Positions 1 to 44,628 of a DNA stretch of 44,628 bases are shown in pieces. The position numbers and the translations under genes are program-made. The notes below the pieces were generated by a model. That model saw only the letters and a list, made by a program, of their open reading frames with translations, was not told where the DNA came from and did no database searches. The stretch is from Nitrospira sp. (GTDB taxonomy: Bacteria; Nitrospirota; Nitrospiria; Nitrospirales; Nitrospiraceae), in the NCBI GenBank assembly GCA_030444405.1, contig JARFPM010000014.1, positions 1 to 44,628 of the forward strand, in the 5' to 3' direction. Numbering within the stretch: position 1 is the stretch's first letter; every line of letters begins with the position of its first letter.

Positions 1-585
1 CCGATCTTTTCCGACGAAGAAGCCGCTCCACTGTTATGTGCCGGAATTATAGGCTATCGAGCCTTGCGGCTCAGCGGTATCAAGCCAGGCCAGCGCCTCG
101 GACTCTATGGTTTCGGCGCATCCGCGCACATTGCCATCCAGATCGCGCGCCACTGGGGCTGTCAAGTCTACGTCAGTTCCCTCAAGCCGGAGCATCAGAA
201 CTTGGCAAGACAACTCGGGGCAGTCTGGGTCGGTGGGGCAACAGATATGCCGCCTGATAAACTTCACGGGTCAATCATCTTTGCACCAGCCGGCGAGCTC
301 GTGCCTCCCGCTTTGCGCGCACTCGACAGGGGTGGCACACTTGCGCTGGCCGGCATCCACATGTCGCCGATTCCTTCGCTCGACTATGATCGGGACGTCT
401 TCGGGGAGCGGGTCATCCGCAGTGTGACGGCCAATACCAGGCAGGACGGAATCGATCTGCTACGAGAAGCGGCGGCTATTCCTATCAAGCCACATACGGT
501 CTCTTTCCCGCTTGTAGAGGCGAACCGCGCGCTACAAGAATTGAAAGCCGGAAGTTTTCAAGGAGCGGCGGTCCTCACGATGTGA
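1..585 (+). CDS. Zinc-type alcohol dehydrogenase (MDR family), C-terminal part
   Basis: The frame is open from the first base, so the start lies outside the window; 194 residues remain. It begins at the end of the catalytic domain ([14 protein letters not shown], the usual lead-in of zinc-dependent MDR alcohol dehydrogenases) and continues through the Rossmann NAD(P) domain, with the nucleotide-binding turn [12 protein letters not shown] at about residues 32-43 of the fragment. The end, FQGAAVLTM, matches the usual C-terminus of the AdhA/AdhP-like group. The zinc ligands are not in view, so substrate and metal dependence cannot be judged. It converges on hemD across about 150 bases in which I see no gene. 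Confidence 0.85.
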
Positions 586-732
586 TCGTGACTAGATCTC
601 AGCCAGACCCCGCAACATACACAAGGCGGTTCATATGATGACGAAGGGCAAGGTCGAACCCTCTGTCAACCCAAGCCTGTTCGACTGTGGAGACGTCAGA
701 AAAGTAGTCAGCATACTTCCTGCGGTTTTACC

Positions 733-1590
733 CTACCGCTTTTGGTCGAGAATGCTTGAAGCTTGTTCGGACACTTCTTTTACCAAGATCCCCATCTTCG
801 GATGCGACGGCTCGAAGTCAACCGGCCAGCCATGGTGGCGCACCCGTTCGCTGGCGATGGGACCGATCGATGCGACAACTACCTTGCCGAGTGCTTCGCG
901 AAATTGTTGCACCTTTCCATCCTGCTCCAACACCTGCATGACGTGATCTATCTGCGCGGCGTTGGTGACCAGTATCACATGAACGCACCCGGCGATAATT
1001 TCGTCGAGTGCATGGCGAATCGGGCCAAGATCCTCAGGCAAGGCCCACTTGTAGATCGGAACCGGAAACACCTCTGCGCCTCGCTGTTCCAATGCTTGCA
1101 GCAAATCGGGGTTTGAGACTCCATATTCCTGAACGGCAACCCGCTTTCCCTTCACAGAGCTGTGCTGATCCAGGGTGGATATCAGATCGACCCAAGTGTT
1201 TGGTTCCGGCACCGTCACTGTCGCTTGAAGACCGACGGCCTTGAGGGCCGCGACCGGCTTGGGCCCTCGTGCAATGATCGCCACACCTTCAAGTGCATCG
1301 ACAATTGATGTCCAAGGATAGCGCGTCTTGAGAAGGTCGAACAGCGCGGTTGTGCCGACGCCGGTCAGGAAAATAACCACATCGACCCGACCGGCCAACA
1401 GCTGAGGCCCGAATTCCTGAGCCGCGGTATTGTCCTCCAGCGAGACCTCACGAAGGACAGGAGCAACGAGGGGCCGTCCGCCGTAACGCTCGATGAGTCG
1501 GATCATCTCTGTCGCCATCCGGCTCTCAAACGCGGCAACGGTCAGTCCTTGGAAATCCACTCTGACAATTTGGTGATCTGAATCAGTCAT
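733..1590 (-). CDS. hemD: Uroporphyrinogen-III synthase
   Basis: A 285-residue cytosolic protein of the HemD fold: two similar alpha/beta halves joined by a linker. It cyclises hydroxymethylbilane, with inversion of ring D, to uroporphyrinogen III on the way to heme, siroheme and B12. Diagnostic stretches are VVIFLTGVGTTALFD in the first half and VILVTNAAQIDHVMQVL in the second, followed by VASIGPIASERVRHHG near the end. HemD is poorly conserved, so the call rests on these and on length (usual about 250). The ATG at 1588-1590 follows GGAGG. Its first base pairs overlap the end of the disrupted four-helix gene upstream (ATGA overlap), so the two may be co-transcribed. Confidence 0.85.
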   Translation of the reverse strand: MTDSDHQIVRVDFQGLTVAAFESRMATEMIRLIERYGGRPLVAPVLREVSLEDNTAAQEFGPQLLAGRVDVVIFLTGVGTTALFDLLKTRYPWTSIVDALEGVAIIARGPKPVAALKAVGLQATVTVPEPNTWVDLISTLDQHSSVKGKRVAVQEYGVSNPDLLQALEQRGAEVFPVPIYKWALPEDLGPIRHALDEIIAGCVHVILVTNAAQIDHVMQVLEQDGKVQQFREALGKVVVASIGPIASERVRHHGWPVDFEPSHPKMGILVKEVSEQASSILDQKR

Positions 1591-1994
1591 GGAGGATTTG
1601 TTGACCTGATGATCTGTCGATCTGTTGAGCGTCTACCGGACTTTGCCGTTCGCCTGGATGCTGAAAAAATGGCCAGTAGTTCTTTGGCCTCTTGGAAGAG
1701 AGTGATCGTCCTGCCCTCTTGAGAAATGCCTGATTCAATAAGAAGCTCTAGCTAAAACATCGTTTCATCTGCTTCTTCGACAACCGTTCCAAACTTTGCG
1801 ATAAACTCCGCACGGGAACGAGCCCGGCAGACCGCTCTGTAATTAGCCGCGACTGATGTCCCAGATCGAACAAGTTGCCGCCCAAGCACACGAGCCTCAG
1901 ATGTCTTTGGAAGACCTCCAGAAAGTTTAAGAATGACGAGCGCAAATTCCTTCGATCTCTTCGCTAAATCCTGTGTTGAAGCGAAATCTTTCAC
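1587..1994 (-). pseudogene. Four-helix-bundle protein (TIGR02436-like), interrupted by an amber codon
   Basis: The frame from a GTG at 1992-1994 gives MKDFASTQDLAKRSKEFAL, then RSGTSVAANYRAVCRARS and KFGTVVEEADETMF, the core of the 23S rRNA-intervening-sequence/four-helix-bundle family. A TAG at 1752-1754 follows. Reading past it gives LELLIESGIS and continues in frame to a TGA at 1587-1589 that overlaps the hemD start. Relatives of this type have tryptophan at the TAG position (ADET-x-x-WLELL), so one G-to-A change in TGG explains the stop. The full frame would be about 135 residues, normal for the family. Either the gene is inactivated, a truncated product is made, or the base is wrong. Start choice is uncertain: TTG codons at 2000 and 2003 are alternatives. 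Confidence 0.8.
1595..1629 (+). repeat. 8-nt tandem array, left flank of the broken four-helix gene
   Basis: Four 8-mers in register: GATTTGTT, GACCTGAT, GATCTGTC, GATCTGTT, then GAG. The array lies just upstream of the hemD start and inside the read-through 3' end of the four-helix frame, where it encodes most of the tail residues. An array with the same consensus (GATYTGTY) but opposite orientation lies beyond the other end of the gene. Confidence 0.75.
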
Positions 1995-2022
1995 AATCAA
2001 CAAATCGTCAGATCGACAGATT
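1991..2022 (-). repeat. 8-nt tandem array, right flank of the broken four-helix gene
   Basis: Read on the minus strand: AATCTGTC, GATCTGAC, GATTTGTT, GATTGTGA. It is the inverted counterpart of the array at 1595-1629 and overlaps the possible start codons (TTG, GTG) of the four-helix gene. Confidence 0.7.
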
Positions 2023-2152
2023 CCTTACTTCCCACAGGCATGATCGTACCACAGCCGTCGAGCCAGTGGCCTGAGCGGATTTCCCGTTGACGACTCGCAG
2101 TCGCCTCCCTACTATACAGACTCCAATCTGATTCACAAACGAGTTGCTTTGC

Positions 2153-2590
2153 ATGACGGCTCCACTCCATAGAGGTCTTCGGCATTTAGCCCTGCGTGTC
2201 ATCGACCTTCAACGCTCACGCCGATTCTACGAAGAGCTCCTCGGCTTTCAGTCGGTGTGGGAACCAGACCCGGAGAACGTCTATTTTAGCTCGGGGGTCG
2301 ACAACCTGGCACTTCATCAGATCTCAAAGACAGAATTGGACTCCTACGATTCTTCGAAGACCCAACTGCTCGATCATATGGGTGTGATTCTCGACAGCCC
2401 ACAAGCCGTCGATCAGCTGTACCAAGCCATCGCACCCAAGATCGAACCGATGGGCGGGCGAATCACCAAAGAGCTGAAGCAACACCGTGACGGCAGTTAT
2501 TCGTTCTATTTTTCCGATCCCGATGGCAACGTGATCCAGGCGCTCTATGAACCGGCGATCAGCAAACTCAGAATCAGTGCTGAGTCCTAA
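2153..2590 (+). CDS. VOC-family (glyoxalase/dioxygenase fold) protein
   Basis: A 145-residue single-chain vicinal-oxygen-chelate protein with paired beta-alpha-beta-beta-beta modules: LRHLALRVIDLQRSRRFYEE at the N-terminus and YSFYFSDPDGNVIQALYEP at the C-terminus. The metal-ligand positions of the fold look occupied (His in LRHLAL, a central His in LLDHMGVIL, Glu in ALYEP), so it could be a metal-dependent lyase or dioxygenase; the substrate cannot be told. I chose the ATG at 2153; a TTG at 2144 would add three residues. The last codons and the TAA stop are made of the 7-nt repeat array that flanks the next gene, so the original C-terminus may have been altered. Confidence 0.8.
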   Translation: MTAPLHRGLRHLALRVIDLQRSRRFYEELLGFQSVWEPDPENVYFSSGVDNLALHQISKTELDSYDSSKTQLLDHMGVILDSPQAVDQLYQAIAPKIEPMGGRITKELKQHRDGSYSFYFSDPDGNVIQALYEPAISKLRISAES

Positions 2591-2605
2591 GTGCTGAGTG
2601 CTGAG
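2576..2605 (+). repeat. 7-nt tandem array, left flank of the intact four-helix gene
   Basis: Units AGTGCTG, AGTCCTA, AGTGCTG, AGTGCTG, AG in exact 7-base register. The first units encode the last residues (Ser-Ala-Glu-Ser) and the stop of the VOC gene. The same unit recurs inverted at 3036-3056, on the other side of the four-helix gene. Confidence 0.9.
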
Positions 2606-2622
2606 AAGTTGAAGAAACGACC

Positions 2623-3024
2623 ATGCCGGAACATAACGCAGCACGGCGGTTCGAGGATCTTATTGCATGGCAGAAAGCGCGAGAGTTAACTCGAAGAGTG
2701 TACGAGGTAACCGGCACAGGAGCTTTTTCGAGGGACTTCGGATTACGAGATCAGATGAGACGTTCGTCGGTCTCGATTATGGCAAATATTGCTGAGGGAT
2801 TCGAGCGGGCTAGGCAATCGGAATTTCACCAGTTCTTGAGCGTCGCCAAGTCCTCTTGTGCGGAATTACGCTCTCACTTGTACGTCGCCCATGACGCCAA
2901 GTATGTTGACACCAGGACGTTCGATGACCTCATGCGCATAGCGCAAGAAGTCTCTCTTGTACTCGGTGGTCTCAGATCAGCAGTCCACCGCCGCCGTGCA
3001 GAACAGAAACCATATGGCAGTTAA
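2623..3024 (+). CDS. Four-helix-bundle protein (TIGR02436 / IVS-type)
   Basis: 133 residues with the family core: RFEDLIAWQKARELTRRVYE (helix 1), FGLRDQMRRSSVSIMANIAEG (helix 2 with the hallmark Arg-Arg-Ser and Asn-Ile-Ala-Glu-Gly), RQSEFHQFLSVAKSSCAELR (helix 3) and a last amphipathic helix. The family was first seen inside intervening sequences of 23S rRNA genes, forms ring-like oligomers and is related to the Avd partner of diversity-generating retroelements; its free-standing role is unknown. No reverse transcriptase or variable repeat is near. The gene sits exactly between inverted 7-nt arrays, suggesting an inserted unit. The broken relative at 1587-1994 is of a different subtype. Confidence 0.9.
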   Translation: MPEHNAARRFEDLIAWQKARELTRRVYEVTGTGAFSRDFGLRDQMRRSSVSIMANIAEGFERARQSEFHQFLSVAKSSCAELRSHLYVAHDAKYVDTRTFDDLMRIAQEVSLVLGGLRSAVHRRRAEQKPYGS

Positions 3025-3035
3025 TCCTTTCGCCT

Positions 3036-3056
3036 CAGCACTCAGCACTCAGCACT
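3036..3056 (-). repeat. 7-nt tandem array, right flank of the intact four-helix gene
   Basis: Three perfect CAGCACTs (the complement of AGTGCTG) in a row. With the array at 2576-2605 it makes a terminal inverted repeat; outward of the units both sides also share a TAAGTGCTGAG-like edge. The ATG of the next gene follows only 7 bases later, so the array may carry part of its 5' untranslated region. Confidence 0.9.
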
Positions 3057-3063
3057 TATACTC

Positions 3064-4695
3064 ATGAGCCAGACCTGGGACAACCTACCACGCGGGCATT
3101 ATGTGGCCCTGGTCCCCTGGTGCTGGGTACAGTTGGAGAGTGCCGAACCGCCTGGGCCTTTCCCTTTCGTGGGCGGGGTGGCGCCTGAAGTCGTCGCCGG
3201 CCTCCAAGAGGCTCATAGCCTCCTCTCCAGTGCGATCGATACAGCCATCAGCGATGTCTTTTCGAAACGAGCGCCGCTTGACGACCCCGATCGCCGGCGA
3301 CGGCTGGAAGATGCCTATGCAGAGCTGGTCAACGCACGGCCATATCTTCGACAACACATTCACTGCGGGCGACGATCGGATGGGACCTTTCACTGGGAAT
3401 TCCCGGCTGATCCAGCCAAATCCGCGACCGTGACCAACGGTGGTCTCCGTATCTTTCATGCGATCAATCATCAGGCGATCCCCATCGGATTCAACGGACG
3501 GCCGCTGGGTCCCCTCGTAGGGAAACTGCTCGGTCTGCTCGACGGAACCCATACCGCGGACGACCTCCGTTCCGCGGTGTCGGTCATGCCGCGCGATTCG
3601 CAGATGGTGCTGACGAAGGTGATGGAATCACTCCACCAGTATGGGTGTCTGGCCGTTTCTGCAACGACTTCTATCCAGCCACATTGGTATGACGTGGTTC
3701 AGGATCAAGACATCGTGCACCTCGGACATGCCGCCCTCCTCTACCGGCAACGAGACACCGCACTCCTCTTCGACCCATGGCTTCTGCCTTGGTTTGCCGA
3801 ATCGCCGTTGCCGTCGATCTGGAGCGGATTGTTCCCAAAACCCGCCGCCGTGTTTCTGACTCACGACCACGATGATCACGTCGATCCCCGCACCTTGCTC
3901 CATTTGCCGAAAGACACGCCGATCATCGTGCCCAGTCGGCGGAATCGAACAGGACTGTTTTTTGACTATCGGTCGCTTCTCGCAGAACTGGGTTTCGACC
4001 GAGTCATCGAGCTGGCCCATGGAGAAACTTGGCCGTTTGAAGGCGGTGCGGTCGTGTCCGTCCCCTTCTACGGAGAGGACCCTTGCGACTTGAACATGCC
4101 CAGGAATTGTTACTTAATTTCCGATCGAGGGCATAATGTGCTGATCCATGCGGACAGCGGTCCGACGAACGACGGACGATCCGCGCTCAAGGACCATGTC
4201 ATCCAGCAATTGGTCGGGCAATACGGATCGATTCCGCTCGTGTTCGCGTCACAGCAGCAATTACTTGAAATCCGAAGCCATGCCGCCCATGCCCCCCTCT
4301 CCCATCCCGGCAAATGGCTGGACGTCGGCGAAAACGGCTATCTCACGAACGCCTATCTCGCCGAGTTGTGCGCGGCCGCCCACGCACGATTGTTCGTTTC
4401 ATACGCCACCGGTGGAGCTGACTGGTACCCCGATCACCTGTCTTTCATGTTCAGCCGCCGTAATCCTTGCAGAACCGCACTATTGACGGCCCATTGGGAA
4501 CAACCTGAAACATTGAAAGACCTTCTTGTTTCACAGCAATGCCGCTATCATCGTGCCCATACCCTCGATCTCTATCGAGCCATGAGCGGGGGGATGGTCG
4601 AGGCAATTTCGGCGGGAGAGTCCCTCGCCCCGCTGATGTTGTATCGGTTGGACCACGGCGATCCGCCGTTCATGAAGGCAGGCAAGGGACGATAA
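3064..4695 (+). CDS. Metallo-beta-lactamase-fold hydrolase with PqqD/RRE-like N-terminal domain
   Basis: 543 residues, cytosolic. Residues about 145-200 (GPLVGKLLGLLDGTHTADDL and a following helix ending in LHQYGCLAV) have the spacing of PqqD-like winged helices, the fold used as RiPP recognition element. The catalytic part follows: LGHAALLYR, LLFDPWL, then the metal motif HDHDDH at residues 267-272 and later a His/Asp-containing LIHADSGP, as in UlaG/L-ascorbate-lactonase-like members. The first 140 residues resemble nothing I recognise. The gene is 24 bases upstream of the epimerase on the same strand and probably co-transcribed. The substrate is unknown; no RiPP precursor or YcaO/radical-SAM gene is in view. 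Confidence 0.75.
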   Translation: MSQTWDNLPRGHYVALVPWCWVQLESAEPPGPFPFVGGVAPEVVAGLQEAHSLLSSAIDTAISDVFSKRAPLDDPDRRRRLEDAYAELVNARPYLRQHIHCGRRSDGTFHWEFPADPAKSATVTNGGLRIFHAINHQAIPIGFNGRPLGPLVGKLLGLLDGTHTADDLRSAVSVMPRDSQMVLTKVMESLHQYGCLAVSATTSIQPHWYDVVQDQDIVHLGHAALLYRQRDTALLFDPWLLPWFAESPLPSIWSGLFPKPAAVFLTHDHDDHVDPRTLLHLPKDTPIIVPSRRNRTGLFFDYRSLLAELGFDRVIELAHGETWPFEGGAVVSVPFYGEDPCDLNMPRNCYLISDRGHNVLIHADSGPTNDGRSALKDHVIQQLVGQYGSIPLVFASQQQLLEIRSHAAHAPLSHPGKWLDVGENGYLTNAYLAELCAAAHARLFVSYATGGADWYPDHLSFMFSRRNPCRTALLTAHWEQPETLKDLLVSQQCRYHRAHTLDLYRAMSGGMVEAISAGESLAPLMLYRLDHGDPPFMKAGKGR

Positions 4696-4719
4696 ACCAT
4701 TTTTCTTCGAGGAGCAGCC

Positions 4720-5742
4720 ATGGCCGGGACACCGTCGCCGATTCTTGTCACAGGGGCAGCAGGGTTCATCGGATTTCATGTGGCCATGCGCCTGTTGGAC
4801 CGTGGCGACCAGGTGATCGGCCTCGATAACATCAACGACTACTATGATGTGCGATTGAAAGAGGCCCGGCTCGCCCAATTGACGCCGCGCGAACGATTCA
4901 GTTTCGTCAAGCTCGATCTCTTCAATCGACAAGGTATGCGCGATCTCTTTGCTGGTGAACCGATACGGCGCGTGGTGCATCTCGCTGCTCAGGCAGGCGT
5001 CCGCTACTCCCTGGTCAATCCTCACGCCTACACCGAAAGCAACATCGAGGGGTTCATCAACATTCTGGAAGGTTGCCGGCACGGTCGCATCGAACATCTC
5101 GTCTATGCTTCCTCGAGTTCCGTCTATGGCGGTAATACCCGCATGCCGTTCTCTATCCATGACAATGTCGACCATCCCGTCTCGCTCTATGCCGCCAGCA
5201 AAAAAGCCAATGAGCTGATGGCCCACTGCTACGCACATCTGTATCGGCTGCCCTGCACCGGCCTCCGATTCTTTACCGTATACGGACCGTGGGGACGTCC
5301 CGATATGGCCCTCTTCATCTTTACGAAAGCCATCTTGGAGGGAAAAGCGATCGAGGTCTTTAATCACGGAAAAATGAAACGCGATTTCACCTACGTGGAC
5401 GACATCGTGGAGGGAGTCATCCGGACGCTTGATCACCCGGCGACGGCTAATCCAAGCTGGTCAGGAGACAAGCCTGATCCAGGAACCAGCTCCGCTCCCG
5501 CGCGTGTCTACAATATCGGCAACCACCAGCCGGTTGAATTGTCGCACTTTATCGAAGTGCTGGAGAAGGCATTGGGAAAGAAGGCGGAGAAGAAACTGAT
5601 GCCGTTACAACCGGGAGACGTCCCTGCGACTTACGCCGATATCGACGACCTCACCAGCGACGTGGGATTCAAGCCGGCCACATCGATCGAAGTGGGTATA
5701 CCACGTTTCGTGAAGTGGTATCGGGAGTTCTATAGGGTCTGA
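4720..5742 (+). CDS. NAD-dependent epimerase, UDP-glucuronate 4-epimerase type
   Basis: 340 residues of the extended short-chain dehydrogenase family. Rossmann motif [10 protein letters not shown] near residues 11-20, then the sub-family mark [18 protein letters not shown] seen in UDP-GlcA 4-epimerases (Cap1J/LpsL group). Catalytic Tyr157 and Lys161 lie in [10 protein letters not shown], and [14 protein letters not shown] is the typical substrate-loop end. Expected reaction: UDP-glucuronate to UDP-galacturonate for surface polysaccharide. GGAGCAGCC stands just before the ATG. It follows the metallo-beta-lactamase-fold gene closely, but no glycosyltransferase genes are nearby. Confidence 0.88.
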
Positions 5743-5759
5743 CGAGCACGATCCGAAAC

Positions 5760-6320
5760 CTAGAAACAACCTATAGGCACAAACCCCGTACCAAACAGCC
5801 TCGACAGTGCGATATAGCGCGCATTATCGGAAAACGAGTAGCTTGGCATCCGCTGAGCACGCCCTGTGACATCTCCCCCATAGGATGGGTCAGATCCGAA
5901 GAACATCCCTCCACGGGTTCTCTGCACAAGTTGCATCCATTCCATGTATAACGAGCACACTTCGGCCTGTACCGAGCCGGAAGACGTGTTGCTCGCGTAC
6001 CAGTCACGCGCCCAATCAGGCACTTGACGTCCTCCCGTTCCAGAAATGCGTTCCTGGTAGGAAGGTACCTCATATTGGGGTTCGCTGGTGGTCGCAGTTC
6101 GAGGAGCCGTCGGCATATTCTCCAAATCGGGCACGACAGAAAGCGGCTTGAGCACCATGACTTGGCAGCCGGTCTTCTCCTTGTTGGTGTAAATGAAACT
6201 GCCGTCTGCTTGAGGGCATTTCCAGGTCGTATCCAATCCGGGCTGGGTATCTGACGATGCCGGAGCAGCGGAAAAGACCGCAAACATTGCAGCTAAGAAA
6301 GACATCCGCGTCGGCCGCAT
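5760..6320 (-). CDS. Secreted DUF4124-like protein
   Basis: 186 residues. The start is the ATG at 6318-6320, preceded by TGGAGGTG at normal distance. It opens with a Sec signal (MRPTRMSFLAAMFAVFSAAP, then an ASS-D cleavage region). The mature part begins TTWKCPQADGSFIYTNKEKT, close to the DUF4124 pattern (Trp/Tyr-Lys, Asp-Gly, Tyr-Thr-Asn/Asp), which is common in periplasmic proteins of unknown role. The remainder, with QEVCSLY-like and FGTGFVPIGCF segments and several cysteines, is not a known domain to me. It converges on the epimerase gene with a gap of 17 bases. Confidence 0.7.
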   Translation of the reverse strand: MRPTRMSFLAAMFAVFSAAPASSDTQPGLDTTWKCPQADGSFIYTNKEKTGCQVMVLKPLSVVPDLENMPTAPRTATTSEPQYEVPSYQERISGTGGRQVPDWARDWYASNTSSGSVQAEVCSLYMEWMQLVQRTRGGMFFGSDPSYGGDVTGRAQRMPSYSFSDNARYIALSRLFGTGFVPIGCF

Positions 6321-6744
6321 GGGGCACCTCCAGATCATGTGGCAAAGGCACTCAGTGCCTCGTCACTCGTGGTCGTTCCTGTGAAACTGTGCCCACAGCC
6401 TACGCAATACTTTATTCTTCGGTCTATGCCTCTTTAGAGGGGGAATCCGATGCTGAGGCGGCTTAGAGCCAATCGGCGACCGCTGCCCTCTCTCACCCTG
6501 CGTTCTCGATCCACCAAGCCGCTCTCTCCCGAGACTGGCCGCATTACAAAGATACGGAATTTCCCGCATAAGAGTGTCGGCTGACAATCCGGCTTTACCT
6601 TGTCCCTGCCATAGACCTAAGGTATCCTGCGTATCTCCTTCTCGGTGGCCGGATCTTATAATTGCGACGGAAGACGCCATCGGTTGCTAAGGGCCTATTC
6701 GCGGAGATGAATTACTCACGCGGGGGCGCGACGAAGACTCCGAC
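6321..6744. other. Intergenic region of 424 bases
   Basis: Lies between two divergent genes, so it should hold both promoters. A TATAAT is at 6657-6662 on the plus strand, but no good -35 hexamer sits 16-18 bases before it. Open frames crossing the region have no family resemblance and no ribosome-binding site. I see no repeat or RNA gene. Confidence 0.5.
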
Positions 6745-8754
6745 ATGACTGACTACGGCATACTCGGCAATTTGCTGCTTATTTATACCGTCTCCATCGC
6801 GGTGGTGTTTTTGTTTCACCAATTCCGACTGCCGTCTATCGCCGGGTTTCTCGTCGCCGGGGCGTTGATCGGTCCTCATGGGCTCAATCTGATTTCTGAC
6901 ATCGCGACCGTACAAGTGCTGGCGGAAATCGGCATTGTGCTGCTTCTGTTTACCATCGGTATCGAATTCTCGCTGAGGCAACTGACATCGCTTCGTCAAC
7001 TACTCCTGATTGCCGCTCCGATCCAAGTCGGGGGAGTCATCGCGATCACGTGGCTCGGCGGTACGCTGGCAGGATTACCGACCCCTCAGGCGATCTTCTG
7101 GGGCTTTCTGCTCTCGCTCAGCAGCACGGCTATCGTGTTGAAGGCGTTGGCCGCCAACGGGGACAGCGATTCACCCCACGGGCGAGCCACCATCGGGATC
7201 TTGATCTTCCAGGACTTGGCCGTCGTCCCCATGATCTTGCTGACGCCCATTCTTGCCAGCCACGGCGAAGGGACGCTCACCCCAGTGCTGTTCTCGTTGG
7301 TTAAATCGATGGTGGTGGTCGCATGCATTGTCGCAGCCGCGTGGTATGTAGTTCCGAAATTACTCGAACACATCGTTCGTAGCCGAAGCCGGGAACTCTT
7401 CCTGTTGACCATCATTGTCATGTGCCTCGGCATTGCGTGGTTGACATCTCTCGGCGGACTGTCGCTTGCCTTGGGCGCTTTCATCGCCGGACTCGTGATT
7501 TCCGAGTCGGAGTACAGCCACCAAGCCATCGCCGAAGTGCTGCCCTTTCGCGACAGTTTCAACAGTCTGTTCTTTGTCTCCATCGGCATCCTGATGGATT
7601 GGCGTATCCTGCTGGAATATCCGCTCGTCGTGACCGGTGTGTTACTCATCCTCCTGCTCGTCAAGTTCGTTGCTGGAGTGGGAGCCGTCTTGGCGGTCTC
7701 CGTACCTCCCCGTTCAGCCGTCATGACGGGCATCGCCCTCGCACAGGTAGGCGAGTTCAGTTTTATCCTGGCACAAGTCGGCCTGGAGGATAAGCTCTTG
7801 TCCGGACCGCCATACCAAATCTTTCTCGCGGTCTCGGTCTGTTCGATGATCATCACGCCGTTCATGATGCAGTTATCCCCCCATCTCGCGCGACGCGTTG
7901 AGGCCGTGCAACGCCTTCGCCACTGGTTCCCCGGACAGACGACAGCCCATGTGCTTGAGGCGGAAGGACGGCATTTACGTATCAAGGACCATGTGATTAT
8001 CGTGGGGTATGGGTTGAACGGGCGCAATCTGGCTCGCGTATTGAGTGAGACTGAAGTGCCGCATATCGCCTTAGATCTGGACGGTGACACGGTACGCCGA
8101 GAGGCTGCCCATGGCTTGCCGCTTTACTACGGGGATGCCACAAACCCGAATGTATTGAGGCACGTGAAGATCGAAGACGCACGGGTCCTGGTCGTCGCGA
8201 TTTCCGATCCGTTCATGGCCCGCCGAACAGTGCAGGTGGCCCGAAGTTTGAACCCGGACATTCACATCGTGGTTCGTACCCGCTATTTGCGCGAGCTGGA
8301 GGAATTGCATCAGCTGGGCGCGGACGATGTGGTGCCGGAAGAATTTGAAACGTCGATTGAAATCTTTGCACTCGTACTCCGCACCTACAACATGCCGCAC
8401 GATTTCGTCATGCAAAAGGCGGAACAGGTGCGTCGTGAAGGGTATGCGCTCCTCCGCCGCAGCGAGCTCCCCGAACTGGCTCACCACCTTCGTGGCGGCA
8501 CCCTCGCGGATGTCGAAGTGGAGACCTGCCGAATCGAAGAGGATTCGCCGGTGGCCGGAAAGACGATTGCTCAACTGGCGTTGCGGCCGCGACTCGGAAC
8601 TTCCATCATCGCCTTGACCCGAAGCGGCGTCACGGAATCCAATCCATCAGAGAAAACCAAACTCCTTGCCGGTGACATTGTGGTACTTCTGGGAACGCGC
8701 GATCAGATCAGACGAGCCATGGGGTTTATTGTGGCGAATGAACCCGAAAGCTAG
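6745..8754 (+). CDS. CPA2-type monovalent cation:proton antiporter with TrkA domains (KefB-like)
   Basis: 669 residues of an inner-membrane antiporter. Residues 1-385 form a Na+/H+-exchanger membrane domain of about 12 helices, with FLVAGALIGPHGL, LLLFTIGIEFSLRQL and FQDLAVVPMILL typical of KefB/KefC and CPA2 members. A TrkA-N (RCK) domain starts near 414 (HVIIVGYGLNGRNLARVL, a Rossmann turn binding NAD(H)). A TrkA-C domain closes the protein (about 575-665, ending IVVLLGTRDQIRRAMGF). It probably exchanges K+ or Na+ for H+ under nucleotide control. No KefF/KefG partner is adjacent. Its TAG stop shares the palindrome CTAG with the stop of the convergent gene. Confidence 0.9.
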   Translation: MTDYGILGNLLLIYTVSIAVVFLFHQFRLPSIAGFLVAGALIGPHGLNLISDIATVQVLAEIGIVLLLFTIGIEFSLRQLTSLRQLLLIAAPIQVGGVIAITWLGGTLAGLPTPQAIFWGFLLSLSSTAIVLKALAANGDSDSPHGRATIGILIFQDLAVVPMILLTPILASHGEGTLTPVLFSLVKSMVVVACIVAAAWYVVPKLLEHIVRSRSRELFLLTIIVMCLGIAWLTSLGGLSLALGAFIAGLVISESEYSHQAIAEVLPFRDSFNSLFFVSIGILMDWRILLEYPLVVTGVLLILLLVKFVAGVGAVLAVSVPPRSAVMTGIALAQVGEFSFILAQVGLEDKLLSGPPYQIFLAVSVCSMIITPFMMQLSPHLARRVEAVQRLRHWFPGQTTAHVLEAEGRHLRIKDHVIIVGYGLNGRNLARVLSETEVPHIALDLDGDTVRREAAHGLPLYYGDATNPNVLRHVKIEDARVLVVAISDPFMARRTVQVARSLNPDIHIVVRTRYLRELEELHQLGADDVVPEEFETSIEIFALVLRTYNMPHDFVMQKAEQVRREGYALLRRSELPELAHHLRGGTLADVEVETCRIEEDSPVAGKTIAQLALRPRLGTSIIALTRSGVTESNPSEKTKLLAGDIVVLLGTRDQIRRAMGFIVANEPES

Positions 8755-9410
8755 CGCGCAGTCATGGCTTCATACGCTTCGTCCAACGTGCCGACTTGAA
8801 TGAGTTGAACTCTCTGTCGAGAGGCAACTTCCACCGTGAGAGCCCAGTCCGACGTGAGCGGTTGATCGCGAGATATGACCATCGTTCGGTACTGCGCCTT
8901 CGCAGCGGCCTCAATCTTCACGGGTAGGGCCCCGACCACGTCAATGCGACCATCCGGTATGATTTGGCCGGAGAGGGCGACATCCGACCTGATGGTGTCT
9001 CCACGGTGGGCTGCCATGATTGCAACTGCAACAGCAGCGCTGGCACTCATGCCGTCGGTCAGAGACGTCATCGAGCGGTTTTTGATCGTGATTAACCAAT
9101 CATGACCGCTATCACCCACAGCTCGGGTCACGGCGTGAACAGCTCGACGGACGCCCTCCTTCCATTCTTCCCCGACGAGGGACCCTCCACCCAGGTTGAC
9201 CTCATTAAACTGAACGGTAGGACCGTCCTGCGTGGCAACATGATCGAACTGGACCAAGACGTAATTGACGACACCGGAAAACCCCTCACTCTGCACACCC
9301 AGAGCCGGCACAGAGACGATGTTGGAGCCGCCAGCATACGCCGATGTCGCGGGTATGACTGCTAGCATCAATAGAAAGACCAGCTGAGAGAGCCTGGCTA
9401 GCTTCGCCAC
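8751..9410 (-). CDS. Secreted Lon-type (S16) protease domain protein
   Basis: 219 residues. A GTG start gives a signal peptide (MAKLARLSQLVFLLMLAV, then PATSAYA-G). There is no ATPase module; the rest is an S16 proteolytic domain. Ser122 lies in DGMSASAAVA, where Lon has DGPSAG, and Lys165 in VGALPVKIEAA. Their separation of 43 residues equals that of the Lon Ser-Lys dyad in E. coli (679 and 722). ALSGQIIPDGRIDVVG is the conserved strand between them. It should therefore be an exported peptidase or, like other stand-alone S16 domains, a self-processing protein. It overlaps the end of the Rieske gene by 13 bases on the same strand, suggesting co-transcription. Confidence 0.8.
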   Translation of the reverse strand: MAKLARLSQLVFLLMLAVIPATSAYAGGSNIVSVPALGVQSEGFSGVVNYVLVQFDHVATQDGPTVQFNEVNLGGGSLVGEEWKEGVRRAVHAVTRAVGDSGHDWLITIKNRSMTSLTDGMSASAAVAVAIMAAHRGDTIRSDVALSGQIIPDGRIDVVGALPVKIEAAAKAQYRTMVISRDQPLTSDWALTVEVASRQRVQLIQVGTLDEAYEAMTAR

Positions 9411-10478
9411 CGGAGCGTCACTCGTTCTGTGAGCGGGTGGTTAAAGGGGCGCCCTGTCTGAACTGACTCGAGATGGGCCGCCTTCAGTTTGTCGTACCAT
9501 TTGGCCGGCATGTCGGCGTCACCGAGAAACATCGACGAGGGCTTGTGACGAAGACCCACCGCCAGGTGCTTCGTCGCCCGTTCATCCTGGCCGAAAAACA
9601 TTCTTGTCAGGGTACGAAAAATCAAATTGCCGAACGGAAACCAATGCAGGCCATGCCAATAGGCAGAAAAGCGATGCGCCATTCCATATCGGTCACGGGT
9701 GTGGCCATCAACCGGTTGGCGAGCCAAGCCCGCCCGCATTGCATGAGTTCCACCCGTTGATTCGGCAGGAAAAAGTCGATCGTGGTGGTCAACGGCCCCC
9801 ATAGATCCGTTCCATCCAATGAAACGGCCCGCTGTTCTTCGGTGGCCGGTGGGCGGTCATCCGGAAACCATTCGGGATCGGTTCAAAGATTTTCGTCTTC
9901 TCATGCGTACGCGCATCACTGCGCCACCAAGAGTGAACGTACGAGGCATGGACTGGATCAATGAGACCGATGATGCCATCGTCGGGGGTGCAGGTATAGA
10001 TCAATGAGATATGGGACGATTGCCGAGGCTCCGATGGAAGCGGCATGCGCGGCACTGGGGGCAACGGATCGATGTTCCCTCGTTCATCGGCTAGATACAG
10101 CCAGATCATGCCGTCTGTTTCTTCGGCCGGATACGTGGTGACGCCGATCTTGTCGGTTTCAAGACTCCCCTCTTCGGGGAGTGCAGGGATACGCCGACAG
10201 CGCCCTTTCAAGTCGAATTGCCAACCATGATACGGACATTCAACTCGTTCGCCATCGAATCTGCCGAACGACATCGGCATACCACGGTGCGGACAGAGAT
10301 CGCGCATCGCCGCGAGGCCACCGGCTCGATCACGACAGAGGAGGATCGGCAGACCCAACATCTGCAATCTCTTCATCGTGCTCGGGCGCAGGGTATGGCT
10401 GGGTACGGCTGGGCACCAGAAGCCAAAGAGTGGAGCGCTTCTGGAAGATATGATTTCGGGTGAAGGCTGTTGGGTCAT
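9398..10478 (-). pseudogene. Rieske (2Fe-2S) non-heme iron oxygenase, two frameshifts
   Basis: The first 226 residues hold a Rieske centre (C62-x-H64, C81-x2-H84 in DLCPHRG and CPYHGW) and the mononuclear iron triad region LIDPVHASYVHSWW (Asp, His, His). The frame then breaks twice. At the C run 9796-9800 one extra base would join IYGG to PLTTTIDFFLPNQRVEL; at the A run 9667-9670 one extra base would join MEWRIAF to SAYWHGLHWFPFGN. The repaired product is about 360 residues, the normal size of pheophorbide-a-oxygenase/vanillate-demethylase type enzymes, and ends at the TAG 9398-9400. As written, only a truncated N-terminal protein (stop at 9789) would be made. Sequencing error is a real alternative to decay. 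Confidence 0.85.
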
Positions 10479-10656
10479 TGCAGAGCACAGAGTTCACACT
10501 CTGCGCATCATACAGTGAGTTTCGACTATAATGAGGGTACGGAGATAGGTCAAACAACGCGCAGGGAAGCGCGGTTACCCGATTCCTTGACACCCCGAAG
10601 GATCACATATTATTCTGTTCAGGTGTAGAAATTTGAGAGTGTCATGAGGTGAAATC

Positions 10657-11187
10657 ATGATAGCCACACAAATAGAGCCGACGACCACGTTGGCACAACT
10701 GCAAGAATCCAAGCCTGAGAGAGTCACGATCGTGTTGCTGAGCGGTGATCTCGATCGGGCGATGGCGGCTTTTATCATCGCCACGGGCGCCGCTGCGATG
10801 GGTATGCATGTGACCATGTTTTTTACGTTTTGGGGATTGAATACCATTCGGAGGCGAGGGGCAACGAGTTCAGCCAAAGATTGGCTTCGACGGATGTTTG
10901 GGCTGCTCAACAAAGGCGGCGCCGATACGCTTCCGTTGTCGCGATTCCACTTCGGCGGGTTGGGGACGAAGATGATGCAGAAGGTCATGAAGCAAAACCG
11001 GATGCCGGGTGTGCCTGAGTTGATGCAAACGGCTCTCGATCTGGGCGTGCGGTTCATCGCCTGCACGACGACGATGGGTCTCATGGGTATTACCAAAGAC
11101 ACGTTGATCGACGGCATCGATCAGTTCGCCGGCGTGACCACGTATTTGGCGGAAGCCAGACAGGGCAGTGTCAACCTATTCATTTGA
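10657..11187 (+). CDS. DsrE2-like peroxiredoxin/sulfur-carrier family protein
   Basis: 176 residues of the DsrE/DsrF/DrsH-like family, long DsrE2 subtype. The N-terminal strand VTIVLLSGDLDRAMAAFIIA and GAAAMGMHVTMFFTFWGL are the family pattern, followed by the mid-segment with LPLSRFHFGG and the end strand RFIACTTTMGLMGI, whose cysteine is the usual sulfur-carrying position. It ends in VNLFI. In sulfur oxidisers DsrE2 passes persulfide together with TusA and rhodanese; here TusA follows by 28 bases. No rhodanese or Hdr-like genes are in the window. It probably acts as a membrane-associated or cytosolic sulfur carrier. A TATAAT at 10527-10532 lies upstream without a clear -35. Confidence 0.85.
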   Translation: MIATQIEPTTTLAQLQESKPERVTIVLLSGDLDRAMAAFIIATGAAAMGMHVTMFFTFWGLNTIRRRGATSSAKDWLRRMFGLLNKGGADTLPLSRFHFGGLGTKMMQKVMKQNRMPGVPELMQTALDLGVRFIACTTTMGLMGITKDTLIDGIDQFAGVTTYLAEARQGSVNLFI

Positions 11188-11215
11188 ACCGTTCCACTGA
11201 AGCGAGGGTGTGTTC

Positions 11216-11461
11216 ATGATCCAGGCCGATGTCAAACTCGACACCTTGGGGTATTTTTGTCCAATGCCGATTATTCTCACGTCCAAGAAGATCAAAGAAT
11301 TGGCATTGGGACAGGTGCTGGAAGTCGTCTCCGATGATGAGGGCATCAAAAAAGACATGCCGGCTTGGTGTGAAACCACAGGCCATCAAATGATGGGCTT
11401 GGAAGAGGAACAAGCAAAGTCGGGCCGCATCTATAAGGCCTTTGTTAAGAAGGCGAAATAG
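11216..11461 (+). CDS. TusA-family sulfurtransferase
   Basis: 81 residues, start at the ATG 11216 after GCGAGGG (a GTG two codons upstream is less likely). The TusA signature LDTLGYFCPMPIILTSKKIK has the active Cys15 in the CPxP motif; LEVVSDDEGIKKDMPAWCE is the second half of the fold. The small two-layer protein takes persulfide on its cysteine and hands it on, here most likely to or from the DsrE2 encoded just upstream. A strong terminator follows, so DsrE2-TusA is a complete two-gene unit. Confidence 0.92.
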   Translation: MIQADVKLDTLGYFCPMPIILTSKKIKELALGQVLEVVSDDEGIKKDMPAWCETTGHQMMGLEEEQAKSGRIYKAFVKKAK

Positions 11462-11494
11462 CCAGCCCCCTGTCAGAGAGATGGTTAAGCCAGA

Positions 11495-11529
11495 AGCCGG
11501 AGGACCGATCATCGGTCCTCCGGCTTTTT
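11495..11529 (+). terminator. Rho-independent terminator after TusA
   Basis: Perfect 15-base arms AGCCGGAGGACCGAT and ATCGGTCCTCCGGCT around one central base, followed by TTTTT. It stops the DsrE2-TusA transcript and separates it from the formiminotransferase gene, whose ATG is at 11553. Confidence 0.9.
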
Positions 11530-11552
11530 CTGTTGAGCGTGGAGGGGCGCCT

Positions 11553-13019
11553 ATGGATCGACTCGTCGAGTGTGTCCCCAACTTCAGTGAAGGCCGGGAT
11601 CACGGAACTGTTCACGCCTTGATCGATGCCGTGACTTCGACAGCCGGCGTGGCGTTGCTAGACCACTCGATGGATGCGGACCACCACCGGTCCGTGCTGA
11701 CGTTCTGTGGGGCACCGAACGCGATCGTTGAAGCCGCTTTTCGCGCCGTCCGGATCGCGGCTAGACTCATCGACTTGCGTACACACGTTGGAGTACACCC
11801 CCGCATAGGAGCGACGGATGTTGTGCCGTTTATCCCGATCAGGGGTACGACAATGCAAGACTGCGTCCAGCTTGCCAGGCAGCTAGGAGAACGAGTGGGG
11901 CGTGAACTGGGGATCCCCGTTTTCTTGTACGAACGTGCCGCAGGTCATGCCGATCACGTTCCACTAGAGGCGGTCCGACGTGGAGGGCTCGACGGCTTGG
12001 CTTTCCGGATGGAGTCAGACCCTGATTGGATTCCCGACTTTGGTCCCCCTCGATTGCACGAAAGCGCAGGAGCGATCGCGATCGGCGCCCGGCCTCCACT
12101 GATCGCCTACAACGTGAACCTTTGCTCGACGGAACTTGACCAGGCCCGATCCATCGCCCGGGCTGTCCGCCATTCAAGCGGCGGGTTGCCCTCTGTGAAA
12201 GCGATCGGGGTAGCCCTATCCAGCCGCGGCATGGTGCAGGTCGCAATGAATTTGACCGACTACGTGGTAACGCCCGTTCTGACCGCGTTTCAGCGGGTTA
12301 AGGCTGAAGCCACAAAGCGCGGAATAGAGGTGGCGGGAAGCGAACTGGTCGGATTAGTTCCGCAATCGGCATTGGGGCAAGCTGCAGCGGAGTCGCTGCA
12401 GCTCGATCGATTCGATTCACGCCAGATCCTCGAAACAAGAATCGCCGAAGCGATGCTCCGCAAGAACGAACCGGCCCACAGCCTATCAGATTTCCTGGCG
12501 GCGGTTGCTGACGCCAAACCGACACCGGCCGGTGGCAGCGTGGCGGCATTCGTAGGTGCCTTGGCGGCTTCCTTGGGAGTCATGGGGGCACGTCTTGGTG
12601 GGCAACCGGACAGAGAACAGCGTCTACTGGAGTTGAGCCGGCGGCTTCATCGGTTGGTTCAAGCAGACACAGAGGTCTACAACGCGCTGATGGACGCCTA
12701 TAAAATGCCCAAAGAACATCCTGATCGCATTCAGGCTATTTCAACTGCACTCCAGCGGGCTACGGAGGTGCCGCTAGAAATCATGGAGCTTTCCTGCGAG
12801 GTTGCGCGGTACCTCCATACGTTGCGCGAGGGAACGAAGCCGACCATCCAATCAGATCTCACAGTGGGTCTGACCATAGCCATCGCAGCGGCTCAAGCAG
12901 GCCTTATTACGGTCCAGACAAATATAAATGCACAACGAAATCAGCATCTTATAGAGACCATGCAACTCAGAATTGCAAAGGCCGCGGAAAGCCTTGAGGA
13001 ACTCAAAATGTTGTGTTAG
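11553..13019 (+). CDS. ftcD: Bifunctional glutamate formiminotransferase / formimino-THF cyclodeaminase
   Basis: 488 residues, start at ATG 11553 after GGAGGGG. Residues 1 to about 300 are formiminotransferase (LVECVPNFSEGRD start; THVGVHPRIGATDVVPF with the catalytic His; ALGVALSSRG-type region seen as AIGVALSSRGMVQVAMN). From about 310 the cyclodeaminase domain follows (SLSDFLAAVADAKPTPAGGS and TIQSDLTVGLTIAIAAA). The protein moves formimino or formyl groups between glutamate and tetrahydrofolate and deaminates the product. The fusion is standard in animals and occurs in some bacteria; no histidine-degradation genes are adjacent, so it may serve folate one-carbon balance. The terminator just upstream gives it its own unit. 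Confidence 0.88.
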   Translation: MDRLVECVPNFSEGRDHGTVHALIDAVTSTAGVALLDHSMDADHHRSVLTFCGAPNAIVEAAFRAVRIAARLIDLRTHVGVHPRIGATDVVPFIPIRGTTMQDCVQLARQLGERVGRELGIPVFLYERAAGHADHVPLEAVRRGGLDGLAFRMESDPDWIPDFGPPRLHESAGAIAIGARPPLIAYNVNLCSTELDQARSIARAVRHSSGGLPSVKAIGVALSSRGMVQVAMNLTDYVVTPVLTAFQRVKAEATKRGIEVAGSELVGLVPQSALGQAAAESLQLDRFDSRQILETRIAEAMLRKNEPAHSLSDFLAAVADAKPTPAGGSVAAFVGALAASLGVMGARLGGQPDREQRLLELSRRLHRLVQADTEVYNALMDAYKMPKEHPDRIQAISTALQRATEVPLEIMELSCEVARYLHTLREGTKPTIQSDLTVGLTIAIAAAQAGLITVQTNINAQRNQHLIETMQLRIAKAAESLEELKMLC

Positions 13020-13091
13020 ACTCCGGCGCCGAATTATTGAAAACCGTAAGCAGCAGGCTCACTTGGCCTGAGAAAGTCGAAAATCAACCGG

Positions 13092-13286
13092 ATGGAAATC
13101 AAGGTCTTCAACAACAACGTTGAAAAAGCTCTGAAGGTTGCCAAGAAGAAGCTCGCAGGAGAAGGTCTGTTCCGTGAGCTGAAACGCCGCCGTTTCTACG
13201 AGAAGCCTAGCGTGAGAAAGAAGGCGAAGCAACGCGAAGCTCAACGGCGTCGTCAGAAGTGGTTGTCAAAACGGAAGCCTGATTAG
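13092..13286 (+). CDS. rpsU: 30S ribosomal protein S21
   Basis: 64 residues, strongly basic, with the S21 signature: MEIKVFNNNVEKALKVAKKK, then FRELKRRRFYEKPSVRKKAK and a basic tail. S21 binds near the anti-Shine-Dalgarno end of 16S rRNA in the small subunit. It stands alone here, between ftcD and nth, not in the rpsU-dnaG-rpoD block known from enterobacteria. Confidence 0.95.
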   Translation: MEIKVFNNNVEKALKVAKKKLAGEGLFRELKRRRFYEKPSVRKKAKQREAQRRRQKWLSKRKPD

Positions 13287-13347
13287 ACGCACCGTCAGGA
13301 GTCTTCCGCCGTCTCACTAATTCCCTCCCTGTTCGTGACGTCTCTCC

Positions 13348-14007
13348 ATGCGTCAGGAGCAAATCCACGCCGTCCTCCGCATCGTCAAGCGGGAGATTCG
13401 CCGTTGGCAAGAGCCGGTGGTTGGGGTCGTCGCCAAGGAATCGGACCGCGATCCCTTTCTCATCCTCATTTCCACGCTCCTCAGTTTGCGAACCAAAGAT
13501 AGGACAACAAGGGAAGCGGGCGACCGGCTCTTTGCCATGGCTCGCACACCGGCAACCATGTTGAAGCTGCCGCTGAAGAAGCTTGCACGGGTGATTTACC
13601 CGGTCGGGTTTTACCGGACGAAGGCCAAAGCAATTCACCAAATCTGCCGCCGGCTGATCGATGAGTATGGCGGGGTGGTACCGGACTCGATCGAAGAACT
13701 GATCACGTTACCTGGGGTCGGACGCAAAACCGCGAACCTGGTTGTGACTATTGGATATGGCAAGCCCGGAATCTGTGTCGATATTCATGTTCACCGGATC
13801 AGCAATCGATGGGGCTATATCAAAACGAAGACACCGGAAGAATCTGAACAGGCCCTTCGGCGCACACTACCGAAGCAATACTGGATCATCTACAACGATC
13901 TCCTCGTCCCCTATGGGCAGAACTTGTGCCTTCCGGTCTCGCCGTTGTGCAGCCTATGCAAATTGACCGATTTGTGCGAGCGAGTGGGAGTCACGAGGTC
14001 GCGCTAG
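13348..14007 (+). CDS. nth: Endonuclease III (DNA glycosylase/AP lyase)
   Basis: 219 residues of the HhH-GPD family. LPGVGRKTANLV is the helix-hairpin-helix with catalytic Lys127; CVDIHVHRISNR holds Asp145. The 18-residue spacing equals that of E. coli Nth (120 and 138). Four cysteines in C-x6-C-x2-C-x5-C near the end (CLPVSPLCSLCKLTDLC) bind the [4Fe-4S] cluster. It removes oxidised pyrimidines in base-excision repair. It is 61 bases after rpsU, probably in the same transcript. Confidence 0.95.
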   Translation: MRQEQIHAVLRIVKREIRRWQEPVVGVVAKESDRDPFLILISTLLSLRTKDRTTREAGDRLFAMARTPATMLKLPLKKLARVIYPVGFYRTKAKAIHQICRRLIDEYGGVVPDSIEELITLPGVGRKTANLVVTIGYGKPGICVDIHVHRISNRWGYIKTKTPEESEQALRRTLPKQYWIIYNDLLVPYGQNLCLPVSPLCSLCKLTDLCERVGVTRSR

Positions 14008-14024
14008 TGTCGTGTCGAAGAAGT

Positions 14025-14150
14025 CCGTTCGTGGTGAGCCCTTCGATCAACTCAGGACAGGCCTGTCGACCCAGGCGGTGAGCTACATCGAATCGCATGA
14101 ACGAAACTGCCTGAAATCACACGCCCTTCGAGAAGCTCAGGGCGAACGGG
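14025..14150. repeat. Pair of inverted dispersed repeats
   Basis: Copies start CCGTTCGTGGTGAGCCCTTC at 14025 and, inverted, CGCCCTTCGAGAAGCTCAGG at 14122-14141 running to GCGAACGGG. The same motif family (CGTTCG-x3-TGAGC-x2-GTCGAAG) occurs inside the element at 24677-24812. It lies between convergent nth and DsrE, so it may act as a bidirectional terminator or be a scattered palindromic element. Confidence 0.65.
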
Positions 14151-14192
14151 TTCTCACTGGAGAAACGATTCACGAGTAACGCCGAACACAAT

Positions 14193-14612
14193 TCAGATAA
14201 ATAGCTTCGTTTCCGCATCGGCAGTCAGCGAAAGAATGGCGGGCAGGCCCAACACTTCATCGACGTTCCGTTCGACCGCGGAACTGTCTACCCCCATATA
14301 TTCCAACCCGGCGCTGCAGGCGATCAGCCGCAGCTTTCCGACATGCTTGGCATCTTGGAACATCTCCGAAATCTTCGGCACCTTTTTCTCTTTAAGCAGC
14401 CTGGTGACTTCCCCAGCCGACTCGGCATATTCCGGCGGGAAATCGATCTGATCGATCTTCCCTTCCGCGAGTTTTTTGATCGTCCAGAACAACAAGACAA
14501 TAATCACGTCTTTGCCCATCGCCGCAGCCGTCATGCCGAGGGTCGCGACCTGGTGCAGCTTATCGTACGTGGCGTTGTGGGCAAAAATAACGAACTTCGG
14601 TTTACTCGACAT
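14193..14612 (-). CDS. DsrE-family protein (short type)
   Basis: 139 residues, ATG at 14612 chosen over a GTG two codons earlier because of AGAAGAAGTGAAG before it. Pattern: KFVIFAHNATYDKLHQVATL, AAMGKDVIIVLLFWTIKKL, then LRLIACSAGLEYMGV with the usual sulfur-carrier cysteine, ending ETKLFI. It shares the fold of the DsrE2 at 10657 but lacks the inserted middle. It is the last gene of a three-gene unit with two tiny proteins upstream, spaced by 2 and 3 bases, so translation is likely coupled. Role: sulfur transfer or DsrE-like binding; partner unknown. Confidence 0.85.
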   Translation of the reverse strand: MSSKPKFVIFAHNATYDKLHQVATLGMTAAAMGKDVIIVLLFWTIKKLAEGKIDQIDFPPEYAESAGEVTRLLKEKKVPKISEMFQDAKHVGKLRLIACSAGLEYMGVDSSAVERNVDEVLGLPAILSLTADAETKLFI

Positions 14613-14614
14613 CT

Positions 14615-14788
14615 TCACTTCTTCTGCGCGCGGGCTTTCACGCTGTTCACGTAGTCCGTGATCGCAGCCTCGACTTCCTGGGGTGTCATCGGTCGATCAT
14701 TCGTTTCGCTTTCCTCGACGACATACCGGTCATGATCTTTTTCTTGCTTGAGAATGACTGCGTTTTCAGGAGTTACGTCGATCAGCAT
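14615..14788 (-). CDS. Small conserved-looking protein upstream of DsrE (57 aa)
   Basis: An ATG at 14786-14788 opens a 57-codon frame ending TGA two bases before the DsrE start. The product begins MLIDVTPENAVILKQEKDHD, is acidic in the middle (VVEESETNDR) and ends with a helix and basic tail (NSVKARAQKK). I recognise no family. Its support is positional: tight packing between two frames on the same strand and protein-like composition. No cysteine, so it is not itself a sulfur carrier. Confidence 0.65.
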   Translation of the reverse strand: MLIDVTPENAVILKQEKDHDRYVVEESETNDRPMTPQEVEAAITDYVNSVKARAQKK

Positions 14789-14791
14789 GAA

Positions 14792-14977
14792 CTATTCTTT
14801 AGCCCCTTGTGAAATCACGACCTGCTTGCCTGCGCCCTTTCTGGTGATCTCAATTTGCAGATCCTCGGCAGCATCGGTATACACGTGTGCCTTGGAGACC
14901 AGAGAAAGGTCCCAGGCCGCCGACATCACGATGGAAAGGAGCCATACGACCTCCGAATACGGCTTGTACTGATTCAT
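14792..14977 (-). CDS. Small hypothetical protein, first gene of the DsrE unit (61 aa)
   Basis: ATG at 14977 preceded by GGAGCC at normal distance. The product starts MNQYKPYSEVVWLLSIVMSA, a possible short membrane-facing helix, followed by SLVSKAHVYTDAAEDLQIEI, which reads like a small beta domain. Stop TAG lies three bases before the next ATG. I do not recognise the family; no cysteine. Confidence 0.6.
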   Translation of the reverse strand: MNQYKPYSEVVWLLSIVMSAAWDLSLVSKAHVYTDAAEDLQIEITRKGAGKQVVISQGAKE

Positions 14978-15088
14978 ACCGAGGCTCCATGCCCGGTGAT
15001 TATAGCGATCAGGTTCGCCTGCGTAAACATGAGACGAGGAGCTGCTTCGCCTTGAGGGACGTCGAAGCCCATGCTAGGATGCCGACCG

Positions 15089-15520
15089 ATGGATTGGCTT
15101 CTTTCCGCAGTTCAGCAGTATGTCTCGACCGAAACCCTCGTGACCCTGACGGCTCTCTCGGTTGTCTTCTTCGTCGGATCGCTGATCGCCATCCCGTTCA
15201 TCCTCGTTCGGCTTCCCACGGACTTTTTTGACACTCGTGTGCCGCGACGCTGGATGGAAGATCATCACCCGGTACTTCGATTGCTTGGCCATCTGGCGAA
15301 GAACGTGGCCGGCGCAATTTTTCTGTTCGCGGGTTTCTTAATGTTGTTCCTGCCGGGCCAGGGCATTCTCACGATGTTGATCGGGGTGACGATGCTGGAC
15401 TTTCCCGGCAAGCGTCGGTTGGAAGCTAAGATGATCGGACAGCCCGCTGTCCTGAACACCATCAACAACATGCGCCAGAAGTTCGGAAAGCCGCCGCTCA
15501 CCGTTGCGCCGGATCCTTAA
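15089..15520 (+). CDS. PGPGW-type inner-membrane protein
   Basis: 143 residues from ATG 15089 (an ATG at 15071 would add six; GGATG stands before 15089). Two hydrophobic segments, TLTALSVVFFVGSLIAIPFI and, after a soluble stretch DTRVPRRWMEDHHPV, AGAIFLFAGFLMLFLPGQGI. The FLPGQGILTMLIG part matches the PGPGW family of small transmembrane proteins, whose function is not established. The cytosolic tail is basic. Divergent from the DsrE unit, 111 bases apart. Confidence 0.7.
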   Translation: MDWLLSAVQQYVSTETLVTLTALSVVFFVGSLIAIPFILVRLPTDFFDTRVPRRWMEDHHPVLRLLGHLAKNVAGAIFLFAGFLMLFLPGQGILTMLIGVTMLDFPGKRRLEAKMIGQPAVLNTINNMRQKFGKPPLTVAPDP

Positions 15521-15612
15521 ACGATGAGCCGCCAGCGATTAGCAACCGACCATCCGTCTTCGACAAGAATCAAATGCTGACCGCTGAGGCCTGAACACTG
15601 TAAGCTTCGCCT

Positions 15613-18270
15613 ATGTCGGCCCCTCAATCCACACGCAAAATCCTTTACCTCATCGACGGCAGCGCCTATATCTATCGGGCCTTCTTTGCCTTACCGCCGC
15701 TGACGAACTCGAAAGGTTTTCAGACCAACGCCGTCTACGGGTTTACCAACATGCTCCTCAAGATCATGCGGGAGCACCGGCCCGATGCTCTCGCCGTCGT
15801 CTTCGATGAAAAGGGTCCCACACAACGGCATGAAGAATATCAAGCGTACAAGGCACAGCGCCCCGCGATGCCGGACGCCATGAGCGCACAAGTGCCCTAT
15901 ATCCACCGTATTGTGGAAGCACTGGCGATTCCCGCTATCCGACTGGCCGGTCACGAGGCGGACGATATCATCGGCACGCTGGCCAGGAAGGCGGAACAGA
16001 CGGGTCATGACGTGGCTATCGTGACAAGCGACAAGGATATGTTCCAGCTGCTCACGCCCCGCGTGAGGATTTATGATCCGGTCAAGGATAAATGGATCGG
16101 CGAGCAGGAATGTCGCGAGCGGTTTGGGGTTGAACCGGCGCTGGTTCCGGAGATCATGGGTCTCATGGGCGATGCCATCGACAACATTCCTGGCGTGAAG
16201 GGGATTGGGGAAAAAACTGCGACGAAGCTGATCGGTCAGTTTAGGACGATCGAGGAGCTGCTTCGACGAGTGGAGGATGTGACGCCGGGCCGGACCAAGA
16301 CCATGTTGATTGAGCAGGCTGATAACGCCCGCCTGAGCCGTCGCCTGGCCACGATCCAGACTGATTGTCCCGTCGAATTTGATTTGGATGCTCTACAGAT
16401 CAAGCCAGCACATGCGGAGCAGCTCATGGACCTGCTCCGCGAGATGGAATTCACGTCGTTGTTGAAATCCATTCAACCCACGTCGCCGCAGGCTTCGATC
16501 CATCAAACTTCCGTCGAAACAATCGAGAGCGAGTCGGCGGCCCGGGCCTTTATTGAAGGATTGAGGAAGAACGATCCCATCGCTGTGCAATGTCTCCTCT
16601 CAGGCCAGCCCGGCATACGCGCTGACGTGCAGGGCATCGCATTGTCGTCGGGCGACAAGACCGCCTTCATCCCGCTCGATGTGCATGCATACATGCGGCC
16701 GATCACCGCGCTCTTTCACGAGACCACTCGACTGAAGGCGGTGCATGACTTGAAACTGACGCTCCTGGCGTTCCACCGGATCGGCGTCACACTGGCAGGA
16801 CCATATTTCGACACGATGATCGCGGATTACCTCCTGAACCCCAACCGGCGGGACCATCAACTCGACACCTTGGCTCTCGAACTCCTAGACCATCGCCTCG
16901 GCGCCCATGCGAAAGAACCATCCCCGCCCCCATCGTTGTTCCAAGTCGAAACTGCATCGCAGGAGCAGACCGCGGAACGTGCTGCGGTGATTGCCAAGCT
17001 CACGCCGGTGATGCTCGACCGGCTCAGAGATCAGGGGAGCCTGAAACTGTTTCAGGAAGTCGAAATGCCGCTCGTACCGGTGCTGGCAGACATCGAGCTG
17101 AACGGGTTCTTGCTCGATGTCGAAGGGCTGCATGAACTAAGCAAGGAGCTCGAACGGGAGCTCGACCGCATGATGGAAACCATTGCCAGATTAGCCGGAG
17201 GCGAGTTCAACATCAATTCGCCGAAACAACTCGCGACGGTCCTCTTTGAGAAGCTCGGCCTGAAACCCCTGCGAAAAACGAAGACCGGCTATTCGACCGA
17301 TGAAGACACCCTCACCCAACTCGCCACGCAGCACGAATTGCCAAACCAGATTCTCAACTACCGAAGCCTCAGCAAACTCAAGTCGACTTACGTGGATGCG
17401 CTGCCCGAATTGGTACATCCTGAGACGAAACGACTCCACACTTCCTTGAACCAGACCGTCGCCGCAACGGGACGGCTCTCATCCACCGATCCGAATCTCC
17501 AAAACATCCCAGTGAAAGGTGATTACGGCCTGCGTATCCGCGAAGCCTTTATCGCGCCGAAGTGTCATGAGCTGCTCTGCGCCGACTACAGCCAAATCGA
17601 GCCGCGCATCCTCGCCCATTTGTCGCAAGATCCACGTTTGCTGGCCGTCTTTGCGAAGGAAGAGGATATCCACATGGCCACGGCCATGGAAATCTTCGGT
17701 CGACCGTCCAGTCAGATCACCAGAGACATGCGTCGCGCGGCCAAAACTGTCGTCTTCGGTATCGTCTATGGAATCAGCCCCTTCGGTCTCTCCCAAAACC
17801 TGGGTGTGCCTCAAGCTGAGGCAAAGAAATACATCGAGACCTTCTTTGAGCGATTCCCGGCGGTGCGCGCCCTCATGGATCGGAACATCGCCGAAGGACG
17901 AGAGAAGGGTTATACCACCACGATCCTCGGCCGCCGCCGCCCCATTCCCGAGCTGCAGAGCAGCGATCCGGTGCAACGTGGCTTCGGTGAACGCATGGCG
18001 GTGAATAGTCCCATCCAAGGTTCCGCGGCAGACTTGATCAAAGTGGCTATGATCAACGTTCACAAGAAGCTCCATCAAGAACTGCCGCACGTGAAGATGA
18101 TCCTCCAAGTCCACGACGAATTGATTTTTGAAGTGCCGGACCATGACCTGGAGGAAGCGAAGCGATTGGTAAAAAGCGAGATGGAAGGAGTCGGCAAGCA
18201 GTTGGGCCTATCGGTGCCCCTCAAAGTCGATCTCGGCGTCGGCAAGAATTGGAAAGTCGCGCATCCGTAA
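15613..18270 (+). CDS. polA: DNA polymerase I
   Basis: 885 residues. N-terminal 5' nuclease (LIDGSAYIYRAFFALPPL; VTSDKDMFQLL; NIPGVKGIGEKTATKL), a middle 3'-5' exonuclease-like domain, and a C-terminal family-A polymerase. Motif A is DYSQIEPRILAH with Asp658; the O helix is RRAAKTVVFGIVYG (Arg707, Lys711, Phe715, Tyr719); motif C is VHDE with Asp835. The middle domain lacks the exo acidic residues (no Asp-x-Glu where IAVQCLLSG stands), so proofreading is probably absent, as in Taq. Two unusual residues: Pro664 where most have Leu, and Val714 where most have Asn. Role: Okazaki fragment processing and repair. Confidence 0.95.
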   Translation: MSAPQSTRKILYLIDGSAYIYRAFFALPPLTNSKGFQTNAVYGFTNMLLKIMREHRPDALAVVFDEKGPTQRHEEYQAYKAQRPAMPDAMSAQVPYIHRIVEALAIPAIRLAGHEADDIIGTLARKAEQTGHDVAIVTSDKDMFQLLTPRVRIYDPVKDKWIGEQECRERFGVEPALVPEIMGLMGDAIDNIPGVKGIGEKTATKLIGQFRTIEELLRRVEDVTPGRTKTMLIEQADNARLSRRLATIQTDCPVEFDLDALQIKPAHAEQLMDLLREMEFTSLLKSIQPTSPQASIHQTSVETIESESAARAFIEGLRKNDPIAVQCLLSGQPGIRADVQGIALSSGDKTAFIPLDVHAYMRPITALFHETTRLKAVHDLKLTLLAFHRIGVTLAGPYFDTMIADYLLNPNRRDHQLDTLALELLDHRLGAHAKEPSPPPSLFQVETASQEQTAERAAVIAKLTPVMLDRLRDQGSLKLFQEVEMPLVPVLADIELNGFLLDVEGLHELSKELERELDRMMETIARLAGGEFNINSPKQLATVLFEKLGLKPLRKTKTGYSTDEDTLTQLATQHELPNQILNYRSLSKLKSTYVDALPELVHPETKRLHTSLNQTVAATGRLSSTDPNLQNIPVKGDYGLRIREAFIAPKCHELLCADYSQIEPRILAHLSQDPRLLAVFAKEEDIHMATAMEIFGRPSSQITRDMRRAAKTVVFGIVYGISPFGLSQNLGVPQAEAKKYIETFFERFPAVRALMDRNIAEGREKGYTTTILGRRRPIPELQSSDPVQRGFGERMAVNSPIQGSAADLIKVAMINVHKKLHQELPHVKMILQVHDELIFEVPDHDLEEAKRLVKSEMEGVGKQLGLSVPLKVDLGVGKNWKVAHP

Positions 18271-18293
18271 TTCACAACAAAGCGAGGTAAGAC

Positions 18294-18551
18294 ATGCTGC
18301 ACGTACGTATCTCAATAGCATGGGTGATAGCGGGCATCAGTCTCAGCGCGTTAGGGGTCCTGCTTCTTATGGGGCAGCCGTTCACAGCGAAAGCACAGGA
18401 GCCAAAACGGTTTCAATACAAGATCGTCGAGGTGCTGCCTGACACCCAGACTATGCAAACCAAGCTGAATGAATTTGGAGCAGGCGGATGGGAACTCGTG
18501 GCGGTGTCAATGGGGGATATGACGGAGCCGAGGCTGATCTTTAAGAAGTGA
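18294..18551 (+). CDS. Small exported DUF4177-like protein
   Basis: 85 residues. A signal or anchor helix (VIAGISLSALGVLLLMG) ends near AKAQE. The mature part, FQYKIVEVLPDTQTMQTKLN and GAGGWELVAVSM, has the DUF4177 pattern (beta strand, helix, Gly-Gly/Gly-Trp-Glu-Leu-Val). Function unknown. GAGGTAAGAC precedes the ATG. It follows polA by 23 bases. Confidence 0.7.
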   Translation: MLHVRISIAWVIAGISLSALGVLLLMGQPFTAKAQEPKRFQYKIVEVLPDTQTMQTKLNEFGAGGWELVAVSMGDMTEPRLIFKK

Positions 18552-18698
18552 GGATGGAGTAGTCCGTTCATCTTGCATGTTAAGTGCAGCACGCACAGAC
18601 AAGGATCACGTTCACGAAGCGTTTTCATGAGGAATACGTGCTATAGAGCGCCCGCATTAGTCGACGCCGTCGTCAGTCCATATAAGATTTTGCCCTCG

Positions 18699-19015
18699 AT
18701 GAAAAAGGTCTTCGTGTCTCAGGACTTGACGGAGGTTGAGATGCGGAAGGAGCGGCTTGAGCAGGCCGGCATCCGGTGCATGATCAAGAATCAACGTTCA
18801 TCCGGCCTTACCGGGAGATTCCCTTTATTGAGGTTTTCTCGGAGCTGTGGGTGCTGCAAAACGAGGATTACGCTCGGTTGCGGCATTTACTTGAGGAAGG
18901 TCTGGTGCTGCCACCCTCGAACCAAGACTCGTGGACATGCCCACCATGCGGCGAGCGCCACGAGAACCAGTTAGGCACCTGCTGGAAGTGTGAGCGGGAA
19001 AGACCGTCGTCGTGA
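18699..19015 (+). pseudogene. DUF2007-like protein with C-terminal zinc ribbon, one frameshift
   Basis: Frame one from ATG 18699 gives MKKVFVSQDLTEVEMRKERL and EQAGIRCMIKNQRSSGLTG, the start of the DUF2007 'putative signal transducing' family. Frame two then carries EIPFIEVFSELWVLQNEDYA and a zinc ribbon, CPPCGERHENQLGTCWKC, to a stop at 19013-19015. One extra G in the GGG at 18813-18815 joins the two smoothly (GLTG-EIPF). The repaired product is about 105 residues. Either a real frameshift or a homopolymer error; all downstream motifs are intact, which favours error or a very recent change. Confidence 0.75.
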
Positions 19016-19021
19016 GTACCT

Positions 19022-19447
19022 CTACAACCTTTTCCCGCACAGAAACTTCCAGACCGATTGGGCGAGGGTTCCTCGTGGGATAGGTGCCCAGTCTGATTCA
19101 CCTGACGTCTTATGCAGTGCTTCACCAGATCCCATATTCTCAGAGAAATACTCCAATGCCAGCAGCCGAAAGCGCTCTTTAGCATAGTCGTGCTCTTCCT
19201 GCGCGCGCGAGGACAAGTATTTCCTAAACCCTCGCATCTGAGCGGTCTTCAGATCATCCATGACCCACGCTCTCACCCATTCCCCGCCTCTGGTGATGGT
19301 CTCAGAATCGACATAAACCTTTGCCTTATCATTGCCATCGACCAACTGCCACTCAGCATCGACTGAAGACAAGGCCAATAACTGAAGAATGATGAACGAG
19401 AAGAGAGCCGCGGCGAGGCTGAGAGCGGGGCCACGAGCCAAAGACAT
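19022..19447 (-). CDS. Exported surface-adhesin-E-like protein
   Basis: 141 residues from ATG 19447 (19459 possible; no clear ribosome site for either). Signal peptide SLAAALFSFIILQLLALSSV-DA. The mature part starts EWQLVDGNDKAKVYVDSETI and has VRAWVMDDLKTAQ and ERFRLLALEYFSENMGSGE, the layout of the small 'surface-adhesin protein E' family (beta-rich, repeated aromatic residues). Ends with a single cysteine, KFLCGKRL. The role in this organism is unknown. It converges with the DUF2007-like gene. Confidence 0.65.
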   Translation of the reverse strand: MSLARGPALSLAAALFSFIILQLLALSSVDAEWQLVDGNDKAKVYVDSETITRGGEWVRAWVMDDLKTAQMRGFRKYLSSRAQEEHDYAKERFRLLALEYFSENMGSGEALHKTSGESDWAPIPRGTLAQSVWKFLCGKRL

Positions 19448-19512
19448 GGAACACCGCATCAGGAATATTTTGGAGAAGAACAACCGCCCTCTGGTTGTGA
19501 CGAAAAGGCCAG

Positions 19513-19758
19513 CTATGGTTGCTTCTGTTCGCCGAACTTCCTGGTTAAGCAGTCGTTGAATGCCATTCGCCGGTGATACGGCGTCCAAAACCAATTGTAC
19601 CGCTTCAGCATGTCCAACTGGCTCACGTATTCATTGCATCGCTTCGTCTCGAACTCTCCGGCTTCCAGAGGTGCGGTCATTACCCACGCCACCACACCGA
19701 TGACACAGAGGAAGAGACCCACACTGCCCACAAGCATCACGATTCCTTTTGTATTCAT
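19513..19758 (-). CDS. Small membrane-anchored protein
   Basis: 81 residues; AGAGGGATTC stands before the ATG. One transmembrane helix at about 5-28 (GIVMLVGSVGLFLCVIGVVA), then a short soluble part with two cysteines (KRCNEYVSQ and FNDCLTRK). No family recognised. It lies just downstream of tRNA-Leu on the same strand. Confidence 0.65.
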   Translation of the reverse strand: MNTKGIVMLVGSVGLFLCVIGVVAWVMTAPLEAGEFETKRCNEYVSQLDMLKRYNWFWTPYHRRMAFNDCLTRKFGEQKQP

Positions 19759-19807
19759 GAATCCCTCTATAGATTCGTTTGGGACAGATACCCGATTCTT
19801 ATGTGAC

Positions 19808-19897
19808 TGGTGCCGGAGACCGGGATCGAACCGGTACGGGCCTTTTGAGCCCGAGGGATTTTAAGTCCCTTGCGTCTGCCTATTCCGCCACTCCGGC
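19808..19897 (-). tRNA. tRNA-Leu (anticodon UAA)
   Basis: Acceptor stem GCCGGAG pairs with CTCCGGC; CCA is encoded at 19808-19810. The anticodon stem AGGGA/TCCCT closes the loop CTTAAAA, anticodon TAA. The long variable arm (CGGGCTCAAAAGGCCCG) marks a type II tRNA, and GGTTCGATCC is the T arm. Total 90 bases including CCA. Confidence 0.97.
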
Positions 19898-20199
19898 GAG
19901 AACGGCGGATTTTAACATAGCGCCCATGGATCACAGCCACTTTTCTCACGGTTATTCACCAAGCCATCCACTATGGCCGGCTATCGAGCACAGGCACTCA
20001 AATCAGACACGTCGTCCCGATTTTACATACCACCGGGATGGCTAGCTTAAGCAAGTCTCCCCAAAAAATCTGCACAAATTTCCTGGTCCCGCTGGGCCGA
20101 CGCGTGAGTCTTCTGCAAAAACGACAGGGCTAGGTTAGAATGTCGAGGACGAGCGATGGGATGTCGGAGAAAGGACGGTCATAGGGGGAGGGTAGGCCA
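19898..20199. other. Intergenic region of 302 bases
   Basis: Lies between the tRNA-Leu 5' end (minus strand) and the beta-barrel gene (plus strand), so it must contain two divergent promoters. A TAGAAT near 20138 is a possible -10 without a convincing -35. No frame has family resemblance. Confidence 0.4.
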
Positions 20200-20805
20200 G
20201 TGAGAACCAGGGGTTTTCGATTGGTACTCGGCCTGTCCGTACTCACCCTGGCGCTGCCGTTCAAAGCAGCCGGTCAAGAGGCGGTGCTCGACATCCTCCC
20301 GCTCCGGCCGTTTAACTTCGATATCGCCTTCAACCAACGCACCTTTGCGCCGGAGGCCCGGGTCATCGCTGTTCAAGCAGGGATCACCGCCCTGCGATAT
20401 GGACAGCTTGAGATGAGAACGGTCTATCAATACTACAGTCAACACACACCCACCTTTATCACCGATCAAAATTCACTCTACCTGAACCCTCGCTGGAATA
20501 ACTTTGTCGACTTCCTTAATTTCCCCAAGACGAAACCACTGAATCGAATCATAAGGCATGTGCTCTTTGGGCCGCTCGAAGATCGGGCAGTGCCCTACGT
20601 CGGAGCCTTGATTGGCGGAACCCTCCCAGGGCGGGACGCCAATTCCCCTGGTTATCTCTACGGTGGACAAGTGGGCGTGCGATTCCCGGTGGCTCGCGGG
20701 TTTTCGGTTGACATGGGGCTCCAATACACTCGGTATGAGATCGACTTTAAGGGCAACTCCGATCTGTCCCAGCAATGGCTGTTCACGATCGGGATCCGGC
20801 TGTAA
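20200..20805 (+). CDS. Outer-membrane beta-barrel-like protein
   Basis: 201 residues from a GTG preceded by GGGGGAGGG. Signal peptide LVLGLSVLTLALPFKAAG-QE. The remainder alternates polar and hydrophobic residues as in small outer-membrane barrels (LRYGQLEMRTVYQYYSQHT; VPYVGALIGGTLPG; FSVDMGLQYTRYEIDF) and ends in a strand with WLFTIGIRL, fitting a porin-type C-terminal strand although the last residue is Leu rather than Phe. Probably an acyloxyacyl-hydrolase/OmpA-barrel sized protein; exact family not recognised. Confidence 0.65.
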   Translation: MRTRGFRLVLGLSVLTLALPFKAAGQEAVLDILPLRPFNFDIAFNQRTFAPEARVIAVQAGITALRYGQLEMRTVYQYYSQHTPTFITDQNSLYLNPRWNNFVDFLNFPKTKPLNRIIRHVLFGPLEDRAVPYVGALIGGTLPGRDANSPGYLYGGQVGVRFPVARGFSVDMGLQYTRYEIDFKGNSDLSQQWLFTIGIRL

Positions 20806-20845
20806 TCGTATGAGACTCGTGCGGTTAGTTACAGGGACAGGGCGA

Positions 20846-21880
20846 ATGACAAGTTTGAGGAAGAATCCCCGTTGGGGGCACAGCTGTTTATTACTATTGG
20901 TTATTGTTCTCTTACAGGGTTGCGGACTGATCTACGACGCGGTGACCATGATACATCCGTTGACCCGCGATGAATTGTCCTCGATTTGTACGCGCGGGCG
21001 ATTGCGCGTCGGCATTTCCGTCGAACCGTTTCGCCCGTTCATTTTTCCTGCCATGTACACCGACGAAGGTATTCGAGTCACGGGACTGGATATCGAACTG
21101 ATCCGCGAGGTCGCGGACGCGCTCTCCTCTCATTGCGGCGGCCCGACCCCCATCGTTCCGACCCTCCACCTGACTCGATTTCCCGATCTGTTTATCAAAA
21201 TGAACGAAGGGCAGCTCGATCTTTTTGTCTCATCCGTGAGCAGAAACGTTCCCGGTGCCAGGCCGACGGACCTGTGGTTTTCAGCTCCGTATCTCCATGA
21301 CGATGGCATTGCAGCCATCATCCAAAAGCCAGAAGTGGCGGAACGCGTGTGGGCTCAATTCAGAAAGCAGAACGGACATTGGGATACGCTGGCAGCGGTC
21401 CAGGAAGGCTTTGCCGGCTTGACCGTCGCGGTTCAGAAGGGGAGATCCTCTCATCTTTATGCCCAAGCCAACCTTAAGCAGATCCGCCTGGTGATCTGCG
21501 ATTCGCTTCCCGCCGCGATCGAAACAAAGGACCCGAATATCGATGTCATCCTATCCGATCATGCCATTCTCGAATACGTGACGAAGCGGGTCTGGCAAGA
21601 GTGGCATCTCTTGACACGATTCGACGGTACCCCCTTGATTTTGACGCACGATGACCTTTCCATCGTGACGAGCGACCAGCACAGGCGCTTACAATGGTTC
21701 TTGAACAATCTGCTCTTTCAGTTGGAAGAATCAGGACGATTGCAAGAGATGCGGAGACGCTGGATCGAGTCGGAGTATGCGCCCACTCGGCGGGCAACGA
21801 CAGAAGGATTGCCGCTTGAGGTCACACAAGTTCCTGACCATTATGATCAGGGGCATTGCCGCTTGGCTGAGGGACTATGA
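20846..21880 (+). CDS. Solute-binding lipoprotein (family 3, amino-acid type)
   Basis: 344 residues from ATG 20846 after GGGACAGGGCGA. The signal ends in a lipobox, LLQGC, with Cys26 as the lipidation site. The periplasmic-binding-protein fold follows: RGRLRVGISVEPFRPFIF, VTGLDIELIREVADAL, LDLFVSSVSRNVPGARPTDL and LTVAVQKGRSSHLYAQANL, closing with VTSDQHRRLQWFLNNLLFQL. No ABC permease or ATPase is adjacent; it is followed by 16 bases and the Tll0287-like heme protein. It may therefore be a receptor rather than a transporter part. Ligand unknown; lipidation would need the Lgt encoded at 23418. Confidence 0.82.
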   Translation: MTSLRKNPRWGHSCLLLLVIVLLQGCGLIYDAVTMIHPLTRDELSSICTRGRLRVGISVEPFRPFIFPAMYTDEGIRVTGLDIELIREVADALSSHCGGPTPIVPTLHLTRFPDLFIKMNEGQLDLFVSSVSRNVPGARPTDLWFSAPYLHDDGIAAIIQKPEVAERVWAQFRKQNGHWDTLAAVQEGFAGLTVAVQKGRSSHLYAQANLKQIRLVICDSLPAAIETKDPNIDVILSDHAILEYVTKRVWQEWHLLTRFDGTPLILTHDDLSIVTSDQHRRLQWFLNNLLFQLEESGRLQEMRRRWIESEYAPTRRATTEGLPLEVTQVPDHYDQGHCRLAEGL

Positions 21881-21896
21881 GAAAGCGGAGGCACTG

Positions 21897-22643
21897 ATGA
21901 TCGTTCCATCGAAGGTATTCCTACCGCTCGGCTTGGCCTTGGTTCTCCTATGGCCTCAGAGCGGCTGGACACAAACCTCCCAAAAGAGAACTGAACAGAC
22001 GGCAGAGCTCCTGGCGACATTCCTGAATGCAGGGCGTGTCATCGTCGAGCGAAACCAATCATTGATCAACGATCCGCGGAAAGGCAACAAGGGATTCACC
22101 TCTGAGGTCTTTGAACGACTGGTGCTTGACGAGTTTTTCCAACAGACCCACATTGACTTGAAACATCCTCCCCCATCTTTACCTTCTCCTTCGAAAGAGC
22201 TCTTGGCGGCGCTGCTCCTCGCGAGCAAAGAGGTGGTAGAGGATGCGCAGTTCGTGATCAATCAGCGTGGGATCGGCTACAAGAATTTTATCCCGGCCAC
22301 ATTCGGCAGCCAGACCGCAAGGAAGTTTTCCAATCGATCACACGTGACGATCAAACAAACGACCCTCAACCCGAGAAACCTGAAAAATACACCGGATGCA
22401 TACGAAGAGATGGTACTGAAGCGGCTCGCGACCCAACCGGCTTCGACCACTCCGGTCGTCGAGTGGATCGACGGTGGACGACTACTTAGAACTCTGATGC
22501 CGATCTACTATTCAGAGGAATGCCTTACCTGCCACGGAAACCCCAAAGGGATCCTCGACATTTCCGGCTATCCGAGGGAAGGAGCTCAAGTAGGAGAATT
22601 GGCCGGTGCCATCAGTATTCAGATCCCCTCGGACCATCGGTAG
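21897..22643 (+). CDS. Tll0287-like (DUF3365) c-type heme protein
   Basis: 248 residues from ATG 21897, GGAGG five bases upstream. Signal peptide FLPLGLALVLLWPQSGWTQ-T. The domain is Tll0287-like: ELLATFLNAGRVIVERNQSL, then GYKNFIPATFGSQTARKF with LKNTPDAYEEMVL, and a single heme c site CLTCH at 209-213. The family binds heme c in the periplasm and is often a redox or gas sensor linked to kinases, chemoreceptors or cyclases. Here it has no transmitter domain and sits next to a binding lipoprotein, so the two may form a periplasmic sensing pair. Confidence 0.85.
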   Translation: MIVPSKVFLPLGLALVLLWPQSGWTQTSQKRTEQTAELLATFLNAGRVIVERNQSLINDPRKGNKGFTSEVFERLVLDEFFQQTHIDLKHPPPSLPSPSKELLAALLLASKEVVEDAQFVINQRGIGYKNFIPATFGSQTARKFSNRSHVTIKQTTLNPRNLKNTPDAYEEMVLKRLATQPASTTPVVEWIDGGRLLRTLMPIYYSEECLTCHGNPKGILDISGYPREGAQVGELAGAISIQIPSDHR

Positions 22644-22707
22644 CAGACAGCCCGTGCCGACGGAGGAGAGCGACGGGGTGATCTGCTACCGATGATCGTC
22701 GAGAAGC

Positions 22708-22977
22708 TTAGTTCAACACCGCAGTCAGTTGCGGCCGTTCTTGCTCACAACCCTTCTCTTTTCCAGGTTTGCGGTGAAGCACCTCTTCCACCCCAGACTT
22801 GACCGCCCGGCCCCACCGGCTGGTCTGCACCTGCGCTTTGCGGGCATAACGGCCGATGCTTCGACGAGTTTCCACACCGGTCTGCGGAGCGAAGAGGAGC
22901 CCGAGTCCCGCTCCGATGACCGCCCCACCGGCGATGAGTGCTGCTGCCTTGGCGACCTGATTCCCCTGCTCCGACAT
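22708..22977 (-). CDS. YtxH-domain membrane protein
   Basis: 89 residues; ATG 22977 follows GAGGAGGTTCACC. The YtxH pattern is a glycine-rich transmembrane segment, LIAGGAVIGAGLGLLFAPQ, immediately followed by TGVETRRSIGRYARKAQ. The remaining tail is basic. In other bacteria such proteins are stress-associated; no clear biochemical role is known. Confidence 0.85.
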   Translation of the reverse strand: MSEQGNQVAKAAALIAGGAVIGAGLGLLFAPQTGVETRRSIGRYARKAQVQTSRWGRAVKSGVEEVLHRKPGKEKGCEQERPQLTAVLN

Positions 22978-23417
22978 GGTGAACCTCCTCATGATGGTGA
23001 ATGAGCCGGAAGATCGTCGAGGAACTCTTCCTATGCCCGGATCTTTGAGCATGCTCTGTGCCAGGATCCGAATGTCCGTAGGGAAGTCGATCCCCGCGAA
23101 AAACCGTAGGGGCGTTTTTTGGCAATTAGGAGTGACTAATTTTTGGTCTCTTTTTCTCGACAGGCTCAGACACAGTCGTTTCAGAAATCCAACACTTTAG
23201 ATTCGCGCATGCTTGCAAATCAGCCATGGATGCCGATTTGCCAGGGTCGAACTTTAGCCGTTTCTAATCTCTGGCGCGCTTGCATTGACAAGTGAGCCCC
23301 CGTATGATCCACCGGCAAGTTTTGCCGTAGATCGCAAAGAGTACTGCGCATGGTTGATTCGTTTTTCCCTCTTGCTATAAGCACCTTCTCACGAAGGACT
23401 ATTCTGGAAGCAAGGTA
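22978..23417. other. Intergenic region of 440 bases
   Basis: Contains the divergent promoters of ytxH-like gene and lgt. A weak AT-rich hairpin (AATTAG at 23124-23129, CTAATT at 23136-23141) is followed by T residues, but the stem is only 6 pairs. No frame with family resemblance and no known RNA motif. Confidence 0.4.
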
Positions 23418-24239
23418 ATGGGTCCCCCAGCCGCCATCCCCTACCCAAATATCGACCCAGTCCTCGTGTCGCTGGGCCCCATTCAGTTGCGCTGGTATGG
23501 CTTGATGTACTTGATCGGCCTCACCTCGGCCTACTTCCTCATCCAACACAAGGTTGCGCGCAAAGGGTTGGCGCTCAGGAAGGACCAGATTTACGACATG
23601 GTGGTCTATGCCGCCTTCGGCGTTTTCCTGGGTGGACGGCTCGGCTATACGCTGTTCTATAACTTCTCGTACTACATCGGAAATCCGCTAAAACTTCTCG
23701 CGGTCTGGGAAGGAGGCATGTCCTTCCACGGCGGACTCATTGGGACCATCATTGCGCTGATCTGGTTCAGCCGAAGGCAAGGGATTCCCGCCTACACCAT
23801 CGCAGACTTGGCGGCCTGCGTCACACCGATCGGGCTCGGGTTCGGCAGGCTCGGGAACTTTATCAATGGTGAACTGTACGGCAGGCCGACGGACGTTGAC
23901 TGGTGCATGGTCTTTCCGACCGGAGGCCCTGCTTGCCGTCATCCGTCGCAATTGTATGAAGCCACGCTGGAGGGCCTGACGCTGTTCGCGGTGTTATGGT
24001 GGATCGATCGGCGTCCGACCCCGCCCGGTACCCTCTTCTGGACCTTCCTCACCGGCTACGGCATCAGCCGACTGATCGTTGAACTCTTCCGTGAACCGGA
24101 TCAGCACTTGGGGTTTATCTTGGGACCGATCACCATGGGCCAAATTCTCTCCTTGCCCATGGTGCTGGTTGGAGCCGTTATGCTCATCTTGGGCTACTCC
24201 AAGGCTTCGCCCAGCTCCTCGTCCAAGGGGAAACTTTAA
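23418..24239 (+). CDS. lgt: Prolipoprotein diacylglyceryl transferase
   Basis: 273 residues, about seven transmembrane helices. It moves diacylglycerol from phosphatidylglycerol to the lipobox cysteine of prolipoproteins in the inner membrane. The signature GRLGNFINGELYGR holds Arg144, matching E. coli Arg143, with Asn and Glu in place. GGMSFHGGLIG and HPSQLYEATLEG are further Lgt marks; ISRLIVELFREPDQHLGF is near the end. AAGCAAGGTA precedes the ATG. Its client in the window is the binding lipoprotein at 20846. Confidence 0.95.
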   Translation: MGPPAAIPYPNIDPVLVSLGPIQLRWYGLMYLIGLTSAYFLIQHKVARKGLALRKDQIYDMVVYAAFGVFLGGRLGYTLFYNFSYYIGNPLKLLAVWEGGMSFHGGLIGTIIALIWFSRRQGIPAYTIADLAACVTPIGLGFGRLGNFINGELYGRPTDVDWCMVFPTGGPACRHPSQLYEATLEGLTLFAVLWWIDRRPTPPGTLFWTFLTGYGISRLIVELFREPDQHLGFILGPITMGQILSLPMVLVGAVMLILGYSKASPSSSSKGKL

Positions 24240-24281
24240 GTTTCTGGTTTCGAGTTTCGAAACTTGCAACTCGAAACAGGC

Positions 24282-24659
24282 TCAATACGGCATTTCATCA
24301 TCGTCCAACCCGACATGGTGCCCCAGTTCATGGACGACTGTGTCGTAGACCTCCTGCACAATCTCTTCCGGACTCTCACAGATCCGGAGAATCGGTCCTC
24401 GATAGATCGAAATTCGAGGCGGTTGTTCGCCTCCTGGCCTGAAGAACGAATCAGCCGCCAGCGACTGGCCTTGATAGAGGCCAAGCAAGTCGTCCTCGCT
24501 GTCGAGATCGAGATCCTCCAGCACCTCTTGCGGCGGTTCCTCCTCAACCACGACAGCGACCGATACCATCAGCTTGGCATAGGGAGGCGGGAGGTCTGCG
24601 ATCGCCTGCAGAACCAGCTTCTCAAAGTCCTCAGACGAGATCTGATTACGGTTGGCCAT
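24282..24659 (-). CDS. Zincin-like metallopeptidase (DUF1025 family)
   Basis: 125 residues from ATG 24659. The family start is SSEDFEKLVLQAIADLPPPY; the zinc motif is HELGH at 110-114, followed by HVGLDDDEM, where family members have a Gly-Asp/Ser-Asp third-ligand region. Acidic middle (EEEPPQEVLEDLDLDSEDD). An upstream in-frame extension to 24740 runs through the repeat element and is not real. It converges on lgt. Substrates of the family are unknown. Confidence 0.88.
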   Translation of the reverse strand: MANRNQISSEDFEKLVLQAIADLPPPYAKLMVSVAVVVEEEPPQEVLEDLDLDSEDDLLGLYQGQSLAADSFFRPGGEQPPRISIYRGPILRICESPEEIVQEVYDTVVHELGHHVGLDDDEMPY

Positions 24660-24676
24660 ATCAGGATCTATGAATC

Positions 24677-24812
24677 TAGCAGGTTGCGGAAAAACTCTTC
24701 GTTCATCCTTCGAGTGCCTCAGGACGAACGGAGCGGTCATTGATTAGCCTGAGGTTTCCCGTTCGTGCTGAGCCTGTCGAAGCACCTCGATCAGGGTTTC
24801 CGCAACCTGCTA
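24677..24812. repeat. Miniature inverted-repeat element, copy 1 (136 bases)
   Basis: Ends are perfect 16-base inverted repeats, TAGCAGGTTGCGGAAA at 24677-24692 and its complement at 24797-24812. Inside are palindromic dispersed repeats (CGTTCATCCTTCGAG at 24700 and GTTCGTGCTGAGCCTGTCG at 24761). No open frame. The right end supplies TAG, the stop codon of the AddA gene. A second element with the same ends is at 33861-33988. The TA at both edges could be a target duplication, as for IS630/Tc1-type movement. Confidence 0.85.
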
Positions 24813-27800
24813 AAGTTCTATGGCGGCACCACAGCGCAGAAAGAGGCAGTGAAAACGCGGCTTGATTCCCAGGCTCTGCTCCACAGCAGTCTTATAGACT
24901 TCGCTCTGTGTCCGGTACTCTTCGGCCCGAACCGGTGCCTGCTCAGCCGAGACAATATCCGTTTTATAGTCCGCTATCCAGAGCTCTCCATCCAGCCGGT
25001 AGATGAGATCGATGACCCCTTCCATCACCTGGCGTTCACTCCAGGGCATGATGAACGGGACTTCACGGCCAAGGATGTGGGACGAACGGAGACGTGCATA
25101 GGCTTCCGTTCGACCGAAGGTCGCAAAGAGATCGCTCACAGATTCAGCGACTGCACCAGCATAGGGCTGGTCATCCGGCCCAATGCTTGCCTGGAGGGCT
25201 GAGCCAACATGGGTAAGCAACCCTGAGGGGTCTTGGGAAAAATCCCAATGCTCCAGCAGACGGTGAGCCACCACACCGGCCAACCGTGCAATCTCGGCCT
25301 CCTGTCGAACGGGAGTCGTTTGACGTATGGCAAACGCCGTTCGTTTGCCCAACGTCGTAGGAGTCAGATGATGAGGGGTCTCATAAACCTCTGTCCATCG
25401 AGCGGTCCTTGTCTCCCACAGTGCGGCAATCTCCTGCGGATCGACTAATGTCGCACTGGCCACTCTGTCCAAACGTCGGCGAGCCCGTTTTCGTTCCGGT
25501 GCCGTGACGACACGATGGGGAATCGTGCTGAGGCCGATCTGCAAGGCTTCAGTCGAGGCAGTTCCGATCTCGCCCGTACCGATGTTTTGCAGCAGATCAA
25601 ACACCGTTTCGCCGACTGAGCGGGTGGTAATCCCCCCTGACAGCAGCAACAACTCCTTGGCTCTAGTCATCCCCACATAGAGCACGCGTCGCCGTTCCGC
25701 CTCTTCTCGCAAGCGCAGCTTGTGATGGACCAGCAGCGAGCCGAGGGATCGATGACGGTCCAGGGAAAGCCCATAGGTTCCGCTCGACCAATCATACGAG
25801 ACCTGCGGCACATCCCGCTCCCGTCCGCTTCCCTGATGGAGGCCCGGCAACACGACAATAGGGAATTCCAACCCCTTGGCCTTGTGAATCGTTAAGACAT
25901 GCACGGCTTCGAGCGACTCCTCGGCGAGGGGACTCTCCGATTCATCCGGTTGTTCTTCAAGCCGGCTGATCATGAGTTCCACAAACCCACTCAAGGTCAT
26001 ATGGGGCCGGTCGGCCAATGACGAAGCTGTCTGTTTCACCTTCATCAGATTCGCCACGGCCTGCTCGCCATGGAGCGATGCAGCAGCCAAGTCCAGAATC
26101 GGCAATCGGTCAAACATCAGCTCGATGGCCTCGGCCAACGGCAGCACAGGGATGGCCCGATGGAGCCGAGCCAGGTGTTCGTAAAGCCGCCGAACAGCAG
26201 CGGCACGGGCATGGGGCCAGCTCTCAAGCCGCGCCGCGCGGAGATAGTTGAAATGCCCTGCTTGCTTGAGCTCGTAAAGTTCACGATCCGTCAGCCCCCC
26301 AAGTGGTGAACGAAGGAGGCCGGTCATGGCGATCTCGTCATGAGGATGATCCAGGACCCGCAGCAGATTGACGAAATCGATCACCTCTTGGCGGCGATAG
26401 AAATGCTTTTCCCCTTCGATGACGTAGGGAATGTCGTGACGGCGCAAGGCATCGAGGTAGGCATCGGCTTGCGTGAGCTTTCTGAACAGCAACGCCACGT
26501 GACCCGGTTTCACGGAAGGGCGACTCAGGACTTCGTCGTTCAGCCAGCGAGCCACCACTTCGCTCTCGGCTCTCGTCGCCCCTGCTGCATCGAATGTCTC
26601 GTCTTCACCATCCGGCGTTGTCACGCTGAGCCGAACGCCCGGCTCGGTCGACGCCGGGCGCCTGTGAGGGCGCACCTCCAGGCGCACATTCGCCGGTTGA
26701 ACCAGCGGCCGTCGTTCGAACAGCCGATCGAACACCTCATTCACCGGCTCCAAAACGGCCGCATCGCTTCGGAAATTCGTCGTCAATGTCTGGTCCATTC
26801 CACCATCAGCCGTGATTTTCTCCATGACCCGATCAAAGGCTTCGATATCGGCACGCCGAAAGGCGTAGATCGACTGTTTGGGATCTCCCACGATGAAGAG
26901 TTTCCCCGGTTCAAGCACCATCTCCTGCCAGCGAGCCGCCTGCCGCCCCTGCCGCTCCGAGACTGCGAGCATGATTTCGTACTGGACCGGGTCCGTATCC
27001 TGAAATTCATCGACCAGCACAGCTCGATAGTCCCGCTTAATCCGTTCACGGACGGGGGGATGTTCGAAAAGGAGCGTCCGTGCCCGTGCCAGCAACCCAT
27101 CAAACGAAAGCCAGCCCTGCCGGGCAAAAGTCTCGCGAATATTCCGCACGAGCGGGATGAGCAGTTTCAGGAGGTTGCTCAGGAATGCATGATCGACCAA
27201 GAGAAGTTGTTGGGCCGTGTGGATGAGGCCGGCGGCCTCTTTAAAATCGCCCTTCTCCCATCCAGCCACCACGCTCCCAGGATCCTTGTCGAGCCATTCT
27301 CGTTCCTCCGTTGTCAGGTCTTGCCGACCTCCCAACCCTTTATCTATCACGTGATGCGTCAACGACACCGTCACGGCGAGCATCCGCTCAACTTTGCGGC
27401 GCTTTGGCCGGTCGTAGGCCTTCAAGAGTTGTTGTGCCCTGGCTCCCATTTGCTGAATCCACTGCAAGACGGTCGGCATCAGCTCCGTGGATGCAAGTTG
27501 TCGCTGCAAAGTGCTCAGATCGACCAGCTCGCTGCACAAGGACCGAGTTAACGTTCTGATCACCTCAAGACTGGTTGATGACAAGATCGATCGCCACAAG
27601 TGATGGTGCTCTCCGACTCGGCTTAGTTCCCGGTCAAGCCAGCAATCCCACGCGGCAGCGAACTGTTCTTCGAATCGCAAGCCGTCGTCTTCCTTGAATT
27701 CGGGATCGACTCCACCCTCCAGGGGATGCAGCCGCAATAGGTGCGCGGCAAAACTGTGGAGCGTGCCGATCTGAGCCTTTTCGATATCGTTGAGCCCTGC

Positions 27801-28157
27801 CTGAGCGCGAGCGGCAATCGCATCGGCGCTGAGCCCGTAGCGCTCTTGAAGCTCCCCACATGAAACGGCCCCTCCGTCGCCCGGTCGCATCGCATCAGCC
27901 TGAGGGTGGGCGAGGACGGTCAGCCGTTCGCGTAGCCGCACCTTCATCTCGGTCGCCGCCTTGTTGGTAAACGTCAAGGCCACGATCTGCATGATCGGGA
28001 CCGGATCAGGCTCCTTCATCAGCAGGTGCACGAGACGATTCACAAGCAACGTCGTCTTACCCGTTCCCGCGCCGGCCACGACGACCACGTTGCGATCAAA
28101 TGTCGTCTCGGCTGACTCTCGAGCCACGCGATCCGGTATCAGGAGATCGTTATTCAT
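24810..28157 (-). CDS. addA: AddA-type UvrD helicase-nuclease
   Basis: 1115 residues from ATG 28157 (TTG 28163 would add two). SF1A helicase: Walker A AGAGTGKTT with Lys34, VDEFQDTDPVQYEI (motif II), FIVGDPKQSIYAFR (motif III), TIHKAKGLEFPIVVLPG (motif V) and LYVGMTRAKELLLLSG (motif VI). The C-terminus holds a RecB-like nuclease, EGVIDLIYRLDGELWIADYK, with Asp1063 and Lys1065. With AddB it resects double-strand breaks for RecA. It overlaps addB by 8 bases. Its stop TAG belongs to the inverted-repeat element, so the native end may have been slightly changed. Confidence 0.92.
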   Translation of the reverse strand: MNNDLLIPDRVARESAETTFDRNVVVVAGAGTGKTTLLVNRLVHLLMKEPDPVPIMQIVALTFTNKAATEMKVRLRERLTVLAHPQADAMRPGDGGAVSCGELQERYGLSADAIAARAQAGLNDIEKAQIGTLHSFAAHLLRLHPLEGGVDPEFKEDDGLRFEEQFAAAWDCWLDRELSRVGEHHHLWRSILSSTSLEVIRTLTRSLCSELVDLSTLQRQLASTELMPTVLQWIQQMGARAQQLLKAYDRPKRRKVERMLAVTVSLTHHVIDKGLGGRQDLTTEEREWLDKDPGSVVAGWEKGDFKEAAGLIHTAQQLLLVDHAFLSNLLKLLIPLVRNIRETFARQGWLSFDGLLARARTLLFEHPPVRERIKRDYRAVLVDEFQDTDPVQYEIMLAVSERQGRQAARWQEMVLEPGKLFIVGDPKQSIYAFRRADIEAFDRVMEKITADGGMDQTLTTNFRSDAAVLEPVNEVFDRLFERRPLVQPANVRLEVRPHRRPASTEPGVRLSVTTPDGEDETFDAAGATRAESEVVARWLNDEVLSRPSVKPGHVALLFRKLTQADAYLDALRRHDIPYVIEGEKHFYRRQEVIDFVNLLRVLDHPHDEIAMTGLLRSPLGGLTDRELYELKQAGHFNYLRAARLESWPHARAAAVRRLYEHLARLHRAIPVLPLAEAIELMFDRLPILDLAAASLHGEQAVANLMKVKQTASSLADRPHMTLSGFVELMISRLEEQPDESESPLAEESLEAVHVLTIHKAKGLEFPIVVLPGLHQGSGRERDVPQVSYDWSSGTYGLSLDRHRSLGSLLVHHKLRLREEAERRRVLYVGMTRAKELLLLSGGITTRSVGETVFDLLQNIGTGEIGTASTEALQIGLSTIPHRVVTAPERKRARRRLDRVASATLVDPQEIAALWETRTARWTEVYETPHHLTPTTLGKRTAFAIRQTTPVRQEAEIARLAGVVAHRLLEHWDFSQDPSGLLTHVGSALQASIGPDDQPYAGAVAESVSDLFATFGRTEAYARLRSSHILGREVPFIMPWSERQVMEGVIDLIYRLDGELWIADYKTDIVSAEQAPVRAEEYRTQSEVYKTAVEQSLGIKPRFHCLFLRCGAAIEL

Positions 28158-31100
28158 CGGCAATCTTCCGCAGGCGAAGCATCTTCAGCGCTTTGGGTTC
28201 GGCCGCACGATGCGCTCTCCACCACGTCGGAGCATGTTCTCGCCGGCAGACCACACGAAAATCACATCCGTCGCAATAACCGTCTGGAAGAATGAAAAAT
28301 CGTCCGGTACGGATGCCGTTCACCAAGGTTCTGATCGTGTCCTGGATGAGTGCTCCGGTGTCGGATGACCAGGAGATCGCCTCAAACGTCGAGCGACTGA
28401 TCGGTGTTGACCACTGGGGAGAGAGAAACAGGAATTGCACTTGGCTCGGTGATGGCTGTCCAGGAACGGTGAGGCAACTATAGAGTGGTGGCTGCAGCCG
28501 ATATCCACGGACCGCCGACTGGGCCAGATTACGGTCCTCAGGCTTCATGCTTGAACCGACTTTGAACTTGTAATCGATCACGCGCAGTGTGTCGGAGATC
28601 CGGTTCCAATCGAGCCGATCGATGCGGCCACGGATTTTCAAGAATCCCTCGTCGAGGAGGCCGGGAACCGTTCCCTCTCCGTCTACTTCAAAAGCGACAG
28701 GTGTGTAGGGATATTCAGCCTGTTCCGTTTCATCCGCCCTCACCGCCGCAATCACCAGTGTCACAATCAGTTCTTTCTTCAACTCCCACAGTAGATAGTG
28801 GCCTGTCCGATGCTGCAATTCTAGGTCCGTCGCTCCCTGTTGGACCGACGCTCGGACAATCTGGTCCACTACCTCATCCCTCGCCCGCTCAATCGGCCAC
28901 CCGGCCTGCAGCAGCTGTTCATAGCCGCGACGCAATGATGCGTGGCAGAGCATCCCGACGAGGGCTGCATCCGGTTCCGGCGAAATCGCAACGCGGCTCG
29001 GCTCGAGTTGCAGTACATCTGCGGCGAAGTATTGAAAAGGACAGCGCGCATACCGTTCGAGCGGCGTCGGGGCGAGGCCCCGTTCGATAACCCGCGTCCA
29101 ATGGGGCTCCACCAGGCCGGTCATCCCATCGAAAAGATTCAGCGAGACGCCGTCCTCTTCGATTCGATCGAGTGCCGCTGCAGCGTGACGGAAGGTGTCC
29201 GCATCACGTCCGAGCGCCTCCACGAGATCGGTCGGATCTTGTCCGTTGATCGCCAACCACTGAGTCAGTTCAGTCGGCGGCAGGAACCGTTTAATCATTG
29301 GCTGTTGTGAGACTCGATCAGTCAGACGACGAGGCACCGGATCTATCGGTCGCTCTTCGTGGCCGAACCGTCGACGGGCTTCCCCGAGATACGGAGAGGC
29401 GGCCAGCATGCGCCCTGCTTCATCCGCCCGTTGATAAGAGAGGTAGAGCCGCTGACTGGCCGCCTGACAAGACAGGTGAAAGAGCAACGTCTCTTCTCCA
29501 TACGCCGTCAGCTTCTCGTCGATTTTAAATCCAAGTGTGGCATCAAGCACGCGCCGATGCCGGTCCCGGAGAAACGCGTCTTCTCGGATGAAGCGCGGAA
29601 ACACTTTGTCGTTCAGACCCAGAACAAACAGAGCCTTGAACGGGACCCCACGGGCCGCCATGACGTCCCACACCATCACCCCTTGGGATGAACCATCATG
29701 TTGAGGATTCGTCGTTCGCTCGAAGGTGTGCGTCAGCAGTTCGACAAATTCAGCCCAGGTCATCTCCTCGTTGAGCGGCTCCAATTCCATGAGCATGCCC
29801 CAAAGACGATCGATGGTATCCCATGTCATTGCCTGGCGAGCAAGCCGACCATCCTCGGCACTCGAGGTCGCTGCGTCGGGCCGCCGCAGACGCCGATCGA
29901 CGAGCGTTCGACAGGCCGTAACCATCCGCCCAATCGTGCCTTGCGAAGGAAGGGTCGAACAGTCTTGCGCGAGCTGTGAGACCGCCTGCCAGAGCAAGGT
30001 GATCACCTCCGGTGCGATGGCGAGAGAACCGACGAGGCTCTCCTCGCCATCGAGAACCAATGCGGCTTGGCTCACCTGCTCCAATCGTTTCCACTCCTCA
30101 ACCCCGTGAGTGATGTGCAGGGCTTGCACCAGCAGCTTCCACTGTTCAGGCCGGTATGACGCCGACAGCTCGTCATATAGATCAGTGACGTAGAGCGGAG
30201 ATGTTACGACATCGAGGACTGCCGCGCGATAGAAGTCGTTCAGGGGCAGGGAGGCCAGCTGCAACACGAGCTTGCAGATCGGCTCCTGAATCAACGGCCG
30301 TGCCACGTTCGTCCGAAAGGGAATCCGATGGCGGTCGAAGATCGACTGGAGATCCAAACTGTAGGGATCGAGCGTCCGAGCAGTGACGCCGATCTCGTCG
30401 AATCGATACCCGTTGGTTTCGACCAGATCGAGAATCGTGCGGCATGTTGCCGCTAGTTCTTCTTCCGCACCGATCACGCTCCGTATGGTGAGTTGGACGA
30501 GATGTTGGGCAGTGGTGGACGATTCCTGTTCCAATCGAATGATTGTCTCGTCTGACCTCACCAGCGGCTGCATGTAGCGATCGAAAAATCGCCGCGCGAA
30601 CCCACAGGCCGGATCATCCTCCAGCGGGAAGAAAAGCGTCGTCTCCTTCGTTCGGCTGATAGCTTCAAAGAGGGACAGCTGCACCTGCGTCAAGTCATAG
30701 AACCCGTAATAAAACACTGCCTTCAACGGCTGGAGGAACGAAGCAGTTGGGACCAAGGAGATGAGCGCCTCGGCTAGGTCATCTTGTGTTCCGACCCCGA
30801 GCATCTTCCCCGCTTCTCTCACGGCCGCATAGAGTGACACGAGCGCGCCGAGCCACTCCCGGTCGTCTTCTTCGAAATAGCCTTCGCGGAGGCCTTGAAA
30901 GGCCTGCACAGGATCGACGCCCGCATCCTTCAAGTCGCGAATCGTCGCCCAGAGGGCCCCCCACGTCCCGGACGATTGCCCGATTCGTTGTAACGGAGCC
31001 TGGCTGGAGAACTTGCTGCGAACAATATGACGGACGAGTTGTTCAAAGAACAGCTCCTCAACGACCCGTGGCAAGGGGTAAGCAGCAGCCTCTCCAGCCA

Positions 31101-31317
31101 TCCGCAGGGCCAATTGATGGAAGGTCAATATGTGTAAGTTTAGGAGCGACAGCCGGTGTTCGACAGCGAGCAGGGTGCGAATGCGATCGGCGAGCGGCTT
31201 GGACGGAACGAAGATCGCGATTGTGGCAAGCGGATCCGTTGCCTTGACACGCGTGAGATGCTCGACGAGAGCAGATTCAAGATCAGGATGAAACCGACCG
31301 GTGACGACCCGCAACAT
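28150..31317 (-). CDS. addB: AddB-type helicase-nuclease subunit
   Basis: 1055 residues. N-terminal inactive-helicase part (VVTGRFHPDLESALVEHL; IAIFVPSKPLADRIRTLL; LNLHILTFHQLALRMAG). C-terminal PD-(D/E)XK nuclease in GRIDRLDWNRISDTLRVIDYKFK. Four cysteines that fit the AddB iron-sulfur staple: Cys759 in YARCPFQYFAAD and Cys1015, 1018, 1024 in CDGCDFRVVC. There is no convincing Walker A motif, as in many AddB proteins whose ATPase is lost. It is translated just before addA in the same unit, with the thioredoxin-like and zinc-ribbon genes upstream. Confidence 0.88.
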   Translation of the reverse strand: MLRVVTGRFHPDLESALVEHLTRVKATDPLATIAIFVPSKPLADRIRTLLAVEHRLSLLNLHILTFHQLALRMAGEAAAYPLPRVVEELFFEQLVRHIVRSKFSSQAPLQRIGQSSGTWGALWATIRDLKDAGVDPVQAFQGLREGYFEEDDREWLGALVSLYAAVREAGKMLGVGTQDDLAEALISLVPTASFLQPLKAVFYYGFYDLTQVQLSLFEAISRTKETTLFFPLEDDPACGFARRFFDRYMQPLVRSDETIIRLEQESSTTAQHLVQLTIRSVIGAEEELAATCRTILDLVETNGYRFDEIGVTARTLDPYSLDLQSIFDRHRIPFRTNVARPLIQEPICKLVLQLASLPLNDFYRAAVLDVVTSPLYVTDLYDELSASYRPEQWKLLVQALHITHGVEEWKRLEQVSQAALVLDGEESLVGSLAIAPEVITLLWQAVSQLAQDCSTLPSQGTIGRMVTACRTLVDRRLRRPDAATSSAEDGRLARQAMTWDTIDRLWGMLMELEPLNEEMTWAEFVELLTHTFERTTNPQHDGSSQGVMVWDVMAARGVPFKALFVLGLNDKVFPRFIREDAFLRDRHRRVLDATLGFKIDEKLTAYGEETLLFHLSCQAASQRLYLSYQRADEAGRMLAASPYLGEARRRFGHEERPIDPVPRRLTDRVSQQPMIKRFLPPTELTQWLAINGQDPTDLVEALGRDADTFRHAAAALDRIEEDGVSLNLFDGMTGLVEPHWTRVIERGLAPTPLERYARCPFQYFAADVLQLEPSRVAISPEPDAALVGMLCHASLRRGYEQLLQAGWPIERARDEVVDQIVRASVQQGATDLELQHRTGHYLLWELKKELIVTLVIAAVRADETEQAEYPYTPVAFEVDGEGTVPGLLDEGFLKIRGRIDRLDWNRISDTLRVIDYKFKVGSSMKPEDRNLAQSAVRGYRLQPPLYSCLTVPGQPSPSQVQFLFLSPQWSTPISRSTFEAISWSSDTGALIQDTIRTLVNGIRTGRFFILPDGYCDGCDFRVVCRREHAPTWWRAHRAAEPKALKMLRLRKIADE

Positions 31318-31333
31318 GGCTGGTCATTGTACG

Positions 31334-31489
31334 CTACCCGGTCTCCGGTCCCAAGAGCTCTCCATTGCAGTCGACGCAGGCCCAGTCGCCGTCGATAAAC
31401 GACATGGGATCGCCGCAGATTGGACAATCGGGCGGAGGCCCCTTGGCAATGAGTGGAAGATCCGGGAGCTCGTTATCGTCTTCGTCCAT
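31334..31489 (-). CDS. Small zinc-ribbon protein (51 aa)
   Basis: ATG 31487-31489, stop TAG 31334-31336. Cys22, Cys25, Cys38 and Cys41 form a C-x2-C-x12-C-x2-C ribbon (DCPICGDP and WACVDCNG). The rest is acidic. The gene starts 6 bases after the thioredoxin-like stop and ends 16 bases before addB. Function unknown; its position suggests co-expression with AddAB. Confidence 0.8.
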   Translation of the reverse strand: MDEDDNELPDLPLIAKGPPPDCPICGDPMSFIDGDWACVDCNGELLGPETG

Positions 31490-31495
31490 GACGCA

Positions 31496-31762
31496 CTATC
31501 CTTCCCGCTGTTTGATCTTCAATTGAATGGCCTTCTCAGCACTCTCCCGACTTGGGACGCCGACGAACGTCAGCCGACCATCGATGATGGTCGCCGGCAC
31601 AGCACGCACCGAATGGCGATCGGCCAACTCCTGCCCATCCTTCGTGGTGATGTCCACTTCCCGATAGGAAAAACTGTACTTCACACGCAACTGCTTCCAC
31701 AGACTCTTGGCTGAGGGGCAGGCTCCACAACTGGGCGACACAAGCAAGGTAATGTTTGGCAT
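31496..31762 (-). CDS. Thioredoxin/glutaredoxin-fold protein
   Basis: 88 residues: ITLLVSPSCGACPSAKSLWK with redox pair Cys12/Cys15, then FSYREVDITTKDGQELADRH and the cis-proline strand VRAVPATIIDGRLTFVGVPS. The short length and the CGAC centre fit small thioredoxin-like proteins that reduce disulfides. First gene of the block leading to addBA. Cytosolic, no signal. Confidence 0.88.
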   Translation of the reverse strand: MPNITLLVSPSCGACPSAKSLWKQLRVKYSFSYREVDITTKDGQELADRHSVRAVPATIIDGRLTFVGVPSRESAEKAIQLKIKQREG

Positions 31763-31925
31763 GATGCTTCCAGGAAATGTTTCAAACTATTTTAATGTTC
31801 GGATCTTAGCACCCGCTGAAAAGGTGAGGCAAGGACGGTACTAGACATCTCCGGTCACCGAGGCGCGTCACCGTATTCACGGTGGAAAGGTTCAAGAGAG
31901 AGGCGTATGGTATGTACATCGACCA

Positions 31926-32972
31926 ATGGTCAACCGCATCTCGCATACCCTCCCATGGCTAGCCGCCATACTGTTGCTCTGTACTCCACCGGCTCACGCT
32001 GAAGACGGTCGAGGAACTTCCCCCGGTCTGCGTGTCTTGACCTACAACCTGCTGCACGATGGACCATGGTCCGGATTCTTCGAGAGCGGCACCCAGCTCG
32101 CCGAACGACTCGACATGACCATTCAAGAACTGCAGCGATTGCAACCTGACGTGATCGCGCTTCAAGAAGCGTCAGACAGCCGGAAGCATGGCAACGTGCC
32201 GCAACGGATCGCCGATGCCCTTGGGTATCAGATGGTATTTGAGCCCGCCACCCAACACATCTTCGGGATCAGTCTCTTGGATCGGCTGATCACCTCAGCC
32301 ATCGGCTTCAAAGAGGGACCGGCCATTGTGAGCCGCTATCCGATCGTCGCCTCAGAAGTCTACGACCTGCCTCGCTGTCAACGTCGCGTGGATCCCCGCA
32401 TTCTTCTCCGGGCCGAGATCCACGCGCCCGATGGGCCGATCCAGGTCTTTTCCGCCCATACATCGAAAGGAGACGATTGTCAGCTCCAGCGAGTTGGCGA
32501 ACTGTTCCGTGAACATCGAGGAACGGGACGAGCCATCCTGATGGGCGACTTCAATACAGGAGAGCAATCCACAGTCCTCACCGAATGGCAGAAGGAGTCG
32601 GGATTCATCGATGCCTTCCGGGTCGCGAATCCGGGTGTATCCGGCGGGACCGTCTGGCAAGACATCTATGTTGAATGGCCCACCGCCGATCGCCGTGTTG
32701 ATTTTATTTTCTTGTTTGATGGAAGTGATAATAAGAGTCCGGTCGTGCGCTCAAGCCGTCTGGTATTTGACCAGCCCGGTCGCCTTCCGAACGGTGACGC
32801 CCTCTGGCCCTCGGACCATCGCGGCGTCTTTGCTGAGATCGATGCCGCTCATGCTGGAAACGGGCCGTCCGAGGTGGCCATCGAAAAGCCGCCCGTGAAC
32901 ACCGTCCGTCAATTGACTCAACACGCCCCTGATCCCGTTAATCCCTTATCAAGGGTCACGTATAAGAAGTGA
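31926..32972 (+). CDS. Exported endonuclease/exonuclease/phosphatase family protein
   Basis: 348 residues. Signal peptide LPWLAAILLLCTPPAHA-ED. The EEP fold follows: LRVLTYNLLHDGPW, PDVIALQEASDS (metal Glu), IQVFSAHTSKGDD, RAILMGDFNTGE (Asp/Asn of the catalytic centre) and LWPSDHRGVFAEID with the SDH motif. All catalytic marks are present. It may be a phosphodiesterase, sphingomyelinase-like or nuclease; not resolvable here. A decayed copy of its last third follows at 33048. Confidence 0.88.
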   Translation: MVNRISHTLPWLAAILLLCTPPAHAEDGRGTSPGLRVLTYNLLHDGPWSGFFESGTQLAERLDMTIQELQRLQPDVIALQEASDSRKHGNVPQRIADALGYQMVFEPATQHIFGISLLDRLITSAIGFKEGPAIVSRYPIVASEVYDLPRCQRRVDPRILLRAEIHAPDGPIQVFSAHTSKGDDCQLQRVGELFREHRGTGRAILMGDFNTGEQSTVLTEWQKESGFIDAFRVANPGVSGGTVWQDIYVEWPTADRRVDFIFLFDGSDNKSPVVRSSRLVFDQPGRLPNGDALWPSDHRGVFAEIDAAHAGNGPSEVAIEKPPVNTVRQLTQHAPDPVNPLSRVTYKK

Positions 32973-33047
32973 TTGTGTCGTTGAATTCGATGTCTCCCTT
33001 TCTCTTGTCCTGCCATTGCCTCTTGTCTCAGCTCGACCTTCAATACA

Positions 33048-33230
33048 TGCAACCGTCTGGCATTTGACCACCCTAGTTGACGCCCTAACGGCGACGCCCT
33101 TTGGCCCTCTGACCACCGCGGCGTGTTGGCAGAAATTGAGTTGGCACCTATCGACCGGCCACGAATCAGCAAGCTACCCGGTGCAAGCGCTCGTCAAAAA
33201 GCAAACGAAAGGCGGACAGATCTGACAAGA
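33048..33230 (+). pseudogene. Remnant of a second EEP-family gene (C-terminal end)
   Basis: Translation from 33054 gives RLAFDHPS, a TGA at 33078, then RPNGDALWPSDHRGVLAEIE. The intact gene upstream has RLVFDQPGRLPNGDALWPSD and HRGVFAEID at the same spacing. Nucleotide identity looks about three-quarters by eye over 95 bases. No upstream part of the domain is present, so it is a fragment of a duplicated or transferred gene. Beyond about 33150 the frame differs from the intact gene. Confidence 0.8.
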
Positions 33231-33533
33231 GGTGCTCTTGATGTTGAGCGAAACTTACATTCTTTTGTCAGCGCACGATTCAAGATCCGACCCTTATTCT
33301 ATAGGAACCAGCTGCAAATCAAGACCGGCTCCATTGGACACCATCCCAGGCTGTCGCGATTCGCCTTCGGATCTCTTCCTCGCGCATCTTACACATTCAA
33401 CGCACGGCCGCTGGTTTGACTTCCCGGATAGGAAGGCGCAGCATGAGCCATTCAGTTTAGACAAAGAGGTGTTCTGTGACTCCTTGCTAGGTCTCGCTGG
33501 CGCCATCATAGGACCCCGCTCCAGAACAACCCC
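33231..33533. other. Stretch of about 300 bases without a gene
   Basis: Follows the EEP remnant. No frame has a family resemblance or a ribosome-binding site. It may be further decay of the same ancient gene or an upstream region for the small protein at 33639. Confidence 0.4.
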
Positions 33534-33566
33534 ACGCCCTCCTGGTAGCTATCACCACGAGGGCGT
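33534..33566 (+). terminator. Possible terminator hairpin
   Basis: Arms ACGCCCTC at 33534-33541 and GAGGGCGT at 33559-33566, with inner TGGT/ACCA pairs. It is followed by TTCTTGTGT, a weak U tract. It may end transcription from the EEP region before the small gene at 33639, or be a leader hairpin of that gene. Confidence 0.4.
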
Positions 33567-33638
33567 TCTTGTGTCTGCACCCGTACCCTGCGTCGACAAC
33601 CAGCCCCATCTTTTTGCCTTTCTTGGAAGGAGACCACG

Positions 33639-33863
33639 ATGAAACGATTAGCCACACTCTCAGCCGGACTGATCCTTGGATCACCAGCCCTCGCTTTGGC
33701 GGCAGAACATAATGCCAGCTATCGGGGAATTGGGTTGATCTATTTTACCTTCATCGCCGGCATCCTCATTTATGGGGTACACGATTCCTTCGGGAAAAAG
33801 GCCATGTACGTGGCAATCCCGTTTATTCTCGGTTGGTGTTACTGGATGCTGCCGCCGACCTAG
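33639..33863 (+). CDS. Small membrane protein with signal peptide
   Basis: 74 residues; AAGGAGACC precedes the ATG. An N-terminal signal (LSAGLILGSPALALA-AEH) is followed by two hydrophobic segments, GIGLIYFTFIAGILIYGV and MYVAIPFILGWCYWML. No family recognised. The stop TAG is the first three bases of the inverted-repeat element copy 2, so the last residues (LPPT) may not be native. Confidence 0.75.
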   Translation: MKRLATLSAGLILGSPALALAAEHNASYRGIGLIYFTFIAGILIYGVHDSFGKKAMYVAIPFILGWCYWMLPPT

Positions 33864-33988
33864 CAGGATGCGGAAAAAGTCCGCCACCGGCGTTCTCGCA
33901 TCGCTCAGAGGTTCAACGTACCGAAGCGTACGCCTTACCTCTTCGCTTGCTGCGGCCTTGCTGGACAGACTTTTTGCGCAACCTGCTA
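33861..33988. repeat. Miniature inverted-repeat element, copy 2 (128 bases)
   Basis: Left end TAGCAGGATGCGGAAAAAGT; right end, read inward on the other strand, TAGCAGGTTGCGCAAAAAGT. Ends match each other at about 18 of the first 20 bases and match copy 1 at 24677. The interior differs from copy 1 and contains CGTACCGAAGCGTACG, a small palindrome. No coding frame. The element abuts and ends the small membrane-protein gene. Confidence 0.85.
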
Positions 33989-34074
33989 CACCGAGCGGAT
34001 CGAGGCGCCATTGAAATAACGGTCCTCCATCGGGGATACGCCTTACCTTCACCACAGATCGATGGAGATATGCG

Positions 34075-34446
34075 ATGCTTCAGCTTCAACCACTTGATCC
34101 AAATACTTCGATCTTTCAACAGCTCACCACCGAGGCTTCGCCCGCGGTCCTGGTCAACATCTTTCATGTCACGGAGGCAGACATCCCTGCCCTCCTCAAA
34201 GCGTGGGAGGCGGACGCCAATTGGATGAAGCGCCAACCTGGCTATATCTCGACGCAATTGCATCAAGGCATCGGTGGAAGCACCGTCTTCATGAACTATG
34301 CCCTGTGGGAGTCAGTAGCCCACTTTCGGGCGGCATTTACGCACCCCGAGTTCAAGGCGGCCCTTGTGCACTATCCTTCCACAGCTGTGGCGTCACCGCA
34401 TCTCTTCACGCGGCTGACGGTTCCGAATCTGTGCGTCGGCCCATAG
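34075..34446 (+). CDS. Antibiotic-biosynthesis-monooxygenase (ABM) fold protein
   Basis: 123 residues: a dimeric alpha/beta-barrel type protein with VLVNIFHVTEADIPALLKAW, WMKRQPGYISTQLHQGIGG and FMNYALWESVAHFRAAFTHP, the ordered marks of the ABM/quinol-monooxygenase-like family. GGAG stands 8 bases before the ATG. Such proteins act on quinones, heme or unknown ligands; the substrate cannot be told. No obvious partner gene. Confidence 0.85.
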   Translation: MLQLQPLDPNTSIFQQLTTEASPAVLVNIFHVTEADIPALLKAWEADANWMKRQPGYISTQLHQGIGGSTVFMNYALWESVAHFRAAFTHPEFKAALVHYPSTAVASPHLFTRLTVPNLCVGP

Positions 34447-34612
34447 CCTATCGGCTCACCCGCTCGCGCAGGAGGCCCTGACAGTGGGGCCAGCTGCACA
34501 ATTGTCCCCTCGCAAGCATCATTGACACTGGTTCAAGAGTTTATGACAATGCCGGCGGTCGGGGCGCCGCATGAGTCATGTCTAGACATATCCTGGAGGA
34601 AATTCGACACAG

Positions 34613-34909
34613 ATGATTCAGATCCGAAAATTCAGAATGACCGCCTTGGCCGAGGGGAGTTCATTTCTGGCATTGCTGTTCGTGGCGATGCCGATGAAGT
34701 ACTTGATGGGAATGCCGCGAGTCGTGACCGTCGTGGGGGCCATTCACGGAATCTTGTTCCTGGCTTATGTCGCCCAGTTGGCCAAGTTACGGACTATACA
34801 TCAATGGGACAACAAATTTTCATTCCTGGCTTTTCTGGCCTCTCTTCTCCCGTTTGGACCATTCGTGTTCGACAAACACCTCCGCGAGAAAGAAGTCGGC
34901 ACAAACTGA
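34613..34909 (+). CDS. DUF3817-family membrane protein
   Basis: 98 residues with three hydrophobic segments: LAEGSSFLALLFVAMPMKYL, VVGAIHGILFLAYVAQLAKL and SFLAFLASLLPFGPFVFDKH. The 'RxxALxEGxSFL' start, the central His in IHG and the FGPFVFD end are typical of DUF3817 integral membrane proteins. GGAGG lies 13 bases before the ATG, longer than normal, so translation may be weak. Converges on the helicase gene. Confidence 0.85.
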   Translation: MIQIRKFRMTALAEGSSFLALLFVAMPMKYLMGMPRVVTVVGAIHGILFLAYVAQLAKLRTIHQWDNKFSFLAFLASLLPFGPFVFDKHLREKEVGTN

Positions 34910-34929
34910 TTGACCGCCACGGAAACACC

Positions 34930-36489
34930 TCATCGTTTTCCGTCATAGCCTCGCTCCCTCCACCGCTCTAGGAGCTGAATGCGTTTCCGAAGCTGGTCCC
35001 CCGTCGCTTGGTCGACACGGCTCCCGGTGCGCGCGATCAATTCCGCGTTCAGCCTTCGATGATCGATTCCGCTGTTTCTGGCAACCGTGCTGACGAGCAA
35101 CCGGTGGAGATCCCGCAGGTCTTGCTTCTGCTCATGGAGTGAGATAGCCGGTTCGGCAACGGCAGCCGCATCGCCCTCCCCTCGCGTCTCGTCTTCCCCG
35201 ATCAGGCTATCCATCCTGGCCACAGCCATCAACGGCATGTACTCGTTGGTCGAGACTGTGACACGGCCAAACAAGTCCCGTTGCCCAGCGGGCATGATGT
35301 CTTCCAACACATGATCGCGCTCCGCCTTGATCTGCTTGGCGTAGTGCACCAGGACCGGATCTTTGGGTAGATAGAGCCAGGCACGTTGTGGGTTGGGCAG
35401 GCCTTCCTGCATCCGAACGAACCGTCCGACGACCTGCCGGAAATACATTTCCGTGATCACATTCGTCCCATAGACGCCGACACGGAGTCGGGGAATATCC
35501 ACGCCTTCGCTGACCATGTTCACTGCCACCAGCCACTGCTGTCTTTTGTGACCGGCGAAATCCTCGATTGTTCGCGACGCTGCAGGATCGTCCGACACAG
35601 CCACCTCGGCTTTCGTCCCGGTCACGCGTGCGACTAACTCGGCAACCCAGCGCGCGTGTTCCTGATCCATGCAGACGATCAGTCCACCGGCATCCGGTTG
35701 TTCCTGCTTCCGAAGGCGGGTCAGTTGCGCATGGGCATCGGTGATGACCGGCCCAAGCCAGGTGTCTTGAAGCAACGCCGTCTTCAGCCGTTCGCGCTGT
35801 CGATTGAACGTCAGCCCGTCCTCAAATGTCGCCTGATGCTCGCGGCCATCGGATAACCAGCTGAGTTCACCTTCGTAGCTCGGGAAGACGATCGGCCGAC
35901 AGACGTTGTCGCGGATTGCATCAGTATACCCATAGGTGAAATCCGCCCGGCTTTCTCCATTTTCATACCGGATAAACGGGATCGGATTGTTGTCCGACCG
36001 AAACGGCGTGCCGGAGAGAATCAACCGAAACACCGCCGGGTCAAACGCCGAACGTAGCGCCTTCCCCCAGTTCTTGCCGTCACCGGCGTGGTGTAGCTCG
36101 TCGAAGATGAGCAACGTCTTCTTGCTCTTGCAGACCCGCTGGAAGATCGCCGGGGCCAGACACACTTGTTGATAGGTGACCACGGCGCCGTGATAGTCCG
36201 GCGCTTCAGCAGCCTGTTCGTTGGTCAGGGTCGGATCAAGCTGCAACCCGATCTTCCCTGCTGCATCCGACCATTGCGTGCGGAGGTGATTGGTCGGGCA
36301 GACGACCAGCACCCTGACCGCGGCCTGTTTCGTCATATATTCGTGCGCCACGCGCAATGCAAAACGCGTCTTTCCCGCAGCAGGAGTCGCCATCGCCAGA
36401 AAATCTTTCGTCTGATGAGTACAAACCGCGGACAAAGCTCGTCGCTGCCAATCGCGAAGCGGCGCAGTCCAGGCAGGCAAGGTTTTCAT
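34930..36489 (-). CDS. SF2 DEAD/DEAH-type helicase (restriction-like ATPase)
   Basis: 519 residues. Motif I TPAAGKT at 35-41 (Ala replaces the common Gly), motif II DELH at 130-133, motif III LSGTPFRSD, and in the second RecA domain VNMVSEGVDIPRLRVGVYG and motif VI MYFRQVVGRFVRM. The layout is that of type III restriction/UvsW-like SF2 ATPases. The C-terminal part (about 380-519) is not a known domain to me, and at 403-407 has QRDLF, a possible sliding-clamp peptide. It lies 58 bases after the topoisomerase VI A gene on the same strand, so the three likely form one operon. Confidence 0.85.
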   Translation of the reverse strand: MKTLPAWTAPLRDWQRRALSAVCTHQTKDFLAMATPAAGKTRFALRVAHEYMTKQAAVRVLVVCPTNHLRTQWSDAAGKIGLQLDPTLTNEQAAEAPDYHGAVVTYQQVCLAPAIFQRVCKSKKTLLIFDELHHAGDGKNWGKALRSAFDPAVFRLILSGTPFRSDNNPIPFIRYENGESRADFTYGYTDAIRDNVCRPIVFPSYEGELSWLSDGREHQATFEDGLTFNRQRERLKTALLQDTWLGPVITDAHAQLTRLRKQEQPDAGGLIVCMDQEHARWVAELVARVTGTKAEVAVSDDPAASRTIEDFAGHKRQQWLVAVNMVSEGVDIPRLRVGVYGTNVITEMYFRQVVGRFVRMQEGLPNPQRAWLYLPKDPVLVHYAKQIKAERDHVLEDIMPAGQRDLFGRVTVSTNEYMPLMAVARMDSLIGEDETRGEGDAAAVAEPAISLHEQKQDLRDLHRLLVSTVARNSGIDHRRLNAELIARTGSRVDQATGDQLRKRIQLLERWRERGYDGKR

Positions 36490-36547
36490 AGCCGACTCGT
36501 GAGAGCGGACTGTTGGTGGCTCAATGATGGTACAGATAGGAGGCAGG

Positions 36548-37651
36548 TTAGTCCAACCAGTCTTTTTCTTTGAGTTTCCTCGGCAGATACTTCTTCGTCA
36601 GGTACTGAAAGTCCTTATTGGCCAGTGCGTCGAGTTCGTACTTCAGCCCACTCGTGAGCATGCGCTTGATTTCCGTCTGCCAAGCCGGCTTCTTGAACCA
36701 CTCATAGTTCATCAACTCTTTCGCGCGCGCGATGTCTTTCTCGTTCAATTTGATCCCGACGTTGCGCGGCAGCTCGTACCGCTCCGGATCGGCACTGGAT
36801 AGGCCCATGAACTTGGCCTTCGGAATCGCCATCCGCTGGCTTTCAAACGCGAGATTGATCGACCCCTGCTTGATGACGGAGTAGATGTAGTACCCCCACG
36901 GATCATTATCAACCAAGACATACACCGGCAGTTTGTATTCTTCATGGAGCCGCCTTGCAAGGCGTCGGACACCCCGAGGTGGTTGGCCATTGCCCGTGAG
37001 TAACACACAGTTATAACGTCGCCAGAACTTGTCTTCGGACAACCGGTTCCACTGGGTACCTTTTTCCACGAGCAGCACGAAGTCCGCCGTGCAGCGCCGG
37101 ATCTCCAGATACTCCGGCTCGACAATCGATGGCACCGAGTAGCCACCTTTCCCCAGCTTCGAACAATCGACACGATCACCGTCATCGCCGAAGACCACTG
37201 GCCCGACGATGCTGCCGCTGTTTTCTGCCCGCACGTGCAGCTCTTCCCGAAGGGCAGCAAGGGAGACTTCCAGATCTTCAATCACGGGATCGGATTCATC
37301 CTGTGTATCGAACGTGTTCTCATGCGAGTCTTTAATCGTATGTTTCGTACGGTAGTAAATTTCTCGAAGTGACGTGGTCAGATCAGCCCGCTGCAATTCA
37401 GAAAGGGCATCGGCCACCAGCACCGTCTGCATGAATTTCTTCGCCATGCCGACGTTGAAAAACGACCGCTCCTGTTTCTTACTGCCCATCTCGATCAGGC
37501 CCTTCCGTTCATTGAAGGACACGTTCGAGAGGGCGCGGATCGGGATTTGAAATGTCGGGTCTTTCGACCGCTCGGCCGATTGGATCACAATGTCCGCCAG
37601 TCCAATCAGCTTCTTCTCGACCAGCGTCGTTTTCTTTGTCTTGGTCGTCAT
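36548..37651 (-). CDS. top6A: DNA topoisomerase VI subunit A (Spo11-like)
   Basis: 367 residues. The winged-helix DNA-cleaving domain has TSLREIYYRTKH with Tyr99/Tyr100; by family alignment the second tyrosine is the one linked to DNA. The Toprim domain has LLVEKGTQWNRL and VLVDNDPWGYYIY, with metal Asp248 and Asp250. Length equals archaeal and plant Top6A, so it is not the reduced 'mini-A' type. With subunit B it forms an A2B2 type IIB topoisomerase that relaxes and decatenates DNA. It starts 6 bases after top6B. The enzyme is uncommon in bacteria. Confidence 0.95.
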   Translation of the reverse strand: MTTKTKKTTLVEKKLIGLADIVIQSAERSKDPTFQIPIRALSNVSFNERKGLIEMGSKKQERSFFNVGMAKKFMQTVLVADALSELQRADLTTSLREIYYRTKHTIKDSHENTFDTQDESDPVIEDLEVSLAALREELHVRAENSGSIVGPVVFGDDGDRVDCSKLGKGGYSVPSIVEPEYLEIRRCTADFVLLVEKGTQWNRLSEDKFWRRYNCVLLTGNGQPPRGVRRLARRLHEEYKLPVYVLVDNDPWGYYIYSVIKQGSINLAFESQRMAIPKAKFMGLSSADPERYELPRNVGIKLNEKDIARAKELMNYEWFKKPAWQTEIKRMLTSGLKYELDALANKDFQYLTKKYLPRKLKEKDWLD

Positions 37652-37657
37652 AATGTC

Positions 37658-39757
37658 CTATTTGGGTTTGCGCGGTCCCGCGGTCTTCGTCGGCTTGAGA
37701 GACTTTCCGCCTAATTTCTTCTTCACGACAGGCTCACCGGCAAAGAGCGCGATCTGATCCGATTTCGTGATTGTCTTCTTCGGCAACTTTTTCGCGCGAG
37801 TCTCCTTGGCGGTTTTCTCTTTCGAAACCGGCTCATCAGCCGACAGTGTGTCACCAAGCAGATCCGGCTCTGCTGTCGGCAACGCAGCCGCCTGATCGGC
37901 CTCGATCTGAGTAGCCAATGCGGTCTCGCCCTCGACTCCGTCTGTCGTCACGATAATTGAATGAGGCAACCCTTCAGGCCCTCCGGCGGTCTTCCCGAGC
38001 GCTTCGTCGGTTTTCTGGCCGCCTGTGCGGGCGGAGGCAATCTTCTGGAGCTGCCCTTTCAGTTTTTCTTTCGGCAGCGTGCCGCCCTTCAGCCGGTTGC
38101 ACGCCTCAACGACTTCCTCGATATACAGTTCGAAGATATTTCGCCGCCGAAATTCACTCGCCGCCCGTTCGCGCCGCCGAACAAAGAGTCCCAGCCGCCT
38201 GCCGCACTCGCGAAGCGCCAGCGTAATCTCCTTTTGAATCTCATCGTAATCGGCGATTGCCTCTTTGGATTCACTCGTAAACGGAACCCAGACCGACGCC
38301 ATATGGACGAATATCACCATCGGCCCGCCGGGCAGAGCCCCGCGCGACTGCGTCAAGCCGTAGTTTTTCCAGGTTGTGCTCAGGACGGCCTTGAACGTCG
38401 AACAGGCCGATTGCTGGTACAGCAGCGGTACTCGATTCGCGTAACGGATCACGCGCGCCAGCTCTGAATCTTCTTCCTCGTGCTCCCCTTCGGCTTTCGG
38501 TACGGCAGGCTGCTGCGGCTTATTTTGATCCTGCGGTCTGTTTCCGTAGGCGAGCCCGGCCTCGATGATGAACGGGTTGCCGCGATAGACCGCCGGTGGC
38601 CGGCTGACCGCCGTGTAGAACTCGCCTTTGATTTGTTTATAGAGCCCCGCGAGGATCGCCTTCTCGCCAATCGGTGAGATGCAGTTGGTCGGGGGCGCCA
38701 TGATCTTCGTTTCTTGCAACGTCTTATACAGCATCTCTGCCATCGGCCCCTTCAGCTCACGAGGCTTTGCGTCAGGCGAGACCTTCGCCGCTCTGCAGAT
38801 TTCATCAGCCATTTGAGGAGACACCCGGCAAAAATCGCCGGCGAGGAAGCCGGAGAGCGTGTGGCTCTTCGTGTCCTGCAACATCTTGAGCAGCATACCG
38901 AATTCGATGCCATAGGGGTGGGGCTTAATCTCGCGCGGTTGCGGCGGCAGCTCGTGATAGGTCCGTGGGTACTCTTTCGTCTCGCCTTCGGGAGTCTGGT
39001 AGACCAGTTTCACGTGGGGATTGGCGATCGAGGTCTGCTCCAGCCATTCATCGACCGAGGCGCGGCCTTTCTGATACTTGCCTTCGACTTCCAGCGTGAC
39101 TTGGGTCCCTCGCGGTTGTTCCCACTCGATTTGTTTGTTCTCGTGGACCAGCGGCTCGTTCTTCTTCGTGTCGATCTGGACTTCGAAGAAATGCGCAGAG
39201 GCCTTGGGGCCGATACGGGAAATAATCTTGACCGGCTTGCCGGTGGTAAGTTGTCCGTACATCCCAGCCGCAGAGATACCGATGCCCTGTTGACCACGGC
39301 TCATCCGCAACCGATGGAACTTGGACCCATAGAGCAGCTTCGCGAAAATCCTGGGGATCTGCTGACGGATGATGCCAGGCCCGTTGTCGGTCACCGTGAC
39401 ACGGAACCGGCTCGCCTGGCTGGGCGCAACCGGCTCGCCGTTCGACACGACCTCCAGCCTGACCGTCACATCGGGAAGGATCCCGGCCTCCTCACACGCA
39501 TCGAGCGCGTTATCGACCGCCTCCTTGACACAGGTCAAGAGCGCCTTGCGCGGATTGTCGAATCCGAGCAAATGCCGGTTCTTCGTAAAAAACTCCGAGA
39601 CGGAGATTTCCCGCTGACGCGCCCCCATCTCAACCGCAGTGACCCGCTCCGCCGGCTTGGCGGCGGCTTTCGTCTTTGCGGCTGGTTCAGGGCTTTCTCG
39701 AGGAGCGGAAGATTTCGATTCAGTCTCTGACGCGGTCTCTTTCTTCTTTTTTGCCAT
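37658..39757 (-). CDS. top6B: DNA topoisomerase VI subunit B
   Basis: 699 residues. A basic, Ala-rich N-terminal tail (1-40) precedes a GHKL ATPase: KEAVDNALDACEEAG (Glu79, Asn83 of the N box), VTDNGPGI and SRGQQGIGISAAGMYGQL. Then an H2TH region (REIKPHPYGIEFGMLLKML) and a transducer (GNPFIIEAGLAYG; FVHMASVWVPFTSESKEAI). After about 570 the chain becomes low-complexity and Lys-rich, and at 668-672 has QIALF in a disordered tail, a possible clamp-binding peptide. First gene of the block, 117 bases downstream of the WD40 gene. Confidence 0.95.
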   Translation of the reverse strand: MAKKKKETASETESKSSAPRESPEPAAKTKAAAKPAERVTAVEMGARQREISVSEFFTKNRHLLGFDNPRKALLTCVKEAVDNALDACEEAGILPDVTVRLEVVSNGEPVAPSQASRFRVTVTDNGPGIIRQQIPRIFAKLLYGSKFHRLRMSRGQQGIGISAAGMYGQLTTGKPVKIISRIGPKASAHFFEVQIDTKKNEPLVHENKQIEWEQPRGTQVTLEVEGKYQKGRASVDEWLEQTSIANPHVKLVYQTPEGETKEYPRTYHELPPQPREIKPHPYGIEFGMLLKMLQDTKSHTLSGFLAGDFCRVSPQMADEICRAAKVSPDAKPRELKGPMAEMLYKTLQETKIMAPPTNCISPIGEKAILAGLYKQIKGEFYTAVSRPPAVYRGNPFIIEAGLAYGNRPQDQNKPQQPAVPKAEGEHEEEDSELARVIRYANRVPLLYQQSACSTFKAVLSTTWKNYGLTQSRGALPGGPMVIFVHMASVWVPFTSESKEAIADYDEIQKEITLALRECGRRLGLFVRRRERAASEFRRRNIFELYIEEVVEACNRLKGGTLPKEKLKGQLQKIASARTGGQKTDEALGKTAGGPEGLPHSIIVTTDGVEGETALATQIEADQAAALPTAEPDLLGDTLSADEPVSKEKTAKETRAKKLPKKTITKSDQIALFAGEPVVKKKLGGKSLKPTKTAGPRKPK

Positions 39758-39874
39758 TCATCCTCTCATGAAACAACCGTTGATTGTTTGGTACCACAAA
39801 ACTTATCGCGGATACAATGGACCAGATGGTGAACGACAAGAACGAAAAAAGGCCCGTACGAAGAACGAATTCCC

Positions 39875-42118
39875 CTAGCGGGTCACGGCAGGATCTCGCA
39901 GATAGTGGACCGGTTCCATGGTTTCCGCGGACCAGACGAGGATTTTTCGGTCGAGGGTGGCCACGATCAAATATCTGCCGTCGCTCGTCCAATGAAGATG
40001 ATACGGGGTTTTGACATGGAACGTCTTTCGTTTGACCTGTACCGAGAGATCCCAGATGGAAATATGTTCTCCGACGCGGGTGGCCGCCCATCGATGCATT
40101 GGATCGACGGCCATTGTTGTCCCTAACGACACGGGCGGTCCATGATCAATTTCTGTATCACGCTTGGTGAAGGTATCCAAGTTTGCCAAGACTCCGTTGC
40201 GCTTGGTATCCCAAACGGCGAGCGTCAAGGCTTTCGGATCACTGGAACGAGTGGTCGTCCAGACAAAGGGCTGTTTCCATCCCAGACCGGACCAGGCCTC
40301 CGGAAGCCCGCTGGGTTTCCGTAACACGCTCCAGGTCGTGACATCCCAGACTACGCGGCCCGTACGCGAGATGGTCACCAGAAAAGGACTCCCGTCTAGG
40401 AGGCTCAGCGCCTCGACCACCTCTCCCTGCGCAGCTCGTGTCGTGACACAGCCTTTTGCATCGCACACCTGGGAGGAGCTGGTATGCACGAGCTCTCTGA
40501 CGGCCGATTGGGTGACAACATCCACGACGGAGACTTTTGGGATTCCGGTCGCCACGACCAGAAATCGATTGCCTGGAAGGAATTGCAGCGCGTTGATCCG
40601 ACCTTGCTTGCTCAAAAAGGGTGAGAACTCACGCCAGGTCTGGGTTTCCCACAAGCGTACGTCTCCTTCCATGGTACCGACCGCCAAGATTGCGCCATCG
40701 GCGCTGAACGCCAGCGCATTGGCCGGAGCAGACAGTCCTAATTGACGCAGCAGAATGCCTTGTCCCGGGTCCCATATTTTTAGCAGCCCATCATCGCCGC
40801 TCGTGACGAGCAGATTCGCACTGGGAGAGGTCGCCACTGCGCGCAACGCCAGGGCATGGACGAACGCCGGCGCGGCCGTTGGCGTGGAAGGGACCATCGT
40901 CACAGGTGCCTGTGGAGTCGTTCGTTTGGCCAATACCTTGGCCTGCGGTTGGCCGGGGTCCAGGACCAACTCGGGAGATCGCGAGGGAACATCCCAGACC
41001 GATATCTTGCCGTCCACATCAGGGTTGAGGCCCCCCTGCATCCCAACCACGATCTTCGAACCGGTCGGCGACCATTTGAGCAAGGAAACGCGGGGGCCCA
41101 TGTTGCGGCAATCTTCTCCGCACAGGTCAGGCAACATCGCACCAGTTTGTAGATCCCAGATCTGTAACGTGTGGAAATGCTCCGGTTGCCCGACCAAGTA
41201 ATCTGCATCGGCAGCAATGTCGACGGCATGAAGCTGTGTCGGTGAGCGCATCCCGCGCCCTGGAGCTGCAAGGGTGAACTCGGTCAAGGTTACCAGCTCG
41301 CCCTTATCAGTATTGAACAGTGCATAGCTCCATTCCCCATTGGCTGCCACCAAACGATGACCGTCCCGCGAGAAGACCTCGGGAGTGAGAGGACCCTGTG
41401 CCCCATCTGCACCGGTCAATGTGGCGCGCGTGGCTATGGACGCCTCCACTGGATCGATCAGGAGAATCGTCTTGCCCACACTCGCCGCCAAACGAGAACT
41501 GTCGGGCGCAAAGAGGAGATCACGCGGTTTGCCGTCTGCTATGGCCACGTCACGGATGGTTGTCCCGCTGAGGTCGTGCAGATGAATGGTGTGCCCTTGC
41601 GCGATCGCCAACAGCTTCGTATCAGGCGAGGCGGCCACCGACGGGACGTCTTTCTTTACCTCCAACGCGATATGTTTGAGCGGCACCGGCTTCTTCCCGA
41701 GCTGCCAGACGGACACCGCCTCGTTCCCATGAAGGAGAATCATCCGATCGGTCTCCCTCGAATAGGCAAGCAAGCTATAGGGTTGCTGCGATTCCGGTGG
41801 AATGGTGGCCACGGAGACTCGGTTCTTCCAATCGTAGATGGTGACGCTGTGCTCCACACACAGCACCCACCCCTCCTGTTTCAGCAACGTGATCTGCAGA
41901 CAGTGAAGGCCTGGAATCTTCGCCACGAGTGCCTTCGTTTCAAGATTCCAGACAACCAGCTCATCAGTCTGGACCAGGAGGAGCCGCCCATCCTCAGAGA
42001 ATGCAGTCGGAGTTCTGGAGACGTAACCCGCCGCGTCCTGAATCGACGAGATGGCAAGAAAAGGGACTGCCACAAGGAGGGTTCTCAAAATTCTCTTGTA
42101 CAGTTTCCAACGATTCAT
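39875..42118 (-). CDS. Exported WD40-repeat beta-propeller protein
   Basis: 747 residues from ATG 42118 (a GTG at 42163 overlaps the upstream gene). An anchor or signal segment, ILRTLLVAVPFLAISS, is followed by at least nine propeller blades, for example FSEDGRLLLVQTDELVVWNL, NLLVTSGDDGLLKIWDPG, AILAVGTMEGDVRLWET, HRWAATRVGEHISIWDL and DGRYLIVATLDRKILVWSAE. The blade number suggests two propellers. Probably a periplasmic scaffold. The upstream DUF4124 gene ends 10 bases before this start, so they are likely co-transcribed. Confidence 0.85.
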   Translation of the reverse strand: MNRWKLYKRILRTLLVAVPFLAISSIQDAAGYVSRTPTAFSEDGRLLLVQTDELVVWNLETKALVAKIPGLHCLQITLLKQEGWVLCVEHSVTIYDWKNRVSVATIPPESQQPYSLLAYSRETDRMILLHGNEAVSVWQLGKKPVPLKHIALEVKKDVPSVAASPDTKLLAIAQGHTIHLHDLSGTTIRDVAIADGKPRDLLFAPDSSRLAASVGKTILLIDPVEASIATRATLTGADGAQGPLTPEVFSRDGHRLVAANGEWSYALFNTDKGELVTLTEFTLAAPGRGMRSPTQLHAVDIAADADYLVGQPEHFHTLQIWDLQTGAMLPDLCGEDCRNMGPRVSLLKWSPTGSKIVVGMQGGLNPDVDGKISVWDVPSRSPELVLDPGQPQAKVLAKRTTPQAPVTMVPSTPTAAPAFVHALALRAVATSPSANLLVTSGDDGLLKIWDPGQGILLRQLGLSAPANALAFSADGAILAVGTMEGDVRLWETQTWREFSPFLSKQGRINALQFLPGNRFLVVATGIPKVSVVDVVTQSAVRELVHTSSSQVCDAKGCVTTRAAQGEVVEALSLLDGSPFLVTISRTGRVVWDVTTWSVLRKPSGLPEAWSGLGWKQPFVWTTTRSSDPKALTLAVWDTKRNGVLANLDTFTKRDTEIDHGPPVSLGTTMAVDPMHRWAATRVGEHISIWDLSVQVKRKTFHVKTPYHLHWTSDGRYLIVATLDRKILVWSAETMEPVHYLRDPAVTR

Positions 42119-42128
42119 GGTCTTCGCT

Positions 42129-42689
42129 TCATTCAGCCGGTTGATGACGCGAACGAGATACACCGGTGGCCCGCTCCTTGGCCCTATGTGTAGGGTATGA
42201 GACAGAAACGTCTTCTATCTTGGCCCTAGCCTCCGTGCCGCCCTTGGCTGTCGGCAAGACATCGACAAAGTGATCAAGACCCTGCTCATCCTTCCATCGC
42301 TGAACGGGAGCCTTGGCATTCCTCTGAGTGCTGTCGAAGACTTGCCACGAACTCGTCAGCGTGGCCTGACTCGGACTCAACCCTTCCAGGGCCCGCTGGA
42401 TAGGATCTTCCACACTTGCGGGAGAAGGAGGGGGTACTGGACGAACCTCTGCTTGGGGTTGCCCAGGCAAGATCGGCCGAACTCTGGCTTTCTTCGGCAA
42501 TGCGGATCGGGGAGCCGGCACCGCGGGCGTAGCGGACTTCTTTTGCGCTCCGGGAGGCGGTGTGTCGGTGATGTGGAAATTCCCTTGATCATCAGTCCAT
42601 TTATAGAGCTCCGCGGAGCCGATAACCGGCCAGAACAGAAGACCGCTGATAAGGCCCAGCATGAAGACTTTCATGTTGAGGGATGCCAT
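42129..42689 (-). CDS. Secreted DUF4124-domain protein with two motif copies
   Basis: 186 residues from ATG 42689 (start uncertain; 42674 possible). Signal MLGLISGLLFWPVIGSA-E. The first DUF4124 copy is LYKWTDDQGNFHITDTPPP; a second, degenerate one is VQRWKDEQGLDHFVDVLPT. Between them is a Pro-rich linker (PAVPAPRSALPKK; PVPPPSPAS). Function unknown. Translationally close to the WD40 gene, so they may act together in the envelope. Confidence 0.8.
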   Translation of the reverse strand: MASLNMKVFMLGLISGLLFWPVIGSAELYKWTDDQGNFHITDTPPPGAQKKSATPAVPAPRSALPKKARVRPILPGQPQAEVRPVPPPSPASVEDPIQRALEGLSPSQATLTSSWQVFDSTQRNAKAPVQRWKDEQGLDHFVDVLPTAKGGTEARAKIEDVSVSYPTHRAKERATGVSRSRHQPAE

Positions 42690-43139
42690 CAGTATCAAAA
42701 TGATGGCGCAATTGCCTAAAGTATAGCAGGCAGTCCTACGAACACCCGGGCACCGGAGTATGGCTGCCCTCGGTCGGAACCAGATACGAAGTCAGGGGTT
42801 GGGATCGGAGTTGGATCGGACGTTAGGGTGGGAGGAGCACGCACCTAACCGAGGACGATTAGGTACGGCGGAGATCTTGGGAGGAGTTTAGGCTTCCCAG
42901 TACAAGCTGGTCCTGCACACCGTCCTCACGCTCGACCCCCTGATGAACCATATTCCCTCGGGGCGTTAACTCCCCCCACAGGGCTACGATAGGCTTCGCG
43001 GTGACGTCAGTCAAGAGGTAGGGTGAATCTAGCTCCTTGGCCTTGATCGTATAGCGATTACTTCTGCCCGATGGTATCTTGTTGTCGAGGTTTTTATGAG
43101 GACCCACATTATCTTCATAACTGGGGAGAACCATCGCCG
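42690..43139. other. Intergenic region of 450 bases
   Basis: Lies between divergent genes. A 109-codon minus-strand frame (42859-43188) crosses it and overlaps the next gene's start; it has no ribosome site or family resemblance. A possible hairpin region lies near 42820-42870 (TTAGGTGCG-like inverted words: CGCACCTAAC and TTAGGTACGG), too weak to call. Confidence 0.4.
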
Positions 43140-43658
43140 ATGGCAACCGCGTTGACCAGTGAGAACGTTCAAGATGCGTGGTCGGCACTCGTGGAAGATG
43201 TTCGTACAGCCGTGTTGCTCACAATGCGAAATGGACGACCATTTGGATCACATGTGCCCTATGTGTTTGGTCCAGACTGGACGCGCGCGTATCTGCATCT
43301 CAGCCGGTTAGCGCTCCATACGCAGCATTTGCTGGCTGATCCTCATGTGTCGCTGTTCATCGCCGAACCGGACGGACCAGAGAAAAATCCTCTGGCGTTA
43401 AGAAGAATGAATCTTCAGGGTCAAGCGGCGCCGCTGTCATTTGATGCACCGTCGTATGGTGAGATCAAGAAGCGATATCTGTCGCAGTTTCCCCAAGCCG
43501 AGATGATGTTTGGCTTTGGTGATTTTGCTCTCTGGGAATTGCGTCTCGAAGACGCGCACTTTGTGCTCGGCTTCGGTCAAGCTTTTGTCTCCTCCGCCGC
43601 CGATCCGGCCAGATGGGTGCATCAAAAGGTGGAACGACCGTCTCCCCCAAAAGCTTGA
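43140..43658 (+). CDS. Pyridoxamine-5'-phosphate-oxidase-like (HugZ-type) protein
   Basis: 172 residues from ATG 43140, preceded by GGGGAGAACC. The split-barrel FMN fold: RTAVLLTMRNGRPFGSHVPY, TRAYLHLSRLALHTQHLLAD, HVSLFIAEPDGPEKNPLALR and MNLQGQAAPL, then YLSQFPQAEMMFGFGDFALW as in heme-utilisation HugZ-type members. It may bind FMN or heme; no partner genes. Single-gene unit. Confidence 0.85.
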   Translation: MATALTSENVQDAWSALVEDVRTAVLLTMRNGRPFGSHVPYVFGPDWTRAYLHLSRLALHTQHLLADPHVSLFIAEPDGPEKNPLALRRMNLQGQAAPLSFDAPSYGEIKKRYLSQFPQAEMMFGFGDFALWELRLEDAHFVLGFGQAFVSSAADPARWVHQKVERPSPPKA

Positions 43659-43719
43659 TGCCACTCTAGCGAGCGTGGCAACAGCTCAGAATCGCCGTCT
43701 CATGCTGACAAGAGAAGGC

Positions 43720-44628
43720 TCAATTGGTGTTGGGGCTGGCTCCTGACAGTGGCGTAAAGACTTCGTTGAGATCGCTGAAGGAGCCTCCGGGAGTCGGCCC
43801 GCCGCTCATCACATAGATACGCCCTTGGACCACCGCTGATCCCAAGCCGTGACGAGCTGTCGGCATCGGTGCCATCGCCTGCCACTTGCCCAGCGCCGGA
43901 TCGTAGGCCTCATTCTGATTGAATGTACCGGCGGCCCCTTCGCCACCCATGACGTAAATCTTGCCCTCGAGAACGGCAGCGGTCATGCCGCTACGCGCAG
44001 TTGGTAGATCCGAGACGTGCGACCAACGATCAATAGCTGGATCGTACATTTCTGTTATGGCAAGGTTCCGAGAATAGTCGCCGTTCACACGTCCACCGAT
44101 CGCATAAATCTTTCCGCCCACAGTCTCGGTAGCGAGGTGATCACGAGGAGTCGGGAGAACTGCCGCCGCTGTCCAGACATTTCGAATGGGATCGTATACT
44201 TCGACCGCCGAGCTGTTGGCCTTCCCATCGTAGCCGCCGATGGCGTAGAGCCTTCCCTCATGTTCGGTCACAGATAAGGCACCGCGCGCGGTCGGCATCG
44301 GGGCGCGCTCGGTCCAGCTATCCATAGTTGGATCGTAGGCGTAAACCGTCGCCACCGGACTCCAGACGGTGAAGCCGGATTTGGTGTATCCGCCGATGAT
44401 ATACAATCGCCCGCCTACGACACCGATCCCGACATGGTGCAGACCGACGGGTAACGGAGCTTTATGAACCCATCGGTCTGTTGTTGAGTCATAGACTTCA
44501 ACGGACGGCGTGATGGCGAAATTCATGACATTGCCGAGGCTCGGCTTTTCGAACCCGCCAACGACGTAGATTTTCCCATCCAACGCCGCAGCCGCCACCT
44601 CCGTCCGCTTCGTCGGCATCGGTGCAGC
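43720..44628 (-). CDS. Kelch-repeat beta-propeller protein, N-terminus outside the window
   Basis: The frame is open to the window edge, so the start is missing; 302 residues are visible. Six Kelch motifs can be counted, each with a KIYVVGG-like core: GKIYVVGG, GRLYIIGG, GRLYAIGG, GKIYAIGG, GKIYVMGG and GRIYVMSGG, each followed by a YDPxxDxW-type strand. The repeats have APMPT-AR spacers. A six- or seven-bladed propeller, probably exported. Ligand unknown. Confidence 0.88.
   Translation of the reverse strand, partial: AAPMPTKRTEVAAAALDGKIYVVGGFEKPSLGNVMNFAITPSVEVYDSTTDRWVHKAPLPVGLHHVGIGVVGGRLYIIGGYTKSGFTVWSPVATVYAYDPTMDSWTERAPMPTARGALSVTEHEGRLYAIGGYDGKANSSAVEVYDPIRNVWTAAAVLPTPRDHLATETVGGKIYAIGGRVNGDYSRNLAITEMYDPAIDRWSHVSDLPTARSGMTAAVLEGKIYVMGGEGAAGTFNQNEAYDPALGKWQAMAPMPTARHGLGSAVVQGRIYVMSGGPTPGGSFSDLNEVFTPLSGASPNTN

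Follow-up and report, generated by a model that had tools for sequence, protein, structure and literature searches.

An intact gene for a four-helix-bundle protein in Nitrospira and the inverted arrays of 7-nt units on either side of it were inserted or lost as a unit. The favoured explanation is a small mobile cassette composed of a left array, the four-helix gene, and an inverted right array, and this reading, as proposed in full below, is given a probability of roughly 0.6. Comparable gene–array blocks occurred in many bacterial phyla and in some archaea, suggesting that such mobile elements are common but largely overlooked, and that they lack any recognised mobility enzyme. The window, the whole stretch of 44,628 nucleotides that was analysed, is a contig of a 3.46-Mb draft genome, where only this gene and one other, decayed four-helix gene matched PF05635.

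The intact gene (2623–3024, plus strand) encodes a protein of 133 residues and scored 120.1 bits against PF05635 (cut-off 33.8) and 108.7 bits against TIGR02436 (cut-off 24). The element lies between two protein genes, outside any rRNA gene. The upstream neighbour is a VOC/glyoxalase-family gene (2144–2590, plus strand), whose stop codon falls in the left array region, and the downstream neighbour is a putative metallo-beta-lactamase-fold (MBL) gene (3064–4695, plus strand; weak Pfam matches), which adjoins VOC in empty relatives. Tandem Repeats Finder returned a left array at 2576–2605 (period 7, 4.3 copies, 82% matches) and a right array at 3034–3056 (period 7, 3.3 copies, 100% matches). By repeat and complementarity analysis, the right arm (3034–3058, minus strand) comprised three perfect inverted CTCAGCA units and TA. 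The left arm (2588–2605, plus strand), formed by two AGTGCTG units and flank, was 100% complementary to 3041–3058 over 18 nt and provided the VOC stop codon TAA at 2588–2590.

The inverted arrays and the intact TIGR02436-type gene of the preliminary description were confirmed, whereas the first two of its four left units (2576–2589, plus strand) are probably native VOC 3′ end and target, outside the inserted element. This segment aligned with the array-free loci L092 and L103. The VOC end in array-free relatives read AGTGCCGACTCATGAG or AGTGCTGAGACATGA at the array position, so that 2576–2589 most plausibly represents native sequence. The element itself would then contribute about two units on its left side (2590–2605) and three on its right. 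Where AGGACTG-type elements or hairpins had been inserted, the array appeared to take the place of the last VOC codons and to provide the stop.

The preliminary description was also right that one intact gene is bracketed, but it had missed a second, decayed four-helix gene 600 bp away with inverted 8-nt arrays of its own and a different unit. This gene (1668–2003, minus strand), found by PF05635/TIGR02436 search, was interrupted by one TAG codon. Its downstream arm (1606–1628, minus strand) consisted of 8-nt ATCTGTTG-type units, and its upstream arm occupied 1997–2021 (minus strand). The arms matched at 83% between 1606–1628 and 1997–2019, and at 100% between 1612–1624 and 2009–2021. The second element as a whole (1592–2021) sits between HemD-like and VOC genes, a site that was filled in four genomes and short (77–116 bp) and empty in about 30 relatives.

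The architecture of gene and arrays proved to be general. A family set contained the 30 best PF05635 loci from the same taxonomic family, picked by HMM score only, and a GTDB-wide set contained 80 loci found by protein pattern, of which 77 were usable. Each locus was scored by aligning its two 250-bp flanks in inverted orientation without gaps and taking the best match, with a threshold of at least 12, and windows shifted by 600–800 bp at the same loci served as controls. Arms reached the threshold at 28/30 and 53/77 loci in the two sets, compared with 2/118 and 5/287 control windows, respectively (~2%). In an enlarged set, inverted arms flanked 121 of 157 four-helix genes. The arm period was 7 in 75 and 8 in 14 of the surveyed genes, and the arms were typically spaced by 360–550 bp. 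Hosts with arms included Acidobacteria, Bacteroidota, Planctomycetes, Verrucomicrobia, Proteobacteria, Clostridia, CPR, and Methanophagales archaea, and all six plasmid loci of Nostoc, Calothrix, Trichormus, and Riemerella had arms. About a quarter of the surveyed genes had no scored arms. Arm-poor members were considered as rRNA intervening sequences (IVS), and this was rejected on finding no rRNA at 20 loci without clear arms.

Arm unit and polarity went along with the protein subtype. When element pairs with unrelated flanks were compared, unit and polarity were common to 80% of the pairs at 70–80% protein identity, to 38% at 60–70%, and to at most 4% below; sharing of a unit in opposite polarity was not found among these pairs. 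The correlation between protein identity and arm unit (Mantel r = 0.245) was reached by 0 of 2000 permutations. Within the set, L221 had the closest protein (86% identical); it came from another genus and an unrelated locus, and its gene was likewise flanked by AGTGCTG arms. The subtype HW(K/R)ELEVW went with GGGGTAAC, and the subtype RDFRKLKVWEK with TCAGCNN. The arms were also kept matched to each other. In 64 of 76 comparisons (p = 3 × 10^-11), a left arm matched the right arm of its own element better than right arms from other elements with the same unit, and the two arms are therefore kept complementary. At two composite sites, L072 (around 600) and L017 (around 1500), GTGAAAG/CGTGAAG-type units stood on one side and AGTGCTG-type units on the other, as would result from recombination or nesting of two elements.

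When the VOC–MBL junction was compared among 50 congeners, including the window, 24 junctions were empty, 11 carried a gene, 14 carried gene-less hairpins, and one was unclear, all classes being assigned by eye from the junction sequences. In an empty site, the VOC stop codon overlapped the MBL start codon or preceded it by at most 7 nt, with no array. The gene-bearing junctions had AGTGCTG or AGGACTG arms, and the 14 hairpins consisted of other units. At least four or five array types were found at this junction (L079–L128) within one genus, a pattern of an insertion hot spot. The states were interleaved on a VOC+MBL tree, with empty L113 grouped with gene-bearing L111 and L115, and the hairpin of L117 beside empty L119; this interleaving could be partly due to exchange of whole alleles between species.

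Two Nostoc plasmids, with backbones 91–99.7% identical, carried different four-helix elements, one to either side of a shared gene; at base resolution, each plasmid served as the empty site for the element of the other. The first junction was GGTTCTA[AATCAGGAG...TCTGATT]ATGCAAATC when filled and GGTTCTAGGTTATGCAAATC when empty, and the second was GAGGTAATG[TTAGGGG...GTGAATT]ATGGGATTTG and GAGGTAATGGGATTTG, respectively. No constant target-site duplication was observed, with 0 nt and 3 nt (ATG) at the Nostoc junctions and an ambiguous result at VOC–MBL. The classical features of IS and MITE elements, a constant duplication and transposase-type ends, were thus absent, whereas filled and empty orthologous sites, by which mobile elements generally are recognised, were present at VOC–MBL, HemD–VOC, and the Nostoc plasmids. 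Gene and arrays form one unit, inserted and lost together, as shown by the array-free empty sites, the reciprocal Nostoc plasmids, and the sense placement after a stop codon. The array-free empty sites, together with the recurrence of the same gene type and unit at unrelated loci, support the earlier suggestions that the arrays belong to the unit and that it is a mobile cassette without a transposase. Empty relatives, which it had been suggested to check for leftover arrays, carried none. The designation 'site-specific' was not supported: the elements occupied various sites, although almost all of these were at a stop codon.

The window protein is an Xcc0516/Avd-fold four-helix bundle under purifying selection. 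It was predicted by AlphaFold2 as a confident four-helix bundle (pLDDT 94.5) and matched the structures of Xcc0516 (2GSC) with a TM score of 0.92 and BT_0352 (2RLD), followed by Avd (4DWL), with a TM score of 0.85, and the diversity-generating retroelement (DGR) ribonucleoprotein. Both Xcc0516 and Avd are pentamers. Invariant residues included Trp16, Tyr27, Gln44, Ser51, Asn55, Glu58, Gly59, Ser78, and Glu81, and dN/dS was 0.05–0.25 where dS was not saturated. Profile searches of the window protein matched PF05635/TIGR02436 only, with no catalytic family. Empty sites, junction anatomy, and orientation counts show that the cassette enters or leaves gene junctions whole, just past the upstream stop codon and usually in the direction of the operon. 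In the proposed mechanism, the protein, presumably a pentamer, may bind the folded hairpin arms, serving in recognition or packaging; strand cutting and joining would be provided by a host enzyme or by an activity not yet recognised. The population behaviour would be similar to that of RAYT/REPIN in that each genome has one gene per type and many hairpins without a gene, but the protein has no known catalytic domain.

Among elements with callable neighbours, the upstream codirectional stop codon was at a median of 1.5 nt from the left arm. In 67 cases the gene had the orientation of both neighbours, and in 4 it was opposed to both, counts that were based on longest-ORF calling and include related loci. 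This bias could reflect selection or a sense-strand mechanism. Such orientation, and the placement between stop and start codons, would be expected of an insert acting at the RNA level like an IVS. The arms would then base-pair within the operon mRNA and be cut by RNase III, the protein would bind this RNA, and spread would occur through the sense strand or RNA. In the predicted RNA the arms paired end to end, the fold resembles Avd of a ribonucleoprotein, and 23S rRNA IVS with the PF05635 family are excised by RNase III (PMC4990558). However, the arms of the minus strand paired as well, many carriers had no reverse transcriptase (RT), and selection alone can yield an orientation bias, so that this explanation is regarded as doubtful, if still a serious one. 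The arrays were also considered as three-frame stop signals, which was rejected; inward stops in all frames were present in 26% of arms, compared with 38% of shuffled units.

Gene-less arrays were abundant. In this genome, pattern searches, on which these counts rest, found 15 gene-less pairs of the AGTGCTG unit within 150 bp, all of them convergent, in addition to solitary arrays. The preliminary description had named arrays equally frequent without a four-helix gene between them as evidence against it, and taken literally this was the case here, with 15 gene-less convergent pairs against one gene-bearing pair. The relation is nonetheless one-way: arrays accompany most four-helix genes, but a gene accompanies only a minority of the arrays, as would be expected if these were gene-less derivatives. 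The roughly 15 hairpin pairs of this genome, which share unit and polarity, look like non-autonomous derivatives of the element. At 24238–24277 of the window, directly after a stop codon, stood a short hairpin without a gene, built of GTTTCGA-type units and apparently representing another array family. Near-identical copies of the gene within one genome were not found, the copies fetched being at most 60% identical, and there is therefore one gene per type. Among 59 congeners, the array count was higher with a close homologue (p = 0.007, raw), and this excess fell to p = 0.12, no longer significant, after the gene's own arms were subtracted; the abundance of gene-less arrays thus did not clearly depend on a resident gene. 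Some congeners with no detected gene had 24–42 array matches, and the two highest counts of the GTGATGA unit were in genomes without a close homologue. In genomes G166 and G160, GTGATGAGTGATGAGT arrays gave 123 and 41 matches, and no gene more than 50% identical to the cognate type was found; the arrays may have multiplied in a burst once the gene was lost, or a different mobiliser may be involved. This weak dependence on a close homologue counts against the cassette reading, as do the absence of recent near-identical gene copies, the inconstant target duplication, the quarter of genes without scored arms, and the possible exchange of whole alleles.

The excess of gene-less over gene-bearing arrays would also be expected if the arrays were independent intergenic repeats and the gene moved passively by recombination between donor and recipient arrays. 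The coexistence of gene-bearing and gene-less states at VOC–MBL is compatible with such shuttling, as is the single AGTGCTGA-like unit in empty sites near AGTGCTG-type insertions. It is nevertheless unlikely, since empty sites, both Nostoc sites included, had no array, the different units at one junction had no homology, and array polarity relative to the gene was fixed.

Mobilisation in trans by a known enzyme, either an RT, in the manner of Avd, or a Y1/HUH transposase, in the manner of REP elements, is suggested by the Avd-like fold and by the hairpin ends, but is judged improbable. Neither candidate correlated with four-helix genes (Spearman −0.03 for RT and 0.10 for Y1/HUH, not significant; only RT and Y1 were tested, and some genomes were drafts). 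RT was missing from 27 of 37 genomes with at least five four-helix genes, and eight genomes with at least five had neither enzyme, so that a resident RT or Y1 transposase is dispensable. A low-complexity coincidence at a single locus, to which the probable native origin of the first two left units might point, was refuted by the survey of 157 genes against the ~2% of control windows and deserves virtually no credence, the five matches to AGTGCTGAGTGCTG in the window (at most 2 mismatches; 0.27 expected) all being at AGTGCTG arrays and 0 of 100 shuffles reaching this number.

Beyond the cassette itself, it is conceivable, but held only tentatively, that the four-helix pentamer itself moves phylum-spanning elements without a transposase, recombinase, or RT. 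The cognate protein would then read inverted 7/8-nt array ends, the heptamer arrays of many bacteria would be non-autonomous descendants, and rRNA IVS would be a specialised branch.

Several known systems share features with the cassette. The 23S rRNA IVS with an S23p/IVP ORF in Leptospira and Coxiella also belong to PF05635, are about 430 nt long and sporadic, and have the ORF within a stem of terminal inverted repeats, whereas the present element lies between protein genes, has tandem array ends of 7/8 nt, and has abundant gene-less copies. A mobile origin of these IVS was proposed in 1993, as cited in PMC4990558. In RAYT/REPIN (REP-associated tyrosine transposase; PMC3116915, PMC8266576), there is likewise one gene per type per genome with many short intergenic gene-less inverted pairs of matching unit; however, RAYT is a Y1 transposase and the REP units are palindromes, whereas the present protein had no catalytic match and its units are tandem heptamers. 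The resemblance of PF05635 to Avd, the DGR accessory protein of the same fold, has been published (PMC10053308), but no RT, template, or variable repeat was found at this locus, and many carrier genomes are RT-free.

Intergenic tandem heptamers have been reported before. GGGAATC units form about 70–75 inverted pairs per genome in Xanthomonas, where no association with mobile elements was found and no gene or binding protein was named, and arrays with no known partner also occur in Nostoc (PMC4692102). The intergenic TAACTGA heptamers of Beggiatoaceae were likewise described with no gene or binding protein named (PMC4679880); their complement, TCAGTTA, is the unit in the arms of L044 and L164. 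No literature link of the PF05635 family to such arrays was found in a search that left aside preprints and most subscription papers. We propose that the four-helix gene is the missing partner of the intergenic heptamer repeats of Xanthomonas and Beggiatoaceae. This would give a role to the 'four helix bundle protein', which is among the commonest annotations, and would provide a partner for the heptamer repeats of Xanthomonas, Beggiatoaceae, and cyanobacteria. The proposal of 1993 that rRNA IVS arose from mobile elements would become directly testable and, if it is true that the protein alone acts on the arms, the family would represent a new way to move DNA or RNA.
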